The notes beneath the pieces were generated by a model, which worked only from the letters and a program-made list of their open reading frames with translations, had not been told where the DNA came from and made no database searches. A stretch of 64,000 nt of DNA from Sinimarinibacterium arenosum (lineage in GTDB: Bacteria; Pseudomonadota; Gammaproteobacteria; Nevskiales; Nevskiaceae). Below are positions 1 to 64,000 of the stretch, piece after piece; position 1 is the stretch's first letter; every line of letters starts with the position of its first letter. The DNA lies in NCBI RefSeq assembly GCF_005047655.1, contig NZ_SUKF01000003.1:496001-560000 (forward strand), written 5' to 3'. A program made the translations under genes and the position numbers.

Positions 1-2
1 TG

Positions 3-284
3 CGCCTGCAGCCACGATTGACCACGACGACGAATGACGCTGCGATGGCGGCTGCCGTTGATGGTTTTGGCCTGACCCGCTTGCTGTCCTATCAGGTCGC
101 CGAGCGTCTGCGGGATGGCAGTCTAGTTGTGGTGTTGGCAGACCGCGAGCCGCCCGCGTTGCCGGTGCAGCTGGTCCATCACGAAGGCCGTCACGCCTCA
201 CGCAAGGCACGCGCATTTCTGGACCTCGCGGTCGAACGGCTGCGCTCGAACCCGGCGTTGAACGGGACGGACGTCCAGCGCTGA
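3..284 (+). CDS. LysR-type transcriptional regulator, C-terminal fragment (cut by window start)
   Basis: The reading frame is open from the first bases to a TGA at 284, so the gene begins upstream of the window. The visible 93 residues match the end of a LysR effector-binding domain: an AVDGFGLTRLLSYQVAERL stretch, then the typical block in which a basic residue pair and an FLDLAVERL helix close the domain. The helix-turn-helix is not in view. It precedes a same-strand operon of small oxidation/detoxification genes that it may control, although LysR genes more often diverge from their targets. The effector is unknown. Confidence 0.75.
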   Translation, partial: RLQPRLTTTTNDAAMAAAVDGFGLTRLLSYQVAERLRDGSLVVVLADREPPALPVQLVHHEGRHASRKARAFLDLAVERLRSNPALNGTDVQR

Positions 285-398
285 GAATTGTTCCGGAATA
301 TGGAATAGAGAAGTTCAGCCGGAGTGAATTCTCCAGATAGCGCCTGGCCGCGATGATGACGTCACCGCCAATCAGGGCGTCACTATCAGGAGCATTTC

Positions 399-953
399 AT
401 GTCCCGTATTCCCGCCGTCGATCCCGCGAGCGCCACTGGCGAAGCCAGGCAGCTGCTTGATGCCGTACAGGCGCAGCTCGGCGTCACTCCCAACTTCATC
501 CGCGTTCTGGCCAATTCTCCGTCTGCGTTGAAGGCGTTCCTGGGGATCTATCAGATCGCAGGCGAGGGTCGCCTCGAGGCGCAGACTCGCGAACGCATCG
601 CATTGGCAGTCGCCCAGGAAAACGCCTGCGAATATTGCGTGTCTGCACACACCGCAATCGGTCGCAAGCATGGGCTGAGTAACGAGGAGATGCTCGCCAA
701 TCGCGGTGGCGGCTCAACGGATGAGCGTGCGGCAGCGGCAGTGTCTTTTGCCAAGAGCCTGATGGAGAACCGGGGTGATGTCTCAGGGGCGGAAGTCCAG
801 GCGATCCGCAATGCCGGCTACGGCGACGCGGAACTGGTGGAGATCATCGTGCACGTTGCACTCAATGCCCTGACCAACATCCTGGGCAAGGCTGCACAAG
901 TCGATATCGATTTCCCGCACGTTTCCTTGAGCGAGCTGCCGCAGGCAGCGTAA
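399..953 (+). CDS. Carboxymuconolactone decarboxylase / AhpD-like peroxidase-related protein
   Basis: A protein of 184 residues with the CMD-family signature: Cys77-x2-Cys80 and His84 in a helical context (ENACEYCVSAHTAIG). In AhpD these residues form a redox-active thiol pair with a proton relay. True carboxymuconolactone decarboxylases lack the CxxC pair, so a peroxidase or alkylhydroperoxidase-like role is more likely than lactone decarboxylation. The ATG at 399 follows an AGGAG about 8 bases upstream. It is the first complete gene of a four-gene same-strand set (CMD, PPOX, GST, DUF1348). The substrate is unknown. Confidence 0.85.
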   Translation: MSRIPAVDPASATGEARQLLDAVQAQLGVTPNFIRVLANSPSALKAFLGIYQIAGEGRLEAQTRERIALAVAQENACEYCVSAHTAIGRKHGLSNEEMLANRGGGSTDERAAAAVSFAKSLMENRGDVSGAEVQAIRNAGYGDAELVEIIVHVALNALTNILGKAAQVDIDFPHVSLSELPQAA

Positions 954-1017
954 GCACTCGCGCCCGGCGACGACTGCCGTTGCCGGGCGCACGAGCCGAG
1001 TGAACCTGGAGAGCGCC

Positions 1018-1656
1018 ATGGGCCGACGATTTGCCGAGATCAGCTTTACCGACAGCGTAAAGGCAGCACAAATCCGTTATGGCACTCGAAAGGCCAACGA
1101 GGGGTTCGAGTCTGCGCCGGACCGTCGCGATGCCCTCACCGAGCGGGAGATTCACTTCATTGCCGAGCGCGACAGTTTCTACATGGCCTCCCACGGAATC
1201 GGCGCTGATGGTCTTGCGGGCTGGCCCTACGTGCAGCATCGCGGGGGCTACGCGGGCTTTCTCAGAGTCCTCCACGCCAGGCGTCTGGCCTTTGCCGATT
1301 ATCGCGGCAACAGGCAGTACATCAGCACGGGCAACGTCATGGGCGATGACCGCGTCTCGTTGTTCCTAATGGACTACCCGAAACGCCAGCGGCTGAAAAT
1401 CTGGGCGCGAGCGACCGTCGTCAATTTTGCAGACGACCCGGATCTATTGGCATCGCTGGAAAACCCCGACTACAAGGCGCGTATCGAGCGTGCTTTTGTG
1501 CTCGACGTGGAAGCCGTGGACTGGAATTGCCCACAACACATTACGCCGCGCTTTTCCGAATTCGAGGTGCGCGCCATGATTGCGCCACTACACGCCGAAA
1601 TCGAGCAGCTGAAGGCGCAGCTGACGATGCAACAAGCCGACTCATCAGGAGCATAA
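1018..1656 (+). CDS. Pyridoxamine 5'-phosphate oxidase-family flavoprotein
   Basis: Predicted protein of 212 residues with a split-barrel FMN-binding fold. The central part (GADGLAGWPYVQHRGG, then FADYRGNRQYISTGN) is typical of the PPOX-like group often annotated as oxidoreductases acting on reactive small molecules. The C-terminus is a short helical tail. An upstream in-frame GTG at 1000 exists, but the ATG at 1018 has GGAG six bases ahead and starts at the conserved part, so I prefer it. The gene ends one base before the GST gene, which suggests one transcript. It is not the vitamin B6 biosynthesis enzyme PdxH. Confidence 0.8.
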   Translation: MGRRFAEISFTDSVKAAQIRYGTRKANEGFESAPDRRDALTEREIHFIAERDSFYMASHGIGADGLAGWPYVQHRGGYAGFLRVLHARRLAFADYRGNRQYISTGNVMGDDRVSLFLMDYPKRQRLKIWARATVVNFADDPDLLASLENPDYKARIERAFVLDVEAVDWNCPQHITPRFSEFEVRAMIAPLHAEIEQLKAQLTMQQADSSGA

Positions 1657-1657
1657 G

Positions 1658-2263
1658 GTGATTCAACTTTTCGAATTTGCCGCATCCGGCAACTGCCATA
1701 AGGTTCGACTGTTACTGAGCCTGCTGGGGCAGCCGTACCAGTCCGTCGTCGTCAATGGCGCGGACGGCGAGCAGAAGTCCGCCGCCTTCCGAAAAATCAA
1801 TCCGATGGGGCAGGTGCCGGCGCTGCGCGACGATGACAGTGTCATCCGCGACAGCCAAGCCATTCTGTTCTATCTCGCACGTCGTTACGGCGGGGGCGAC
1901 TGGCTTCCGTCTGATCCGGTGCTAGAAGCAGACGTTGTGGCGTGGCTCTCGACAGCCGCCAACGAAGTGGCGCGGGGCCCCGCTGATCTGCGCATGCACT
2001 TCAAGTGGGGTCGCGCGATCGATGTTGCGAAGGCTACCGGCATCTGCCAGAACCTGCTGTCGGTGCTGGAGGAGCGCCTCAGTGATCACGACTGGCTGGT
2101 TGGCGTGCGTCCAAGCATCGCGGATATCGCTGTCTTTCCGTATATCGCCCTGGCCCCGGAAGCTCGGGTTGATCTGGGTCCCTATCGCGCGATCACCGAC
2201 TGGGTGCGACGCATTCAGGCGCTCCCTGGCTACGTCGGCATGCCAGGCATGATCCAGAGCTGA
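1658..2263 (+). CDS. Glutathione S-transferase family protein
   Basis: A cytosolic GST of 201 residues. The N-terminal thioredoxin-like domain has the NPMGQVPAL cis-proline loop and the [15 protein letters not shown] segment that binds the glutathione gamma-glutamyl group. The C-terminal half is all-helical and contains the GST signature region [15 protein letters not shown]. The start is GTG, one base after the stop of the PPOX gene, and AGGAG lies inside the end of that gene, so the two are probably translated together. Conjugation or peroxidase activity on an electrophile is likely; the substrate cannot be read from the sequence. Confidence 0.88.
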
Positions 2264-2291
2264 TCGCAGCACCTCCGAATCGAGCCTCTGC

Positions 2292-2768
2292 ATGAACGCC
2301 CCGGAATCCCGTCCGCCCCTGCCACCGTTTACACGCGACTCGGCGATTCTGAAAGTGCGTCTGGCTGAAGATGCCTGGAACAGCCGCGACCCCGCGCGGG
2401 TCGCGCTGGCGTATACACCCGAAAGCCGCTGGCGCAATCGCAGCGAGTTCCTGCAGGGACGCGCGCAGATCATCGAGTTCCTTCAGCGCAAGTGGCAACG
2501 GGAGCTGGAATACCGCCTGATCAAGGAGCTCTGGGCGTTCGATTCAGACCGCATCGCCGTGCGCTTTGCCTACGAATGGCACGACGCAGATGGACACTGG
2601 TTTCGCGCGTACGGAAACGAAAACTGGCGTTTTGACGGGAATGGTCTGATGGCGGAGCGGCATGCCAGCATCAACGATGTCGTGATATCAGCAGCGCAGC
2701 GGCTGTTTCATTGGCGGCAGGGACGCAGGCCGGATGAGCTGCCGGGCCTGACCGAGTTGGGTCTGTAA
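2292..2768 (+). CDS. DUF1348 / nuclear transport factor 2-like protein
   Basis: A 158-residue SnoaL/NTF2-like protein of the DUF1348 type. It has an [19 protein letters not shown] helix-loop, a W-R-N-R-SEF motif, then an [14 protein letters not shown] strand and the [18 protein letters not shown] block. NTF2-like folds form a cone-shaped pocket used by isomerases, hydrolases and ligand-binding proteins; no activity has been assigned to this subfamily. It is the last gene of the operon after the GST (28-base gap) and meets the TetR gene at 2820 tail to tail. Confidence 0.85.
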
Positions 2769-2819
2769 GAAACGTTTCGGTCTTCCGCCGCCTCGCGAGC
2801 TGCGCCGACCTGAGCGCGC

Positions 2820-3461
2820 TCAACGGGCAGGCGTCTGTGTCGTGCGCTCGACCAGTTCATTGAACAGCTTGATGCCACGCGCCCGCGTGACTGCACCATC
2901 GCGCACCAGCTGGCGCATACCCCAGAACGCCATCACGGTCATCCAGGCGTAGGCCTTGGCATCTGCTGTGTTAAGACCCAGTTCTTTGCGGATCAACGGC
3001 GTCCAGATCGAGATGATCAGCTCGCGCAGACCCTGGCGGATCTGTTCGAGTTCCGGGGTGGTCGAAGCAGTGCCCGCGATCAGTTGCCACAACGCGTCAC
3101 CGCGGCCGGGCGGCAGATCCAGGGTCACGGCTTCGGCAGCACGTGCGGCTTCTGCGAGATTGTTGGGGTTGGCCGCCACCGAGGCTGCGGTGCCCTGCAT
3201 AGTGTCGTTGAAGATGTGCCAAGCGGTATCCGCGAGCAGCTTTTCAAGGCTGGGGAAGTGCTGATAGATCAGCTGACGGCTGGTGCCGCCCTGTTCGGCC
3301 AGCGCGCTCATGGTGAGCGCATTCCAGCCGTTGCGTTCGACGATGTCGGCGGCAGTTTCCAACAGCGCCTGACGGCGCACTTCGCGGCTCAGATAGGTGC
3401 GTTTGGGCGCGGTGTCGGGCGAACTGCGCTTCTGGCGGGGCGGGGGCGTCGTCTTCGGCAT
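2820..3461 (-). CDS. TetR/AcrR-family transcriptional regulator
   Basis: A 213-residue repressor-type protein. The N-terminal TetR domain is clear: RRQALLETAADIVERNGW, a TMSALAEQGGTS recognition unit and the RQLIYQHFPSLEKLLAD helix. The C-terminal ligand domain is not diagnostic. An in-frame TTG at 3470 would add three residues; I chose the ATG at 3461. The next gene in the same direction is a second TetR regulator with 104 bases between them, and no obvious palindromic operator lies in that gap. The target is unknown; it may act on the 399-2768 operon or elsewhere. Confidence 0.85.
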   Translation of the reverse strand: MPKTTPPPRQKRSSPDTAPKRTYLSREVRRQALLETAADIVERNGWNALTMSALAEQGGTSRQLIYQHFPSLEKLLADTAWHIFNDTMQGTAASVAANPNNLAEAARAAEAVTLDLPPGRGDALWQLIAGTASTTPELEQIRQGLRELIISIWTPLIRKELGLNTADAKAYAWMTVMAFWGMRQLVRDGAVTRARGIKLFNELVERTTQTPAR

Positions 3462-3565
3462 TGCGGTCAAAATTTACAGATCGACAATATTCGCGCCGAT
3501 TATGCGTGATCCGGACGCGATTGTGTCGGGTCCTGACCTACGCTGCATGCAGGTCTCATGCCGTT

Positions 3566-4249
3566 TCAGGCCTTGCCGCTCCTGCTTTTCGTTTTTGTCG
3601 GAGCGGCTTGCGGAAAATAGGCGCCGAGCGCTTCGAACAGCACCGCGCAGTTGTGCACGACCGTTTCCAGCGGCTCCTTGTAGCCGCCGTAGGCCCAGTA
3701 CATCACGGTGTTCATCGCCGCGCCGACCAGACCATGGGCAACCAGACGGGGATCGAGCCCGGCACGACGATCTTGCGGATACATCGTTTCGACCAGGGTC
3801 TGCACCAGCTGGGCAAATCCACCCGTGGCCCGCCGTGAGAGTCGATCGACTTCATCGCTGACGGTGAAGACGTCGACAAACAGAATGCGCATGTAGCGTG
3901 GGTCATCGCGCATCGCGCCAAACAGCGTGGTCAGTCCGGCACGCGCCATGGTGCCGACATCGCGCGGTGCCGGCAGCAGCGCGGCAACCAGGGCATCGCG
4001 CAGATGGCTGACCAGATGCTCGTAAACCGCCGCAAACAGTGCTTCGCGGTTTTCGAAGGATTCGTAAAAGTACCGTTCCGTCAGATTGGCATGCGTGCAG
4101 ATCGCACGCACGGTCGCGGCATGAAACCCGACGGTGCCGAAAACTTCGAGCCCGGCGTCGATCAGCATGCTGCGGCGCTGCGCCTGACGTTCCTCTGCGG
4201 CAATGCCGCGGAAGCGGGACGTCTTGCGGCGCGTGATTTTGGTAGCCAT
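3566..4249 (-). CDS. TetR-family regulator, divergent from the Baeyer-Villiger monooxygenase
   Basis: A 227-residue TetR protein. The DNA-binding domain spans roughly residues 18-65 (RRSMLIDAGLEVFGTVGF, then ATVRAICTHANLTERYFY). The frame stays open far upstream to 5536, but only because it is antisense to the monooxygenase; the ATG at 4249 is the first start that gives a normal TetR N-terminus. It diverges from the monooxygenase gene at 4340. The 90-base gap holds two copies of TGACA-N8-TGTCA, the expected form of a TetR operator, so autoregulation plus control of the monooxygenase is likely. Confidence 0.88.
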   Translation of the reverse strand: MATKITRRKTSRFRGIAAEERQAQRRSMLIDAGLEVFGTVGFHAATVRAICTHANLTERYFYESFENREALFAAVYEHLVSHLRDALVAALLPAPRDVGTMARAGLTTLFGAMRDDPRYMRILFVDVFTVSDEVDRLSRRATGGFAQLVQTLVETMYPQDRRAGLDPRLVAHGLVGAAMNTVMYWAYGGYKEPLETVVHNCAVLFEALGAYFPQAAPTKTKSRSGKA

Positions 4250-4259
4250 TCGCCGATAT

Positions 4260-4304
4260 TGACATGCGTCATTGTCAAACGTAAAGTGACAACGTCGGTT
4301 GTCA
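4260..4304. promoter_or_regulatory. Two matching TetR-type operator palindromes
   Basis: Two inverted repeats with the same pattern, TGACA-N8-TGTCA, lie at 4260-4277 and 4287-4304, with centres 27 bases apart. The second extends to 7-base arms (TGACAAC and GTTGTCA) and the first to TTGACA and TGTCAA. They sit between the start codons of the divergent TetR gene (4249) and monooxygenase gene (4340). The arrangement is what a TetR repressor bound as two dimers would use; binding itself is inferred. Confidence 0.7.
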
Positions 4305-4339
4305 TTAGTGGTGACCGTTACCCATACCGAGGAGACGTC

Positions 4340-5857
4340 ATGGCATTTGACGCGCGCGCAAAACAGGATTCGGATCTTTCGATCATCATCGTCGGCACCG
4401 GCTTTTCTGGGCTCGGCATGGCGATTGCGCTGAAAAAGGCGGGCTTCCAGTCGTTCACGCTCCTGGAGCGCGCAGCTTCGGTCGGCGGTACCTGGCGCGA
4501 CAATCACTATCCGGGCTGTGCCTGCGACGTGCAGTCGCACCTGTATTCGTTTTCGTTTGAACAGAACCCGACCTGGTCGCGGATGTTTGCACGCCAGCCC
4601 GAGATCAAGGCCTACCTCGAGAACTGCGCGGACAAGTACGGGCTTTTGCCGCACATTCAGTTCAATGCCGACGTCACCACGGCACGATATGACGAAGCGG
4701 CGCAGCGCTGGACCGTGACCACGCGCGACGGTCGCAGCTTTGAAGCGGCCATCGTGGTGTCCGGCATGGGCGGCCTGTCGAATCCGGCGTTCCCTGATCT
4801 GCCGGGTATCGGGCAGTTCACCGGCAAGACCTTCCATTCGGCCGAGTGGGATCACGACTACGATCTGCGCGGCAAGCGCGTTGCTGTGATCGGCACCGGC
4901 GCTTCCGCGATTCAGTTCGTGCCGCAGATTCAGAAGCAGGTTGCGCATCTGGATCTGTACCAGCGCACGCCGCCATGGATCATGCCGAAACCGGACCGTC
5001 CGATCAGCGAGGGTGAGCGCGGTCTGTACCGTCGCTTTCCGGTACTGCAGCGCGCCTACCGCACCGCGCTGTACTGGACGCTGGAGGCCCGTGTGCTGGG
5101 CTTCGCGATCAATCCCAAGATCATGAAGCTGCTGGAAGGGCAGGCACGCAAACATATTGCGCGGCAGATTGCCGATCCCGCATTGCGTGCCAAGCTGACG
5201 CCGGACTTCACCTTCGGCTGTAAACGCGTGCTGATTTCGGATGATTACTATCCGGCGCTGGCACAACCGAATGTCGATGTCGTCACTGATGGCATTCGTG
5301 AAGTGCGCGCCAGCAGCGTGGTGACCACGGATGGTGTCGAGCGTCCTGTGGACTGCATCATCTACGGCACCGGGTTCAAAGCGCAGGACCCGCTGCCACG
5401 AGGCGCGATCTTCGGACGCGGTGGTGTCGATATCGTCGATGCCTGGACCCAGGGACCGGAAGCGTACAAGGGCACCACGGTCAGCGGGTTTCCGAACCTG
5501 TTCATGCTGATGGGGCCGAACACCGGTCTGGGGCACAGCTCGATGGTGTACATGATCGAGTCACAGATCGCCTATGTCCTCGACGCAGTGCTGCAGATGC
5601 GCGCCAAGGGCTGGGCAGCGGTCGACGTCAAGGCAGACCGCCAGACCCGCTACAACGACGGGCTGCAGGCCGCACTGAAAAAGGCGATCTGGACCGCCGG
5701 CGGCTGCAAGAGCTGGTATCTGAACGCGCAGGGTCGCAATACCACGCTGTGGCCGAGCTTCACGTTCAAGTTCCGGCAGGCGCTGGCGCACTTTGACGCC
5801 GACAACTATCAAGTTGAACATGCGGCCCTGGCCACAGCCGGTTCGTCATCTCGTTAA
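4340..5857 (+). CDS. Baeyer-Villiger-type flavin monooxygenase (NAD(P)/FAD-dependent)
   Basis: A 505-residue class B flavoprotein monooxygenase. The FAD Rossmann motif GTGFSG is at residues 19-24, the Baeyer-Villiger fingerprint F-x-G-x3-H-x3-W-D at 160-171, and a second dinucleotide motif (VIGTGASA) near 183-190 for NADPH. These enzymes insert oxygen next to a ketone to give an ester or lactone; related ones act on long-chain ketones or alkanes. The frame opens at 4004, but the ATG at 4340 follows GAGGAG and begins just before the conserved domain. The SDR reductase gene follows 34 bases later, which would pair alcohol/ketone interconversion with oxygenation. Confidence 0.9.
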   Translation: MAFDARAKQDSDLSIIIVGTGFSGLGMAIALKKAGFQSFTLLERAASVGGTWRDNHYPGCACDVQSHLYSFSFEQNPTWSRMFARQPEIKAYLENCADKYGLLPHIQFNADVTTARYDEAAQRWTVTTRDGRSFEAAIVVSGMGGLSNPAFPDLPGIGQFTGKTFHSAEWDHDYDLRGKRVAVIGTGASAIQFVPQIQKQVAHLDLYQRTPPWIMPKPDRPISEGERGLYRRFPVLQRAYRTALYWTLEARVLGFAINPKIMKLLEGQARKHIARQIADPALRAKLTPDFTFGCKRVLISDDYYPALAQPNVDVVTDGIREVRASSVVTTDGVERPVDCIIYGTGFKAQDPLPRGAIFGRGGVDIVDAWTQGPEAYKGTTVSGFPNLFMLMGPNTGLGHSSMVYMIESQIAYVLDAVLQMRAKGWAAVDVKADRQTRYNDGLQAALKKAIWTAGGCKSWYLNAQGRNTTLWPSFTFKFRQALAHFDADNYQVEHAALATAGSSSR

Positions 5858-5891
5858 CGCGGCTCGCCGCTCAATATTTCCGGAGGAGTCG

Positions 5892-6764
5892 ATGAAAAAC
5901 TTCAATGACAAGGTTGCTGCGATCACGGGCGCTGGCTCGGGTATGGGTCGTGAGCTGGCGGTAGAACTGGCCGCGCGCGGCTGCCATCTGGCGTTGTCCG
6001 ACGTCAACGAGGCCGGCTTGGCCGAGACCGTTAAGCTGGTCGCGGACAGCGGCGTGAAGGTGACACATCAGCGCGTCGACGTAGCCGACAAGGCCGCGGT
6101 ATTCGCCTGGGCCGATACGGTCGCCAAAGAGCACGGCAAGGTCAATCTGATCTTCAACAATGCCGGCGTCGCGCTGGGTGCTAGCGTTGAAGGCATGCGC
6201 TACGAAGATCTTGAATGGCTGCTGAACATCAATTTCTGGGGCGTGGTGCACGGCACCAAGGCGTTCCTGCCGTTGCTGAAGGCGAGCGGCGAAGGTCACA
6301 TCATCAATACCTCCAGCGTATTCGGGCTGGTCGGGATTCCGTCGCAGTCCGCTTACAACGCAGCCAAATTCGCCGTGCGCGGATTCACCGAATCGCTGCG
6401 CATGGAACTGGACATGGAAGGCTGCGGCGTCAGTGCAACCAGCGTGCATCCGGGAGGCATCAAGACCAACATTGCCAAGGCCGCGCGCATGGACCCCAGC
6501 ATCGCCAACTTGGGCCTGGACAAGGATCATGCTTCGGCCAAGTTCGAGAAAGCCTTCATTACCACGGCCAATCGGGCAGCGCGCATCATCATCCGTGCGG
6601 TCGAGAAAAATCAGCGCCGCGTGCTGGTCGGCCCCGACGCGCACGTGATCGACTGGATGGTGCGTCTGATGCCCAGTGGCTATCAGACGCTGGTCAAGCT
6701 GTTCAGTCGCGCGTCGATGGGGCCAGACAAGGCCGAGACGCAGGCTGCCTCGCGTCGCGTCTGA
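5892..6764 (+). CDS. Short-chain dehydrogenase/reductase
   Basis: A 290-residue classical SDR: cofactor motif TGAGSGMG at residues 12-19, NNAG in the middle, catalytic Ser in the NTSSVFG strand, and Tyr155-x3-Lys159 (YNAAK). The C-terminus is longer than in minimal SDRs and has hydrophobic stretches (VIDWMVRLMPSGYQTLVKLF) that suggest membrane association. The ATG at 5892 is preceded by GGAGGAG. With the upstream Baeyer-Villiger enzyme it probably forms an operon under the same operators, for oxidation of an alcohol to the ketone that the monooxygenase then uses. The substrate is unknown. Confidence 0.9.
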   Translation: MKNFNDKVAAITGAGSGMGRELAVELAARGCHLALSDVNEAGLAETVKLVADSGVKVTHQRVDVADKAAVFAWADTVAKEHGKVNLIFNNAGVALGASVEGMRYEDLEWLLNINFWGVVHGTKAFLPLLKASGEGHIINTSSVFGLVGIPSQSAYNAAKFAVRGFTESLRMELDMEGCGVSATSVHPGGIKTNIAKAARMDPSIANLGLDKDHASAKFEKAFITTANRAARIIIRAVEKNQRRVLVGPDAHVIDWMVRLMPSGYQTLVKLFSRASMGPDKAETQAASRRV

Positions 6765-6859
6765 GCGCACAACACTTTGATGCCCCGGGACTGCAGTCGC
6801 GCAGAGCGGCTGCAGTCCTTGCGCTAACATCGCGGCACTCAGCCGTGAGGGGGGCAGGG

Positions 6860-8038
6860 ATGACCGCGATACTGTGGGGATCGGCGCTTTCGCCGTATTT
6901 CCTCAAACTCGACGCCGTGTGTCGCTATGCCGGCCTTGTTGCGGTACACAGGCCAGACGGCGGCAGTACGTTATCCAATCTGCGTCTGCTACTGCGTATC
7001 AAGATCGCCCAGCGACGACACACCATCCAGCGCTGGCCACAGACCGATCCACTGGATGAATATCCGCTGGTGCCGTATCTGCTGACCGACGACGGCAAAG
7101 TGCACGTCGACAGCAGTGCGATCGCCGCATGGCTGGACGCTTCGCGCCCCACGCCGACACCGCTGATCCCTGACGATCCTGCACTGGCGATGGTGTGTTG
7201 CCTGATCGACGAGGCGCTGGACGAGATCGGTCTGTATCTGGTGCATCACCATCGCTGGGTGGTTTCGCGCGGCGACAACACCGCCGGCGCGCGTCTGGCT
7301 CGGGAATTCCGCAGTCTGGTGCCGTTTGGCGGTCTGATGGCACAGCGTTTCTCGCGACGGCAGACCCGCCGTCTGCCGTACCTGTTTTCGCTGGCGCCGG
7401 TGAAAGTGCAGTGGCCCGATGACGGTTTGCCGGTTCCGCCTGGCTCCGAGGACTATCCGGCAACCCATGCGCGACTGGAGCTGGCTTGGGACGCGCTGGT
7501 GGATGCCGCAACGCAGGCGCTATCCCGGCAGCGTTATCTGCTGGGTGAGCGTTTCACCCTGGCCGACGCCGCGCTCTACGGCCAGCTTCAGATGAACATG
7601 ACCGATCCTTCCTCAGAGCGTCGTCTGCGCGAGCGCTCTCCGGCACTGCGCCGCTGGCTCGCAGCGATCGAGGCCGGCGAGCACGTTGGCAGCGACGGGA
7701 CACTCCGCCTGCACGATGATCTGCGTCCGCTGCTGCAGTGGATTCAGGACAGCTTTATCCCCGTGATGCAGGCCAACGCTGCGGCCTATCAACGCGAGCG
7801 TGCCAAGGGACGCAAGCTCTGGAACGAGGCAGCTTTCGAGCGCAGTGAAGCCGAATACAAGCTGCAGTGGTGGGGCGCGCCAGCGCGTACCGTGGTCAAG
7901 ACATTTCAGGTCCGGGTATGGCGTGACCTGTGTGAGCGGGCGCGTGCATTGAGCGCCGAACAGGCCGATCAGGTTCGCAGAGTGTTCGGTGCATTGCCAC
8001 ATGAATGGATCGAGCCGGAGAGCAAACGCACGACTTGA
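6860..8038 (+). CDS. Long glutathione S-transferase-like protein (paralogue of 13408-14421)
   Basis: A 392-residue protein, nearly twice the length of a normal GST. The thioredoxin-like N-terminus (LWGSALSPYFLKLDAVCRYAG) is followed by a region with DEYPLVPYLLTDDG and VHVDSSAIAAWLDA, a helical GST C-domain (YLLGERFTLADAALYGQLQ), and an extra tail beginning near DSFIPVMQANAAAY. The same tail motif (DYLPFLHANAAAV) occurs in the second GST-like protein in this window, so the two are paralogues with a shared C-terminal extension. The start ATG has GGGGGCAGGG upstream. The CP-type catalytic cysteine is not evident. Function unknown beyond the fold. Confidence 0.8.
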   Translation: MTAILWGSALSPYFLKLDAVCRYAGLVAVHRPDGGSTLSNLRLLLRIKIAQRRHTIQRWPQTDPLDEYPLVPYLLTDDGKVHVDSSAIAAWLDASRPTPTPLIPDDPALAMVCCLIDEALDEIGLYLVHHHRWVVSRGDNTAGARLAREFRSLVPFGGLMAQRFSRRQTRRLPYLFSLAPVKVQWPDDGLPVPPGSEDYPATHARLELAWDALVDAATQALSRQRYLLGERFTLADAALYGQLQMNMTDPSSERRLRERSPALRRWLAAIEAGEHVGSDGTLRLHDDLRPLLQWIQDSFIPVMQANAAAYQRERAKGRKLWNEAAFERSEAEYKLQWWGAPARTVVKTFQVRVWRDLCERARALSAEQADQVRRVFGALPHEWIEPESKRTT

Positions 8039-8167
8039 TCCAGCAGAGATGATGACCTCCGGGAGGAACTGAAATATTTCCACACACTCCGTTTCGGAAC
8101 CGTGCAGGTCTATCTGTCACGATGTCACCCAGGCTCCACAGTGTTGAGCTAACAGGAGAGGATGAAC

Positions 8168-8725
8168 ATGAACCGATCCATGCGAACCCGATTCACACTC
8201 ACCATCGTTGCGGCGGCTTTGATCCAGGGCGCATCCGGCGTTGCGTTGGCACAGGGCGGCGGGCAGAACGGCCCGAGACAACAGGATCAAAGGGAGCAGC
8301 ACCAGCAGCAAGGCCATGATCAGAAGCATGGCGCTACCGCCGCCCCCGGCAAGGATCACCGTCAGGACCAATCACCGCGGGAAAATCCGGAGCGCATGCG
8401 CGAATTCGAGCGGCAGCAAGCCCCCGGCAACAGCGCAAATGCGCATGCCTACGCCCTGGAGCAACAGGATCGCACGCGCCTGAAACATCACTATCAGCGC
8501 GTTCTGGGTCGTGTGGATCGTGCTCATCGCCCGCACTTCGAACCGGGCCACGCCATTCCGCTGATCTATCGCGCCTACATCACGCCCGCACCGTTATCGC
8601 TGCGCCGGCACCTGCCACCGCCGCCACCGGGATACGTGATCGGCTACTACCAGGGCTATACCGTGGTGTATGACCCGACGACCTTCGTGATCATCACGAT
8701 CGTCGATCTGCTGCTGTTGCCGTAG
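8168..8725 (+). CDS. RcnB-like periplasmic protein with His/Gln-rich segment
   Basis: An exported protein of about 185 residues. The N-terminus is a signal peptide ending near GVALAQG. A low-complexity hydrophilic stretch rich in Gln, His, Asp and Lys follows. The C-terminus (RRHLPPPPPGYVIGYY, a short turn, then a hydrophobic FVIITIVDLLLLP tail) resembles the RcnB family of periplasmic nickel/cobalt homeostasis proteins. His residues in the low-complexity part could bind metal. Two ATGs are possible (8162 and 8168); AGGAG at 8154-8158 suits 8168 better by spacing. Family assignment rests on the C-terminal pattern only. Confidence 0.65.
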   Translation: MNRSMRTRFTLTIVAAALIQGASGVALAQGGGQNGPRQQDQREQHQQQGHDQKHGATAAPGKDHRQDQSPRENPERMREFERQQAPGNSANAHAYALEQQDRTRLKHHYQRVLGRVDRAHRPHFEPGHAIPLIYRAYITPAPLSLRRHLPPPPPGYVIGYYQGYTVVYDPTTFVIITIVDLLLLP

Positions 8726-8734
8726 GTCTGACGC

Positions 8735-8764
8735 ACGGTCCCGGGCCCCAGGGCCTGGGACCGT
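8735..8764. terminator. Hairpin between convergent genes
   Basis: A 13-base-pair stem with a 4-base loop (outer arms ACGGTCCC and GGGACCGT) lies between the ends of the RcnB-like gene (8725) and the symporter gene (8778). There is no strong T tract on either side, so it is a plausible but unproven bidirectional terminator. Confidence 0.5.
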
Positions 8765-8777
8765 GTAGCAGCGGGTG

Positions 8778-10229
8778 CTATCGGTCCTGCGGCTTGCGTA
8801 GGCGTTGTTGCCAGAACGCGGCGTTGCGAATGCCCAGGGCATCGGGATCGAACACGGGGTCGATCCCCGCATTCTTTTGGCGTTCGTAATCTTTCAGTGC
8901 CAGCAACGCCGGGCGCTGCAGGATCAGGATCGCAACGATATTCAACCATGCCATCAGGCCAACGCCGACATCACCCAGCGCCCAGGCTGCGCCGGCACTG
9001 CGCACGGTGCCATAAGTGACCGTCGCCAGAATGCCGATGCGCAGGACCAGCACCATCCACGGGCGATGCACCGCGCGGTTGATGTAGCTGATGTTGGTTT
9101 CCGCCATGTAGTAATAGGCGACGATGGTGGTGAACGCGAAGAACAGCAACGCCAGCGCGACGAAGCCGGCGCCGTAGCCGGGCAATACGGATTCCACTGC
9201 GTTCTGGGCGAATCCCGGGCCGGGTTCGACGCCGGGCAGGGCTTCGACGATCATCGCGCCGCCTTTGCCAATGACGTTGTACATCCCGGTGGACAGGATC
9301 ATGAACGCGGTCGCCGAGCACACCAGCAAGGTGTCGACATAGACCGAAAATGCCTGCACATAGCCCTGCTTGGCCGGATGGGAAACTTCCGCCGCCGCGG
9401 CCGGGTGCGGGCCGGTACCCTGACCGGCTTCGTTCGAGTAGATGCCGCGCTTGACACCCCATTCGACCGCCAGACCCAGCACGGCGCCGAATGCCGCTTG
9501 GGTGCCGAACGCACTGCCGAAGATCAGGGCAACGACTCCCGGCAGCTTGTCGATGTTGAGGAACATGATCGTCAGGGCAACCAGGATGTAGGCCAGGGCC
9601 ATGAACGGCACCACGAACTGTGCAAAGTGTGCGATGCGATGGACGCCGCCGAAGATGATGATGCCCAGTCCCACCACAATGGCCGCTGCAGTGACGGCAG
9701 GTGGAATGCCCCAGGCCGTCGCCATGCCGGTGGCAATGCTGTTGGCCTGCACCCCGGGTAGCAGGAAGCCCGTCGCCAGCACCGTGGCCACGGCGAAAAT
9801 CCATGCGTACCACTTCTGACCCATGGCCTTTTCGATGTAATACGCGGGGCCGCCGCGATACTGGCCTTTGTCGTCGACTTCCTTGTAGATCTGCGCCAGC
9901 GTCGATTCAACATAGGCAGTGGACGCTCCGAGGAATGCCACCATCCACATCCAGAACACCGCTCCTGGACCTCCGAAGGCGATGGCGGTCGCGACGCCGG
10001 CAATGTTGCCGGTACCGACGCGGCCGGACAGCGACATCGCCAGGGCCTGGAATGCGGAGACACCCGCCTTGGATTCCTCGCCGCTGCGCATCAGGCGCAG
10101 CATCTCGGCGAAACCGCGCACCTGCATGAAGCGTGTTCGGATCGAAAAATACAGGCCTGCGCCGAGGCACAGTGCAATCAGCGGTTTGCTCCAGATCCAG
10201 TCGTTCAGCAGGCCGATAAAGGCATCCAC
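8778..10229 (-). CDS. Alanine/glycine:cation symporter (AGCS family)
   Basis: A 483-residue inner-membrane transporter with about 11 hydrophobic segments. AGCS hallmarks are visible: GLYFSIRTRFMQ near the N-terminus, ALAMSLSGRVGTGNIAGVA with the substrate/sodium-site glycines, and YSNEAGQGTGPHPAAAAEV in the middle. The family imports alanine or glycine with sodium or protons. The start is a GTG with GGGAG upstream. The gene is a single unit, convergent with the RcnB-like gene and divergent from dbpA. I looked for a glycine riboswitch in the 5' leader and saw none. Exact amino-acid preference is not predictable. Confidence 0.93.
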   Translation of the reverse strand: MDAFIGLLNDWIWSKPLIALCLGAGLYFSIRTRFMQVRGFAEMLRLMRSGEESKAGVSAFQALAMSLSGRVGTGNIAGVATAIAFGGPGAVFWMWMVAFLGASTAYVESTLAQIYKEVDDKGQYRGGPAYYIEKAMGQKWYAWIFAVATVLATGFLLPGVQANSIATGMATAWGIPPAVTAAAIVVGLGIIIFGGVHRIAHFAQFVVPFMALAYILVALTIMFLNIDKLPGVVALIFGSAFGTQAAFGAVLGLAVEWGVKRGIYSNEAGQGTGPHPAAAAEVSHPAKQGYVQAFSVYVDTLLVCSATAFMILSTGMYNVIGKGGAMIVEALPGVEPGPGFAQNAVESVLPGYGAGFVALALLFFAFTTIVAYYYMAETNISYINRAVHRPWMVLVLRIGILATVTYGTVRSAGAAWALGDVGVGLMAWLNIVAILILQRPALLALKDYERQKNAGIDPVFDPDALGIRNAAFWQQRLRKPQDR

Positions 10230-10473
10230 AGAGGTGTGCTCCCGTTAGTTTTGTCTTTGCGCGCTGAGCGCCCCCTGGCGCCGCGCTGAGGTGAATCCGG
10301 AGGCGATGTATAGCATGCATGCGGCGCATCGCCCGGATTGCCGCGGCCATTGCCATGCAATATTCGGGTCAGGCCGTGTTCGCCAGCACGCCGTTGGGCA
10401 GAATTTCCCCGAACCCCTCACAATTCGCATCCCTGCGCCGAACCCGGAGCGGGTTCAGCTCTCAGGTGATCGT

Positions 10474-11874
10474 GTGGAAGATAGTCCCAGCAGCGAGTTT
10501 TCGAGTCTGCCGTTGCATCCGGCCCTGCTGCAGGCCGTGGCATCTCTGAACTACGAACGAATGACCCCGATCCAGGCGCTGAGCCTGCCGCCGATGCTGG
10601 CGCAGCGCGACGTGATCGGTCAGGCGCGCACCGGCAGCGGCAAGACCGCAGCCTACGGACTGGGACTGCTGTCGCGCATTGATCCGGAGCTGAACAAGGT
10701 GCAGGCCCTGGTGTTGTGCCCGACGCGCGAGCTGGCAGACCAAATTGCCAAGGAGATCCGGCGCCTGGCGCGCTGCCTGCCGAACATCAAGCTGACCATT
10801 CTCAGCGGCGGCATCGACAAGCGCCCGCAGCTGGCCTCGCTGGAACATGATCCGCATATCGTCGTCGGCATGGCGGGGCGCGTACAGGAGCATCTGGCGC
10901 TGGGGACCCTGAAGCTGGATCACCTCAAGGTTCTGGTGCTGGACGAAGCCGATCGCATGCTGGACTCCGACTTCGAAGAGGCTACCCGTGAGATCGTGTT
11001 GCAGGCGCCGAAGACCCGGCAGACGCTTTTCTTCTCGGCCACATTCCCCGAAAGCGTGCGCGCGCTGAGCCACAAGCTGCAGAAGCAGCCGCTTGAAGTC
11101 ACGGTGGATACCGCCGCCGCCGCGCCCGAAGTGCAGCAGCATTTCTACAGCGTCGACCCGGAGCGCCGCCTCACTGCGCTGGCCCACCTGCTTAGTGTGC
11201 ATCGGCCGGAATCCGCGTTGGTGTTCTGCCACACCAAGCGCGATGCGCAGGATGTCGAACGTCAGCTGGCACAACGCGGTTTTTCGGTCCTCGGCCTGCA
11301 TGGCGATATCGAGCAACGCGAACGCGACGAAGTGCTGGAGCGCTTTGCCAACGGCAGTTGTCGTGTGCTGGTTGCCACCGACGTTGCAGCGCGCGGGCTG
11401 GATATCAAGACCCTGGCCGCCGTGATCAGCTACGAGCTGCCGTCCGATGCCGACGTGCATGTGCATCGCGTCGGCCGCACCGGGCGCGCTGGCAGCAGCG
11501 GCCTTGCGCTGCATTTGTGTTCGCCGCGGGAAGGTGAGCGACTGGCGGCGATCGAGCAACGGCTGGGGATTCAGATCAAGCTGCAGAAGCTGCCGATGAC
11601 GGCGCTGTCTCCCGATCGGCCGCTACCCGCAACGGTCGTGACCTTGTGCATCGATGGCGGTCGTCGCGACAAGCTGCGCCCCGGGGATGTGCTTGGTGCC
11701 CTGACCGGTGAAGCCGGACTGGTCAAGGAAGCGATCGGCAAGATCAATACCTACGACACGCGCACCTATGTCGCGATCGACAAGAAGCTCGCCAAGCGCG
11801 CGCTGCAGCGCCTGCGTGAAGGCAAGATCAAGGGCAAGAACTTCCGCGTGCGTCCGATCGGCTGGGACGGCTGA
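10474..11874 (+). CDS. dbpA: ATP-dependent RNA helicase DbpA
   Basis: DEAD-box helicase of about 466 residues, close to the 457 of E. coli DbpA, with the DbpA-type C-terminal RNA-binding domain (LCIDGGRRDKLRPGDVLGAL and GKIKGKNFRVRPI) that recognises hairpin 92 of 23S rRNA in 50S assembly. The Q motif, Walker A (ARTGSGKT), DEAD (LDEADRML) and SAT motifs are intact. Motif Ib, normally TPGR, reads MAGR at residues 133-136. The frame is open upstream to 10291; I chose the GTG at 10474 because it gives the usual length. A GAACCC/GGGTTC hairpin at 10440-10456 lies in the leader just upstream. Confidence 0.92.
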   Translation: MEDSPSSEFSSLPLHPALLQAVASLNYERMTPIQALSLPPMLAQRDVIGQARTGSGKTAAYGLGLLSRIDPELNKVQALVLCPTRELADQIAKEIRRLARCLPNIKLTILSGGIDKRPQLASLEHDPHIVVGMAGRVQEHLALGTLKLDHLKVLVLDEADRMLDSDFEEATREIVLQAPKTRQTLFFSATFPESVRALSHKLQKQPLEVTVDTAAAAPEVQQHFYSVDPERRLTALAHLLSVHRPESALVFCHTKRDAQDVERQLAQRGFSVLGLHGDIEQRERDEVLERFANGSCRVLVATDVAARGLDIKTLAAVISYELPSDADVHVHRVGRTGRAGSSGLALHLCSPREGERLAAIEQRLGIQIKLQKLPMTALSPDRPLPATVVTLCIDGGRRDKLRPGDVLGALTGEAGLVKEAIGKINTYDTRTYVAIDKKLAKRALQRLREGKIKGKNFRVRPIGWDG

Positions 11875-11906
11875 CGCCCAACGCAGCCGTCCGCGGGCAG
11901 CGGACT

Positions 11907-12446
11907 CTAGCCGGCGCGATCTTCAGTGATTGCCGTCGACATCGAGTGACCGTCGATATCCAGATACAACTGGCGCTCGGTCACGGACACGGCAAGCTTG
12001 GAGCGCCGCTGCAGGCGTTTCGCAGCCTCACTGAGAAACCCGCGATCGAAGCTGTAGACCGGCACTTCGGCGGCGCGATGGATCTTGCGCCCGGCGTACT
12101 GCGCCAGCAGCTGCGCGGGATCGCGATGCGTATACACCGCCGCGCGTCCGGCCAGTTTGCTGCCGCGGTGCACGCGGTCGGCGTCGGGGGCCCCGACTTC
12201 AATCCATGCGGTCACACTGCCAGTGAGATCGCGGACCCAGACGGCAGGCTGGTCAACGGCAGCAACGCCTTCGGTCAGCGCGATGCCTTCTTCGAATTCG
12301 AGGCAGTAGGCCAACACGCGGGTCAGCATGAATTCAGCGGTTTCCGACGGTTGCTGCGCCACGCGCAGCTCGAAGTCGGCATAGACCGCGCGGTCCATGT
12401 CGGCAAGTTGGAGGGTAAAGGTGTACAGCGTTGCGGTCAGAGCCAT
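11907..12446 (-). CDS. yaeQ: YaeQ family protein
   Basis: A 179-residue protein matching YaeQ from start (MALTATLYTFTLQLADMDR) to end. The core contains RVLAYCLEFEEGIALTEG and WIEVGAPDADRVHRGSK, which belong to the PD-(D/E)XK nuclease-like fold of the family; the E of WIEVG and following acidic residues fit that active-site pattern. YaeQ in E. coli and its homologues have been linked loosely to transcription antitermination, but no molecular activity is established. The gene faces dbpA tail to tail and diverges from the manganese riboswitch and transporter unit. Confidence 0.92.
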   Translation of the reverse strand: MALTATLYTFTLQLADMDRAVYADFELRVAQQPSETAEFMLTRVLAYCLEFEEGIALTEGVAAVDQPAVWVRDLTGSVTAWIEVGAPDADRVHRGSKLAGRAAVYTHRDPAQLLAQYAGRKIHRAAEVPVYSFDRGFLSEAAKRLQRRSKLAVSVTERQLYLDIDGHSMSTAITEDRAG

Positions 12447-12525
12447 GGCCGCGAGTATGCGGCATCCAAGCGTCGATCACGCCCGCATTGCTTCATTCAC
12501 GCCGATTCCCTATAGTCCGCGCGTC

Positions 12526-12642
12526 ATTGGGGAGTAGCCGCCTCCGACGGGTTCGCAGATCGACCCTGGAGAGGAGCCGACGTCAACAGACTTGGTCGCA
12601 AGACCATGGTGTCGGCAGCATCCGCCAGGCGAGACCTTTGAC
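12526..12642 (+). ncRNA. yybP-ykoY (manganese-sensing) riboswitch
   Basis: The leader of the GDT1-type transporter carries the class hallmarks: GGGGAGTAGCC at 12529-12539, a GCCGAC/GTCGGC stem (12576-12581 with 12611-12616) enclosing GTCAACAGAC, a GGTC-GCAA-GACC GNRA hairpin at 12594-12605, and GAGACCTTTG at 12631-12640. These sequences form the two loops that dock to bind Mn2+ in this riboswitch class. The gene downstream belongs to one of the families this riboswitch usually controls, which supports the call. The aptamer boundaries are approximate. Confidence 0.88.
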
Positions 12643-12658
12643 TTTTGTGTCCATTGCC

Positions 12659-12704
12659 AGGCCGGCGAGGGGCGTAAAAGTCATTGGATCCGACTCGCCG
12701 GCCT
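12659..12704 (+). promoter_or_regulatory. Expression-platform hairpin between riboswitch and start codon
   Basis: Perfect 11-base arms AGGCCGGCGAG (12659-12669) and CTCGCCGGCCT (12694-12704) form a stable hairpin 11 bases before the GTG start at 12716. No T tract follows, so it is more likely to control ribosome access than to terminate transcription. Switching against the aptamer is inferred. Confidence 0.6.
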
Positions 12705-12715
12705 CTGGATTTCAA

Positions 12716-13303
12716 GTGGAAGCATTCCTCACTTCATTGAGCATGGTTGCGGTTGCCGAAATCGGCGACAAGACGCAGCTGTTGTCGTTTGTCCTCGCGG
12801 CACGCTATCGCGGCCAGCACTGGGCCATCATCGCCGGCATTCTGCTCGCAACGATCGGCAACCACGCGCTTGCGGCGTTCTCCGGGGGCTGGCTTGCGGC
12901 GCAGATCAGTCCGGACATCCTGCGCTGGATTCTGGGCCTGAGCTTTCTCGCCTTCGCGGCCTGGGCACTGGTGCCGGATACGCTGGACGACGAGGAGACG
13001 GCGAAATTCCGCCGCGGTGCCTTCGTTACTACGCTGATTGCGTTCTTCTTCGCTGAGATGGGCGACAAGACCCAGCTGGCGACGATTGCGCTCGGTGCTC
13101 AATACACCAGCCTGCTGGCGGTCACGATGGGCACCACGCTGGGCATGATGGTCGCCAACGTGCCGGCGGTCCTGCTCGGCGAAAAGCTCGCGCAGCGCTT
13201 CACGCTGAACAAGATGCGCTTCGTTGCTGCCGCGCTGTTTGCTGCGTTCGGCCTGTTGATCCTGTTCAAGATCGATCTGGGACTGGGCATCGCGGGGCTG
13301 TGA
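12716..13303 (+). CDS. TMEM165/GDT1 (UPF0016) family cation transporter
   Basis: A 195-residue membrane protein with about six transmembrane segments and the two inverted-repeat signature motifs E-x-G-D-K-T: VAEIGDKTQ near residue 15 and FAEMGDKTQ near residue 120. Members export Mn2+ (bacterial MneA) or exchange Ca2+/Mn2+ for protons in eukaryotes. The conserved part begins right at the GTG at 12716; the frame is open upstream only through the riboswitch. The yybP-ykoY riboswitch directly upstream points to induction by high manganese and therefore to manganese efflux. Confidence 0.92.
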   Translation: MEAFLTSLSMVAVAEIGDKTQLLSFVLAARYRGQHWAIIAGILLATIGNHALAAFSGGWLAAQISPDILRWILGLSFLAFAAWALVPDTLDDEETAKFRRGAFVTTLIAFFFAEMGDKTQLATIALGAQYTSLLAVTMGTTLGMMVANVPAVLLGEKLAQRFTLNKMRFVAAALFAAFGLLILFKIDLGLGIAGL

Positions 13304-13369
13304 GATTCGCCGATACACTCCCGGGCGATGCGCTGAACCGCTGAGCAAAGAATCGAATCTGGGGGAGCC

Positions 13370-13411
13370 ATGAAAAAAACGCTGTGCGAATTCATCGGGG
13401 TACAGCGATGA
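13370..13411 (+). CDS. 13-codon leader ORF overlapping the GST-like gene start
   Basis: An ATG at 13370, preceded by GGGGGAG, opens a 13-residue peptide (MKKTLCEFIGVQR) whose TGA at 13409-13411 overlaps the ATG of the downstream GST-like gene in an ATGA. The ribosome-binding site is stronger than that of the downstream gene. Translation of the peptide probably delivers ribosomes to the next start. It may also be the remnant of an older gene start. No product is known. Confidence 0.5.
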   Translation: MKKTLCEFIGVQR

Positions 13412-14421
13412 GCGCCGAACCGTATCGGGTTTTTGGCGGCAACGCATCGCCGTATTCACGCAAGCTGCGGGCGATTCTGCGCTATCGACGCCTGCCGCAT
13501 GTCTGGGTCCTCGGCACCGCGGATTCAGTTCCGGAAATTGCCCAGGTGAAACCGCGTCTGATACCGGTACTGCGTCTGCCCGATACCGGCGAATATCGCG
13601 TCGACTCGACGCCGCTGGCGTATCTGCTGGAGCAGCGCCATCCGGACGCGCGTTCGATCATTCCTCCGGATCCTGCAGATGCCTTCATCTGCCATCTGAT
13701 CGAAGACTTTGCCGACGAATGGCTGACCAAGCTGATGTTCCACTTCCGCTGGATCGAGGACGAGACCGCGGCCTGGGCATCGCATTGGATCATCTGGGAC
13801 GCGATGCCGGCGCTCACCGGCGCGCAGCACGACCAGGCCGCGAAGTATTTTCACGATCGCCAGCGTAGTCGCATGGGCATGGTCGGCTGCACGCCAGACA
13901 ACGCGCCGGTGATCGAGTCCGGATACGCAATGCTGCTGGATGCGCTGGCCGGGCGCATCGGCGGCACACGCTTCCTGTTCGGTAGCCGGCCTTCGCTGGC
14001 CGACTTCGCGTTGTACGGCCAGCTGGCGCAGCTGACGATCGATCCGCTGCCGCTGCGCATCTGCCGCGAGCGCGCGCCGTCGGTGGAGGCGTGGGTCATC
14101 GGCCTGGACGATGGCGGCGGCATCGAAGGGCAGTGGAATGCTGACGACGCGGCGCCACTGCGCGAGGCTGTGCTGAGCATGATCGGCTCGGACTATCTAC
14201 CGTTTCTGCATGCCAATGCCGCTGCGGTCCGCGACGGCCGCGATCAGGTTCAACTGGAGATCCGCGGCCTGCGTTACACCCAGCCGCCGTTTGCCTACCA
14301 GACCGAGTGCTACGCGGAGATCCTGCGGCGCTGGACGGCGTTACCGCAGACCGCGCAGGACAAGCTGTCCGAAGTGCTGATGCGCAGCGGCTGTCTGGAG
14401 TATTTGCAGGGCATGGCCTGA
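13408..14421 (+). CDS. Long glutathione S-transferase-like protein
   Basis: A 337-residue GST-fold protein. The N-domain starts YRVFGGNASPYSRKLRAILRY, with a conserved Ser/Tyr region in place of a catalytic cysteine, then a helical domain with FLFGSRPSLADFALYGQLAQL and a C-terminal extension with DYLPFLHANAAAVRDGR. The extension and length match the GST-like protein at 6860-8038. The ATG at 13408 overlaps the stop of a 13-codon leader ORF; a GTG at 13384 in the same frame is less likely. Bacterial proteins of this type are annotated only as GST family; the substrate is unknown. Confidence 0.82.
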   Translation: MSAEPYRVFGGNASPYSRKLRAILRYRRLPHVWVLGTADSVPEIAQVKPRLIPVLRLPDTGEYRVDSTPLAYLLEQRHPDARSIIPPDPADAFICHLIEDFADEWLTKLMFHFRWIEDETAAWASHWIIWDAMPALTGAQHDQAAKYFHDRQRSRMGMVGCTPDNAPVIESGYAMLLDALAGRIGGTRFLFGSRPSLADFALYGQLAQLTIDPLPLRICRERAPSVEAWVIGLDDGGGIEGQWNADDAAPLREAVLSMIGSDYLPFLHANAAAVRDGRDQVQLEIRGLRYTQPPFAYQTECYAEILRRWTALPQTAQDKLSEVLMRSGCLEYLQGMA

Positions 14422-14443
14422 ATCGCGCTCGGCCTACGACAGC

Positions 14444-16333
<1,890 letters not shown>

Positions 16334-16461
16334 AGGGAAGGGCGCACGCGAGGGCGCACAGTGTAACGACGTCGCGCCACGTTGGCAGCGAGGAATTTCC
16401 CCGGCGCAGCAATTCCGTCAGGTGCGGTAGCATCCCGCCATCATGACCCTGGGGGCGCTGC

Positions 16462-17745
16462 GTGATCGGTGGGCTGGACATTGTTGCGATCATCGCCGTC
16501 GGTATGGGGCTGGTGTTCTGGCTGACCGACCGTTCAAGCCCCAGCAGTCGCGCCCTGGCCTTGTTTTTCGGACTGCTTGGCGCGGCCGTGGCCGCCAACG
16601 CCGAATTGATTCCGCTTCGTTTGACCTTGCCCTTGCCGTGGTGGGCGCCCGGAGTGGCGATCCTCGATACCGCCACCTTCATCGTCGGCTGCGAATGGGG
16701 CATGCGCGCGGCGCGGACGGTGAGCGATACGGCCGGCGGCATCTCGCGCATCCGCGTGATCCGCGCCGCACAGGCGCTGACCGCGCTGTATGCGCTGCTG
16801 GTGATCATGTACCCGGAATTGCGCTATCACGCTCTCGGCCTCGCGCTGCAGAACAGGACTGCGCCGCCCGCGCAATTCCTGATTTTCATCGTGCCCCCAG
16901 TACTGGCCGGACTGCTGGTCATGACTGGCGGCCTACTGCTGCTGCGACGTCGGCCGGATACAGCGGAACGGATCCGCATCGTTGCCGCGCTGGCGGCGAT
17001 GCCTCTGCTGGCCGGCTCGCTGGTTCTGCCGGAACGGTTCAGCGCGCTGGCCATGGCGCTGGGCGAGGTGGTGTTCCTGTATGGCGCGATCCGCTACTAC
17101 GTGGTCCAGGGTGCGCGCGCAAACTTCATGTCGCAATTTCTGTCGCCCCAGGTTGCCGAGCTGGTGCGGCAGCGCGGCCTGCGCCATGCGATGGCGCGCA
17201 AGCGCGTGGAAATCACCGTGGTGTGCTGCGACATCCGTAGATTTACTGCGTATGCGCAGCAGCACTCACCGGAACAGGTCATGCGCCTGCTGCGCGCGTT
17301 CTATGCGGCGGTCGGCGCAACCGCCAGGGAATTCGGCGGGACGGTCAAGGATTTTGCCGGTGACGGCGCCCTGATCCTGATCGGTGCCCCGGTGCATTAC
17401 GAGGACCGTGCACAACGCGCGCTCAATCTGGCGCGCCGGCTGCAGGCACGGGTGCGACCAGTCGTGCGCCGGCATTCGCCGGACTTGGGTCTCGGGGTCG
17501 GGGTCGCCAGCGGCAGTGTCGCCGTCGGAATTGTCGGCGAGGGTGACCGCTTCGAGTACATGGCGGTTGGGGCCGCGGTGAACCTTGCTTCAAGACTGTG
17601 CGACAAGGCCGGCGACGGCGAGATTCACGTTGATGAGGTGACCTTGGCTGAATGCGGCGAGCCGGTGCCGGCACGCCGTCGCCGCCGGACGGTCAAAGGC
17701 ATCGCCGAACCGGTGACCACCTACGTGATCGAGGCGGTCGATTGA
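16462..17745 (+). CDS. Membrane-anchored class III nucleotide cyclase-like protein with altered substrate residues
   Basis: A 427-residue protein: about six transmembrane helices up to residue 220, a short linker, then a class III cyclase domain (residues about 250-400). Metal-binding Asp257 (VVCCDIRRFT) and Asp301 (FAGDGAL) and the transition-state Asn374 and Arg378 (VNLASRL) are present. The two purine-recognition positions are not canonical: the DKF lysine site reads K296-D297-F298, and the Asp/Thr that reads adenine is Met367. The start is GTG after GGGGGCG. It may make an unusual cyclic nucleotide, have relaxed specificity, or be a sensor with low activity. Confidence 0.82.
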   Translation: MIGGLDIVAIIAVGMGLVFWLTDRSSPSSRALALFFGLLGAAVAANAELIPLRLTLPLPWWAPGVAILDTATFIVGCEWGMRAARTVSDTAGGISRIRVIRAAQALTALYALLVIMYPELRYHALGLALQNRTAPPAQFLIFIVPPVLAGLLVMTGGLLLLRRRPDTAERIRIVAALAAMPLLAGSLVLPERFSALAMALGEVVFLYGAIRYYVVQGARANFMSQFLSPQVAELVRQRGLRHAMARKRVEITVVCCDIRRFTAYAQQHSPEQVMRLLRAFYAAVGATAREFGGTVKDFAGDGALILIGAPVHYEDRAQRALNLARRLQARVRPVVRRHSPDLGLGVGVASGSVAVGIVGEGDRFEYMAVGAAVNLASRLCDKAGDGEIHVDEVTLAECGEPVPARRRRRTVKGIAEPVTTYVIEAVD

Positions 17746-17767
17746 GCGCCGCCCGCCGGTCCTGACC

Positions 17768-19210
17768 TCAGCACTTCATCGTCAGCGTCCGCTGCGTCCT
17801 GGCGTCGATGTAGCGAATCGTCGACTTCTTGAAGATCAGATCGACGAACAGCTCGCAGTAGTACTCATCCTTGCGCCAGCACATCGCGACGCTCTTGTCG
17901 TTGGAGTACTGCAGGGCGAAGCGGCCATCGAATGCCGGGTAGCTGCTGCGGAACTGCATCAGCTTGTGCAGGCGCTTGACCACCGGGAGCAGAACCGCGG
18001 CGTCGACTTCCTCGCGAGTATAGAAATGGCGGTTGATATCGCGCGCTTCGCCGGTCTGGTCCATCAGATCAGTGTCGTTGGTGCCGCACAGCCAGCCGAC
18101 GTAATAGACCTGCGGGATGCCCGGCGCGAAGAACTGGATCGCGCGCGCGGCGATATAGGCGTCGTCGTTCTGCTTGACCGCGTCGTAGAACGTGCAGGTC
18201 AGCTGGTAGATCGCCCCCACGCTGTGCACATTGGCCGCCGAACGTCGCAGGATCGGGTCGGCCGAACGCTGCGAGACGTTGTGGATCATGTCCTGGATCT
18301 TGTCCTGCGGCACGATGCCCTCAACGTCCGGGATGCAGATGCCGTCATGCGTGTCCAGCACGGTGATCTGGTTGCGTGGGCACATGCGCAGCCACTGCTT
18401 CAAGTAGGTACTGTCGGCGTCGAGTAGCGCGTGTAGCAGCAGCGGCGGCAGCGCAAAACCGTAAGGGCGCATGCCATGCAACGCGATCGCGTACTGATAG
18501 CTGGGGTGGTCGTGCACCTCCGGCAGCATCTCCGCACCGTTTTCGGCCGCGACGCCGTTGATCCAGCGCAGAATCTCGTAGACGTCCGGTTCGACCAGGA
18601 AGCAGCTGGTGCCGATCTTCTTGGTGGTGTAGCCGAAAGCATCGAGCCGGAACAGCTTGACCCCGCGGGCGGTGAGGAAGCGGATGTAGTCCTCCATCAA
18701 CGCGTAGGTCCGCGGCGAGTTGTAGTTCAGATCGATCTGGTGCTCGGTAAAGGTGCACCAGACCCGATCCTTGGTGCCGTCAGCGAAGGTTACTTCGCGA
18801 AACGGCTCCTTCTCCTTGCGGATATGGATCTTGGCCATGTCGTCCGGCGAGATTTCGCCGAGCTGGTCGACATGGACAAACAGTTCCGAATACTCCGAGC
18901 GATAGCCGTTCTGGATGAAGTCCTTGAACTCGACCGAATCGTCGGAAATGTGATTCAGCGTCAGGTCCAGGCACAGGTCGTACTTGGACGAAATGCGCTC
19001 GACGTCGGTCCAGTCACCGTAGACCGGATCGACTTCCTTGTGCGTCAGCGGCGAAAACCCGCCGTCGGCATTCGAGGGGTACAGCGGCAGGATGTGCAGT
19101 CCGCCGATGGCCGAGCCCAGATGCGCCTCGACGATTTCAAAAAGGTCGGAAAGGTTGCCCCCCAGGCGATTGGGGTAGGCAATGAGTTGGACCTGATTGC
19201 GTAGTGACAC
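17768..19210 (-). CDS. GH13_18 sucrose phosphorylase-like enzyme
   Basis: A 480-residue alpha-amylase-fold enzyme. It lines up along its length with Bifidobacterium adolescentis sucrose phosphorylase: nucleophile Asp190 (RLDAFGY), acid/base Glu231 (EVHDH) and third carboxylate Asp289 (LDTHDG) occupy the places of Asp192, Glu232 and Asp290. FALPPLLLHAL and PGIPQVYYVG are also shared. It would use phosphate to split an alpha-glucoside into glucose 1-phosphate. Sucrose, sucrose 6-phosphate or glucosylglycerol are all possible substrates in this subfamily. The GTG at 19210 has GAGG six bases upstream; a GTG at 19300 would start inside the neighbouring terminator. No sugar transporter or regulator is adjacent. 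Confidence 0.85.
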   Translation of the reverse strand: MSLRNQVQLIAYPNRLGGNLSDLFEIVEAHLGSAIGGLHILPLYPSNADGGFSPLTHKEVDPVYGDWTDVERISSKYDLCLDLTLNHISDDSVEFKDFIQNGYRSEYSELFVHVDQLGEISPDDMAKIHIRKEKEPFREVTFADGTKDRVWCTFTEHQIDLNYNSPRTYALMEDYIRFLTARGVKLFRLDAFGYTTKKIGTSCFLVEPDVYEILRWINGVAAENGAEMLPEVHDHPSYQYAIALHGMRPYGFALPPLLLHALLDADSTYLKQWLRMCPRNQITVLDTHDGICIPDVEGIVPQDKIQDMIHNVSQRSADPILRRSAANVHSVGAIYQLTCTFYDAVKQNDDAYIAARAIQFFAPGIPQVYYVGWLCGTNDTDLMDQTGEARDINRHFYTREEVDAAVLLPVVKRLHKLMQFRSSYPAFDGRFALQYSNDKSVAMCWRKDEYYCELFVDLIFKKSTIRYIDARTQRTLTMKC

Positions 19211-19301
19211 GGGCGCCTCGCTGGTTTTTTTGCCTTGTTCTGACAAACAGGATGCGAGATTCGCGCCGAATGTCCAGTCTCGCGCTCGTTTCACAAACAC
19301 A

Positions 19302-19323
19302 ACGGCCGCCCGAAGGCGGCCGT
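19302..19323 (-). terminator. Rho-independent terminator of the repeat-bearing membrane protein gene
   Basis: A perfect 9-base-pair stem (ACGGCCGCC with GGCGGCCGT) around a 4-base loop lies 25 bases after the stop at 19348, followed on the minus strand by a moderately T-rich TTGTGTTTGTG. Confidence 0.75.
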
Positions 19324-19347
19324 CGATTTCCCAGAATGAAGTGAAAC

Positions 19348-20232
19348 TCAGCGCACGTTGACCGGCCCACGCAGCGAACGCTCCAGCGGCCGACTGGCGC
19401 CGTCACTCAAGCTGCCGGCGATGCTGACGGTATAAATGCCGCTGTTCTCGACCGGCAACACCAGCATGCGCTTGTTATTTGCGCCGACCTCCCATTTTCC
19501 GGTCACACGCTTGCCGTGGCTGTCGGTCACGGAGATGCTCTGGTCTGCGGCGGCTGCACTGTTAAATGCACCGTTGAACATCAGCACGATGGCACGCTTG
19601 TACGCGGCAGACCCCGCATACACCAGGGACAGACGGCTTTCATCGACCGGCTCCCACCATTGGGTCATCTTCTGTGTGCTCGGCGCGGGCTTCGCCGCCG
19701 GCTTTGCAGCCGGCTTGCTGGTCACTGCCGGCTTGGGCGTCGGCTCTGCCTTGGCAACCGCCATTGGAGCCGGGGTCGGGGGCGGAGTCGCGGCAACCGT
19801 CGGCTCAGGCGTGGGTTCCGGAGTCGGTTCCGGCATGGGCTCTGGGGTCGGTTCCGGAGTCGGTTCCGGCATGGGCTCTGGGGTCGGTTCCGGTGCGGAT
19901 TCGCTTGCAGTGGCAAGGTCCGAAGTGTCTTCAGCCGCAGCCAGTTCATCAGACGGCGGTTCAACATCTTCCGGTTCGCTGGCCGCGATTTCGGCAGCGC
20001 GTGCACTGATGGCTGCTTCCGCAGGAATGGTCTCGCCCGAACTCACCGTGTCATCGACGGCGACCTCCGGCGACGGCGGCGCGAGTGATTTGCCGAAGAC
20101 TTCTTCAGGCGACAAGGTTTCTGCAACGGCGGCTTTCTCGTGCTGCTGCGGGTACAGGGCTTCAAGCCCGAAATACGTGCCTGCAGCGACGGCCACGGCC
20201 ACGGCGCTCATGGTCAAGGCTTTTGCGCTCAT
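19348..20232 (-). CDS. Single-pass membrane protein with Pro-Glu-Pro repeat spacer
   Basis: About 294 residues in four parts: one N-terminal transmembrane segment (AVAVAVAAGTYFGLEALY), an acidic Ala/Glu-rich stretch, a proline repeat spacer (PEPTPEPM units), and a C-terminal globular domain of about 110 residues with WWEPVDESRLSLVYAGSA and a strand-rich end. The topology resembles TonB- or TolA-like envelope-spanning proteins, but the C-domain is not one I recognise. The spacer is encoded by a 36-base tandem repeat that could change length by slippage. I chose the ATG at 20232; the frame stays open to 20286. It diverges from the two-domain FabG gene. Confidence 0.6.
   Translation of the reverse strand: MSAKALTMSAVAVAVAAGTYFGLEALYPQQHEKAAVAETLSPEEVFGKSLAPPSPEVAVDDTVSSGETIPAEAAISARAAEIAASEPEDVEPPSDELAAAEDTSDLATASESAPEPTPEPMPEPTPEPTPEPMPEPTPEPTPEPTVAATPPPTPAPMAVAKAEPTPKPAVTSKPAAKPAAKPAPSTQKMTQWWEPVDESRLSLVYAGSAAYKRAIVLMFNGAFNSAAAADQSISVTDSHGKRVTGKWEVGANNKRMLVLPVENSGIYTVSIAGSLSDGASRPLERSLRGPVNVR
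19814..19893. repeat. 36-base tandem repeat inside coding sequence
   Basis: Two full units of a 36-base repeat (starting at 19818 and 19854) plus partial copies encode alternating PEPTPEPT/PEPM residues of the membrane protein spacer. Copies are nearly identical, so recent slippage or selection for length is possible. Unit length is a multiple of three, so the frame is kept. Confidence 0.85.
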
Positions 20233-20570
20233 CGGAAATGCCAACCTCCAGATTGGTTTTTTTGTGACGCCGTTTCTGCGGCGCACGCACCCGTTCGTCT
20301 CGAATACCTCAGGACGTCATCTGGCGCGAGCTTGGATTGAAGAACCTTCAGAAACTGCTTCCCCCCGGCGTCCCCGAATCGGGAGCGCGGACCTGCAGAC
20401 TATCGGATAGACGCCCCTGTGCGTCAATGGCGGCAGCGGCGGGCGGTGGTGCCGCATCTGCGCTGTCGAAGCGCGATGCAGCCTGCGATAATGCTCGGAT
20501 CAGCAGGCCATAAGCCCGCCGCAAGCCATTTTTCAGTTCTCGAACCTCTTCACTACAACCCGGAGCAGCG
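20233..20570. other. Intergenic region between divergent genes
   Basis: A 338-base gap with no convincing ORF. The part near 20340-20410 carries a CCCCGAATCGGGA palindromic segment. A GATAAT at about 20487 could be a -10 element for the downstream fabG-like gene, but no good -35 partner is visible. A CGGAG ribosome-binding site precedes the ATG at 20571. Confidence 0.5.
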
Positions 20571-21995
20571 ATGTCCGATCGCTATCTTGATTTCGCACAT
20601 TCCTCGTTCGGCAAGACTTTTGCCAGCATGCTGGGACTGCCGACACCGCCGCGCCTGCGCCGACCGGACGCACCGTGGGCCGGCCAGCTACTTGAGGGCA
20701 AGTTCGTCCTGATCGGTGGCGATGACGCCGCGGTGCTGTCCGAGCCCTTGCTGACTGCGATCCACGGCATGGGCGCCGGTTTGCGCATTGTCCCCGAACA
20801 TGTTGGCCTGCCGCCGCTGAAGAAAGCTGCCGCCAAGCTGAAGCTTTCGCTGGCCGGCAATCCCTCCGCTGAGAGCGGTGAGCCGCGCAGCCACGCCCTG
20901 GTGTTCGACGCCAGTGGCCTGAACAGCATCGAATCGATTCGCGAGCTGTACGACTTCATGCAGCCGCTGGTGCGCGGCCTGCCTTCGAACGGCCGCGTCC
21001 TGGTGGTGTCGCGCGCGCCGGAATCGGCGGACAGCGTGCTGGCGAAGACCATGTCCATGGCAATGCGCGGCTTCGTCCGCTCGCTGGCCAAGGAAATCGG
21101 TAAGAACGGCAGCACCGCGAATCTGCTGGAAGTCGAGATCGGCGGCGAAAGCGGACTCGACGCGCCGCTGCGCTTCTTCCTCAGCGAACACTCAGCCTAC
21201 GTGTCCGGGCAAACCCTGAGCGTGGGCCCGGCGGAAGGCACCAGCCGGATCGCATTGCCGGGCAGCCTGAACGGCAAAGTGGCATTGGTTACCGGCGCCG
21301 CGCGCGGCATCGGCGCGTCGATTGCCAGCGTGCTGGCGCGCGAGGGCGCGCAGGTCATCGGCATGGATCACCCGTCGCAGGAAGGCGCGCTGGGCGAAAC
21401 CATGGCGAGCTTGAATGGTGTCGGCCTGGCGCTGGATGTCACTGCCGCCGACGCTGCCGAGCGCATTGCCGCTGAAGTGGGTCCGCGCTTTGGCGGTCTG
21501 GATGTCGTGGTTCATAACGCCGGCGTCACCCGCGACAAGATGCTGCGCAATATGTCTCCGCAGTTCTGGGACATGGTGCTGAACATCAATCTGGGCGCCA
21601 TTCTGCGCATCAATGAAGGCCTGTTGAAGAAAGGTCTGCAGCAGAACGGCCGGATCGTCTGCATCTCGTCGATCGGTGGCATCGGCGGCAACGCCGGGCA
21701 GACCAACTATGCCTCGACCAAGGCGGGCGTGATCGGCTATGCCGACGCCATGGCGCCGTTGATGGCGAAGCGCGGCGGCGCAATCAATGCCGTCGCTCCG
21801 GGATTCATCGAGACGCAGATGACTGCCGCGATGCCAATGGCGCCTCGTGAAGTCGGACGCCGCATCAACTCGCTGTCGCAGGGTGGCATGCCGCAGGACA
21901 TCGCCGAGGCCGTGGCATTTCTGGCCTCTCCGGCGGCGGCCGGCATCAATGGCCGCACCTTGCGCGTCTGCGGTCAGAACTGGTTCGGCGCCTGA
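20571..21995 (+). CDS. Two-domain 3-oxoacyl-ACP reductase (high-molecular-weight FabG)
   Basis: A 474-residue SDR with an N-terminal flavodoxin-like/Rossmann half lacking a cofactor motif (residues about 1-220) and a C-terminal catalytic half starting GKVALVTGAARGIGASIA. The catalytic residues Ser (CISSIGG) and Tyr-x3-Lys (YASTK) are present. This architecture matches mycobacterial FabG4-type HMwFabG enzymes, which reduce long-chain 3-oxoacyl-CoA or -ACP with NADH. It is about 230 residues longer than FabG. It ends 105 bases before ribA and is followed by a strong terminator hairpin, so it is probably monocistronic. A role in fatty-acid or PHA-related metabolism is likely. Confidence 0.9.
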   Translation: MSDRYLDFAHSSFGKTFASMLGLPTPPRLRRPDAPWAGQLLEGKFVLIGGDDAAVLSEPLLTAIHGMGAGLRIVPEHVGLPPLKKAAAKLKLSLAGNPSAESGEPRSHALVFDASGLNSIESIRELYDFMQPLVRGLPSNGRVLVVSRAPESADSVLAKTMSMAMRGFVRSLAKEIGKNGSTANLLEVEIGGESGLDAPLRFFLSEHSAYVSGQTLSVGPAEGTSRIALPGSLNGKVALVTGAARGIGASIASVLAREGAQVIGMDHPSQEGALGETMASLNGVGLALDVTAADAAERIAAEVGPRFGGLDVVVHNAGVTRDKMLRNMSPQFWDMVLNINLGAILRINEGLLKKGLQQNGRIVCISSIGGIGGNAGQTNYASTKAGVIGYADAMAPLMAKRGGAINAVAPGFIETQMTAAMPMAPREVGRRINSLSQGGMPQDIAEAVAFLASPAAAGINGRTLRVCGQNWFGA

Positions 21996-22031
21996 GCCGC
22001 ATCGACGGCACCCTGAAGTCCTGCGCTCAAG

Positions 22032-22061
22032 CACGGGGACCGGTAAACTCCGGTCCCCGTG
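22032..22061 (+). terminator. Terminator-like hairpin after the two-domain fabG
   Basis: A perfect 12-base-pair stem (CACGGGGACCGG with CCGGTCCCCGTG) and a 6-base loop, 36 bases after the fabG stop. The following sequence has only short T runs. A GTG in its 3' arm (22059) is in frame with ribA but is unlikely to be a start for that reason. Confidence 0.65.
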
Positions 22062-22100
22062 TTCGGCTTTGATTCCAGGCCGTCAGACGTCGAGAGAAAC

Positions 22101-22703
22101 TTGTCCAAATCAGTCAATCACTTGGAGCGCATTGCCGAATCTCGGTTGCCGACCGTGTGGGCGGAATTCAGCATCACGGTGTTCAAGGCCGGTGACGGCA
22201 AGGAGCATGTCGTGGTCTCGCTGGGGGATCTGAGCGGCGAACCGCCGCTGATCCGCGTTCACTCGGAGTGCCTTACCGGCGACGCCTTGTTCTCCCTGCG
22301 CTGCGATTGCGGCGCGCAACTGGAAAGCGCATTGCAGCGCATTGCGGCCGAAGGCCGCGGCGCGGTGTTGTACCTGCGTCAGGAAGGCCGCGGCATTGGC
22401 CTCGGCAACAAGATCCGCGCCTATGCCTTGCAGGACCAGGGCGCCGACACCGTCGAGGCCAACCACCAGCTCGGGTTTCCTGCCGATGCACGCGAATACA
22501 GCCTGGCGGTAGAGCTGTTGAGTGCACTGGAGCTGCAGCGGATCCGTTTGATGACCAACAATCCGCGCAAGCTGGACGCCCTGCGCGCCGACGGCATCGA
22601 AATCGTCGAGCGGGTCGCGCTTGAAAGCGGACGCAATCCGTATAACGAGAAATATCTCGATGCCAAGGCGTCCAAGCTCGGACATTGGCTGACCTTGCCC
22701 TGA
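22101..22703 (+). CDS. ribA: GTP cyclohydrolase II
   Basis: A 200-residue enzyme, close to the 196 residues of E. coli RibA. The zinc-binding cysteines are in [15 protein letters not shown], the catalytic Tyr/Arg region in [12 protein letters not shown], and the GTP-binding block in [14 protein letters not shown]. It opens GTP to start riboflavin synthesis. It lacks the N-terminal DHBP synthase domain seen in fused RibBA. The start is inferred as TTG at 22101, preceded by GAGAG, because the GTG at 22059 lies inside a terminator hairpin and would add 14 non-conserved residues. The UbiB-like gene starts 26 bases after its stop. Confidence 0.93.
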
Positions 22704-22729
22704 GCGCACGCGCCCCGATCGCAGCGACC

Positions 22730-24715
22730 ATGGCAAACAAGGCCGATGCAGCGCCCCCCGGACTGCTCAGGGAACTAGGCGCACTGACCGTGTCGACCTA
22801 CGCGGTGTCGCGCGGCTTTGCGCCACTGCTGCGGCTGCTGGCATCCGATCAGGACGTTACACGGGAAGCGCTCAACCAGGCGATCGACACCGCATTTACG
22901 GGGCTCTATAAACATCCGCTGCTGCACCAGACCGAGCGTCTGACCGGGTATCTGCGCGCCCGCAAGCTGATTCCCAATGAACAGTCGACTGAAGAACTGA
23001 TCCGGTTTGTGGTCGAGCAGGCGGTTGCACGTTCGCCGGTTCAGGTCCCCGAGCAGTTGGTGCAGGAGTTCTGGCAGTTCTTCAATGAACTGTTTTCGTC
23101 GCCTGAGATCAAGGGCCTTGGCGAGCTGACTCTGGACATGGTCCGGCTGGTCATCGCGACCTATGAGCCATTGCTGGTCGAGACGATCAATATTCTCAAG
23201 GCCGGACGCCGCTTCAATCAGTGGCAGATGCAGGAAATCCTGCGCCGGGCGGCCACAGTGCGTCAGGACATCGTGATCATCCGCCGTCAGATCAAGGCGC
23301 TGCGCCACATCAAGCCGTTCTTCCAGGTCGACCCCAAGGACTTCAAGGCGCAGGCGCAGATCGTCGCGGCAATGGTGCGGGAATTTGGCCCGTTCTTCGT
23401 CAAGATGGCGCAGGTGGCCGCCGCCAATGCTGACTTCCTGCCCGACGAAATCGCACGCGAGCTGGCGGTGTTTCATGAAGACGTCGAGCCGATGACCGAA
23501 GAGGAGGTCGTTCAGGCCTTCATCGAGTGCTATGGCAAGCCACCGCACAAGCTGTATCTGGATTTCGACCCCGCACGCCCGGTGAAATCGGGTTCGGTGG
23601 GATCCGTCTACTACGCCAAGAAGCCGTTTATCGAGGACGGGCGTGAAGTGCTGCGCGCCGTCGTGATCAAGGTCGGGCGTCAGAACATCGATCGCGAGTT
23701 TGCAATCGGCAAGCTGGTGCTGGGACTGGCGATTATGTCCTCCCAGTACTGGGCACCGCACTCCAAGCTGGCGCCGTTCCTGCGTGCGATGCAGGCGCAG
23801 GTCGACGAGTTTGTGGCCGGTTTCGTCGAGGAACTGGACTTCGATGCGGAGGCGGCCAATCACCTGCGTTTCTACCGGCGCAGCCTGAAGTCGCAGATGT
23901 GGCGCGTGCCGGAACTCTACGGTCACTCGCGCCGCATCATCGAAATGGAATATCTGGCGGATGCCACCAGCCTGACCCGCGGCCTGCGGCGAATGCCGCG
24001 CTCGGAGCGGCGGCGGTTCCAGCGCCAGGTTTCGGAACGGCTGCTGTACACCTTGCTGTATCACGTGTTCGTCCATCACGAGATGCATGGCGATCTGCAT
24101 CCCGGCAATGTGATGGTTGGCTCCGATGGCACCTTGCACCTGATTGACTGGGGCAACGTCGTCGGACTCGACGGCAAGTGGAACCTGATCTGGGACTATC
24201 TGGCGGCCGCAATCACCGCAGATACCGCCCAGCTGTCCGATGCGCTGCTGCGCATGAGTACCGAGCCGGACGCCGGCCCGGCGCGGCAGGCCGAAATCAA
24301 GGCGCTGCTCGACGAAACCCTGAACAAGAAGGGCATTACGCCGCTGACGCGGATGGGATTCGCCTTTGAGCTGCGCCGTGGCGGATTTGAAGGTCTGCAT
24401 CGCCGCGGTCAGAGCGTGCTGCATCTGATGTCGAACACACAGCAGGCCGGTCTGGTGCTGCGGCGCGACTACCTGCATCTGTCGCGCGCGCTGTTCGCGG
24501 CCGCTGGCAGCTTCGGATCACTGTACGAAAATGATCCTCGCAGCCGCCTGCTGCTGGACCTGCTGCGCGGCGTGGTGCGACTGCCGGCGACGCTGGCCCA
24601 GGACAAACTGTTTGAAGAGGTCGACGGACTGCGGAGCCGTCTGGCCCGAAGCCTGCCGATTCCACGGCTGCTGCGCGAACGCATCGCGCCACCGCGCGCC
24701 CAGTTGGAGCATTGA
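22730..24715 (+). CDS. UbiB/ABC1-like atypical kinase, divergent motifs
   Basis: A 661-residue protein with an N-terminal helical region of about 190 residues and an ABC1/UbiB kinase-like domain. The catalytic parts are present: a Lys in RAVVIKVGR, HGDLHPGN (catalytic Asp and Asn) and LIDWG. The two motifs that define UbiB proteins are changed: KxGQ reads KMAQ at 225-228, and the Ala-rich AAAS loop reads KSGS at 286-289, followed by VGSV. It has no terminal transmembrane pair like E. coli UbiB. The stop is followed after five bases by pyrD, so the two are probably co-transcribed; PyrD reduces quinone. Family membership is sure, function is not. Confidence 0.82.
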   Translation: MANKADAAPPGLLRELGALTVSTYAVSRGFAPLLRLLASDQDVTREALNQAIDTAFTGLYKHPLLHQTERLTGYLRARKLIPNEQSTEELIRFVVEQAVARSPVQVPEQLVQEFWQFFNELFSSPEIKGLGELTLDMVRLVIATYEPLLVETINILKAGRRFNQWQMQEILRRAATVRQDIVIIRRQIKALRHIKPFFQVDPKDFKAQAQIVAAMVREFGPFFVKMAQVAAANADFLPDEIARELAVFHEDVEPMTEEEVVQAFIECYGKPPHKLYLDFDPARPVKSGSVGSVYYAKKPFIEDGREVLRAVVIKVGRQNIDREFAIGKLVLGLAIMSSQYWAPHSKLAPFLRAMQAQVDEFVAGFVEELDFDAEAANHLRFYRRSLKSQMWRVPELYGHSRRIIEMEYLADATSLTRGLRRMPRSERRRFQRQVSERLLYTLLYHVFVHHEMHGDLHPGNVMVGSDGTLHLIDWGNVVGLDGKWNLIWDYLAAAITADTAQLSDALLRMSTEPDAGPARQAEIKALLDETLNKKGITPLTRMGFAFELRRGGFEGLHRRGQSVLHLMSNTQQAGLVLRRDYLHLSRALFAAAGSFGSLYENDPRSRLLLDLLRGVVRLPATLAQDKLFEEVDGLRSRLARSLPIPRLLRERIAPPRAQLEH

Positions 24716-24720
24716 GACAG

Positions 24721-25728
24721 ATGTACGCGCTAGCACGCAACCTGCTGTTTCGCCTCGACGCGGAACATGCGCATGAATTGACCCTCGGGCTGTTCAAGCG
24801 CCTGCCGCATCTGAGCACAGCGCCGTTTCGCAGCACCGTTCCACCTGATCCGGTATGCCTGTTTGGCGTCGAATTTCCCAACCGCATCGGGCTGGCGGCG
24901 GGGCTCGACAAGAACGGCGAATGCCTGCAGGCCTGGCAGGCGCTGGGATTCGGTTTCGTCGAAGTCGGCACGGTCACGCCACGGCCACAGCCCGGCAATC
25001 CGAAGCCACGAATGTTCCGGATACCGTCGCAGCAGGCGATCATCAATCGCCTGGGATTCAACAACAAAGGCGTCGACCATCTGCTGCAGCAAGTCGAAAA
25101 ATCCGGCTATCGCGGTGTACTGGGCATCAATATCGGCAAGAACTTCGACACTCCGATCGACCGCGCACCAGACGACTACCTGCAATGCCTGCGCAAAGTG
25201 TATGCGCGCGCATCCTATGTGACGGTCAATGTTTCCTCCCCGAATACGCGCAATCTGCGCGATTTGCAGGATGAGGGGAGGTTGCGAGAGCTTCTCGGTG
25301 CGCTGGATGCCGAACGTCGCGAACTTGCCCAGCGTTACGGCAAGCACACGCCGATGCTGCTGAAAATTGCCCCGGATGTGTCAGACGCACAGCTCGATGG
25401 CATCGCCCAGGCCGTGTGTGACGCCCACATCGAGGGCCTGATTGCGACCAATACGACGATCAGTCGCCCCGGACTGGAGGAGGAGCCGCTGGCACAGGAA
25501 ACCGGGGGGCTGTCTGGCGCGCCGCTGCGTGCACTGGCTGACGCCACGTTGGCGGGTTTGCGCCAGCGCATGGGCTCAGGCTACCCGCTGATCGGCGTCG
25601 GCGGTATCGTCAGCGGCGACGATGCACGCGCCAAGCGCGCAGCAGGTGCAGACCTGCTGCAGATCTATACCGGATTCATCTATCGCGGTCCGGCATTGAT
25701 CGCCGAAATCGGGCGAGCAATCGGCTGA
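24721..25728 (+). CDS. pyrD: Dihydroorotate dehydrogenase (quinone), class 2
   Basis: A 335-residue flavoenzyme, the usual class 2 length. The N-terminal amphipathic helix (YALARNLLFRLDAEHAHEL) docks it on the inner membrane. FMN-barrel motifs include GLAAGLDKNGE, VGTVTPRPQPGNPKPR, NRLGFNNKG, NVSSPNTRNLR with the catalytic Ser of class 2, and GVGGIVSGDDA. It oxidises dihydroorotate to orotate and passes electrons to quinone. The ATG at 24721 is preferred over a TTG at 24712 that overlaps the previous stop. Co-transcription with the UbiB-like gene is suggested by the five-base spacing. Confidence 0.96.
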   Translation: MYALARNLLFRLDAEHAHELTLGLFKRLPHLSTAPFRSTVPPDPVCLFGVEFPNRIGLAAGLDKNGECLQAWQALGFGFVEVGTVTPRPQPGNPKPRMFRIPSQQAIINRLGFNNKGVDHLLQQVEKSGYRGVLGINIGKNFDTPIDRAPDDYLQCLRKVYARASYVTVNVSSPNTRNLRDLQDEGRLRELLGALDAERRELAQRYGKHTPMLLKIAPDVSDAQLDGIAQAVCDAHIEGLIATNTTISRPGLEEEPLAQETGGLSGAPLRALADATLAGLRQRMGSGYPLIGVGGIVSGDDARAKRAAGADLLQIYTGFIYRGPALIAEIGRAIG

Positions 25729-25751
25729 TAGGAAAATACAACCTACTGCGG

Positions 25752-25781
25752 TTGATGCTGTAACAGTGAATCCAGTACAGT
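25752..25781 (+). promoter_or_regulatory. Candidate sigma-70 promoter of the OmpA-like gene
   Basis: TTGATG (25752-25757) and TACAGT (25776-25781) are 18 bases apart, about 45 bases before the ATG at 25827. The match to consensus is moderate. Confidence 0.4.
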
Positions 25782-25826
25782 CGGCCGCGACATAACACCT
25801 TAAGTCTGTCTTGGGGGACACGACAC

Positions 25827-27041
25827 ATGCGCATGAAGCTGATTTCGGCGATGGCTATCGCCACGGTATGGGCCGGCAGTGCCCAAGCGGTTTCCACCGA
25901 CGACAATGCATATCCGTACGTCGGTGCAAGCTATATCTATGAGATTCCCGACAGCTCGCGCGATTCGGACAGCGGCAATGGCTTCGGCCTGAATGTCGGC
26001 TGGCCGTTGGCGGCCTACGGTTATCAGAACCTTGCCGCGGAACTGACGTTCCACACCCTGAGCCGTCAGCGCGACATCGACGGCAAGGACGACTACCAGT
26101 CAGGCCTGATGCTGGATTTGGTCTATGACCTCGGTAACTACGGCTGGGGTACGGGCAATGATGTCAGTGGCCAGTTCAAGCCGTTTGTGCTGGCCGGTCT
26201 CGGTGCAGTGCAGGACGACGTTCGCGGCAACAAGAGCGAATTCTTCGGCGCCAATGTGGGCGTCGGCGCGCTGATTCCGCTGCCTTGGTACAACCTTGCA
26301 GCGCGCCTTGAAGGCCGCGTGCTCGGACAGATGAATGACGAGTCGGTGCCGGGTGAGGATTACCTGGTCGACTATCGCGTCAGCCTCGGACTGCAGCTGC
26401 CGTTGACGATGCTGTTCAAGCCGTCGTCGCCGGTCGTCGAGTCGTCGCAGACCTGCGAACTGGCTGTGGTGGATCCAGTCACTGGCCGCAGTGATTGCGG
26501 CACCGATACCGACCGCGATGGCGTACTCGATGGCCTTGACCAGTGCCCGGCAACGCCGGAAGGCACGGCGGTTGATGGCCGTGGCTGCCCGGTCGACATG
26601 GGCACCGACGCTGACGGTGACGGCGTGCCGAACGAGATCGACCAGTGCCCGGATACCCAGATCGGAACCCAGGTTGACGCCGTGGGTTGCGTGATCACGC
26701 AGAGCTTGGTGCTGCGTGGCGTCAACTTCGAGAACGATTCCGCGGTGCTGACTCAGGAAGCGACAGGCATTCTGGATGACGCCGCTGCCTCGCTGCGCAA
26801 CCAGATGAACGTGCGCGTCGCCATCGGCGGGCATACCGACAACGTCGGCAACGACACCTACAATCAGGCGTTGTCCGAGCAGCGCGCCGAGTCAGTGAAG
26901 CAGTATCTGATTTCGCACGGTGTAGATGGGTCGCGCATCGAAGCGACCGGCTACGGTGAAACCCAGCCAGTGGCGTCGAACGACACCCCGGAAGGCCGCG
27001 CTGAAAATCGTCGCGTCGAGTTCAATCTGATCGTCGACTGA
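25827..27041 (+). CDS. OmpA-family outer-membrane protein with thrombospondin type 3 repeats
   Basis: A 404-residue envelope protein: signal peptide ending AGSAQA, an eight-stranded barrel-like domain (about 25-200, alternating strands with aromatic residues), a calcium-binding linker with two thrombospondin type 3-like units (DTDRDGVLDGLDQCP and DADGDGVPNEIDQCP), and a C-terminal OmpA peptidoglycan-binding domain (GGHTDNVGNDTYNQALSEQRA). The layout matches OprF-like structural porins. Two ATGs are close together (25827 and 25833); GGGGG at 25813-25817 serves either. A terminator follows. It probably tethers the outer membrane to peptidoglycan. Confidence 0.93.
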   Translation: MRMKLISAMAIATVWAGSAQAVSTDDNAYPYVGASYIYEIPDSSRDSDSGNGFGLNVGWPLAAYGYQNLAAELTFHTLSRQRDIDGKDDYQSGLMLDLVYDLGNYGWGTGNDVSGQFKPFVLAGLGAVQDDVRGNKSEFFGANVGVGALIPLPWYNLAARLEGRVLGQMNDESVPGEDYLVDYRVSLGLQLPLTMLFKPSSPVVESSQTCELAVVDPVTGRSDCGTDTDRDGVLDGLDQCPATPEGTAVDGRGCPVDMGTDADGDGVPNEIDQCPDTQIGTQVDAVGCVITQSLVLRGVNFENDSAVLTQEATGILDDAAASLRNQMNVRVAIGGHTDNVGNDTYNQALSEQRAESVKQYLISHGVDGSRIEATGYGETQPVASNDTPEGRAENRRVEFNLIVD

Positions 27042-27061
27042 CGCATCAGCTCGCCGTTCAC

Positions 27062-27099
27062 AACCGCGGTCATCGTATGATGGCCGCGGTTTTGTTTTT
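27062..27099 (+). terminator. Rho-independent terminator of the OmpA-like gene
   Basis: Outer stem AACCGCGG with CCGCGGTT, inner TCAT/ATGA pairing, then TTTTGTTTTT. It lies 20 bases after the stop codon. Confidence 0.85.
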
Positions 27100-27110
27100 G
27101 GATCTGCATC

Positions 27111-27347
27111 TTGATTCGCGCACGCACGTTACCCGCTGCTACTGCTTCTGCTTCTGCCGAAGTCGAGTCTCCCTGCATCAGCGTCTGTGCGCTGGACGAT
27201 GCGGGGATCTGCAGCGGTTGTGGGCGCACGATTGACGAAATCACCCAATGGTCGCAAGCGCAGGCGGCGCGTCGATTGGAAATCCGTATCCTTGCAGAGC
27301 GACGCCTGCGCCACATTACTTCATCGAATCAACCGGACCGTGCATGA
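27111..27347 (+). CDS. DUF1289 small cysteine-rich protein
   Basis: A 78-residue protein of the DUF1289 (YdhL-like) family. The hallmark is ESPCISVCALDDAGICSGCGRTIDEITQW, here split as ESPCISVC, then CSGCGRT and DEITQW; the four cysteines are likely a metal site. The start appears to be TTG at 27111, just downstream of the OmpA terminator, so the promoter may overlap that region. Its TGA overlaps the ATG of the thioesterase in an ATGA, so the two are translationally coupled. Function unknown. Confidence 0.8.
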   Translation: MIRARTLPAATASASAEVESPCISVCALDDAGICSGCGRTIDEITQWSQAQAARRLEIRILAERRLRHITSSNQPDRA

Positions 27348-27787
27348 ACCCCCCGGCATCTGCAGACGATTTTGGTTACTTTTTCGACATCGCAACGCGG
27401 TGGTCCGATCTTGACTCGCTTGGCCACGTCAACAACGCGAGGTTCTTTACCTTCGATGAATCGGCACGGCTGGATTACTTCGGCGAGCTGATGCACGGTG
27501 ATCCGGAATTCTGGCAGTCCAAGGGCTTCATCCTGGCGCATATCGGCTGCGATTTCATCGCGCAGCTGCATCATCCGGCGCGGTTGCGTATCGGCTTTCG
27601 CATCAGCCGTCTCGGGCGCAGCAGCATGGACACGCAGTCCGCGATGTTCGATGGAGAACGTCTGGTCGCCGTCACGCGGGGCGTACTGGTCTGGTTCAAC
27701 TACCGCGAGCAGAAGACCGCACCGATCCCCGATGATGTGCGCGCACTGATTCGCGCCCGCGAAAAGATCCCGCCAGACGAGGGCTGA
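27344..27787 (+). CDS. Hotdog-fold acyl-CoA thioesterase
   Basis: A 147-residue 4HBT-type thioesterase. The catalytic Asp lies in RWSDLDSLGHVNNARFF, the standard signature of the YbgC/FadM-like group, followed by FILAHIGCDFIAQLHHPARL and the dimer strand SAMFDGERLVAVTRGVLVWF. It would release free fatty acid from acyl-CoA or acyl-ACP. The ATG overlaps the stop of the DUF1289 gene by four bases, so expression is coupled. It faces the pilE gene tail to tail with 16 bases between them. Confidence 0.9.
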   Translation: MNPPASADDFGYFFDIATRWSDLDSLGHVNNARFFTFDESARLDYFGELMHGDPEFWQSKGFILAHIGCDFIAQLHHPARLRIGFRISRLGRSSMDTQSAMFDGERLVAVTRGVLVWFNYREQKTAPIPDDVRALIRAREKIPPDEG

Positions 27788-27803
27788 GTTCTGTCGCGGC
27801 ACG

Positions 27804-28214
27804 CTACCAGCAGTTTGACGATGTCGCTGTCTGAGCGCCGAGATGATCCAGGGTAAAGCTGGCGCACTGGGTGTCGTTGGCCTGCGCGCCCTGTGCTGTC
27901 GCGGTCAGTGAGAAAGTCGTTGCGGCGCGAGTCACCGCAACGCTGTAGTACCCATGATCACTGTCGTACGGTGAAGTGATGCTGCAGTTCGCGCTGCTGT
28001 AGCTGCCGAACTGCGTCAGGCAGCGCTCCAGCGTCTGCGCCATCGATGTCAGCGCGGTCTTGGCATCCGCGCGGCGTGTCTTGCGGACGCTGTTCTGGTA
28101 GCTCGGCAGTGCAATGGCCGCCAGAATCGCGACAATCACCACGACGACCATCAGCTCGATCAGCGTGAAGCCGCTTGCTCGAGATCGCATGCCGCCGCGT
28201 GTAGCGGTGATCAC
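27804..28214 (-). CDS. pilE: Type IV pilin PilE-like minor pilin
   Basis: About 136 residues. A class III prepilin leader with the PilD cleavage site SG|FTLIEL, followed by the hydrophobic helix MVVVVIVAILAAIALPSYQ, then a small globular domain with a Cys pair near the C-terminus (CASF and SNCW) that may form the disulphide loop. It is the last gene of the fimT-pilV-pilW-pilX-pilY1-pilE operon, the place of pilE in Pseudomonas aeruginosa. The GTG at 28214 overlaps the pilY1 stop in a GTGA and gives a 15-residue leader; an ATG at 28190 gives seven residues. Confidence 0.88.
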   Translation of the reverse strand: MITATRGGMRSRASGFTLIELMVVVVIVAILAAIALPSYQNSVRKTRRADAKTALTSMAQTLERCLTQFGSYSSANCSITSPYDSDHGYYSVAVTRAATTFSLTATAQGAQANDTQCASFTLDHLGAQTATSSNCW

Positions 28215-31200
28215 TGCACCTGCCTCCACGATAGGCGTCCACCGGCATCGACCCCAGCCGGAGGCTCGTAAGTCACATCGATGCCCCCGGTGGTTCCGCT
28301 GGCAAGTTTGACTTCGAAGGCCCCCGCCGAAATGATCGCCGGTGTCTTGATGATGCCTTCTTTGGAGCGGCGGCCACTGACCGGAATCGCCACACCGTCG
28401 ACCGTGATGTAGTCACTCTCGTTGAAGGCGGTGTCGTGGTTGACATCGAACGGCGTGGTGCTCAGACGCGAACCCGTCACTGCATCCAGCTCCATGAGAT
28501 AGCTGTCCCCCCCAAATCCGCAGGCATCGGTATTTGGAATCAGCGTCGTGAAAATGACCGATCCCCCGCGCAGAATCGGAGTACTGACCTGGCGCTCACC
28601 GCTGGCCGGAAGATCCAGGTACCAACCCTGCGCGCCTGCCGTCAGAGCGTTGTTGCTGGTCGCTCGAACACGCTCACTGACCCCATCCACTGTAACGTTC
28701 TGCTCTGCAATGACGGTTTGCTGCAGCAAGTCGTCGCGATCGCCTGGCGGTGAACTTCCGTTGTCCGTGTCGTAGATCGCGTAGAAGCTGTTGGTGTTGC
28801 CTCCGGCAACATTGTCCAGCGCAGCAAAGTAACGTCCGGTACCGAAGTAGACAATGTATCCACCCGTCGGATTGATCCCAACTTCAGGGCGCGCAGTAAT
28901 CGACTGCATATTTGCGGCGGTGCACGTCACCGCTGAGCAGGCGCGGTAAAGCGGGTCGGGTGACGCCGTTGTGCCGTAAGCAAAGCCCCAATTGCTGGAG
29001 CTGGCATCACGCACATCGATCTTCCAGAGATTGCCCTGAAGGTCGCCGGCATAGATCAGGTCAGTGATGCGATCGCCATCGACATCCACAGGCACCGGTG
29101 ACGACATGCCGTTGTTGCCGGCAACATGCGTATCGAACTTTCTGATGATGCTGCCATCCTCCAGATCCAGCACATACAGCACAGCCTTTTCGTTGGTGCT
29201 GTTGTAGCCGTTGGCGACGATGGCAACCCACTTGCCGTTGTGCATGCGCGCGATTGTCGGCTGCGGATAGGAATAGCCCATATCGGCATCGTCGGCGCTG
29301 GAGAATTCCCACAGCACGTCGCTGGTGCTGAAACTGTCGGGATCGCCCACATCGAGGGCGAAGACTGACTTGCCGCCACCGCCCAGCCCTCCCACCAACA
29401 CACTGGTCCACTGGTTGCCCAGATAGGCGTCGACCACCTTCGCCGGGCCATCGACAAGATAGTGATGCGAACTGTTGTAGTTCTGACCCGTCAGCTGGCT
29501 GAGCCGTGGAAAGACTGCATTCGGAACATAGGCCATCAGCTCCACGCCATCGCTGGCGCGAAAGCCATGCAACATGCCATCGTTTGCACCGACGTACACC
29601 ACAGAAGGACGGGCCTGGTAAGCATTGCTGCTGAGGAAGCTTGTGTACGCCGTTCCTTCGGTTCCAGGCAGGGCGGAAAATCCGTAATCGACCGGGCCGA
29701 CGTAGGCTGGATCTGAATTGACAATGTCTCCGAGTACGGAGTTGCCTCGCACACGGAACTGGCCGGCGCTGCTGCCTTCGTTGCTGCGGCTTCCACGAAG
29801 ATAGTCCACGCGAGAGGAGCCCGCTCCATCTGCGGTGCCATTGCTGTCGGTATTGAGGTAGGTCTTCTGACTGCTGTTCAGCTGGTTCCACTGAAACGTC
29901 TTGCCGCGATTATTGACATTGGCGGTCGGATCGTACGTAAAGATCTCGCGACTGCTGTACGCCGGGATGTGTTGGGCCGCGTCCCACACAACCTGTCCGA
30001 TCGTGCCATCCAGATTGACCCGGAGTGCTAGCAGCTGTCCGCTCCAGTCGGCGGTAATGAAGCGCGCCTGATAAATCGCGGTGTCAACCGTCAAGCGGGT
30101 CGAATTGGTCGCAACCGAGGCAGCGGCGCTCGTGCGCGATGCGATTTCGGTCAGCGCGCTTTGCATGGCGTTTTGCAGCTGCGCCGTATTGGTAGCCGTA
30201 TACGACTTGCCATGACCATACGCGGCGGCATCAATCAGCATCTGGTTGTTGATCGCAAAGCCAATCGCATAGGTTTCCAGACGCTGGAACTTGAAGCTCG
30301 GATCATTGAAGCTGACACCGGTCGCGTCAGTGCCGGTCTTGACCATATCGGTGTCGTAGGCGAATTTGGCCAAATCGTCCAAATACAGGGTGTATCCCTC
30401 GTCCGACAGACTGCTTCCGTTCTGGCCGTGGAATCCATCGGAGTACTGTGGGAAAAACGGGAAATCGCCGGAAGTCGTGGTCGGTGCGCGGTTGTCCCAG
30501 TTCGGCAGACTGTGTGCGGCATCGGCCGCATCGTCCGGGTCGTTATTCGGGAACTGGTTGTCCCAGGTCGGAAATCCGTCGGTCACGACAAGAACGAAGT
30601 TCTTCTGACAGCGATACTGAATCGGGCTGGTATAGGTGCCGTTGTTGAAGTAGGAACTCAATCCGCGGAAATAGCGCGTGATCTCGTAATAGGTCTCAGC
30701 CAGTGGCGTGTTGGTGTCGGGCTGGATCCCCGCGATGTCGCCGATCATATCGGCGGTACTGCTACCACAGCTGCGAAGCACCGTTCCGCCCGGAGCGCCA
30801 TCGCCACCGATCAGATTTCCTCTGCGATCAAATTGCCAGGTCGGATCGTTGAACCGGCTCAAACCCCAGCGCAGAGAACTATTGTCCGTGACCAGAGTGG
30901 TCGCCACTGAACGCGCAGACTCGATGCGCGTTTCCTGTGGAATCGTTCCCGCAACGGTGAGATTGGTATTGTTGTTGTAGGTCTCGAACAGGTAGTTCAG
31001 ATAATTTCCGTAGTACCGCGTGTCATTGCCCAGCGGCGCCGGCAGCTTTAGACATTTTCGCGTAGAGCTGAAATGTGACTCCTTGCGCCCCTGGGTCCAA
31101 CCATAGCTGCAGTTGCCGCGCGCAAAGTTTTGCGGAGTGATGCTGGTGCTATCGGAGGACCAGCACGCACTGCTGCCGTTTCCACAACTCTGACTCCAGT

Positions 31201-31414
31201 CAGGGTAGGTCGTGGCCGGATCGTAGCCATCGTCCCAGATCATGTTGCGCATGCTGCCGGAGTTGTCGAACAGCAGCATGATGTTCGGCGTCACGCCGGT
31301 TGACAGGAACAGGGGCTGCTCCGAAAGGGTAAGGGCCGCATACGCGGGGCCGACCAGCGAAAGCATGCCGGCACCGAGTATCTGCTGGATCAGGCGAAGC
31401 GAACATCTATGCAT
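28211..31414 (-). CDS. pilY1: Type IV pilus tip adhesin/assembly protein PilY1
   Basis: A 1067-residue secreted protein. It has a signal peptide ending AYAALT, an N-terminal von Willebrand A-like region with a MIDAS motif Asp50-x-Ser52-x-Ser54 (LLFDNSGSM), and a C-terminal beta-propeller with a calcium-binding loop (DVDGDRITD) and KSVFALDVGDP. PilY1 caps the pilus with the minor pilins, regulates retraction and acts in surface sensing. The start is ATG at 31414, 24 bases after pilX. Its stop overlaps the pilE start. Length and architecture match P. aeruginosa PilY1 (about 1160 residues). Confidence 0.94.
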   Translation of the reverse strand: MHRCSLRLIQQILGAGMLSLVGPAYAALTLSEQPLFLSTGVTPNIMLLFDNSGSMRNMIWDDGYDPATTYPDWSQSCGNGSSACWSSDSTSITPQNFARGNCSYGWTQGRKESHFSSTRKCLKLPAPLGNDTRYYGNYLNYLFETYNNNTNLTVAGTIPQETRIESARSVATTLVTDNSSLRWGLSRFNDPTWQFDRRGNLIGGDGAPGGTVLRSCGSSTADMIGDIAGIQPDTNTPLAETYYEITRYFRGLSSYFNNGTYTSPIQYRCQKNFVLVVTDGFPTWDNQFPNNDPDDAADAAHSLPNWDNRAPTTTSGDFPFFPQYSDGFHGQNGSSLSDEGYTLYLDDLAKFAYDTDMVKTGTDATGVSFNDPSFKFQRLETYAIGFAINNQMLIDAAAYGHGKSYTATNTAQLQNAMQSALTEIASRTSAAASVATNSTRLTVDTAIYQARFITADWSGQLLALRVNLDGTIGQVVWDAAQHIPAYSSREIFTYDPTANVNNRGKTFQWNQLNSSQKTYLNTDSNGTADGAGSSRVDYLRGSRSNEGSSAGQFRVRGNSVLGDIVNSDPAYVGPVDYGFSALPGTEGTAYTSFLSSNAYQARPSVVYVGANDGMLHGFRASDGVELMAYVPNAVFPRLSQLTGQNYNSSHHYLVDGPAKVVDAYLGNQWTSVLVGGLGGGGKSVFALDVGDPDSFSTSDVLWEFSSADDADMGYSYPQPTIARMHNGKWVAIVANGYNSTNEKAVLYVLDLEDGSIIRKFDTHVAGNNGMSSPVPVDVDGDRITDLIYAGDLQGNLWKIDVRDASSSNWGFAYGTTASPDPLYRACSAVTCTAANMQSITARPEVGINPTGGYIVYFGTGRYFAALDNVAGGNTNSFYAIYDTDNGSSPPGDRDDLLQQTVIAEQNVTVDGVSERVRATSNNALTAGAQGWYLDLPASGERQVSTPILRGGSVIFTTLIPNTDACGFGGDSYLMELDAVTGSRLSTTPFDVNHDTAFNESDYITVDGVAIPVSGRRSKEGIIKTPAIISAGAFEVKLASGTTGGIDVTYEPPAGVDAGGRLSWRQVQ

Positions 31415-31438
31415 GTCAGTACGTCCTCGGCCGGCGCG

Positions 31439-32005
31439 TCAACGCTTGAACGTCGACTGCAGAATCACCATCGGCGACGGGTTGTTCGCACCGGTCGCGC
31501 CCCAGGCCCTGGCAGTCACTCGAAAGATCACGCGCTCGCTGGTTTCAGCTGCACGGTCGGAACTCAGGCTCTCACCGGGTGAAAGTTCCTCCTGCACCAG
31601 CATTTGCTCGATGATGAATTGTCCGCGCGCACTGCCAATCGGCTCGGGCGGCGCATCATCGGTGACTGTCGCATCTCGCCACTGTGTACTCCCGCGCTCC
31701 CACAGCGGCACGTAGCTCGTTCCGGGACTCTCGGGATCCGGACCGTCGTAGGTATACAAGCCATTGCTGTTGGTGAAGGCGGGCAGGGTGGGCTGCTGGA
31801 CCAGCAACTCTCCTTCGCGCAGCGCTGCTTCGGCAACCTGGAACGCGATCTGCGCGTCCTGGGTGTTATTGGTCATCCGCTCTTCGAGCGTCGTCGAGCG
31901 CATGGAGCCAAGCGCCAGCAGGGTCAGCACCAGCAGCACGATCAGGCCGACGATCAGAATGACCCCCCGCTGCCGCGAGGCGTAGCTCAATATCGGTTCG
32001 CGCAT
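31439..32005 (-). CDS. pilX: Type IV pilus minor pilin PilX
   Basis: A 188-residue PilX-type protein. The N-terminal segment QRGVILIVGLIVLLVLTLLA is the pilin helix; Val follows the cleavage-site Gly instead of Phe, as is usual in PilX, and the +5 glutamate is missing, which is a PilX feature that suits a tip-initiation role. Then SMRSTTLEERMTNN and QVAEAALREGE follow the PilX N-terminal pattern. The ATG at 32005 shares a base with the stop of pilW (TGATG), so the two are coupled. A GTG at 32008 would add one residue. Confidence 0.9.
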   Translation of the reverse strand: MREPILSYASRQRGVILIVGLIVLLVLTLLALGSMRSTTLEERMTNNTQDAQIAFQVAEAALREGELLVQQPTLPAFTNSNGLYTYDGPDPESPGTSYVPLWERGSTQWRDATVTDDAPPEPIGSARGQFIIEQMLVQEELSPGESLSSDRAAETSERVIFRVTARAWGATGANNPSPMVILQSTFKR

Positions 32006-33090
32006 CACGGCAGGCGGTTCCTCAACGAGAACGTGTATTCGACGACGCGGCGCAGGCGGCGGTCGCTGAACGGCCCCACCGTGACGCCCAGCAGTGTGAA
32101 TGTGCGGTTATCGGATTCCGCGGCGTAGTCGCGCGTCCCCGCGATCAGCAGGGCGATGCGCGCCGTCACGACCTGCCGCCACGCCGCGGTATCGGCAAAC
32201 GTGTCGGCGGTGCGATAGACATCCGGCACCCGGTCGGCGTTGGTGTCGACGCCGTACAGCACCTGCATGTTCTCGACGCCTTCGGCAATTTCCTGCGCGG
32301 TGCCGTCGACATCGCGCCACAATGCCGGCCCAGTGCCATTGTCGCTGTTGCGGATGTAGTAGCTAACTGTGGAGATTCTGAGAATCTGCGAACCGACCGG
32401 ATATTTGCGTCCGAGATCCTTGGTCCAGTTTCCGGGTGCACCGGCGCCGGTGTTGTGCACGATGTTGCCGAAATTGGCCGGCACTCCGTTCGGCGTGCTG
32501 CCACTGGCAAGGTTGTAGTTGGTCAGCTGGAAAATCGCAGCGCCGCCGCAATCCGTGATCAGAAGAATGTCGTCGTTGGCAAACGGCGCGGGGTTCAATG
32601 GATTGGTCTTGATGTCGGCGGAAGTCGTCGGCATTTCCTTGACGACGTAGACGTCCGGATCGAACGCCGCGCGAATGGTCAGGACGTCGGTATCCGCAAC
32701 CGCGCTGGCGATGGTTGCGGGCAGGCTCGGCTGCCAGGCGCCGCCGCTGCCATCGAAACCTTCGACATAGCGTTCAAACCGATACAGATAGCTACCATGC
32801 GTAAATTCTGTGCGCCCGCCACCAGCGGGATCCGGGTTCACCGTATTGCGAATTTCCCCGGTGTCGGGCAGACAGCCGCGGTAGCCGGCCATGCGCGTAT
32901 CCGCAGCCATGCGCGCGAACACATAGCGCACCGTTTCCTGCCGCGAGGCCAGGGCTTCCGCCATGGTGTAGCTGCGTTTGGTCGCAAGGTAGACACTGAA
33001 AAGGCCCGCCAGCAGCACCAGTCCCAGGACCAGCGAGATCATGATCTCGATCAGCGTGAATCCTGCCTGACGGCGATGGGTGCGACGCAT
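32005..33090 (-). CDS. pilW: Type IV pilus minor pilin PilW
   Basis: A 361-residue minor pilin. Leader RRTHRRQAG|FTLIEIMISLVLG with a normal Glu5, then the SVYLATKRSYTMAEALASRQETVRY extension typical of PilW and a large globular C-terminal domain. The frame is open upstream to 33246 inside pilV, but the ATG at 33090 shares one base with the pilV stop (TGATG). PilW joins PilV, PilX, FimU and PilE in the tip complex that primes pilus assembly. Confidence 0.92.
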   Translation of the reverse strand: MRRTHRRQAGFTLIEIMISLVLGLVLLAGLFSVYLATKRSYTMAEALASRQETVRYVFARMAADTRMAGYRGCLPDTGEIRNTVNPDPAGGGRTEFTHGSYLYRFERYVEGFDGSGGAWQPSLPATIASAVADTDVLTIRAAFDPDVYVVKEMPTTSADIKTNPLNPAPFANDDILLITDCGGAAIFQLTNYNLASGSTPNGVPANFGNIVHNTGAGAPGNWTKDLGRKYPVGSQILRISTVSYYIRNSDNGTGPALWRDVDGTAQEIAEGVENMQVLYGVDTNADRVPDVYRTADTFADTAAWRQVVTARIALLIAGTRDYAAESDNRTFTLLGVTVGPFSDRRLRRVVEYTFSLRNRLP

Positions 33091-33518
33091 CACAGCTGCG
33101 TCCGTAGATTGAATGAACCGGCGCTGCCGCTGCCGGTGTCCACACGCGCGGTATCGGTCCAGGTGATCGTAATCGTGGCAATCTGCGCCTCCACCAGGAC
33201 CGACCCGTCGCCATCGGGCAGTGCAGCGGCAAGCCGTGCTTTCCACTGCGACACATCGGTGGTCGCGAGGTCCCCAGCGGTCGGGGTGGTGCCGATCTGA
33301 ACGTCGTAGCGCCCGGCGATCGCCTGCGCCCGATTGGCGCGCATACGGTCCAGCAGGTCATAGCCCAGTTCTACGGCGGCAACGCGCTGCGCGGAGCTGT
33401 TGCTGCGCTGGATACTGTAGGTCTGCAACGACGCGAGCCCCAGCAGTCCGATGGACAGCAGAAGTGTGGCGACCAGCACCTCGACCATGCCGAATCCCTG
33501 CTGTCGGCGCATCGCCAT
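33090..33518 (-). CDS. pilV: Type IV pilus minor pilin PilV
   Basis: A 142-residue minor pilin. Cleavage site QQG|FGMVEVLVATLLLSIGLLG is the standard PilV form (F-x-M-V-E). It is followed by LASLQTYSIQRSNSSAQRV and a short globular region with LLDRMRANR. The ATG at 33518 begins right after the fimT stop at 33520; a second ATG at 33512 is also in frame. The stop overlaps pilW by one base. It is part of the coupled minor-pilin operon. Confidence 0.92.
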   Translation of the reverse strand: MAMRRQQGFGMVEVLVATLLLSIGLLGLASLQTYSIQRSNSSAQRVAAVELGYDLLDRMRANRAQAIAGRYDVQIGTTPTAGDLATTDVSQWKARLAAALPDGDGSVLVEAQIATITITWTDTARVDTGSGSAGSFNLRTQL

Positions 33519-33519
33519 T

Positions 33520-34071
33520 TCAGCAGGCCTCCGGAGCAGTGTGCGCACGCCCCTGCAGACTCAAACTGATCGCGCGGCGCTGTAGTCCGCTGCAGTGCCC
33601 CGGCACCAGCGCAAAGCTGGCGCCAGCAGCAGCATTGAGGAATCCCTCGGTACTGAAGCGCAGGGATGAAACCGTCGCGGTCAACGTGTCTGTGCCGCTG
33701 ATGCCGGGAAAAACCCGCAGCAGGACATCCGTGCCGTCGAAGGTGCCGCTGGTGCCGGTCGCGTCGGTAAAGACGATCCAGCCACCTGACCACGAGGTGG
33801 AATTGACGCAGGCATAGACACCATTGGCGTCCCGACCGTAAGGGCACATGCTGATGGCGCTCGAACGGGTCACGGCCTCGCTGCGCGCAAAACTGAAAGC
33901 ACTGACCAGGGCGTTGGCTTCGGCCGCGATGCGGTTGGCGGTCAGGAACGATCCCAGTGCGGGGGCAGCGAACGCTGTCACGATTGCCGCCACCGTAATG
34001 GTGACAAGCAGCTCGAGTGCCGTGAAGCCGCCACAGGCGCGGTTCGGAGTTGAACTTGTGTGCACGGTCAC
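33520..34071 (-). CDS. FimT/FimU (GspH-type) minor pilin
   Basis: A 183-residue GspH/FimT-family pilin and first gene of the minor-pilin operon. The leader ends ACGG|FTALELLVTITVAAIVTAFAAP; Thr-Ala replaces the usual Thr-Leu-Ile, but Glu5 is kept. The C-terminal domain has the GspH pattern FARSEAVTRSSAISMCP and GWIVFTDATG. I chose the GTG at 34071, which has a GGGGAA ribosome-binding site; the frame is open to 34107. FimU in P. aeruginosa connects the tip complex to the shaft. FimU and FimT cannot be told apart with certainty here. Confidence 0.85.
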   Translation of the reverse strand: MTVHTSSTPNRACGGFTALELLVTITVAAIVTAFAAPALGSFLTANRIAAEANALVSAFSFARSEAVTRSSAISMCPYGRDANGVYACVNSTSWSGGWIVFTDATGTSGTFDGTDVLLRVFPGISGTDTLTATVSSLRFSTEGFLNAAAGASFALVPGHCSGLQRRAISLSLQGRAHTAPEAC

Positions 34072-34221
34072 GATTCCCCGTATTCCCCGGGATCGAACAA
34101 TACACAATTTTGTATATCAATCGTTAACGAGCGTGCCGGGACTGCTGGCGGGCGGCAGTCACACCGCGATGGAAGGTACGCGCAATTCGCTCAGGTCGGG
34201 CAACTCCCGACCGTGCGGGAA

Positions 34222-34713
34222 TCAGAGTCGAAACTCGCCCAACTCCTGTGCGGGCACGGCATATTCCCAGATCGCGTCAAAATCGCGCAGACGCAGGCGA
34301 GCTTCCAGCGGCGCTTCGGGTTGCCAGACAGCATCCAGCTGATCGGCGCGTTCCTTGTACAAAACCTGTCGCTCGTCGCCGATCAGATACTCGCTCGCGA
34401 TCCTGCGATGTTCATCGGAAGGCTGGCGGAACTGGATCCGGCTGGACAGGCGGCGTCCAAGTTCCACCAAGTGATTGGCACTGCGAACGGTCACCTCGGG
34501 CTGCTGAATCAGCACCTGAACGCGCGTACGCTCATGCTTCAACACAAACTCGCGCACCGCGTCAGCGAATCCTTCGCCACCATAGATGCGCGCATCCAGG
34601 GTCTGGGAGAACAGGCAGACGCGCATGCGCGCCGCGCGCACCAGACGCTCCGAATGCTCGGTAAACGCCGCCGCACCCTGAATCACGCTGCCGGATTCAC
34701 TGGACTCGGTCAT
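34222..34713 (-). CDS. Conserved hypothetical protein, phospholipase D-like fold suspected
   Basis: A 163-residue protein of a family I know only from annotations as an uncharacterised proteobacterial domain. It starts with an acidic tail, then AFTEHSERLVRAARMRVCLFSQTLDARIYGG, which resembles the first half of a phospholipase D-like repeat, followed by VREFVLKHERTRVQVLIQQP and RIASEYLIGDERQVLYKERADQLDA. No intact HKD motif is visible, so it is unlikely to be a working phosphodiesterase. It starts 37 bases after purB in the same direction and is probably in the same transcript. Confidence 0.55.
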   Translation of the reverse strand: MTESSESGSVIQGAAAFTEHSERLVRAARMRVCLFSQTLDARIYGGEGFADAVREFVLKHERTRVQVLIQQPEVTVRSANHLVELGRRLSSRIQFRQPSDEHRRIASEYLIGDERQVLYKERADQLDAVWQPEAPLEARLRLRDFDAIWEYAVPAQELGEFRL

Positions 34714-34750
34714 TGCGGTTTCAGACCTGGATTCGTTGTGGTGACCGCGC

Positions 34751-37622
<2,872 letters not shown>

Positions 37623-37752
37623 AGGCGCAAGTCCAGCTGATTTTGAGTGCAAACCTCTGGTCGGGGTTACAAACCGTTTCGTCGGTCTCCTACATGAAAA
37701 ACTGCCGGCAACGGCTAGCCTCATCCGATCTAGCAGGTGAGGAGACGGGTGC

Positions 37753-39072
37753 ATGTTCGGAATCGGAGTACGGCGGTCCGCCACCGCCACGCGGATGCTG
37801 CATGCGCATCCTGCCGATGTCGTGGTCTACACCACCGCTGCGCATCTTCAGGACGCCCGCCTGGATGCCGCGCTATCTGCAGCGCTGCCGGAAAATACGG
37901 TGCATGAAATCCGCGGAGCATCGGAACTGCGCGCCGACATGCGTGCGCCGTCAGCAGAATTCATCCTGAGTCTGCTGATCAACCCCTCGGCACTTGACCC
38001 CCTGGCGGACGCGGTCCTGGATGCGCGACGTGCGGGCCGATCGACCACATTGATCGTGGCCATCAACGGGCGCCAACTTGCGGAACTTGGCCAGTGGCTG
38101 GACCGCCGGGCAAACGACGGCAAACTCGGTGGCATGCGCCTGATGCTGGGAGATACCCCCGAAGCAGTGCTGGCCGAGCTACCGCATCGACTTGGCGCTG
38201 GCGCAGACAACAATGTGATCCGCATGCCGATTTCGGCCGAAGTCGACAATTCCGCCTTCCGCAACTTCTTTACCTTCAGCCCACAGCTGGTTTCGACAGT
38301 CGAACGTATCCGCGCCTTTGCCCAGAACGGGGTGCATCGCACCTACCTGCTGGGCGGCCCCGGCAGCGGCAAGACTTCGCTGGCGTATTACTACTTCCTG
38401 TCGCGCAAGCGAGGACGTTTCGTCTCCGTCAACCTCGCCGCTGAAAATACCGGTGACAAAGCTGCGGTCAAATCGCTGCTGTGCGGGCACGTGTCCGGAG
38501 CGTTTCCCGGTGCCGGGGCGCGCACCGGTGCATTTACGCACGCGCGCGACGGGGTCTGCTTCATCGACGAGAGCCACGGCATCACCGGCCCGGTGATGGA
38601 AGTATTGATGGAGGCGTTCGACAGCGGTCAGTATCTGCCGTTTGGCGCATCAGCCAAACAGCCTCTGGATTGCGCGATCGTGTTTGCAACCAACCGCAGC
38701 TGGCAGCAGCTGCAGAGCTCGGTCAATATTGACGAATTCACGCGTCTGGGCGCGTCGACCGTCGTCGTTCCGGAGCTGCACACCCGCGAGGAAGACATGA
38801 TCGCGGTTGTCGCCACAACCCTTGCGCGCCTGTCTGCACGCTGCACCACCTGGGAACCGGTGCAGGGCATCAGCGAATCGGGCTGGGCATTGCTGCGGCA
38901 AAGCCGTTGGCACGGCAACATCCGTGCTTTGGTCCGCGTGCTGGAAGCAGCCTTCGTCGACTGCGCCGCGATGGGGGCGGGTGCATTGCTACAGTCAGAG
39001 CAGATTGCGCATGGTATCGAACTCTGGGAACCGTCGTCGCACCATAGTCATACCCTTTACGCAACCGGCTGA
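37753..39072 (+). CDS. Sigma-54-activator-like AAA+ protein without DNA-binding domain
   Basis: A 439-residue protein: an N-terminal alpha/beta domain (about 1-150, strands ADVVVYTT, EFILSLLIN, STTLIVAIN) that I do not recognise, then an AAA+ domain resembling bacterial enhancer-binding proteins. Walker A is GGPGSGKT (201-208), Walker B VCFIDE (268-273), with a sensor region FATNRSW and the WHGNIRALVRVLE helix. The sigma-54-contact loop GAFTGA reads GAFPGA at 249-254, and there is no C-terminal helix-turn-helix. It may not activate sigma-54 in the usual way. It lies between the two fumarase genes. GAGGAGACGG precedes the ATG. Confidence 0.75.
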   Translation: MFGIGVRRSATATRMLHAHPADVVVYTTAAHLQDARLDAALSAALPENTVHEIRGASELRADMRAPSAEFILSLLINPSALDPLADAVLDARRAGRSTTLIVAINGRQLAELGQWLDRRANDGKLGGMRLMLGDTPEAVLAELPHRLGAGADNNVIRMPISAEVDNSAFRNFFTFSPQLVSTVERIRAFAQNGVHRTYLLGGPGSGKTSLAYYYFLSRKRGRFVSVNLAAENTGDKAAVKSLLCGHVSGAFPGAGARTGAFTHARDGVCFIDESHGITGPVMEVLMEAFDSGQYLPFGASAKQPLDCAIVFATNRSWQQLQSSVNIDEFTRLGASTVVVPELHTREEDMIAVVATTLARLSARCTTWEPVQGISESGWALLRQSRWHGNIRALVRVLEAAFVDCAAMGAGALLQSEQIAHGIELWEPSSHHSHTLYATG

Positions 39073-39344
39073 GCGGCAACTTCGCCTGCATTGCAGGCTT
39101 CTCCCGTTGAAAGAGTCCTGGAAACTTGAGCGAGATCCACGCGCTTCCCGGCAGGGTTGAAGCTGTGGCGCCAAGCGGCGGGTACGACAATCCCTGATCA
39201 GGAAACGGGAAGGGAAGCACGTCCGGCGCAAACCCTGCGTGCAGGAATTGAAAGGCGGGCTGCGCGCGAGCAGGGGGACTGACGCGGCAAAGTCCGGTAG
39301 CATGCGCGCGCCAAAAATGTTCCATCGCAGGACACTCCCGAGCC

Positions 39345-40865
39345 ATGACCACCATCCGCCAGGACGATTTCATCCAGTCGATCGCCGACGCCTTCCAGTA
39401 CATCAGCTGCTATCACCCGCTGGATTACATCCAGGCACTGGGTGAAGCCTACGAGCGGGAACAGAACCCGGCAGCCAAGGATGCGATTGCGCAGATCCTG
39501 ACGAATTCGCGCATGAGCGCCGAGGGCCGTCGACCGATCTGCCAGGACACCGGCATCGCCACGGTGTTCCTGAAGGTCGGCATGAATGTGCGCTGGGACG
39601 CCACGATGAGCGTCACCGACATGATCAATGAAGGTGTGCGCCGCGCCTACATGGACGAGAACAACAAGCTGCGCGCCTCGGTGCTGGCCGATCCGGCGGG
39701 CGCGCGCAAGAACACCAAGGACAACACCCCGGCGGTGATCCACTACGAGATCGTGGCCGGCGATGACGTCGAGGTGATCTGCGCCGCCAAGGGCGGCGGC
39801 TCCGAAGCCAAGTCCAAAATGGCCATGCTCAACCCGTCCGACTCGATCGTCGACTGGGTGCTGAAAACCGTGCCGACCATGGGTGCCGGCTGGTGCCCAC
39901 CGGGCATCCTGGGGATCGGCATCGGCGGCACGCCGGAGAAGGCGATGCTGCTGGCCAAGGAGTCACTGATGGCGCCGGTGGACATTCACGATCTGATCAA
40001 GCGCGGCCCCGCCAACCGGGCCGAAGAGCTACGTCTGGAACTGTACGAAAAGGTCAACGCACTGGGCATTGGCGCGCAGGGCCTCGGCGGTCTGACCACG
40101 GTCGTCGACGTCAAGGTGTTGGACTATCCGACCCACGCGGCCAACCTGCCGGTGGCGATGATCCCGAACTGCGCGGCGACCCGTCATGTGCACTTCCACC
40201 TGCACGGGGACGGCCCAGCGCATCTGCCGCCGCCGAAGCTCGAAGACTGGCCAAAAGTAACCTGGCAGGCCAACACCGAGACCTCAACCCGTGTCGATCT
40301 GGCGACGCTGACGCCCGAGCAGGTCGCATCATGGAAGCCCGGCCAGACGCTGCTGTTGAACGGCAAGATGCTGACCGGCCGCGACGCCGCGCACAAGCGC
40401 ATTGCCGACATGCTGGCCAAGGGCGAGAAACTGCCGGTCGACTTCACCAACCGCGTGATCTATTACGTCGGCCCGGTCGATCCGGTGCGCGACGAGGTCG
40501 TTGGCCCGGCGGGCCCGACCACGGCGACGCGCATGGACAAGTTCACCGAGACGATGCTGGCGCAGACCGGTCTGATTGCGATGGTCGGCAAGGCCGAGCG
40601 CGGTCCAGCGGCAATCGAGGCGATCCAGAAGCACAAGAGTGCCTATCTGATGGCGGTCGGCGGCGCCGCGTATCTGGTCGCCAAGGCGATCAAGGGCGCC
40701 AAGGTCGTTGGCTTCGAGGACCTGGGCATGGAAGCGATCTACGAGTTCGACGTCGTCGACATGCCGGTGACGGTTGCGGTCGACAGTCAGGGGACGTCCG
40801 TACACCAGACCGGGCCGAAGACCTGGCAGGCCAAGATCGGCAAGATTCCGGTCGTTAGCGCCTGA
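39345..40865 (+). CDS. Fumarate hydratase class I (4Fe-4S)
   Basis: A 506-residue single-chain class I fumarase. Cluster-ligand cysteines are in RRPICQDTGIATVF, MIPNCAATRH and in the GWCPPGILGIGIGG segment. The C-terminal half has GPAGPTTATRMDKFTE and VGKAERGPAA, typical of the FumA/FumB-type beta domain. It hydrates fumarate and is sensitive to oxygen and iron limitation, unlike the nearby FumC. The ATG at 39345 is the start; upstream 272 bases after the AAA+ gene have no ORF. A strong terminator follows, so it is probably transcribed alone. Confidence 0.95.
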   Translation: MTTIRQDDFIQSIADAFQYISCYHPLDYIQALGEAYEREQNPAAKDAIAQILTNSRMSAEGRRPICQDTGIATVFLKVGMNVRWDATMSVTDMINEGVRRAYMDENNKLRASVLADPAGARKNTKDNTPAVIHYEIVAGDDVEVICAAKGGGSEAKSKMAMLNPSDSIVDWVLKTVPTMGAGWCPPGILGIGIGGTPEKAMLLAKESLMAPVDIHDLIKRGPANRAEELRLELYEKVNALGIGAQGLGGLTTVVDVKVLDYPTHAANLPVAMIPNCAATRHVHFHLHGDGPAHLPPPKLEDWPKVTWQANTETSTRVDLATLTPEQVASWKPGQTLLLNGKMLTGRDAAHKRIADMLAKGEKLPVDFTNRVIYYVGPVDPVRDEVVGPAGPTTATRMDKFTETMLAQTGLIAMVGKAERGPAAIEAIQKHKSAYLMAVGGAAYLVAKAIKGAKVVGFEDLGMEAIYEFDVVDMPVTVAVDSQGTSVHQTGPKTWQAKIGKIPVVSA

Positions 40866-40891
40866 CCGGAGTCAGCGTTTGGATTGAATGG

Positions 40892-40925
40892 GCGCCCGGC
40901 TCCCTGGCCGGGCGCTTTCTTTTTG
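40892..40925 (+). terminator. Rho-independent terminator of the class I fumarase gene
   Basis: Stem GCGCCCGGC with GCCGGGCGC, six-base loop, followed by TTTCTTTTT, 27 bases after the stop. It also lies close to the 3' end of the convergent phosphate transporter gene. Confidence 0.9.
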
Positions 40926-40933
40926 GAGTTGCG

Positions 40934-42505
40934 CTAGGGCAGCAGTGCGCCGCGAATCGTAAAGAAGATCACAGCCGCCATCAGCGCCGACGCGGGCACG
41001 GTGATGATCCACGCTGCGACGATGCGCAGCACGACCGAGCGCTTGACCAGATTCTTCTGATGAACCTTGCGCAGTTGCTTGCGCTCCTGGTTTGAAATGG
41101 CGGAAACACCGGTTTTCGTACGTTGCTTGAGCTCTTTGAGCATGCGCCCTTTGTCTTCGATGCTCGCCGCCTCGAAGCGCTCGATAAAGGCTTCGACTTC
41201 ATCGTGCCCGGCGTCCTGCGCGTGATGGTGTTCGCGAATCTCAAGCAGGATTCGAGCATAGTTTGCCTTCAGATATTCCCGCAGAAAGCCGACACCAAAA
41301 ACCGCACCAATCGCGACATGTGTGGTGCTGATCGGCAGGCCAAGTTGGGATGCGATGATCACCGTGATCGCTGCCGACATCGCAATGCAGTAGGCCCGCA
41401 ACGGGTCGATCTCAGTGATCTCACTGCCGACAGTCCGTATGACACGGGGGCCGTACAGCGCCAGTCCGATCGAAAGCCCCAAAGCCCCCATCAGCATGAT
41501 CCAGAACGGCACGCGCGCCGACGTGCCGATGTGCGCGGTGCTGAGCGTGTCATGAATGGCTGCCAGCGGACCGATTGCGTTCGCCACGTCATTGGATCCG
41601 TGGGCAAAACTCAGCAGGGCGGCAGCGAACATCAAAGGCACGGTGAACAGCCGGTTGAGACTTTCGCGGTCATTGCCAAGCAAATGTTCGCGCTGGGCAT
41701 AGCGACGCAGCATGACCACGTAGGTCACCGTGCCGGCACCGGCGCCGACGAATACAGCAGCCATGAACGGGACGCTGAACAGATGCTTGAGCCCCTTCAG
41801 CAACAGATAGCTCACAAACGCCCAGGCCATCAGCCCGAGCAGGATCGGCACAACGCGCCGCGCAGCCGCCATCAGATCAGCCTGATACACGATGTAGCGC
41901 TTGATGGCGTAGAGAATCGCCGCCGCGATGATGCCCCCGAACAGCGGCGAAACCACCCAGCTCGCCACGATCTGCGACATCTTCGACCAATTGGCGACAT
42001 CCCAACCCGATGCGGCGACGCCGGCACCCAGTACCGCCCCCACAATCGAATGAGTCGTCGATACCGGCGCGCCGGCCCAGGTCGCGAGATTGAGCCAGAG
42101 CGCTCCGGCCAACAGAGCCGCCATCATCAACCACACGAACGTTGTGGTACTGCCAACATGGGCCGGATCGATGATGCCGCTCTTGATGGTGCCGACGACG
42201 TCGCCGCCAGCAATCAGGGCACCCAGCGCCTCGAAGACGCCTGCGATGACAATGGCCTGCGCAAGTGTGATCGCGCGCGCACCGACTGCGGGGCCCACGT
42301 TGTTGGCAACGTCGTTGGCGCCGATGTTCATCGCCATGTAGGCGCCGAACACGGCGGCGATCACCATGGTCATGCTTAAGCCGCTGGCCTGAACTCCGGT
42401 GAAGACCGCCACAGCGGCCATGAACAACAGGGACAGGCCCAACTTCAGCGGTTTCACCGCCGCCGCGTACGGCGACGCGGAATCCTTGATCTCTGGAACA
42501 TTCAT
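40934..42505 (-). CDS. PiT-family inorganic phosphate transporter
   Basis: A 523-residue inner-membrane transporter of about 10 segments. The duplicated PiT signature is present as NIGANDVANNVGPAVG and FAHGSNDVANAIGPLA, with matching APVSTTHSIVGAVLG and LPISTTHVAIGAVFG motifs. A cytoplasmic loop rich in charged residues (EIREHHHAQDAGHDEVE, then KELKQRTKTG) precedes the last helices. It imports phosphate with a cation, or a metal-phosphate complex. An open frame upstream to 42586 is not conserved; the ATG at 42505 starts at the conserved part. It is convergent with the fumarase. Confidence 0.95.
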   Translation of the reverse strand: MNVPEIKDSASPYAAAVKPLKLGLSLLFMAAVAVFTGVQASGLSMTMVIAAVFGAYMAMNIGANDVANNVGPAVGARAITLAQAIVIAGVFEALGALIAGGDVVGTIKSGIIDPAHVGSTTTFVWLMMAALLAGALWLNLATWAGAPVSTTHSIVGAVLGAGVAASGWDVANWSKMSQIVASWVVSPLFGGIIAAAILYAIKRYIVYQADLMAAARRVVPILLGLMAWAFVSYLLLKGLKHLFSVPFMAAVFVGAGAGTVTYVVMLRRYAQREHLLGNDRESLNRLFTVPLMFAAALLSFAHGSNDVANAIGPLAAIHDTLSTAHIGTSARVPFWIMLMGALGLSIGLALYGPRVIRTVGSEITEIDPLRAYCIAMSAAITVIIASQLGLPISTTHVAIGAVFGVGFLREYLKANYARILLEIREHHHAQDAGHDEVEAFIERFEAASIEDKGRMLKELKQRTKTGVSAISNQERKQLRKVHQKNLVKRSVVLRIVAAWIITVPASALMAAVIFFTIRGALLP

Positions 42506-42697
42506 GTGAAAGTCGATGGTTCTTTGAAGTATTTGTTGTTGCGCTCTGCGGCGCCCTTGAATGCCGCCAGCGGTTAATTGTTTCACGAACGTCCCGTTTG
42601 ACGCGCGGGAGCAACGCTGATGATTCGCCAGCGGCTACGCACACACCTACGTTTGCGCGATAATCCGTGCCTTCCCTGCATCCGCTCCCCCGGCATC

Positions 42698-43207
42698 ATG
42701 ACTCTTACATTTCGCCAGTTTTCCCTGCTGGGTTTCATCGGCTGCGTCGGTGGCATGGCGTTTGCGCTGTATTTGCAGTATTTCAGGGACTACGAACCTT
42801 GTCCGATGTGCATTTTCCAGCGCATGGCCATGATTGGCGCTGCGACGGCGTTCCTGCTTGGTGCATTACACGCACCAAAAGCCGGCGGCCGCTGGGTCTA
42901 CGCGGGGTTGGCCGCGCTGACATCACTCGGCGGTGCGATCATCGCCGGACGTCATGTCTGGCTGCAGTCGCTGCCGCCGGATCAGGTTCCAGCGTGCGGC
43001 CCGACCTTGGACTATCTGCTTGACATGCTGCCCGTGATGGAAGTGGTCACGATGGTGTTCAAGGGCGACGGCAACTGCGCGAAGATCGACGCCCAGTGGC
43101 TGGGCCTGTCGCTGCCGATGTGGACCTTGATCACCTTTATCGGTTTTGTGCTGTATTCGCTGTTGCTCCCCATACTTGCTACGACGTTTGAGAGGAAATC
43201 CAGATGA
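42698..43207 (+). CDS. dsbB: Disulphide bond formation protein B
   Basis: A 169-residue inner-membrane quinone oxidoreductase with four transmembrane helices. The first periplasmic pair Cys-x2-Cys is in EPCPMCIFQRM, with the following Arg needed for quinone interaction. The second periplasmic pair is at DQVPACGPTLDYLL and KGDGNCAKID. It reoxidises DsbA using ubiquinone. No dsbA is in the window. The ATG at 42698 is chosen over an open frame to 42620 because the hydrophobic helix begins there. Its stop overlaps the rraA start by four bases (ATGA). Confidence 0.95.
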   Translation: MTLTFRQFSLLGFIGCVGGMAFALYLQYFRDYEPCPMCIFQRMAMIGAATAFLLGALHAPKAGGRWVYAGLAALTSLGGAIIAGRHVWLQSLPPDQVPACGPTLDYLLDMLPVMEVVTMVFKGDGNCAKIDAQWLGLSLPMWTLITFIGFVLYSLLLPILATTFERKSR

Positions 43208-43695
43208 GCTTTGCCACCACTGACCTGTCCGACAGCCACCCCGAAGCCCAGTGCGCTGACCCGGTCTTCGGCGATTTTGGCGGCCTGCTCGCATTCCACG
43301 GCCAGATCGTGACGCTCAAGGTATTCGAGGACAACGCCATGGTGCGTGCGTTGCTGGAAGAAAAGGGCGACGGCAAGGTGCTGGTCGTCGATGGCGGCGG
43401 TTCCCTGCGCTGTGCCCTGGTCGGGGGCAACCTCGCTGCGCTGGGCGTCGAAAATGGCTGGTCCGGCATTGTCGTCAACGGCTGCGTGCGTGATTCCGAC
43501 GAGCTCAGCGAGCATGAAATTGGCATCAAGGCGATCGCTGTTCATCCGCGCAAATCCGAGAAGGGTCTGCATACCGGGCGCCGCGACCGTGTCGTCAGTT
43601 TTGCTGGCGTGACGTTTGAGCCCGGCATGTGGCTGTATGCCGATGGCGATGGCATCGTGGTTTCCGAGAGTGCGATTCATCCACAGGGAGATTGA
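43204..43695 (+). CDS. RraA family protein (RNase E regulator / aldolase-like)
   Basis: A 163-residue protein with the RraA fold: FGDFGGLLAFHGQIVTLKVFE, KVLVVDGGGSLRCALVGGN, and WSGIVVNGCVRDSDEL, where Arg and Asp of VRDSD are the metal/substrate residues conserved in the HMG/CHA aldolase superfamily. The family contains both the RNase E inhibitor RraA and 4-hydroxy-4-methyl-2-oxoglutarate aldolases, which are hard to separate by sequence. The fused reading with dsbB is via ATGA overlap, so the pair is coupled. The biological link between the two is not obvious. Confidence 0.88.
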   Translation: MSFATTDLSDSHPEAQCADPVFGDFGGLLAFHGQIVTLKVFEDNAMVRALLEEKGDGKVLVVDGGGSLRCALVGGNLAALGVENGWSGIVVNGCVRDSDELSEHEIGIKAIAVHPRKSEKGLHTGRRDRVVSFAGVTFEPGMWLYADGDGIVVSESAIHPQGD

Positions 43696-43779
43696 CGCCG
43701 TCGGCGCGTATTCCTGCCGCATTGGGATATTGAGCATTCGCACGCCTGGTAGCAGGCACGCCTAGTTTCGAGAAATCAT

Positions 43780-44883
43780 ATGAGTCTCATTTGCATGCCT
43801 CGCCGTGTGCTGGGTGCCGCATTGCTCGCCATCATGCTGGCGGGCTGTGGCTCCGATCCGGAAACGGTTGATGTCGTGGTGGTGGAGCAGCCTCAAGCGG
43901 CCCCGTCCAGCGCCTGCGCAGCGTCATTCGATCCGTCAAAGATCGCTTCAGGCGACGATTGCGCCCCCAAGTCGGGCGCATACTGCCCGCAGGGCAATAA
44001 CGGATTGGTTGTTTTGCAACCGAATCCCATTCCCTGCGATGGCGTAACGGTCAGCACGCATGCCGTCAATGCGGCCGGACTCAGCAGCGACTATCTGGCA
44101 CTGCATGGAAATGGCTCGTTCGACGCCATTTACCTGGCCCTGCATTATCTCGGCGCCAACACCGGCACCTTTGCGAATGTGGCACGCCTGCCAGAGCTGG
44201 CCAAAGCACGTCGCGTGCTGGTCATCGTGCCCCAGGCACCGTCGCCGCCTGGACTCAGCCTGACCTCGCGCTGGCCGGTGAACCCCCAGTTCGATCCCGT
44301 CGATCAGTACGTTCACTACCTTGACGCGGTCGTCAGCGACGCGCGTGAGCGGTTCAGTGTCGGAGATATTCCGGTCTATGTCGCAGGACTGTCCAATGGT
44401 GCTGTCATGGCCTACCACTACGCGTGTCGTAGCGGCGTGCCCAGTGCAATCGAGGCTGTTGCGGGCGACATCAGCGATACTGCATTCAGCGAGTGTGCGC
44501 CGTCACACGCCGTCAGTAGCGTGATCGTCCACGGCACTGCGGATGTCGTTACGCCTTATGAAGGATTGTTGGGCTTGACTGCTTCAATCCCGCAAGTTCA
44601 CAGCCTTTTTCGCAACGCAGGTGGCTGCTCGCTTGACGATACGCGTACCGCGATGCCGAAGGTGGAGGATCCACTGTTGGTTACGATTTTCGACAGTGGA
44701 GTCTGCGGGGACAGAAGTCGACACCTGCTGGTCAAGGTCGACGGAGGGGGGCACACGTGGCCAGGTCATCCGCAAGGTGAAACGACGAACCTCAGCATGC
44801 TGGGTTTGCTGGGGCCGCGTACCGCGAATTTCGATGCGACGCTCCAGGGTTTCGATCTGTTGCGTCTTTCTGCCACCCGTTAA
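43780..44883 (+). CDS. Lipoprotein alpha/beta hydrolase, PHB-depolymerase/esterase-like
   Basis: A 367-residue exported lipoprotein. The lipobox is LAGC (Cys23), then a linker with Val and Pro. A Cys-rich segment precedes the hydrolase domain. The nucleophile elbow is GLSNG (VAGLSNGAVMAY), the acid is probably Asp in VHGTADVVTPYEG, and the His is in GGGHTWPGHP, a motif shared with the polyhydroxyalkanoate depolymerase/feruloyl esterase (LpqC-like) family. It would act on an ester in the periplasm or at the cell surface. The polymer or lipid substrate is unknown. It is a single gene upstream of the malate synthase promoter. Confidence 0.82.
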   Translation: MSLICMPRRVLGAALLAIMLAGCGSDPETVDVVVVEQPQAAPSSACAASFDPSKIASGDDCAPKSGAYCPQGNNGLVVLQPNPIPCDGVTVSTHAVNAAGLSSDYLALHGNGSFDAIYLALHYLGANTGTFANVARLPELAKARRVLVIVPQAPSPPGLSLTSRWPVNPQFDPVDQYVHYLDAVVSDARERFSVGDIPVYVAGLSNGAVMAYHYACRSGVPSAIEAVAGDISDTAFSECAPSHAVSSVIVHGTADVVTPYEGLLGLTASIPQVHSLFRNAGGCSLDDTRTAMPKVEDPLLVTIFDSGVCGDRSRHLLVKVDGGGHTWPGHPQGETTNLSMLGLLGPRTANFDATLQGFDLLRLSATR

Positions 44884-44929
44884 GTTTGCGCAGACTGCAA
44901 TTCCCCGGGGTGCGCATCCCGCAGTTTCA

Positions 44930-44958
44930 TTGCGCCTGCGGGGTCGCTTGGCTATAGT
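44930..44958 (+). promoter_or_regulatory. Candidate sigma-70 promoter of aceB
   Basis: TTGCGC (44930-44935) and TATAGT (44953-44958) are 17 bases apart, 48 bases before the ATG of aceB. The -10 element is a good match, the -35 is partial. Confidence 0.5.
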
Positions 44959-45006
44959 TCGGCGCCGCGCGGTACCCGTCACACAATCGTTATCGAGAGG
45001 TCAGCA

Positions 45007-46596
45007 ATGAGCGCAGTCAAGGGCGTCGAAATCACCGGAGCATTGAGCCCGGCTTACAACAAGATTCTGACCCCGGAGGCGCTCAAGTTTGTCGCCAAGC
45101 TGGTCCGTAAACACGGCCCGACGCGCGACAAGCTGCTGGCCTATCGCGAGCAGCGCCAGGCGCTGGTCGACAGCAAGAAGCTCAAGCTGGGCTTTCTCAA
45201 GGAAACCAAGAAGGTCCGTGACGGCAAGTGGAAGGTCGCCGGCATTCCGGCCGATCTGCAGGATCGTCGCGTCGAGATCACCGGTCCGGTCGACCGCAAG
45301 ATGGTGATCAACGCGCTGAACTCGGGCGCCAAGTGCTTCATGGCGGACTTCGAGGATTCGGCCAGCCCGACCTGGGACCTGATGATGGAGGGGCAGATCA
45401 ATCTGCGCGACGCCGTCAATCGCAAGATCTCGTTCACCTCGCCGGAAGGCAAGAAGTACGCGCTGAACAAGGACATCGCCACGCTGATCGTGCGTCCGCG
45501 CGGCTGGCACCTGGACGAAAAGCACATCCTGATCGACGGCAAGCCCGCTCCGGGCGGCATTGTCGACTTTGCGCTGTTCTTCTTCCACAACGCGCAGACG
45601 CAGCTGAAGAAGGGCACCGGCCCGTACTTCTATCTTCCGAAGATGCAGTCGCATCTCGAAGCGCGCCTGTGGAACAACATCTTCAATGACGCACAGGATC
45701 TGCTGAAGATTCCGCGCAAGACCATCAAGGCCACGGTGCTGATCGAGACGATCTGGGCCGCGTTCGAGATGGAAGAGATCCTGTACGAGCTGCGCAACCA
45801 CATCGTGGCACTGAACTGTGGTCGCTGGGACTACATCTTCAGCTTCATCAAGACCTACCGGAACCATGCGGACCGCATGATCCCGGACCGCCAGAGCGTC
45901 GGCATGGACCGGCACTTCCTGGACAGCTACTCCAAGCTGCTGTGCCAGACCTGCCACAAGCGCGGCGCGATGGCGATGGGCGGCATGGCCGCGTTCATCC
46001 CGATCAAGGGCGACGAAGCCAAGAACAAGGCGGTATTCGACAAGGTCCGCGCCGACAAGCTGCGCGAGGTCAACAACGGCCACGACGGCACCTGGGTCGC
46101 GCATCCGGGCTTGGTCAGCGTCGCGATGGAGGTGTTCGACCAGAACATGCCGGGACCGAACCAGCTCGACAATCTGTGCCAGAGCTACAAGATCAAGGCA
46201 AGCGATCTGCTGGAGCTGCCGACGGGCGACATCACCGAAGGCGGGCTGCGCAACAACATCAACGTCGGCATCCAGTACATCGAGGCGTGGATCTCCGGCA
46301 ACGGCTGCGTGCCGCTGCACAACCTGATGGAAGACGCCGCTACCGCCGAAATTTCGCGCACCCAGCTGTGGCAGTGGCTGCGTCACGGCGCGGTGATGAA
46401 GGACAAGCGCAAGGTCACGCGTGAACTGGTGCTGCAGATCGTCGACGAAGAATTGGCGGCAGTGCGCAAGGAACTCGGTGATGCGCGCTTTTATGCAGGC
46501 CGCTTCGCGGAAGCGGCAGGTATCTTTGCGCGCATGTCGACTGCGACGCGCTGCGCAGACTTCCTGACCTTGCCGGCCTACGCTTACCTCGACTAG
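45007..46596 (+). CDS. aceB: Malate synthase A
   Basis: A 529-residue enzyme of the AceB type (E. coli 533). It begins VKGVEITGALSPAYNKILTPEAL; DFEDSASPTWDLMMEGQINL contains the acidic Mg-binding region, and VRPRGWHLDEKHI and ALNCGRWDYIFSFIK are family signatures with the catalytic Arg. It condenses glyoxylate and acetyl-CoA to malate in the glyoxylate shunt. GAGAGG precedes the ATG. A 12-base-pair hairpin follows the stop, closing the unit. Isocitrate lyase lies 8.4 kb further on; the biosynthetic cluster separates them. Confidence 0.97.
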   Translation: MSAVKGVEITGALSPAYNKILTPEALKFVAKLVRKHGPTRDKLLAYREQRQALVDSKKLKLGFLKETKKVRDGKWKVAGIPADLQDRRVEITGPVDRKMVINALNSGAKCFMADFEDSASPTWDLMMEGQINLRDAVNRKISFTSPEGKKYALNKDIATLIVRPRGWHLDEKHILIDGKPAPGGIVDFALFFFHNAQTQLKKGTGPYFYLPKMQSHLEARLWNNIFNDAQDLLKIPRKTIKATVLIETIWAAFEMEEILYELRNHIVALNCGRWDYIFSFIKTYRNHADRMIPDRQSVGMDRHFLDSYSKLLCQTCHKRGAMAMGGMAAFIPIKGDEAKNKAVFDKVRADKLREVNNGHDGTWVAHPGLVSVAMEVFDQNMPGPNQLDNLCQSYKIKASDLLELPTGDITEGGLRNNINVGIQYIEAWISGNGCVPLHNLMEDAATAEISRTQLWQWLRHGAVMKDKRKVTRELVLQIVDEELAAVRKELGDARFYAGRFAEAAGIFARMSTATRCADFLTLPAYAYLD

Positions 46597-46620
46597 GCTG
46601 CAAGCGGACGACGGATCCGG

Positions 46621-46647
46621 ATGAGGGCGCGGCTACCGCGCCCTCAT
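46621..46647 (+). terminator. Terminator-like hairpin after aceB
   Basis: A perfect 12-base-pair stem (ATGAGGGCGCGG with CCGCGCCCTCAT) with a three-base loop, 24 bases after the aceB stop, followed by CATTTGTG. The T tract is weak. The darA-like gene starts 31 bases later. Confidence 0.7.
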
Positions 46648-46678
46648 CATTTGTGAGGCCGTGAACGGGGAGCATTGG

Positions 46679-47629
46679 GTGGGCAAGCGGATCCTGGCGG
46701 TGTACTTCTCGCAGACCGGGCAGCTCAAGCGCTGCGCGGAGGCGATGGCCGCGCCGGTGCAGGCGGATCCGCAGATCGCGCTGGACTGGTGCGAATTGCG
46801 TCCGCAGGCGCCGTATCCGTTCCCATGGCCGTTCTTCACGTTCTTCGACCAGTTTCCGGAGACCGTGCATCTGGTGCCGCCGGCGCTGGAACCGCTGCAG
46901 ATTCCCGCGCAGCGTTACGACCTGATCGTGCTGGCATATACGGTGTGGTTTCTGTCGCCGGCGCCGCCGGTCACCGCATTTCTGAAATCCGACACAGGCC
47001 GGGCGCTGCTGCACGACACGCCGGTGATCACCCTGATCGCCTGTCGCAACATGTGGCACATGGCGCAGGAACAGGTAAAAGCGTTGCTGGCCGACGCCGG
47101 CGCGCGTCTGTCCGACAACGTCGTGCTGACCGACGCCGGCAGCAGCCTTGCCACCTTCATCACCACGCCGCGCTGGATGCTGACCGGACGCACCGATCCG
47201 CTGTGGGGACTGCCGGCACCGGGCATCCGCGATTCGGAGATCGCAGCGACGCGTCGTTTCGGCGATGCGATCGTCACAGCGCTGCATGAGAACCGGGTGG
47301 ATGGACGCACGCCGGTGCTTAGCGGACTCGGCGCGGTCGATGCCGACGTGCGACTGGTGCCCAGCGAGAAGATCGGACGTCGCAGTTTCTATCTGTGGGG
47401 CAAGCTGATCCGCGCCTGCGGCAAGCCCGGCGCGGCGGCACGCAAACCGGCCCTCGCGCTGTATGCCGTGTTTCTGGTGCTGATGATCGTGACCGTGGTA
47501 CCGGTCACGATGCTGTTGCGTGCGCTGCTGCGTCCGCTGACGCGGCGCCGCCAGGCGGCGCAGAAAGCCTATTTCGAACAACCCTCCGGCAGCTCGCGGC
47601 TGCGCCTCGACGAGCGCGCGCATGGCTGA
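46679..47629 (+). CDS. DarA-like flavodoxin-fold enzyme (dialkylresorcinol aromatase type)
   Basis: A 316-residue protein with an N-terminal flavodoxin-like domain (KRILAVYFSQTGQLKRC) and LIVLAYTVWFLSPAPPVTAFLKS, and a C-terminal membrane segment (LALYAVFLVLMIVTVVPVTMLL). Sequences of this family are annotated as dialkylresorcinol condensing enzymes DarA; published work on dialkylresorcinol synthesis in Photorhabdus-type bacteria assigns DarA as the aromatase and DarB as the ketosynthase/cyclase. I chose the GTG at 46679 because GGGGAG sits six bases upstream; another GTG at 46661 adds six residues. It overlaps the darB-like gene by eight bases. Confidence 0.8.
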   Translation: MGKRILAVYFSQTGQLKRCAEAMAAPVQADPQIALDWCELRPQAPYPFPWPFFTFFDQFPETVHLVPPALEPLQIPAQRYDLIVLAYTVWFLSPAPPVTAFLKSDTGRALLHDTPVITLIACRNMWHMAQEQVKALLADAGARLSDNVVLTDAGSSLATFITTPRWMLTGRTDPLWGLPAPGIRDSEIAATRRFGDAIVTALHENRVDGRTPVLSGLGAVDADVRLVPSEKIGRRSFYLWGKLIRACGKPGAAARKPALALYAVFLVLMIVTVVPVTMLLRALLRPLTRRRQAAQKAYFEQPSGSSRLRLDERAHG

Positions 47630-48776
47630 GGTCTTCATCACCCGACTGGCCAGCGCGTTACCGAATGCGCCGGTCGACAACGACGACATCGAAGCCGTGC
47701 TTGGCCAGGTCGGGGATCGACCGTCGCGCGCCCGCGCCCTGGTATTGCGCAACAACGGTATCCGCCGCCGGCACTATGCGATCGATCCGGCGACCGGGAC
47801 GCTCACGCACACCAACGCGCAACTGACTGCCGAAGCCGTACGCGGTCTGGTCGGTGACGATTTCGCGCTGGACGATATCGACGTCCTTGCCTGCGGCACC
47901 AGCTCGCCGGACCAGCTGATGCCGAATCACGCAGTGATGGTTCACGGCGAACTCGGCCAGCGCAGCTGCGAAGTCGTCTCCACCTCCGGGATCTGCGTCA
48001 GCGGCGTGATGTCGCTGAAGTACGCGGACCTGGCGATCCGCGCCGGACAGGCCAGCACCGCGGTCGCCACCGGCTCCGAACTCGCTTCGTCGTTCATGCG
48101 CGCCGGCAACTTCGCCGCGGAAAATGCCGCGCGGGTCGCGGCGCTGGAGAAGCGTCCGGCACTGGCCTTCGAGAAGGACTTCCTGCGCTGGATGCTGTCC
48201 GACGGCGCTGCCGCGGCCTTGCTGCGGGACCGGCCGAACCCCGCAGGGCTGTCGCTGCAGATCGAATGGATCGATCAGTTTTCCTTCGCCAACGAACTGC
48301 AGCCGTGCATGTATGCCGGCGCGGACAAGGACGCCACCGGACGCCTGGTCGGCTGGCGCGAATTCGCTTCGGCCCAGGAGATCGCGGAGCGCTCGGTGAT
48401 GTCGGTCAAGCAGGATGTGCGCCTGCTCGAAGATGGCATCCGCTACAGCGCCCGCGCCGGCTTCGAGGCAATGATCGCGCGGCGCGGCATTGCCGCGGAT
48501 TCGGTCGACTGGTATCTGCCACACTATTCCTCGGCGCATTTCCGTCAGGTCATGTTCGAGGTGATGCCGGAACACTGGCGCATTCCACAGTCACGCTGGT
48601 TCACCAACCTGAGTGAGCGCGGCAATGTCGGCTCGGCGTCGATGTATCTGATGATCGAGGAGCTGCTGGCGTCGGGACGTCTGACTCCCGGCCAGCGCCT
48701 GCTGTGTTTCGTGCCGGAAAGCGGGCGCTTCTCGATCGCCTTCGTGTGCCTGCGCGTGGTCGGAGCCGGCGCATGA
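47622..48776 (+). CDS. DarB-like beta-ketoacyl-ACP synthase III
   Basis: A 384-residue thiolase-fold enzyme of the KAS III/DarB group. The catalytic triad is complete: Cys125 (STSGICVSG), His301 (WYLPHYSS) and Asn335 (SERGNVGSAS). DarB joins two acyl chains by Claisen condensation and closes the ring before aromatisation by DarA. The gene overlaps darA by eight bases and the small HTH-like gene by four, so it is the centre of a coupled operon. A conventional KAS III role is unlikely given the neighbours; the chain lengths used are unknown. Confidence 0.85.
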   Translation: MAEVFITRLASALPNAPVDNDDIEAVLGQVGDRPSRARALVLRNNGIRRRHYAIDPATGTLTHTNAQLTAEAVRGLVGDDFALDDIDVLACGTSSPDQLMPNHAVMVHGELGQRSCEVVSTSGICVSGVMSLKYADLAIRAGQASTAVATGSELASSFMRAGNFAAENAARVAALEKRPALAFEKDFLRWMLSDGAAAALLRDRPNPAGLSLQIEWIDQFSFANELQPCMYAGADKDATGRLVGWREFASAQEIAERSVMSVKQDVRLLEDGIRYSARAGFEAMIARRGIAADSVDWYLPHYSSAHFRQVMFEVMPEHWRIPQSRWFTNLSERGNVGSASMYLMIEELLASGRLTPGQRLLCFVPESGRFSIAFVCLRVVGAGA

Positions 48777-49168
48777 AACAGTCCGAAGTGCCGCAGGATC
48801 AGCTGGCGTATTACGGCGATGCACGGCGCGCGGTCTATGCCGTCGACGACAGCGGTCACTACACCACGGTCGCTTCAACCGGCTGGAGTGCCGAGGCCCA
48901 GGTCAACGCTGATGCGGTGGCCGAATTCGAGCGTCTCGCGCAGGAAGCCCGCACACGGGTGGAGCAGGGGCGCTCGTCGCCACTGGACTATCACATGTAC
49001 GCACGCCGCATGGACCTGCCGATGCTGGCGCAGAGCTCCGGAATCTGGCGCTGGCGCGTGCGTCGTCATTTGCGTCCCCAGGTCTTCCAGCGTCTGCCCG
49101 AGCGCCTGTTGGCGCGCTACGCCGAGGCCCTGGGTCTGAGCATCGCCGCGCTGAAGGAACTGCCGTGA
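48773..49168 (+). CDS. Small protein with HTH-like C-terminus in the biosynthetic operon
   Basis: A 131-residue protein I do not recognise by name. The N-half is acidic with VYAVDDSGHYTTVASTGW. The C-half, MDLPMLAQSSGIWRWRVRRHLRPQ and RYAEALGLSIAALKELP, split around a linker, looks like an XRE-type helix-turn-helix followed by a short tail, though the pattern is not definitive. It could be a cluster regulator or a structural partner of the enzymes. The ATG overlaps the darB stop (ATGA) and its TGA overlaps the BtrH-like start, so it is made in step with both. Confidence 0.55.
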   Translation: MKQSEVPQDQLAYYGDARRAVYAVDDSGHYTTVASTGWSAEAQVNADAVAEFERLAQEARTRVEQGRSSPLDYHMYARRMDLPMLAQSSGIWRWRVRRHLRPQVFQRLPERLLARYAEALGLSIAALKELP

Positions 49169-50196
49169 TCGTCGAGAACTTCCGTCACCGCCACGCCGGT
49201 CATTGCGAAAGCGGGGTCACCAGCAGTCTGCTCGGCCATTACGGGCTGGAACTGTCGGAGCCGATGGCGCTGGGTCTGTCGGCGTCGCTGACGTTTGCCC
49301 ATATCCCCTTCGTCAAGGTCGGGGGGCTGCCGCTGACGGCCTACCGCATGCCGCCCGGCAGCATCTACAAGGGACTGCGCAAGCCGCTGGGCCTGCGCAT
49401 GGCGCAGCAGCGGTTTCGCGATCCCGACGAGGCGATGCGCGCCCTCGACGCCGAGCTGGCCGCAGGCCGTCCGCTGGGCCTGCAGACGTCGGTCTACTGG
49501 CTGCCGTATCTGCCGGCGGAGATGCGTTTCCATTTCAACGCCCACAACATCATCGTCTTCGGCAAGGACGGCGACGACTATCTGGTCAGCGATCCGGTGT
49601 TCGACCAGCCGCAGCGGTGTCCCGCGGCCGACCTGCGCAAGGCGCGCTTTGCACGCGGCGTGTTCGCCCCCAGGGGACTGCAATATCAGCCGCAGCATTT
49701 CGAGCGCGATTTCGATCTCGATGCCGCGGTGCGGCGTGCCATCGCCAAAACCTGGAAGATGATGCTGTATGCGCCGGTGCCGATGGTCGGCGTTGGCGCG
49801 ATCCGGCGCCTGGCCCAGCGCATCGAAGCGTTTGATCGCAAGCTGCCGGATGTGCGGCTGCAGCGCCTGTTCATCGGCAACATCGTGCGCATGCAGGAAG
49901 AAATCGGCACCGGCGGCGGCGGCTTCCGCTTCATGTACTCGGCGTTCCTGCAGGAGGCCGGCGAAAAACTGTCGCAGCCGGCGCTGCTCGACGCGTCGAC
50001 GCGGATGACCGCCGCCGGCGATCAATGGCGGCAGTTCGCGCTCCTGGGCGCGCAGTTCAGCCGCAAGAAGGACATCACCCTGCAGCAGATCGCTGAGGCG
50101 CTGCGCACGGTTGCGCAGACCGAACGGGCGGTCTATCTGCAGCTCAAGGACTGGAGCAAGGGCAGGGCGCCGGCGGATGGCGCGCAAGCCGCCTAG
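49165..50196 (+). CDS. BtrH-type N-terminal domain protein (putative acyltransferase)
   Basis: A 343-residue protein with the BtrH N-terminal domain: Cys14 in AGHCESGVTSSLL and His127 in FNAHNIIVFG fit the cysteine/histidine pair of the papain-like fold, followed by the DUF4872-type helical region. BtrH in butirosin synthesis moves an acyl group from an acyl carrier protein to the antibiotic amine. By analogy this enzyme could transfer a chain from the cluster's ACP to an acceptor. Its stop (TAG, 50194-50196) shares a CTAG with the stop of the opposing ketosynthase-like gene. The acceptor is unknown. Confidence 0.78.
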   Translation: MIVENFRHRHAGHCESGVTSSLLGHYGLELSEPMALGLSASLTFAHIPFVKVGGLPLTAYRMPPGSIYKGLRKPLGLRMAQQRFRDPDEAMRALDAELAAGRPLGLQTSVYWLPYLPAEMRFHFNAHNIIVFGKDGDDYLVSDPVFDQPQRCPAADLRKARFARGVFAPRGLQYQPQHFERDFDLDAAVRRAIAKTWKMMLYAPVPMVGVGAIRRLAQRIEAFDRKLPDVRLQRLFIGNIVRMQEEIGTGGGGFRFMYSAFLQEAGEKLSQPALLDASTRMTAAGDQWRQFALLGAQFSRKKDITLQQIAEALRTVAQTERAVYLQLKDWSKGRAPADGAQAA

Positions 50197-51062
50197 GCGC
50201 GTCGAACGCGCAGCAGATAGTAGCCACCGTCGCCGCTGTGATTGACCTGCAGCAATCCGGGCGCTGAATCCAGCAGCAGAAATCCGATCAGGCGCGCCGC
50301 CGTGGTCGCAGTCGAGTAGGTGGCATCCGCGTCCAGCGCCTGTGCATCCCGACGCACCGCGCGCAACGCGTCGATGTCTGCCCTACTGCAGCGGTGGCCG
50401 ATCGCAACGCGCCACTGCGCCGGCGCATCTGCAAGCGCGCGCTGCGCCTGCTCCAGGGTCGAGCAGCGCTCGATCGGATCGATCAGGCCGAGCGGCGCGG
50501 CGCAGTCTGCGTCCAGATAGAACCAGTGACTGCTTTCGCTCAATTCGGCAGTCGCCGGCAGCCCCAGCCGCAGGCGTTGCTCGGCCAGCGGCCAGACACC
50601 CTCCTCGACATAGCCCAACAGCGCGCGACGATGCCGGGCACTCTGCAGCTGCAGCAGCTCCAGAGCGCATTCCAGACTGGCGCTGTTGCGATGCACCGCC
50701 AGCTGCGGCCCGCGCATGCGCAGATGCTGCGCGATGTAGAACCCGGCCATGTTGCCGGAGATGTTCATGAACTCGAACGGGGTCGGCGGCCGCGCCTCGG
50801 CGATCACGCCGCGCAGCGCGCGCACGCAATCGGCCAGCATCGGCGCCTCGGAAGCAAGATACAGCGCCGTATCGTCGCCGACGCCGCCGGCTTCGCGGCC
50901 ACAGCGCAGCGCACCGTAGACCGCCAGTTCGATGAAGCGGTTGATGCGGCGGAATGCCTGGCCGGTCATGTCCAGCAGCTCCGCGCGCAAGTCCTGCGGC
51001 GCATCGTCGAGAATGCGCTCGTGCGCCGACACGGCGGCAAGGCGCAGAGGCTCAGCGTTCAC
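50193..51062 (-). CDS. Degenerate beta-ketoacyl synthase-like protein (no catalytic cysteine)
   Basis: A 289-residue thiolase-fold fragment: PFEFMNISGNMAGFYIAQHLRMRGP and SASLECALELLQL follow the ketosynthase N-terminal pattern, but the active-site TACSS reads RNSAS, so the cysteine is serine. No His-rich second half is visible. It resembles chain-length-factor-type partners that pair with an active ketosynthase and set chain length. The GTG at 51062 starts inside the upstream ketosynthase gene (11-base overlap), so the two are coupled. It meets the BtrH-like gene stop to stop. Confidence 0.7.
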   Translation of the reverse strand: MNAEPLRLAAVSAHERILDDAPQDLRAELLDMTGQAFRRINRFIELAVYGALRCGREAGGVGDDTALYLASEAPMLADCVRALRGVIAEARPPTPFEFMNISGNMAGFYIAQHLRMRGPQLAVHRNSASLECALELLQLQSARHRRALLGYVEEGVWPLAEQRLRLGLPATAELSESSHWFYLDADCAAPLGLIDPIERCSTLEQAQRALADAPAQWRVAIGHRCSRADIDALRAVRRDAQALDADATYSTATTAARLIGFLLLDSAPGLLQVNHSGDGGYYLLRVRRA

Positions 51063-52215
51063 GATCGAGCACCAGTGCGCAGTTGTTGCCGCCAAAGCCG
51101 AAATAGTTCAGCAGGACCGGACCGCCCGACCAGGCCCGTGTCGCGGTTAGCGGCTGCGCGCCGATCTCCGGATCCGGCTGCTCGTAGCCGCGGGTCACGG
51201 GCACACTGCCGCGATCCAGGCAGGCGGTGAACGCCAGGGTCTCCAGTACGCCGCAGGCCCCGAGGGTATGTCCGAGCACCGGCTTGATGGAGGTAAACGG
51301 CGGCAGCGATGGACCAAAGCATTCCCGCATACCCAGACCCTCAGCCAGATCGTTGGCGCGCGTGCCGGTGCCGTGCGCCTTGATCGCACCGATCCGCGCC
51401 GCCGGGATCGCACTGTCCGCCAGCGCATCGCGCAGGGTGGCCGCAATCTGATCCGCCGACGGATTGGTCGGATGCGTGGTGTCGCACAGGGTCGCGCCGC
51501 CGAGTATCCGCCACGCGGGCTGCGCCGTCGGCGCCTCACGGCTCAGGACCAGCGCCGCCGCGCATTCGCCAAGCACGATGCCGTCACGTTGCAGGTCGAA
51601 GGGGCGGCTGCTCGCGCGCGTCGCCAACATCATGCTGAAGAACCCCTGCTGCGACAGCCGGTTTTCAATCTCGACGCCGACCACGAGCGCATCGTCGAGC
51701 CGGCCTTCACGCAGCATCCAGCTCGCATACAGCAAGGCGTTGGCTGCGCTTGAACAGGCGGTGGCGATGGTGTAGCTGGGGCCATCCAGATGCAGCTGCT
51801 GATGCAGCCAGGTCGCCAGCCGGCTCTGGTCCGGTCGATGAATCGGCAAGGCCTCTGCGTTGTTGGCATAAGCCTCTGCGTATGCCCGCTCGTGATGATG
51901 GATGCCACCGGAGGAACTGCCGACGAACAGGCCGATCCGGCGCCGCCGCGCTGCGGACAGCTGTGCATCGTCGAGCGCCGTACGGGCGACCTGCAGCAGC
52001 ACCGCATCGGCCGCGGCGCCGGCGTCGAGCGCGCGGAAGTAGGGCAGTTCGATCTCGCGCCCGAGGCTTGAAAATCGCACCTGAGCCGGTGTCGTGCTCA
52101 GGGCCAGACAGGCGTCGGCGAGCGCGACGCGACCGCGGCCGGCCGCAGACACTGCATCGCCGCCGCGCAGATAGACCGCCGCCGGCGCATTGGCAGACAT
52201 CACGTGCAGCGTCAC
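51052..52215 (-). CDS. Beta-ketoacyl synthase (KAS I/II type)
   Basis: A 387-residue elongating ketosynthase. The triad is Cys154 (TACSSA), His281 (KAHGTGT) and His316 (LGHTLGAC), and GFGGNN closes the C-terminus. It is somewhat shorter than FabF (about 410). It would condense malonyl-ACP with an acyl primer on the neighbouring ACP. The GTG at 52215 overlaps the ACP stop (GTGA); an ATG at 52200 is a second possibility. With the downstream cysteine-less homologue it forms a possible alpha/beta ketosynthase pair. Confidence 0.88.
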   Translation of the reverse strand: MTLHVMSANAPAAVYLRGGDAVSAAGRGRVALADACLALSTTPAQVRFSSLGREIELPYFRALDAGAAADAVLLQVARTALDDAQLSAARRRRIGLFVGSSSGGIHHHERAYAEAYANNAEALPIHRPDQSRLATWLHQQLHLDGPSYTIATACSSAANALLYASWMLREGRLDDALVVGVEIENRLSQQGFFSMMLATRASSRPFDLQRDGIVLGECAAALVLSREAPTAQPAWRILGGATLCDTTHPTNPSADQIAATLRDALADSAIPAARIGAIKAHGTGTRANDLAEGLGMRECFGPSLPPFTSIKPVLGHTLGACGVLETLAFTACLDRGSVPVTRGYEQPDPEIGAQPLTATRAWSGGPVLLNYFGFGGNNCALVLDRER

Positions 52216-52478
52216 TGCGGCTGGATGTAGTCGGCCAGCGTATCGATGTTGACCAGGATCCTGCGCATCTGCTTGGGATCCTCGATACGCAAATTGAACT
52301 GCATCTGGAGCGCCATCGAGATCTGCAGGCCGTCGACCGAGTCCAGCTCCAGCGCCGACCCGGGGCCGAACAGCGGCTGGTCGTCGGGCAGGGTGGCCGG
52401 ATCGACGTCCTTGTCGGTCTCCGTCACGATCATCTGCTTGAGACGCGCCTTCAGCGCAGGATCCTGCGAACCCTTCAT
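52212..52478 (-). CDS. Acyl carrier protein
   Basis: An 88-residue ACP. The phosphopantetheine attachment Ser47 lies in LELDSVDGLQ, where the usual Leu after Ser is Val. Helices before and after (LKARLKQMIVTETDK and IDTLADYIQPQ) fit a four-helix ACP. It lies between the exporter permease gene and the ketosynthase gene, each overlapping by four bases. It probably carries the growing chain for the cluster's ketosynthases and the BtrH-like transferase. No phosphopantetheinyl transferase is in the window. Confidence 0.88.
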   Translation of the reverse strand: MKGSQDPALKARLKQMIVTETDKDVDPATLPDDQPLFGPGSALELDSVDGLQISMALQMQFNLRIEDPKQMRRILVNIDTLADYIQPQ

Positions 52479-53698
52479 GGTGTTGTCGTCGTATTGGTTG
52501 AATTGCGGCGCAGCAGCCCTGCCGCCAGCGCCAGGCAGCTGAGGCCGAATCCGGCCAGGCTCATTGCTTCCGGCAGAGCGTCCTGCCAGCCTCCCTGGCG
52601 CAGCACGATATCCCAGAAGCCTTCGAGGCTCCAGGCCATCGGCGACACCCCGGTAAGCTGCTGCATGGTGGCCGGCATCACCAGTTTGGGCACCATCACG
52701 CCGCCCAGCGCCGCGAGTATCAGGCTGATCGCACCGCCGGCGATCGTCGCTTGCAGCGTCGTGCGCACCCGGACAGCAACCAGCAGTGCGAGACCAATCG
52801 CCGCCAGACTGGTCGCCGTGCCGATCATCCACAGTCCGAACACGCTGTGACCGACGGTGAATCGGTCACCGCCCAGCGCCGGCACCAGCCACACTCCGAT
52901 GGCGATCATCACGACCATCTGCAGCAAATTCACCAGGTAATACGGCAGCACCTTGCTGGCCAGCAGCAGCGTCGACGACACCCCGAGCACGCGCAGCCGC
53001 AGCAGACTGCCTTGCTGCCGTTCGACGACAAAGGCACTGGCCAGCGGAATCACCGCGAAGAACATCGCGAAGATCAGCCATGCCGGAACATTCTGTTGCA
53101 CCGAGGTCGGCGTGACCGCCGGGGTGCCGTCTGCGCTTCGATAGCGCTCCTCGACCGGCAGACGCCTGGGATCACCGAGATACCGCATGGTCTGCATCTC
53201 GGCGTCGCTGTACCCCATGACCTCGGCCATCAGGTAATCCGACTGCACCGATAACAGGCATTGACGCACGCTCAACGCCGCTGCCGCGCGCAGCTGCGGC
53301 AGCACACTGGGCTGGAATTCGAGCTGAAGCATCGGCGGTTCCGCGACGCCATCGCGAAACGATGCGGCCAACTCGTGGCGCGTCGCGAGAAACTCCGAGA
53401 ATCCCGGCACCACGTGGATCACCACGTCGGCATCCTCCGCCGCGACCTGGCGAAATCCCTGCTGCTGCCACAGGGTCCCGACGAAGTCATGTGCCAGCGT
53501 TCCGCCGTCTTCGTCGATCACCGACACCGCGATGCTGAAACCTGCATCCGCACGGAAGGCATCGCGCAGCGACAACGACATGATCAGGATAAACAGCGTC
53601 GGCACCGCGAACAGCACCAGCAGGCCGTGACGATCACGCGACAGCAGGCGCAATTCCTTGCCGCACAGCGCGGCGAACGCTCGCATCGGATACGGCAT
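52475..53698 (-). CDS. ABC-2 type exporter permease
   Basis: A 407-residue membrane protein with the ABC-2 layout: one N-terminal helix (LLVLFAVPTLFILIMSLS), a large periplasmic domain of about 180 residues, then five helices (AWLIFAMFFAVIPLASAFVVE to AMSLAGFGLSCLALAAGLL). It pairs with the ATP-binding protein at 53698-54423, overlapping it by one base, and overlaps the ACP gene by four. It would export the product of the cluster or move it to the outer leaflet. The ATG at 53698 is the start. Confidence 0.88.
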   Translation of the reverse strand: MPYPMRAFAALCGKELRLLSRDRHGLLVLFAVPTLFILIMSLSLRDAFRADAGFSIAVSVIDEDGGTLAHDFVGTLWQQQGFRQVAAEDADVVIHVVPGFSEFLATRHELAASFRDGVAEPPMLQLEFQPSVLPQLRAAAALSVRQCLLSVQSDYLMAEVMGYSDAEMQTMRYLGDPRRLPVEERYRSADGTPAVTPTSVQQNVPAWLIFAMFFAVIPLASAFVVERQQGSLLRLRVLGVSSTLLLASKVLPYYLVNLLQMVVMIAIGVWLVPALGGDRFTVGHSVFGLWMIGTATSLAAIGLALLVAVRVRTTLQATIAGGAISLILAALGGVMVPKLVMPATMQQLTGVSPMAWSLEGFWDIVLRQGGWQDALPEAMSLAGFGLSCLALAAGLLRRNSTNTTTTP

Positions 53699-54423
53699 CA
53701 GATCGAATCCCGCAGCCGCGTGTGGGTCAGCCGCAGAAATGCGGCTTCGAGTCGTTCACCCTCGATGCGCAGGGCGTCCAAAGGACCCTGCGCGACGAGC
53801 TGCCCCTGGTCCAGGATGGCGGCACTGGCGCACAGGCGTTCGATCTCTTCCATGTAATGCGTGCTGTACAGCACCGTGACGCCGTCCTGCGCCAGGTTCC
53901 GCACCGCCTCGATCAGGAAATTACGCGACTGCGGATCGACGCCGGCGGTGGCTTCATCCAGGCACAACACCTGCGGTTCGCCGAGCAGGGCGATGGCGAA
54001 ATTCAAACGCCGCTTGAGCCCACCGGACAGCGTTTCGGCCCGCTTGCCGCGATGTGCCTTCAGGTCGGCCACCTCCTGAGCGCGCGCCAGAGAGTGCGCG
54101 GTCGCACGCGGCGTCAGGCAGGCGAACAGTTCGAGATTCTCGGCCACAGTGAGTCCCGGATAGAACGCCAGCTCCTGCGGCGCGTACCCGAGCAATGCCC
54201 GAACCGTTGCGGGCTCCTGCGCGAGCGCGTGACCACCGATGGTGACGCTGCCACTGTCCGCCGTCAGCGTGCCGGTCAGAATCGACATCAGCGTGGTCTT
54301 GCCGGCGCCGTTGGGTCCCAGCAGGCCAAACAACCCCCCGCGTGGCACGTGCAGCGAGACGTCATCCAGCGCGGCCTGGGCGGCACCGGGATAACGCTTG
54401 TTCAGATGCTCGAGACGGATCAC
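53698..54423 (-). CDS. ABC transporter ATP-binding protein
   Basis: A 241-residue ATPase with Walker A GPNGAGKTT, Q-loop APQELAF, signature LSGGLKRR, Walker B LCLDEATAGVD and H-loop STHYMEEI. It is of the drug/lipid exporter (CcmA-like) class. The ATG at 54423 is the first gene of the leftward operon; its stop shares a base with the permease start. Only 23 bases separate it from the divergent EF-hand gene, so any promoter must overlap that gene or lie inside it. Confidence 0.92.
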   Translation of the reverse strand: MIRLEHLNKRYPGAAQAALDDVSLHVPRGGLFGLLGPNGAGKTTLMSILTGTLTADSGSVTIGGHALAQEPATVRALLGYAPQELAFYPGLTVAENLELFACLTPRATAHSLARAQEVADLKAHRGKRAETLSGGLKRRLNFAIALLGEPQVLCLDEATAGVDPQSRNFLIEAVRNLAQDGVTVLYSTHYMEEIERLCASAAILDQGQLVAQGPLDALRIEGERLEAAFLRLTHTRLRDSI

Positions 54424-54446
54424 CGGGGCATGAAAGAGTTATAGGC

Positions 54447-54857
54447 ATGAGACAATGGCCGGATTCGATCACCCCGGCGCGAGGACACTGCGGTTTGAAG
54501 ACGCCCGCATTCAAGCGACTGATTGTGCCAGCATTGCTGATCGCGCTGCTGCTGCCGGATGTCGCCACGGCCAGTCCCGGGCCGCGCAGCACAGCCGACG
54601 CCGTGGCGCTGCAGCAGCGCCGCGCAGCCCTGCGGGAAGCGAGGGAAGCGCAGTTCCGCCGCGCCGATACCAACGGAAATCGACGCTTGTCACCCGCCGA
54701 GATCGAGCAGGGCAGGCTGCCCAGGGTGCTGTTGCAGCGCTTCGGCGAGATCGATCTCGACGGCGACGGCGAACTCAGTCCGGAAGAGCTGCAACAGCTG
54801 GCGGATCGCCGTGTGCGGGCGGCGACACAGCCGGCCACCGCGGCAGGCGGAGAATAG
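54447..54857 (+). CDS. Exported EF-hand calcium-binding protein
   Basis: A 136-residue protein with an N-terminal hydrophobic segment (LIVPALLIALLLPDVATAS) that is a likely signal peptide and two EF-hand loops: DTNGNRRLSPAE and DLDGDGELSPEE. Each has Asp at positions 1 and 3, and Glu at 12, so both should bind calcium. A Gln/Arg/Ala-rich helix links the signal to the EF hands. The ATG at 54447 gives an unusually long polar N-terminus before the hydrophobic part; a TTG near 54495 is possible. It diverges from the exporter operon. Confidence 0.75.
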   Translation: MRQWPDSITPARGHCGLKTPAFKRLIVPALLIALLLPDVATASPGPRSTADAVALQQRRAALREAREAQFRRADTNGNRRLSPAEIEQGRLPRVLLQRFGEIDLDGDGELSPEELQQLADRRVRAATQPATAAGGE

Positions 54858-54882
54858 GCCACTTCAGGCTTTGGTCGAACAT

Positions 54883-54913
54883 TTGTGCATCGCAATATCA
54901 TTGCCGGTATAAT
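54883..54913 (+). promoter_or_regulatory. Candidate promoter of aceA
   Basis: TATAAT at 54908-54913 is a perfect -10 hexamer; TTGTGC at 54883-54888 is the best -35 but is 19 bases away. It is 117 bases before the aceA ATG. A regulated promoter with a poor -35 is possible. Confidence 0.45.
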
Positions 54914-55030
54914 CCCGCCCCCGAAGTGGCCCCCCAGTCAGATCGGTGCGCCTGCATCTGGCGCCGTCGGCTGTCACAAGCCCCTCAGAAAGATCTGGAT
55001 TTCTTTTTCTCCCCGAGAGGACTGCTGCAA

Positions 55031-56338
55031 ATGACTCGTGACGAGCAAATCAAGGCCCTGGAAAACGACTGGGCGACCAATCCCCGCTGGAAGACCGTAA
55101 CGCGCGCCTATAGCGCCGCCGACGTCGTACGTCTGCGTGGCAGCATCCAGCCGGAATACACCCTGGCCAAGAACGGCGCCGAAAAGCTCTGGAAGGCCGT
55201 CAACGGTGGCGCGAAGAAGGGCTACGTCAATGCCTTCGGTGCAATTACCGCTGGTCAGGCGATGCAGCAGGCCAAGGCCGGCCTTGAAGCCGTCTACCTG
55301 TCGGGCTGGCAGGTTGCTGCCGACGGCAACACCTCCGAAACCATGTACCCCGATCAGTCGCTGTACGCGTACGACTCGGTGCCGACCATGGTTCGCCGCA
55401 TCAACAACACCTTCAAGCGCGCTGACGAAATTCAGTGGGCCAAGGGCATCAACCCGGGCGACAAGGAATACGTCGACTACTTCCTGCCGATCGTGGCTGA
55501 CGCTGAAGCCGGTTTCGGCGGCGTGCTGAATGCCTTCGAGCTGATGAAGAACATGATCGCCAACGGCGCTGCCGGCGTTCATTTCGAAGACCAGCTGGCT
55601 GCGGTGAAGAAGTGCGGCCACATGGGCGGCAAGGTGCTGGTTCCGACCCAGGAAGCCGTCGAGAAGCTGACCGCCGCGCGCTTTGCCGCGGACGTCATGG
55701 GCGTGCCGACCATCGTGCTGGCGCGCACCGATGCCGAAGCAGCCAACCTGCTGACCTCGGATCATGACCCGAACGACAAGCCGTTCCTGACCGGCGAGCG
55801 CACCCAGGAAGGTTTCTACCGCGTCAAGAATGGCCTCGAGCAGGCTATCTCGCGCGGCGTTGCCTACGCTCCGTACGCCGATCTGGTGTGGTGCGAAACC
55901 GGCGTGCCGGACATCGGCTTTGCACGTGAATTCGCGCAGGCCGTCCTCAAGGCGTGCCCGGGCAAGCTGCTGTCGTACAACTGCTCGCCGTCGTTCAACT
56001 GGAAGAAGAACCTGGACGACAAGCAGATCGCCAAGTTCCAGGACGACCTGTCGGCGCTGGGCTACAAGTATCAGTTCATCACCCTGGCTGGTATCCACAT
56101 CAACTGGTACAACACCTTCCAGTTCGCGCATGCCTATGCGCGCGGCGAAGGCATGAAGCACTACACCGAAATGGTTCAGGAGCCGGAATTCGCTGCGCGC
56201 GAGAAGGGTTACACCTTCGTCTCGCACCAGCAGGAAGTCGGCGCCGGCTACTTCGACGACGTCACCACGGTGATCCAGGGCGGCAGCAGCAGCGTCAAGG
56301 CGCTGACCGGCTCGACCGAGGAAGAGCAGTTCCACTAA
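55031..56338 (+). CDS. aceA: Isocitrate lyase
   Basis: A 435-residue enzyme, the length of the E. coli type. The catalytic motif is KKCGHMGGKVL, with the Cys as general acid, and the Mg site includes VADAEAGFGG and the WCETG segment. It splits isocitrate into glyoxylate and succinate. The frame is open upstream to 54455 but that part overlaps the EF-hand gene in another frame; ATG at 55031 follows GAGAGGAC. A strong terminator follows. aceB is 8.4 kb upstream, so the two shunt genes are not in one operon here. Confidence 0.97.
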   Translation: MTRDEQIKALENDWATNPRWKTVTRAYSAADVVRLRGSIQPEYTLAKNGAEKLWKAVNGGAKKGYVNAFGAITAGQAMQQAKAGLEAVYLSGWQVAADGNTSETMYPDQSLYAYDSVPTMVRRINNTFKRADEIQWAKGINPGDKEYVDYFLPIVADAEAGFGGVLNAFELMKNMIANGAAGVHFEDQLAAVKKCGHMGGKVLVPTQEAVEKLTAARFAADVMGVPTIVLARTDAEAANLLTSDHDPNDKPFLTGERTQEGFYRVKNGLEQAISRGVAYAPYADLVWCETGVPDIGFAREFAQAVLKACPGKLLSYNCSPSFNWKKNLDDKQIAKFQDDLSALGYKYQFITLAGIHINWYNTFQFAHAYARGEGMKHYTEMVQEPEFAAREKGYTFVSHQQEVGAGYFDDVTTVIQGGSSSVKALTGSTEEEQFH

Positions 56339-56363
56339 GGAACTGGCGTCACAGCGTTTCAGG

Positions 56364-56388
56364 GCCCCCGCTTGCGGGGGCTTTTTTT
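56364..56388 (+). terminator. Rho-independent terminator of aceA
   Basis: Seven-base-pair stem GCCCCCG/CGGGGGC with a CTTG loop, followed by seven T, 25 bases after the stop. Confidence 0.93.
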
Positions 56389-56466
56389 GGTCCCGGTATC
56401 GGGCTTGAGTTGCCGCGGAGAGCACACTACCGTGTCGCGGGACATCGCCAACGGACGGGGGAATCG

Positions 56467-57489
56467 ATGAAGGTGCTCAAGTGGCTGCTGATTGTCGTCG
56501 TTGCGCTGCTCGTCGGCGTTATCGGCGCCGGATTTGTCCTGCCGGACACCGCGCATGTCGAGCGTTCAGTTGTGATCAACGCCAGGCCTGCCACGGTCTA
56601 CACCGTGCTCAACGGCTTCAGGCAGTTCGACAAGTGGTCGCCCTGGGCCGGACTTGATCCGAATGCGACATACACCGTCGAGGGGCCGCTGATGGGGGTC
56701 GGCGCCAAACAAAGCTGGCGCAGCGACGATCCCTCGGTTGGTGCAGGGAGCCAGGAAATTCTCGAGAGCGTGCCGAACCAGAAAATCGTCATGGCCCTCG
56801 TCTTCGAGGGATTCGCCAGTGAAAACCGTGCGAGCTACCTGCTCCAGCCGGAGGGTGAGGCGACGCGGCTGTTGTGGACCTACGATTCGACATTTCACGG
56901 CAACCTGCTCGGACGTTATTTCGGTCTGATGATGGATGGCATGCTCGGCCCTGACTACGAACGCGGTCTGGTAGCGCTGAAGACTCTGGTTGAAAGCCTT
57001 CCGGCAACCGACATCAGCGATCTGCAGATCAGCCTGGAAACTGTCGACAGTCATCCGATGCTGTACATCTCAGGCAGTGCCGGACCGGATGAGGCCCGGG
57101 ACGTACTCGGCGCAATCTATGGTCGCATCGGCGCATTCATGGCGGAACGTCAACTGCAGCAGGCGGCCCCTCCGATTGCCATCACCCGTGCCTATGACGA
57201 CGAAACCCGTGCATGGCAGTTCGATGCGGCGCTGCTGCCGGACCGCAGCGAAGTTGATGTCCCGGAGCTCAGCGAAATCCGTCTGGGCCAGACCTATGGC
57301 GGCGCCGTGCTGACGGTGCTCAACACAGGCCCGTATACCGAGATGGAAACTTTGTATACCCGGCTGACGGCCTTTCGCGAAATTGCCGGATTGCAGGACA
57401 ACGGAGATTCCTGGGAGCAGTACCTGACCGATCCGAGCACGACCCCACCTCAACAGGCACAAACACGGGTTTACTGGCCTGTGAAGTAA
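56467..57489 (+). CDS. SRPBCC plus GyrI-like domain protein, membrane-anchored
   Basis: A 340-residue protein: one N-terminal helix (WLLIVVVALLVGVIGAGFVL), an SRPBCC polyketide-cyclase-like domain (about 30-170, FRQFDKWSPWAGLDPN and SSTF-like strand), and a C-terminal GyrI/AraC effector-binding-like domain (about 190-340). Both folds bind hydrophobic ligands; the anchored combination is seen in several proteobacteria without known function. The ATG at 56467 follows GGGGGAATCG. It is a single gene between aceA and gacA. Confidence 0.8.
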   Translation: MKVLKWLLIVVVALLVGVIGAGFVLPDTAHVERSVVINARPATVYTVLNGFRQFDKWSPWAGLDPNATYTVEGPLMGVGAKQSWRSDDPSVGAGSQEILESVPNQKIVMALVFEGFASENRASYLLQPEGEATRLLWTYDSTFHGNLLGRYFGLMMDGMLGPDYERGLVALKTLVESLPATDISDLQISLETVDSHPMLYISGSAGPDEARDVLGAIYGRIGAFMAERQLQQAAPPIAITRAYDDETRAWQFDAALLPDRSEVDVPELSEIRLGQTYGGAVLTVLNTGPYTEMETLYTRLTAFREIAGLQDNGDSWEQYLTDPSTTPPQQAQTRVYWPVK

Positions 57490-57670
57490 TGCGCCACCGG
57501 CCGTTCGCACTGCACTGAATCGACAGCGCTGCGCAGACGGAACTCCGTCACCAAGGGCTGACCCGACATGGAATTCCGTACGGCAGCGTCAGGGATTTGC
57601 GCATGCGAATGTCAGCAGCTGCGTGTCGCACCGTAAACCCGAGTAACATGCGCCGCGTAAGGAGATCGCT

Positions 57671-58333
57671 ATGATTCGTATCATGCTTGTTGACGATCAC
57701 CGCCTGGTTCGCGCCGGATTGAAGCGCGTTTTGCAGGAAGTGGCCGATATGGAAGTTCTGGCAGAAGCCAGCAGTGGCGAAGAGGCGCTGGAACTCGTCC
57801 GCACGATCACCCCCGACATCGTGTTGATGGATATCAACATGCCCGGCATTGGTGGACTTGAGGCCACTCGCCGGCTGCTGCAGCGCTGCCCGACGGCGAA
57901 AGTGATCGTGGTATCCATGCATCTGGAAGAGCCGTATCCGAGCCGGATGCTCGCCGCCGGTGCTGCCGGATACATCAGCAAGGACTCTGCCGCCGATGAG
58001 GTCGTGACCGCGATCCGCAGGGTCTCTGGGGGCGGCCATTACGTCGCGGCAGATGTTGCCGGCAATCTTGCTGCAAGTCTGGTCAAAGGCCCGAACGGTG
58101 CATCACCGTTCGATCAGCTGTCGCAGCGTGAAACCCAGGTCATGTTGATGGTGACCAAGGGCTACTCGACACAGGAAATTTCCGACCGCTTGCACCTCTC
58201 ACCGAAAACCGTCAGCACCTACCGTTATCGACTATTCGAAAAGCTCGGCGTCAACAATGATGTCGAACTGACCCGCATGGCCATGCGCTACGGTTTGCTG
58301 GAAGAGCGCTCGGAAACCCGCAGCGAGCCTTGA
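57671..58333 (+). CDS. uvrY: Two-component response regulator GacA/UvrY
   Basis: A 220-residue NarL-family regulator. The receiver domain has the acidic pair DDHRLV, the phosphoacceptor Asp in VLMDINMPG and Lys in YISKDSA. The C-terminal LuxR-type HTH is LSQRETQVMLMVTKGYSTQEISDRLHLSPKTV. In the gammaproteobacteria this gene (uvrY/gacA) lies just upstream of uvrC and is activated by BarA/GacS to induce small regulatory RNAs of the Csr/Rsm system. AAGGAG precedes the ATG. uvrC starts 25 bases after the stop. Confidence 0.94.
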   Translation: MIRIMLVDDHRLVRAGLKRVLQEVADMEVLAEASSGEEALELVRTITPDIVLMDINMPGIGGLEATRRLLQRCPTAKVIVVSMHLEEPYPSRMLAAGAAGYISKDSAADEVVTAIRRVSGGGHYVAADVAGNLAASLVKGPNGASPFDQLSQRETQVMLMVTKGYSTQEISDRLHLSPKTVSTYRYRLFEKLGVNNDVELTRMAMRYGLLEERSETRSEP

Positions 58334-58358
58334 ACGCGGAGCGTCGAACTGCGCATCC

Positions 58359-60179
58359 ATGACGGCTGAATCCCGCAGCTTCGATCCTCGCGCCTTTCTC
58401 TCTCAGCTCAGCACCTCGCCGGGCGTTTACCGCATGTACGGCGCCGGCGACGAGCTGCTGTATGTCGGCAAGGCGCGGAATCTGCGCAAGCGCGTCTCCA
58501 GCTATTTTCTGCGCGCGAGCGGCAATCCGCGCATCGAAAGCATGGTGTCGCAGATCCAGCGGGTCGACGTCACGCTCACGCACACAGAGGATGAGGCACT
58601 GCTGCTCGAAGCGGCGCTGATCAAGGATCAGTCGCCGCGCTATAACGTCCAGTATCGCGACGACAAAAGCTACCCGTACCTGCGCTTCACATCCCACCGG
58701 TATCCGCGCATCGCGTTCTACCGGGGCGCGACCAATGGTGCCGATCGTTATTTCGGACCATTTCCCAGCGCAGCGGCAGTTCGAGAAACCCTGCAGACCT
58801 TGCAGAAACTGTTCCATCTGCGTCCGTGTCGCGACAGCTTTTTCGCGCATCGGGATCGGCCGTGCCTGCAATATCAGATCAAGCGCTGCTCGGCGCCCTG
58901 CGTCGGCCTGATTGCACCTGAGGACTATGCCCGCGATCTGGCAAACGCTGCACGTCTGCTTGAAGGCAAGGGCGAATCCTTGGCTCAGGATCTGACAACA
59001 GAGATGCAGCGCGCAGCTGATACGCTGGATTTTGAACAGGCGGCCAAACTGAGGGACCAGATCGCAGCGCTCAAGCGCGTACGCCAGAGCCAGTCCATGA
59101 CCGGCGGGGCTGAAGACATTGACGTCATCGCTGTTGCCGCTCACGCATCCAGCAGCTGCGTCACGGTGATCAGCGTACGTGACGGCGTCAATCTGGGTCA
59201 CCGCAATCATTTTCCCAAGCACCCGGCGCATACGCCGCCCGAGGAATTGCTGGAGCGCTTTGTCAGCCAGCACTATCTGACGCAGAAACCGCCGCCGGAG
59301 GTCCTGCTCAGTCATCCTCTCGACGATGGCGGCGTCAGCGAGGAGGCAATCTCCCAGCATGCAGGCCGCCGTGTGCGCCTTTACTGCCCTCAACGCGGGG
59401 CCAAGCTCCGATTGCTCGAAATGGCCGTCAGCACGGCAGCGCAGGCGCTGTCGTCGCGGTTGGTCGAAGCCGCCAGCATGGACCAGCGTCTTTTGGAGTT
59501 GCAGCGTGTATTCGAGCTCGAGCATCCACCGCGGCGCATTGAATGCTTCGATATTTCCCACACGCAGGGCGAGCGCGCCGTGGCATCCTGTGTCGTCTTC
59601 AACGAAGACGGGCCACTCAAGTCAGCCTATCGCAAGTTCAACATCGAGGGCATTGTCGGGGGCGACGACTACGCCGCAATTGCCCAGGCGGTTAGTCGTC
59701 GTTTTGCGCGCGCTAAAGCGGGCGAGGGCAGCATTCCTGATCTTTTGCTGATCGATGGTGGACAGGGGCAGCTCAACGCAGCTCTGGAGGCCCTGGACGA
59801 GCTGGAGATGGCGCAGGAGATGCGCGTGGTGGGTGTCGCCAAAGGGCCGACGCGAAAACCGGGGCTCGAAGAATTGTGGATGCCGGATCTGGAGCTGCCG
59901 CTGCGTCTTCCAGCCGACTCGCCGGCGCTGCACTTGATCCAGCGCGTACGTGACGAAGCGCATCGCTTCGCGATCACCGGGCACCGTGGCCGGCGCGACA
60001 AAGCACGAATTGGCTCGGATCTGGACTCCATCGAAGGCTTGGGGCCGGCGCGGCGCAAAGCGCTGCTGCAGACATTCGGCGGCCTCGGTCAGCTCAAGCG
60101 TGCCGGCATCGACGAGTTGGCCCAAGTGGCCGGTATATCCAGAACTCTGGCAGAACGCATCTACGCGCATTTCCATTGA
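58359..60179 (+). CDS. uvrC: UvrABC system protein C
   Basis: A 606-residue nucleotide-excision repair endonuclease. The GIY-YIG domain begins SPGVYRMYGAGDELLYVGKARNLRKRV, a UVR domain interacts with UvrB (about 200-240, AADTLDFEQAAKLRDQIAAL), the C-terminal RNase H-like nuclease has ECFDISHTQGERAVAS, and a helix-hairpin-helix pair (SIEGLGPARRKALLQ) ends the protein. It makes both incisions around a lesion. The ATG at 58359 is 25 bases after uvrY. A 58-base gap separates it from pgsA. Confidence 0.97.
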   Translation: MTAESRSFDPRAFLSQLSTSPGVYRMYGAGDELLYVGKARNLRKRVSSYFLRASGNPRIESMVSQIQRVDVTLTHTEDEALLLEAALIKDQSPRYNVQYRDDKSYPYLRFTSHRYPRIAFYRGATNGADRYFGPFPSAAAVRETLQTLQKLFHLRPCRDSFFAHRDRPCLQYQIKRCSAPCVGLIAPEDYARDLANAARLLEGKGESLAQDLTTEMQRAADTLDFEQAAKLRDQIAALKRVRQSQSMTGGAEDIDVIAVAAHASSSCVTVISVRDGVNLGHRNHFPKHPAHTPPEELLERFVSQHYLTQKPPPEVLLSHPLDDGGVSEEAISQHAGRRVRLYCPQRGAKLRLLEMAVSTAAQALSSRLVEAASMDQRLLELQRVFELEHPPRRIECFDISHTQGERAVASCVVFNEDGPLKSAYRKFNIEGIVGGDDYAAIAQAVSRRFARAKAGEGSIPDLLLIDGGQGQLNAALEALDELEMAQEMRVVGVAKGPTRKPGLEELWMPDLELPLRLPADSPALHLIQRVRDEAHRFAITGHRGRRDKARIGSDLDSIEGLGPARRKALLQTFGGLGQLKRAGIDELAQVAGISRTLAERIYAHFH

Positions 60180-60237
60180 GGCCTGCGCTATCCTTGGACC
60201 TCACTGATCCACTCAGTCTTCCTTCGGAAACAGACCT

Positions 60238-60798
60238 GTGCGGTTGACGCTACCCCTGACGCTCACCGTGGCGCGCGTCGCCGCTATCCCTGTAGTGCTC
60301 GCGCTTTTCTTTCTGGACTGGCACTACTCGCGCTATGCCGCCACTGTCTTGTATGCGGCAGCCGGGATCACCGACTGGCTCGACGGCTGGCTCGCACGTC
60401 GCTGGGGGCAGACCAGCAAATTCGGCGCCTTCCTCGATCCTGTCGCTGACAAGCTACTGGTCGCCGTGTGCCTGGTCATGCTGCTGCGTGACGACCCCAG
60501 CGCCGTCCTGGCCGTCGTGGTGGCTGTCATCATCGGCCGAGAGATCACCATTTCTGCCTTACGCGAGTGGATGGCTGAACTGGGGCAGCGAACCAGTGTG
60601 GCGGTCAGCCGCATCGGTAAATGGAAGACCGGCTTCCAGATGACTGCGATCGGCATGATGATCTGGAAGACATCGGTATTGGGCCTGCCGATCTATGCCA
60701 TCGGTTACGGCCTGCTATTCGTCGCAGCAGCGCTGACCATCTGGAGCATGGCAGTTTATCTGCGTGCAGCGTGGCCGATTCTGTCCCAGGACGAGTGA
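60238..60798 (+). CDS. pgsA: CDP-diacylglycerol--glycerol-3-phosphate phosphatidyltransferase
   Basis: A 186-residue inner-membrane enzyme of the CDP-alcohol phosphatidyltransferase family. The signature D-G-x2-A-R-x8-G-x3-D-x3-D is present: DGWLARRWGQTSKFGAFLDPVADKL, written here as DGWLARRWG and GAFLDPVAD. It makes phosphatidylglycerol phosphate, the precursor of phosphatidylglycerol and cardiolipin. The start is a GTG at 60238. The position after uvrC and before the tRNA cluster is conserved with E. coli. Confidence 0.95.
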   Translation: MRLTLPLTLTVARVAAIPVVLALFFLDWHYSRYAATVLYAAAGITDWLDGWLARRWGQTSKFGAFLDPVADKLLVAVCLVMLLRDDPSAVLAVVVAVIIGREITISALREWMAELGQRTSVAVSRIGKWKTGFQMTAIGMMIWKTSVLGLPIYAIGYGLLFVAAALTIWSMAVYLRAAWPILSQDE

Positions 60799-60834
60799 TG
60801 CGGCAGGGCATTCAAAATTGATGAAAGAAAGTTC

Positions 60835-60862
60835 TTGACTTCGACCGGCGCGCCCCTAAAAT
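60835..60862 (+). promoter_or_regulatory. Strong sigma-70 promoter of the tRNA-Gly gene
   Basis: TTGACT (60835-60840) and TAAAAT (60857-60862) are 16 bases apart, with a GC-rich discriminator (ACGCCGCT) typical of stringently controlled stable RNA promoters. It is 12 bases upstream of the tRNA. Confidence 0.8.
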
Positions 60863-60874
60863 ACGCCGCTCAAC

Positions 60875-60950
60875 GCGGGAATAGCTCAGTTGGTAGAGCG
60901 CAACCTTGCCAAGGTTGAGGTCGCGAGTTCGAGCCTCGTTTCCCGCTCCA
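60875..60950 (+). tRNA. glyW: tRNA-Gly (anticodon GCC)
   Basis: Cloverleaf of 76 bases with encoded CCA. Acceptor GCGGGAA/TTCCCGC, anticodon loop TTGCCAA between CAACC and GGTTG, and T arm GAGTTCGAGCCTC. The position after pgsA matches glyW of E. coli. Confidence 0.97.
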
Positions 60951-60958
60951 AACATACG

Positions 60959-60990
60959 AAAACCCCGGAGGACCACCCACGGGGTTTTTT
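60959..60990 (+). terminator. Rho-independent terminator after tRNA-Gly
   Basis: AACCCCG with CGGGGTT stem and a run of T (TTTTTT). It separates tRNA-Gly from tRNA-Cys, so the latter may have its own promoter. Confidence 0.88.
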
Positions 60991-61031
60991 AGTCTGAGGT
61001 CACGCTACAATCGAGTAGCTGACCGATCAGG

Positions 61032-61105
61032 GGCTAGGTGGCAGAGTGGTCATGCAGCGGACTGCAAATCCGCGTACGCCGGTTCAATTCCGACCCTAGC
61101 CTCCA
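61032..61105 (+). tRNA. cysT: tRNA-Cys (anticodon GCA)
   Basis: A 74-base gene with encoded CCA. Acceptor GGCTAGG/CCTAGCC, anticodon stem GCGGA/TCCGC around loop CTGCAAA, T arm GGTTCAATTCC. It lies between tRNA-Gly and tRNA-Leu as in E. coli cysT. Confidence 0.97.
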
Positions 61106-61130
61106 TATTGTTTCTTACGCCGTAGACGCG

Positions 61131-61216
61131 GCCCGTGTGGCGGAATCGGTAGACGCAAGGGACTTAAAATCCCTCGACCATTGGTCGTGCCGGTTCGATT
61201 CCGGCCGCGGGCACCA
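61131..61216 (+). tRNA. leuZ: tRNA-Leu (anticodon TAA)
   Basis: An 86-base class II tRNA with encoded CCA. Acceptor GCCCGTG/CGCGGGC, anticodon stem AGGGA/TCCCT around CTTAAAA, a long variable arm CGACCATTGGTCG, and T arm GGTTCGATTCC. The TAA anticodon and position correspond to leuZ of E. coli. Confidence 0.97.
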
Positions 61217-61259
61217 GCAAGCGATCCACATATCGGATCAGCGTAAAACCGTAAAAAAT

Positions 61260-61288
61260 AAAAAAACCCCGCAACTGCGGGGTTTTTT
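61260..61288. terminator. Bidirectional terminator between the tRNA cluster and dksA
   Basis: Symmetrical A7-CCCCGC-AACT-GCGGGG-T7: a GC stem flanked by an A run and a T run, so it can end transcription from the tRNA side (plus) and from dksA (minus). Confidence 0.93.
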
Positions 61289-61317
61289 TGCCTGAAAGGG
61301 AGAAGGGCGGCTTCTTC

Positions 61318-62190
61318 CTAGCGGTCGCGGTACTGCGCTTCGACGCGCTCATCCTGACCCTTGACGTCGACACACACCGTCGCCGTTGGACGCGCCAGCA
61401 ATCGCGGAATACCGATCGGATCTCCAGTCTTCTCGCAATAGCCATACTCTTTGTTTTCGATTCGACGCAGCGCTTCGTCGACCTTGCGCAACAAAAGCGA
61501 TTCGCGCTCACGCAAGCGAAGGTCAAGCCAATGTTCTTCCTCAGCTGTCGCTCGATCGGCGGGGTCCGCAAACACCTCGCGCTCATGCAGACGCTCCTTG
61601 ACGTCCACTTCGCGCTGCAGCACTTCTTCACGCATCTGCAGCAGACGCTTGCGGAAGAACGCCATCTGCGATTCGTTCATATAGTCGTCGTCGGACATCC
61701 GACGCAGCTCATCCTCGGTCAATGCACTATTGAAGGACGGCGCCTTCGAGCGAGGGGACTTTACGGCAGCTTTAGTCACGTGTTTTTGTTCAGTTATAGA
61801 TCGAGAAGAAGTGGTCGCCTGTGACAGCTTCGCCGAAGTCTTTCCGGTGAGATTGTCATCAGACGCTTTCGCTTTTGACGCAGGAGTCTTGCCAACAGCT
61901 TTTTTCGACAACGCTGTCTTGGTGGGTACAGCCTTGGTCTGTGCGGCTTTAGACTCCGGTTTGACCGATGCCTTTCCAGAAGGTTTGCTCACGGTGGCAG
62001 TTTTCTTCGCCGGGACCAGTTTCTTGGCCGGCTTTGCAGCTGCCGTCGCAACAGAAGCCTTGGGTTTGTTCAGCGCTCCGCGCAACTTGCTCAGCAAGCC
62101 GCCACCGGCGGTTTTGCCAGCTGAGGCCTTGCTCTTAGCGGTCGTCTGCTTCTTTGAACTTGCAGGTTTTGTAGTCTTCTTAGCGGTCAT
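61318..62190 (-). CDS. dksA: RNA polymerase-binding protein DksA with Lys/Ala-rich N-terminal tail
   Basis: A 290-residue DksA-family protein, twice the 151 residues of E. coli DksA. The C-terminal 130 residues are DksA: the coiled-coil tip DxxDxA is in FADPADRATAEE, and the globular/zinc-finger part is GYCEKTGDPIGIPRLLARP and TATVCVDVKGQDE. Of the four zinc cysteines only the first of each pair remains (C-x2-T and C-x2-V). The first 150 residues are a low-complexity Lys/Ala/Ser tail like histone H1 or AlgP, probably DNA-binding. An earlier frame start at 62253 is not convincing; the ATG at 62190 begins the tail. Confidence 0.85.
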   Translation of the reverse strand: MTAKKTTKPASSKKQTTAKSKASAGKTAGGGLLSKLRGALNKPKASVATAAAKPAKKLVPAKKTATVSKPSGKASVKPESKAAQTKAVPTKTALSKKAVGKTPASKAKASDDNLTGKTSAKLSQATTSSRSITEQKHVTKAAVKSPRSKAPSFNSALTEDELRRMSDDDYMNESQMAFFRKRLLQMREEVLQREVDVKERLHEREVFADPADRATAEEEHWLDLRLRERESLLLRKVDEALRRIENKEYGYCEKTGDPIGIPRLLARPTATVCVDVKGQDERVEAQYRDR

Positions 62191-62498
62191 GGTGCGGGAC
62201 GTCTCGGAAAAGACTGGCCTGGGGCAACCAGCGCAAAGGCCGGCGTTATACACCGGTGTGCGCGCTTGGTCAATGAGAACGCACTACATAAATGAAGTCT
62301 TCCATGTACTGGTGACGATCATACTGAATGAAGCGTAATCGTGACCTGATGCAAAAGTAGGGCATCCGCGACTGTCCGTTTTTGAGATAGATTCAACTAG
62401 GGAGTTGTAGCTGCCAGCTCGGCGGCCTCGGCGGCTTCGGCGGCTTCGGCGGCCAACGACACTGATTATCGACCAGCTTTTCATCGAACGGGGAACCT
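62191..62498. other. Intergenic region between dksA and the globin gene
   Basis: A 308-base gap with no convincing gene. It holds the divergent promoters of dksA and the globin gene, and a 9-base tandem repeat at 62421-62454. Base composition is lower in GC than the flanks at 62280-62400, which fits a promoter region. Confidence 0.5.
62421..62454. repeat. 9-base tandem repeat (GGCGGCYTC) upstream of the globin gene
   Basis: Three near-perfect copies of GGCGGCYTC and a partial fourth (GGCGGCC) lie 45 bases before the globin ATG. The third base of the unit varies between C and T. Confidence 0.85.
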
Positions 62499-62891
62499 AT
62501 GGAATCTCAAGGAACACACATCATTCGTTCACTGGAACTTGTTAGCGAAATGCATGGAGACCCCGTCCATCAGATTTACGAATGCCTTTTCGAAACCCGA
62601 CCTGAACTGGAGAAGCTGTTTGCGCTGGACCGTGATGCAAGCGTGCGTGAGGAGATGATGCATCAGGTCTATGACTGCATACTCGATCACTGCAGCAGTA
62701 ATCAAATGGCCCCCAGCTTCATTGCCACCAGCCGCTCGCTGCACAAGGGCTACGGGGTGCCTTCTCAGAGCTTCGACGAATTTTTCGCTGTAATGCAGGC
62801 AACAGTACAGAAATTGCTCGGCCACCTATGGACTGAGCAGATGACGCAGGAATGGGACGGAATGCGCAGTACCTTTGCCGAAACTTGCTAG
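62499..62891 (+). CDS. Bacterial globin-like haem protein
   Basis: A 130-residue globin. The N-half (RPELEKLFALDRDASVREEMM) matches the globin B-E helices, and the probable proximal His is in SLHKGYGVPSQSFDEFF, with KLLGHLWTEQMTQEWDGM in the C-terminal H helix. It is longer than a truncated hemoglobin and like single-domain or globin-coupled sensor-derived forms. It may bind oxygen or NO. The ATG follows ACGGGGAACC. No reductase domain is attached. Confidence 0.78.
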   Translation: MESQGTHIIRSLELVSEMHGDPVHQIYECLFETRPELEKLFALDRDASVREEMMHQVYDCILDHCSSNQMAPSFIATSRSLHKGYGVPSQSFDEFFAVMQATVQKLLGHLWTEQMTQEWDGMRSTFAETC

Positions 62892-63213
62892 CTTTGCGCT
62901 ATACCGTGGGTTCTACCCCACTGTCTCGACCCCGACTTGCTTCCCGGAGACTTGCGGTTGACTGGTAGTTGACTGGTAGTTGACTGGGTTTTGATATTTG
63001 CATGAGACCAACGACCCCGCCCCTTGCAACTGACGCTAATGCGCCCACAGACCTTATCGGGCGTTCCTTGACCCCATTAGCGTTCCTCGGGCGGCCACCT
63101 GCTTGGGCAGCCCTGCCTCACGATGACCCGGCTGCACGTGCTGGTCTTCGGGCGAAAGCCATCCGTTGACCGGCCGTAGGCGATCAAGCGCGGGAAACTT
63201 CGACTCTGCTGTG
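62892..63213. other. Gene-free stretch with an 11-base tandem repeat
   Basis: No supported gene in about 320 bases. The only notable feature is a tandem GTTGACTGGTA repeat at 62957-62988. A short minus-strand open frame at 63054-63248 is rich in polar residues with no recognisable motif and no good ribosome-binding site, so I did not call it. Confidence 0.5.
62957..62988. repeat. 11-base tandem repeat downstream of the globin gene
   Basis: Two copies of GTTGACTGGTA and a third that breaks to GTTGACTGGG. The copies are perfect over the repeated part. TTGAC within the unit resembles a -35 element three times in series, probably by chance. Confidence 0.85.
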
Positions 63214-63630
63214 TTATTGGGCTTTTCGGTCTGCTTCAACCTTGGCAAATTCGGCGTTCGACTTGGCTTGCTCCAGATCGTGGTCCGCCTGCGTCTTGCA
63301 GGAGCTGCGCATCTCGCCGGTCATGGCTTCGCATTTCTCGATCGCTACCTTGTTCGCGGCCTCGGCCTGGGCGATGGCGACGTCTCGATTGGCGTTGGCA
63401 GATTCACTCGCAAGCTTGGTGCGTGCCTGATCGACGTCCTTTTGCGCGGCGATCGTGCCCTCTGCTGCTGCGCTGCGTTCCTGGGCGACGTCTTTCGCGC
63501 CATCGAGGCGAGCCTCCGAGACATCTGCTCGGGTCTTGGCGCTTGGTTCCGTCTGCCCGCATCCGGCGACCGCCAGACACAAGACGCCGGCTGATAGCAT
63601 CGTAACAGCGAGATTTCTGCTGTCGTTCAT
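63214..63630 (-). CDS. Coiled-coil lipoprotein
   Basis: A 138-residue lipoprotein. The signal peptide ends in lipobox LAVAGC, with the Cys as the lipidated residue. The mature part is nearly all helix, rich in Ala, Glu, Lys and Gln with heptad-like spacing (EARLDGAKDVAQERSAAAEG), and has one possible disulphide pair (EKC and SSC). The ATG at 63630 has GGAG seven bases upstream; an earlier frame start at 63762 is not convincing. It diverges from the ABC-F gene. Function unknown; possibly a small envelope spacer. Confidence 0.75.
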   Translation of the reverse strand: MNDSRNLAVTMLSAGVLCLAVAGCGQTEPSAKTRADVSEARLDGAKDVAQERSAAAEGTIAAQKDVDQARTKLASESANANRDVAIAQAEAANKVAIEKCEAMTGEMRSSCKTQADHDLEQAKSNAEFAKVEADRKAQ

Positions 63631-63723
63631 GGATAACTCCGTAGGTAGTGCGTATCTGCGCAGGATGAACGACGGCGTGCAAGGTGTCGGTGCGCCAGCA
63701 CACGGTCCCCAGTGGCGGAACTC

Positions 63724-64000
63724 ATGATTCGACTCGATAACATCAGCAAGCAGAACGGCCATCAGATCCTGTTCATCGACGCGTCGATGAGCTTCCAGAA
63801 GGGAGAGAAGGTCGGCCTTGTCGGGCCCAACGGTGCCGGCAAGACGACGCTATTCAGGATGATCACCGGCGAGGAGGAGCCCAGCGACGGCAGGGTGACG
63901 ATCGATCCCGGTATGACCATCGGCTATTTCAGCCAGGATGTCGGCGAGATGTCGGGCGTGAGCGCGGTGGCGGCGGTGATGGATGGCATCGGGCCGTTGA
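63724..64000 (+). CDS. ABC-F family ATPase, N-terminal part (cut by window end)
   Basis: The first 92 residues of an ABC-F protein: IRLDNISKQNGHQILFIDASM, Walker A GPNGAGKTT near residue 40, and YFSQDVGEMSG. The ATG at 63724 is in frame to the end of the window with no stop. The subtype (YheS, YbiT or EttA-like) cannot be set from the fragment; it differs from the Uup at 14444-16333. It diverges from the lipoprotein gene. Confidence 0.85.
   Translation, partial: MIRLDNISKQNGHQILFIDASMSFQKGEKVGLVGPNGAGKTTLFRMITGEEEPSDGRVTIDPGMTIGYFSQDVGEMSGVSAVAAVMDGIGPL

Follow-up and report, generated by a model that had tools for sequence, protein, structure and literature searches.

An arcuflavin-type dialkylresorcinol cassette in Sinimarinibacterium arenosum and its BtrH-type acyltransferase as a candidate for the polyene ester step

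Main finding

The 64,000-nucleotide stretch of Sinimarinibacterium arenosum DNA analysed here (the window) contains an arcuflavin-type dialkylresorcinol (DAR) cassette of nine genes, a kind that has already been described. The cassette probably makes a resorcinol and couples it to a yellow polyene pigment whose genes lie at another place in the genome. More specifically, it likely makes the DAR, esterifies it with a separately made polyene acid and helps to export the product. The nine-gene set is widespread, and its most useful lead is DarE, a BtrH-type acyltransferase, as polyene-DAR ester synthase. For this joining step, the ester passages on arcuflavin name no enzyme (PMC3949708), and those on flexirubin suggest FlxW (PMC3992019).

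Gene content and layout of the cassette

Nine open reading frames (ORFs) were confirmed at 46661-54423, arranged, as the first-pass annotation had described them, in two convergent and tightly overlapping operon arms. For gene calling, codon-usage scoring took the place of the longest ORF, which picked wrong frames. The rightward arm is darA, darB, darD and darE, and the leftward arm is darF (ABC ATPase), darI (ABC-2 permease), darC (acyl carrier protein, ACP), darJ (ketosynthase, KS) and darK (degenerate ketosynthase). Gene letters follow the Azoarcus naming; in NCBIfam the darD family is called DarG and the darE family DarH. The genes aceB and aceA flank the site, and we take them to encode malate synthase and isocitrate lyase, respectively. 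The features are as follows.

45007..46596, + strand: aceB (presumed malate synthase), left flank, outside the cassette
46661..47629 (start perhaps 46679), + strand: darA, flavodoxin-like DAR aromatase; ORF, weak flavodoxin match (E 0.002), homologues beside DarB at 66 of 80 loci
47622..48776, + strand: darB, StlD/DarB ketosynthase-cyclase; NF005293 556 bits, PDB 5gk0 StlD E 2e-133, C125-H301-N335
48773..49168, + strand: darD (DarG family), small protein; NF053536 171 bits, alignment of 37, model pLDDT 91.5
49165..50196, + strand: darE (DarH), BtrH_N + DUF4872 acyltransferase; NF053550 455 bits, Pfam, candidate Cys14-His127-Asp143
50193..51095 (start uncertain), - strand: darK, degenerate, chain-length-factor-like ketosynthase; profile of 23 sequences against FabF 1j3n and 6kxd chain B
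51052..52215, - strand: darJ, ketosynthase with C154-H281-H316; Pfam ketoacyl-synt, best solved match 6kxd chain A
52212..52478, - strand: darC, acyl carrier protein with Ser in LDSVDG; 34 bits to NF006617, under its cut-off of 70; start and motif
52475..53698, - strand: darI, ABC-2 permease; PF12698, PF01061
53698..54423, - strand: darF, ABC transporter ATPase; PF00005
54447..54857 (start uncertain), + strand: small EF-hand protein with probable signal peptide, both by reading
54883..55030, + strand: right flank, leader of aceA; promoter-like TTGTGC...TATAAT; point from which three of the five empty sites are similar again
55031..56338, + strand: aceA (presumed isocitrate lyase), right flank, outside the cassette

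The genes overlap in the manner typical of operons. A common ATGA at 48773 is shared by darB and darD, and overlaps follow between darD and darE (49165-49168), darK and darJ (51052-51095), darJ and darC (52212-52215), darC and darI (52475-52478), and darI and darF (at 53698); where the two arms meet, 4 nt (50193-50196) are common to the 3' ends of both darE and darK. Scans of 46400-55100 yielded no sigma-70 promoter (1.1 expected) and five terminators (3.8 expected), nothing usable among them. The TATAAT upstream of aceA was spotted by eye and is absent from the list of the sigma-70 scan.

Resorcinol enzymes

DarB passed the StlD/DarB model NF005293 (556 bits, cut-off 450) and matched the solved StlD (PDB 5gk0) over its full length with an E of 2e-133. 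StlD works in stilbene synthesis, and its substrates differ from those of DarB. The residue check located C125, H301 and N335, exactly the residues named in the first-pass annotation. The narrower NCBIfam model resorcinol_DarB (NF053539, an exception model) was failed with 484.6 bits against a cut-off of 550, and the exact product of DarB is therefore less sure than its family.

DarA reached the cut-off of no curated family; it gave a weak flavodoxin match at E 0.002, and SQTGQ was found in the residue check. Its identity rests on its neighbourhood: DarA homologues adjoin DarB at 66 of the 80 loci analysed (the best 80 of at least 565). The enzymes of these families form a cyclohexanedione (DarB) and aromatise it (DarA). 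In the window, DarB would join two thioesters, one beta-ketoacyl and one acyl, in a condensation to a cyclohexanedione, and DarA would convert this to DAR by aromatisation. Heterologous expression of darB and darA from Chitinophaga is described as yielding DAR (PMC3992019).

Partner proteins of the two arms

DarD passed DarG_fam (NF053536; 171 bits, cut-off 70) and fell below the flexirubin DarG model (NF053545; 134.8 bits, cut-off 170). Its predicted model (pLDDT 91.5) shows a long helix besides two strands, and the C-terminal half is helical; in our reading this half resembles an XRE-like helix-turn-helix. A DarD profile searched against solved structures gave four matches (best E 0.027) and no database support for such a motif.

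DarJ has the catalytic residues C154, H281 and H316. Its best solved match was 6kxd chain A (E 5e-36), barely ahead of 7f28_B (2e-35) and 1j3n (4e-35). DarK alone matched no family; a profile of 23 sequences matched FabF 1j3n (E 1e-7), the PKS-NRPS ketosynthase 6kog (E 3e-4) and 6kxd chain B (E 7e-4), and its active-site column, aligned by eye to FabF and 6kxd_B, has no conserved Cys. Given these matches and the missing DarK cysteine, DarJ and DarK look like a ketosynthase with a chain-length-factor-like (CLF-like) partner. That DarK is a degenerate ketosynthase, as in the first-pass annotation, was supported at the profile level only. DarC contains the motif LDSVDG, and DarF contains GPNGAGKT, LSGG and LCLDEAT.

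The entry 6kxd, titled only 'Ketosynthase' in the database, is one that we take to be a polyene-making KS-CLF pair. Its chains A and B, as the best match of DarJ and the third-best of DarK, would suit a role of DarJ, DarK and DarC in extending or releasing the polyene instead of supplying a DAR precursor. We hold this role to be doubtful, though it is not a negligible one: other ketosynthases nearly equal 6kxd_A for DarJ, and the polyene cluster of this genome, described below, already has its own ketosynthase with a Ketoacyl-synt_2 partner. Supply or carriage of one acyl precursor of the DAR remains the preferred role for the three proteins.

DarE as candidate ester synthase

DarE carries BtrH_N and DUF4872 (Pfam) and passed DarH_acyl (NF053550) with 454.6 bits against a cut-off of 300, which bears out the BtrH-domain acyltransferase of the first-pass annotation. 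C14, H127 and D143 are invariant across 39 aligned sequences. In the predicted model (pLDDT 91.4), Cys14 lies at a helix start and His127 at a strand start; in papain-like enzymes, the Cys starts a helix and the His starts a strand. A DarE profile against solved structures returned four matches, all of them to designed coiled coils that aligned along its C-terminal helices (best E 0.0016), and these were taken as chance. A DarE scan of viral contigs matched four stretches, none of which encodes a relative.

NCBIfam names the family BtrH-related acyltransferase, so an acyltransferase was already expected by others. BtrH itself is an ACP-to-acceptor acyltransferase of butirosin synthesis, whose acceptor is an aminoglycoside amine. 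Sharing the BtrH_N domain, DarE is likewise expected to perform ACP-dependent acyl transfer, whereas its expected acceptor is a phenolic hydroxyl. Both the family name and the function of BtrH argue against the alternative that DarE is not the ester synthase, that it serves another acceptor or edits a DAR precursor, and that the ester is made by a ligase or by an acyltransferase of the polyene cluster. We consider this alternative unlikely, although two other acyltransferase-like proteins are encoded in the polyene cluster and a ligase-like protein, FlxW, is proposed for the ester step in the text on flexirubin (PMC3992019). In Azoarcus, the corresponding protein is listed as 'BtrH-like peptidase' in Table 1, and the ester and acyltransferase passages of the same paper assign it no function (PMC3949708). 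We infer that DarE is a candidate polyene-DAR ester synthase.

Spread and gene order

We scanned genome contigs with the DarE alignment; at least 595 stretches matched, at least 565 of them encode relatives, and the best 80 loci were analysed by taking the best BLAST hit for each of the nine proteins of the cassette. A few of the contigs are short, and part of the DarJ and DarC hits may stem from polyene genes nearby. Matches were found for DarE at 80 loci, DarD at 78, DarC, DarI and DarF at 71 each, DarJ at 70, DarB at 68, DarA at 66 and DarK at 48. Among these best 80 of at least 565, darD and darE are neighbours at 77 loci, darA, darB, darD and darE occur together at 64, and darA adjoins darB at all 66 loci that have it. 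The exact convergent nine-gene layout of the window (ABDE-kjcif) was present at 25 of the same 80 loci, and a colinear ABDEFICJ or ABDEFCIJ order at 26.

Pseudomonas, Variovorax, Marinobacter, Vibrio, Aggregatibacter, Sulfurimonas and Desulfobulbaceae are among the hosts of the matches listed. That the set turns up repeatedly in Pseudomonadota, Thermodesulfobacteriota and Campylobacterota indicates more than chance. Solimonas variicoloris, Pseudomonas mendocina, P. chengduensis and others have the identical convergent layout, whereas the spacing of the arms and the place in the genome differ; the cassette proteins of S. variicoloris are 57-78% identical to those of the window. On a DarE tree of 58 rows (the window, 25 convergent loci and 32 with ABDEFI), the layout label required four changes, compared with a mean of 19 when shuffled.

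A separate polyene cluster and its co-occurrence with the cassette

The genome of the window has a polyene cluster on another contig (C23, about 130-148 kb; the window lies on C18). The genome has a single ApeP dehydratase and a single ketosynthase that, with 501 bits, passes the polyene-type model NF006618, both at 132-147 kb of C23. We read a score over the NF006618 cut-off as marking aryl-polyene clusters, and no control genome reached it. The cluster further contains an FkbO/Hyg5-like chorismatase, an AMP ligase, a carrier protein, an SDR reductase, a GT2, a LolA, an MMPL-like exporter, a Ketoacyl-synt_2 protein as partner of the ketosynthase, and a tryptophan-halogenase-like FAD protein. 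A second carrier protein is visible as an ORF only. A small dehydratase, FabA-like over the cut-off and ApeI-like below it, makes two dehydratases with ApeP, and of the two acyltransferases one is over its cut-off and the other, Lip_A_acyltrans-like, just below. The region resembles the arc gene list, and the polyene cluster is xanthomonadin-like.

Co-occurrence was assessed in 369 genomes of the class, with up to four ketosynthase candidates scored per genome and three weaker DarE matches (G013, G138 and G101) counted as without DarE. A polyene ketosynthase was present in 18 of 18 genomes with DarE and in 64 of 351 without it (Fisher p 3.5e-13, a test that treats genomes as independent and ignores kinship). 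ApeP at E 0.001 gave 13 of 18 against 31 of 351 (p 1e-9, by the same test). As a sole polyene marker, ApeP was rejected: it misses five of the 18 DarE genomes, all five of which have the polyene ketosynthase, and the ketosynthase was therefore sought in the whole sample. DarB over its cut-off occurs in 21 class genomes, all with a polyene ketosynthase and 18 with DarE, and it lies within 5 kb of DarE in 18 of 18; the three genomes with DarB and without DarE also carry the polyene ketosynthase. Since DarE never occurs without DarB in this sample, the tie to the polyene holds for the DAR set as a whole and not for DarE alone. With the cassette that bears DarE so strongly associated with polyene ketosynthases, DarE becomes a testable candidate for the joining step.

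Of fifty genomes with named loci, hand-picked from the 80 and mostly isolates and long contigs, 46 have a polyene ketosynthase and 30 have ApeP over the cut-off. The four without the ketosynthase over the cut-off comprise one with an ApeP match and three with neither marker (L044, L067 and L074). These three, and the presence in the cassette of its own ACP, ketosynthase, ketosynthase-like partner, acyltransferase and exporter, would fit the earlier reading of a self-contained acylated or chain-modified resorcinol lipid, made on its own ACP and exported without an aryl polyene. We judge this reading quite improbable. The polyene ketosynthase accompanies DarE in all 18 class genomes and in 46 of the 50 named ones, whether linked or not: it lies within 50 kb of darE in seven of the 18 and on another contig in 11. 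Passages on Azoarcus also state that the pigment's DAR moiety agreed with the DAR that the dar proteins produce and that free DAR was not detected (PMC3949708). The acyl partner is most likely the aryl polyene from C23 and not a lipid built on the local ACP alone. Of the resorcinol-type export cluster proposed at first pass, the DAR enzyme pair, acyltransferase, ACP and exporter stand, and the local acyl partner most likely does not.

Comparison with arcuflavin and flexirubin

The first-pass annotation knew of no described product for this gene set. Table 1 of PMC3949708 rules out an undescribed set: it lists the dar locus of Azoarcus sp. BH72 (azo0283-0293) as darK, J, C, I, H, G, F, E, D, B and A, and by annotation and gene list, with H and G set aside, these nine (A, B, D, E, F, I, C, J and K) are all found together in the window cassette. 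In Azoarcus, darH and darG are PilT-domain and prevent-host-death (PHD) proteins (PMC3949708, Table 1). The Azoarcus genes run in a single order, K-J-C-I-(H-G)-F-E-D-B-A, with the PilT/PHD pair, whereas those of the window form two convergent arms without it. Arcuflavin is described as a DAR with a predicted ester bond to a xanthomonadin-like aryl polyene, a structure proposed from MS and not from NMR, and insertion mutants in two unlinked arc loci as having lost the pigment (passages of PMC3949708).

As in Azoarcus, the genome of the window has its xanthomonadin-like polyene genes elsewhere, including the chorismatase, the AMP ligase and the halogenase-like protein, whereas the Azoarcus methyltransferase gene arcM has no counterpart among the 20 C23 stretches scanned. 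With its polyene and DAR clusters unlinked, the genome illustrates how two loci can contribute to one pigment. The flexirubin clusters of Chitinophaga and Flavobacterium are alike in that a DarA/DarB-made DAR is esterified with an aryl polyene acid (PMC3992019, in part). DarD stays under the flexirubin model, and the flexirubin starter is derived from tyrosine, whereas the chorismatase on C23 points to a hydroxybenzoate start of the polyene.

Proposed pathway

For DarC, DarD, DarE, DarF, DarI, DarJ and DarK, and for the product of this strain, we infer the following from gene content and family. DarC and the DarJ-DarK pair, an active ketosynthase with a chain-length-factor-like partner, would supply or carry one acyl precursor for DarB. 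DarE, acting as a BtrH-type cysteine acyltransferase, would transfer the C23 aryl polyene acid from its carrier protein to a DAR hydroxyl, giving the ester, and DarF-DarI would help to carry it towards the cell envelope; DarD may have a regulatory role. A broader proposal, which we put forward tentatively and hold only a little less plausible than its contrary, is that the cassette is a mobile capping module in aryl-polyene genomes across Pseudomonadota and at least two neighbouring phyla, with DarE as the missing ester synthase, and that the KS-CLF-like pair may produce a dedicated chain and thereby DAR-polyene esters other than arcuflavin.

Local insertion site

Thirteen of the 20 relatives searched have a matching aceB. 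In six of them aceA follows directly (four of the genus, one of the family and one of the order), with a gap of 79-325 bp in the five of these empty sites where it was read; in the other seven, whose aceB is only 54-58% alike, no aceA was found within the roughly 1.4 kb of flank examined. In the window, the cassette and the EF-hand gene sit between the two genes. Similarity to the five empty sites runs as far as the aceB stop (46592-46595) and sets in again at 54883 in three and at 55006-55011 in two; the GC content of 46650-54882 is 66.5%, against 61-62% in aceB and aceA. Because the cassette lies between genes that are adjacent in six of the 13 relatives, it was probably inserted there.

DarE occurs in four of 11 same-genus genomes, that of the window included. 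In the other three carriers (G421, G424 and G425), the cassette lies directly next to the EF-hand gene and aceA, and the 20 kb read contain no aceB. An insertion next to aceA fits, the cassette being absent from or lost by some species; that it is older and was lost repeatedly is a less probable alternative. As a general cassette member the EF-hand gene was rejected, with a single match among the 80 loci, in S. variicoloris. It adjoins darF at the six examined loci of this order and is possibly a local member of the cassette.

Probable insertion site and flanking genes of the dar cassette

Analysis of the probable insertion site (46593-55030) showed that the glyoxylate-shunt genes aceB and aceA are held apart by the dar cassette. 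In 6 of the 13 relatives having a matching aceB, aceB and aceA were adjacent, and on the right side of the cassette the aceA leader was conserved, with TTGTGC...TATAAT. The following gene lies beside darF:

54447-54857, divergent from darF, small EF-hand protein with a probable signal peptide

This gene adjoined darF at all six loci examined from the host's order, and it was present at only one of the 80 named loci (the best 80 of at least 565), that of S. variicoloris. Further right in the window, two consecutive genes were named by ORF reading:

57671-58333, UvrY/GacA-like response regulator
58359-60179, UvrC-like gene

Spacing and related loci

The darE-darK gap was below 350 bp in 21 of 25 convergent loci among the best 80 of at least 565, and a Pseudomonas locus had a gap of about 2.9 kb (L061:10999-13874). 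Two class genomes (stretches L032 and L033) carried remote DarE relatives with 27-29% identity, under the family cut-off. The polyene cluster on the host's contig C23 carries at its farther end:

L012:8526-9749 (G000:C23), second FabF-like ketosynthase, adjoined by an SDR reductase
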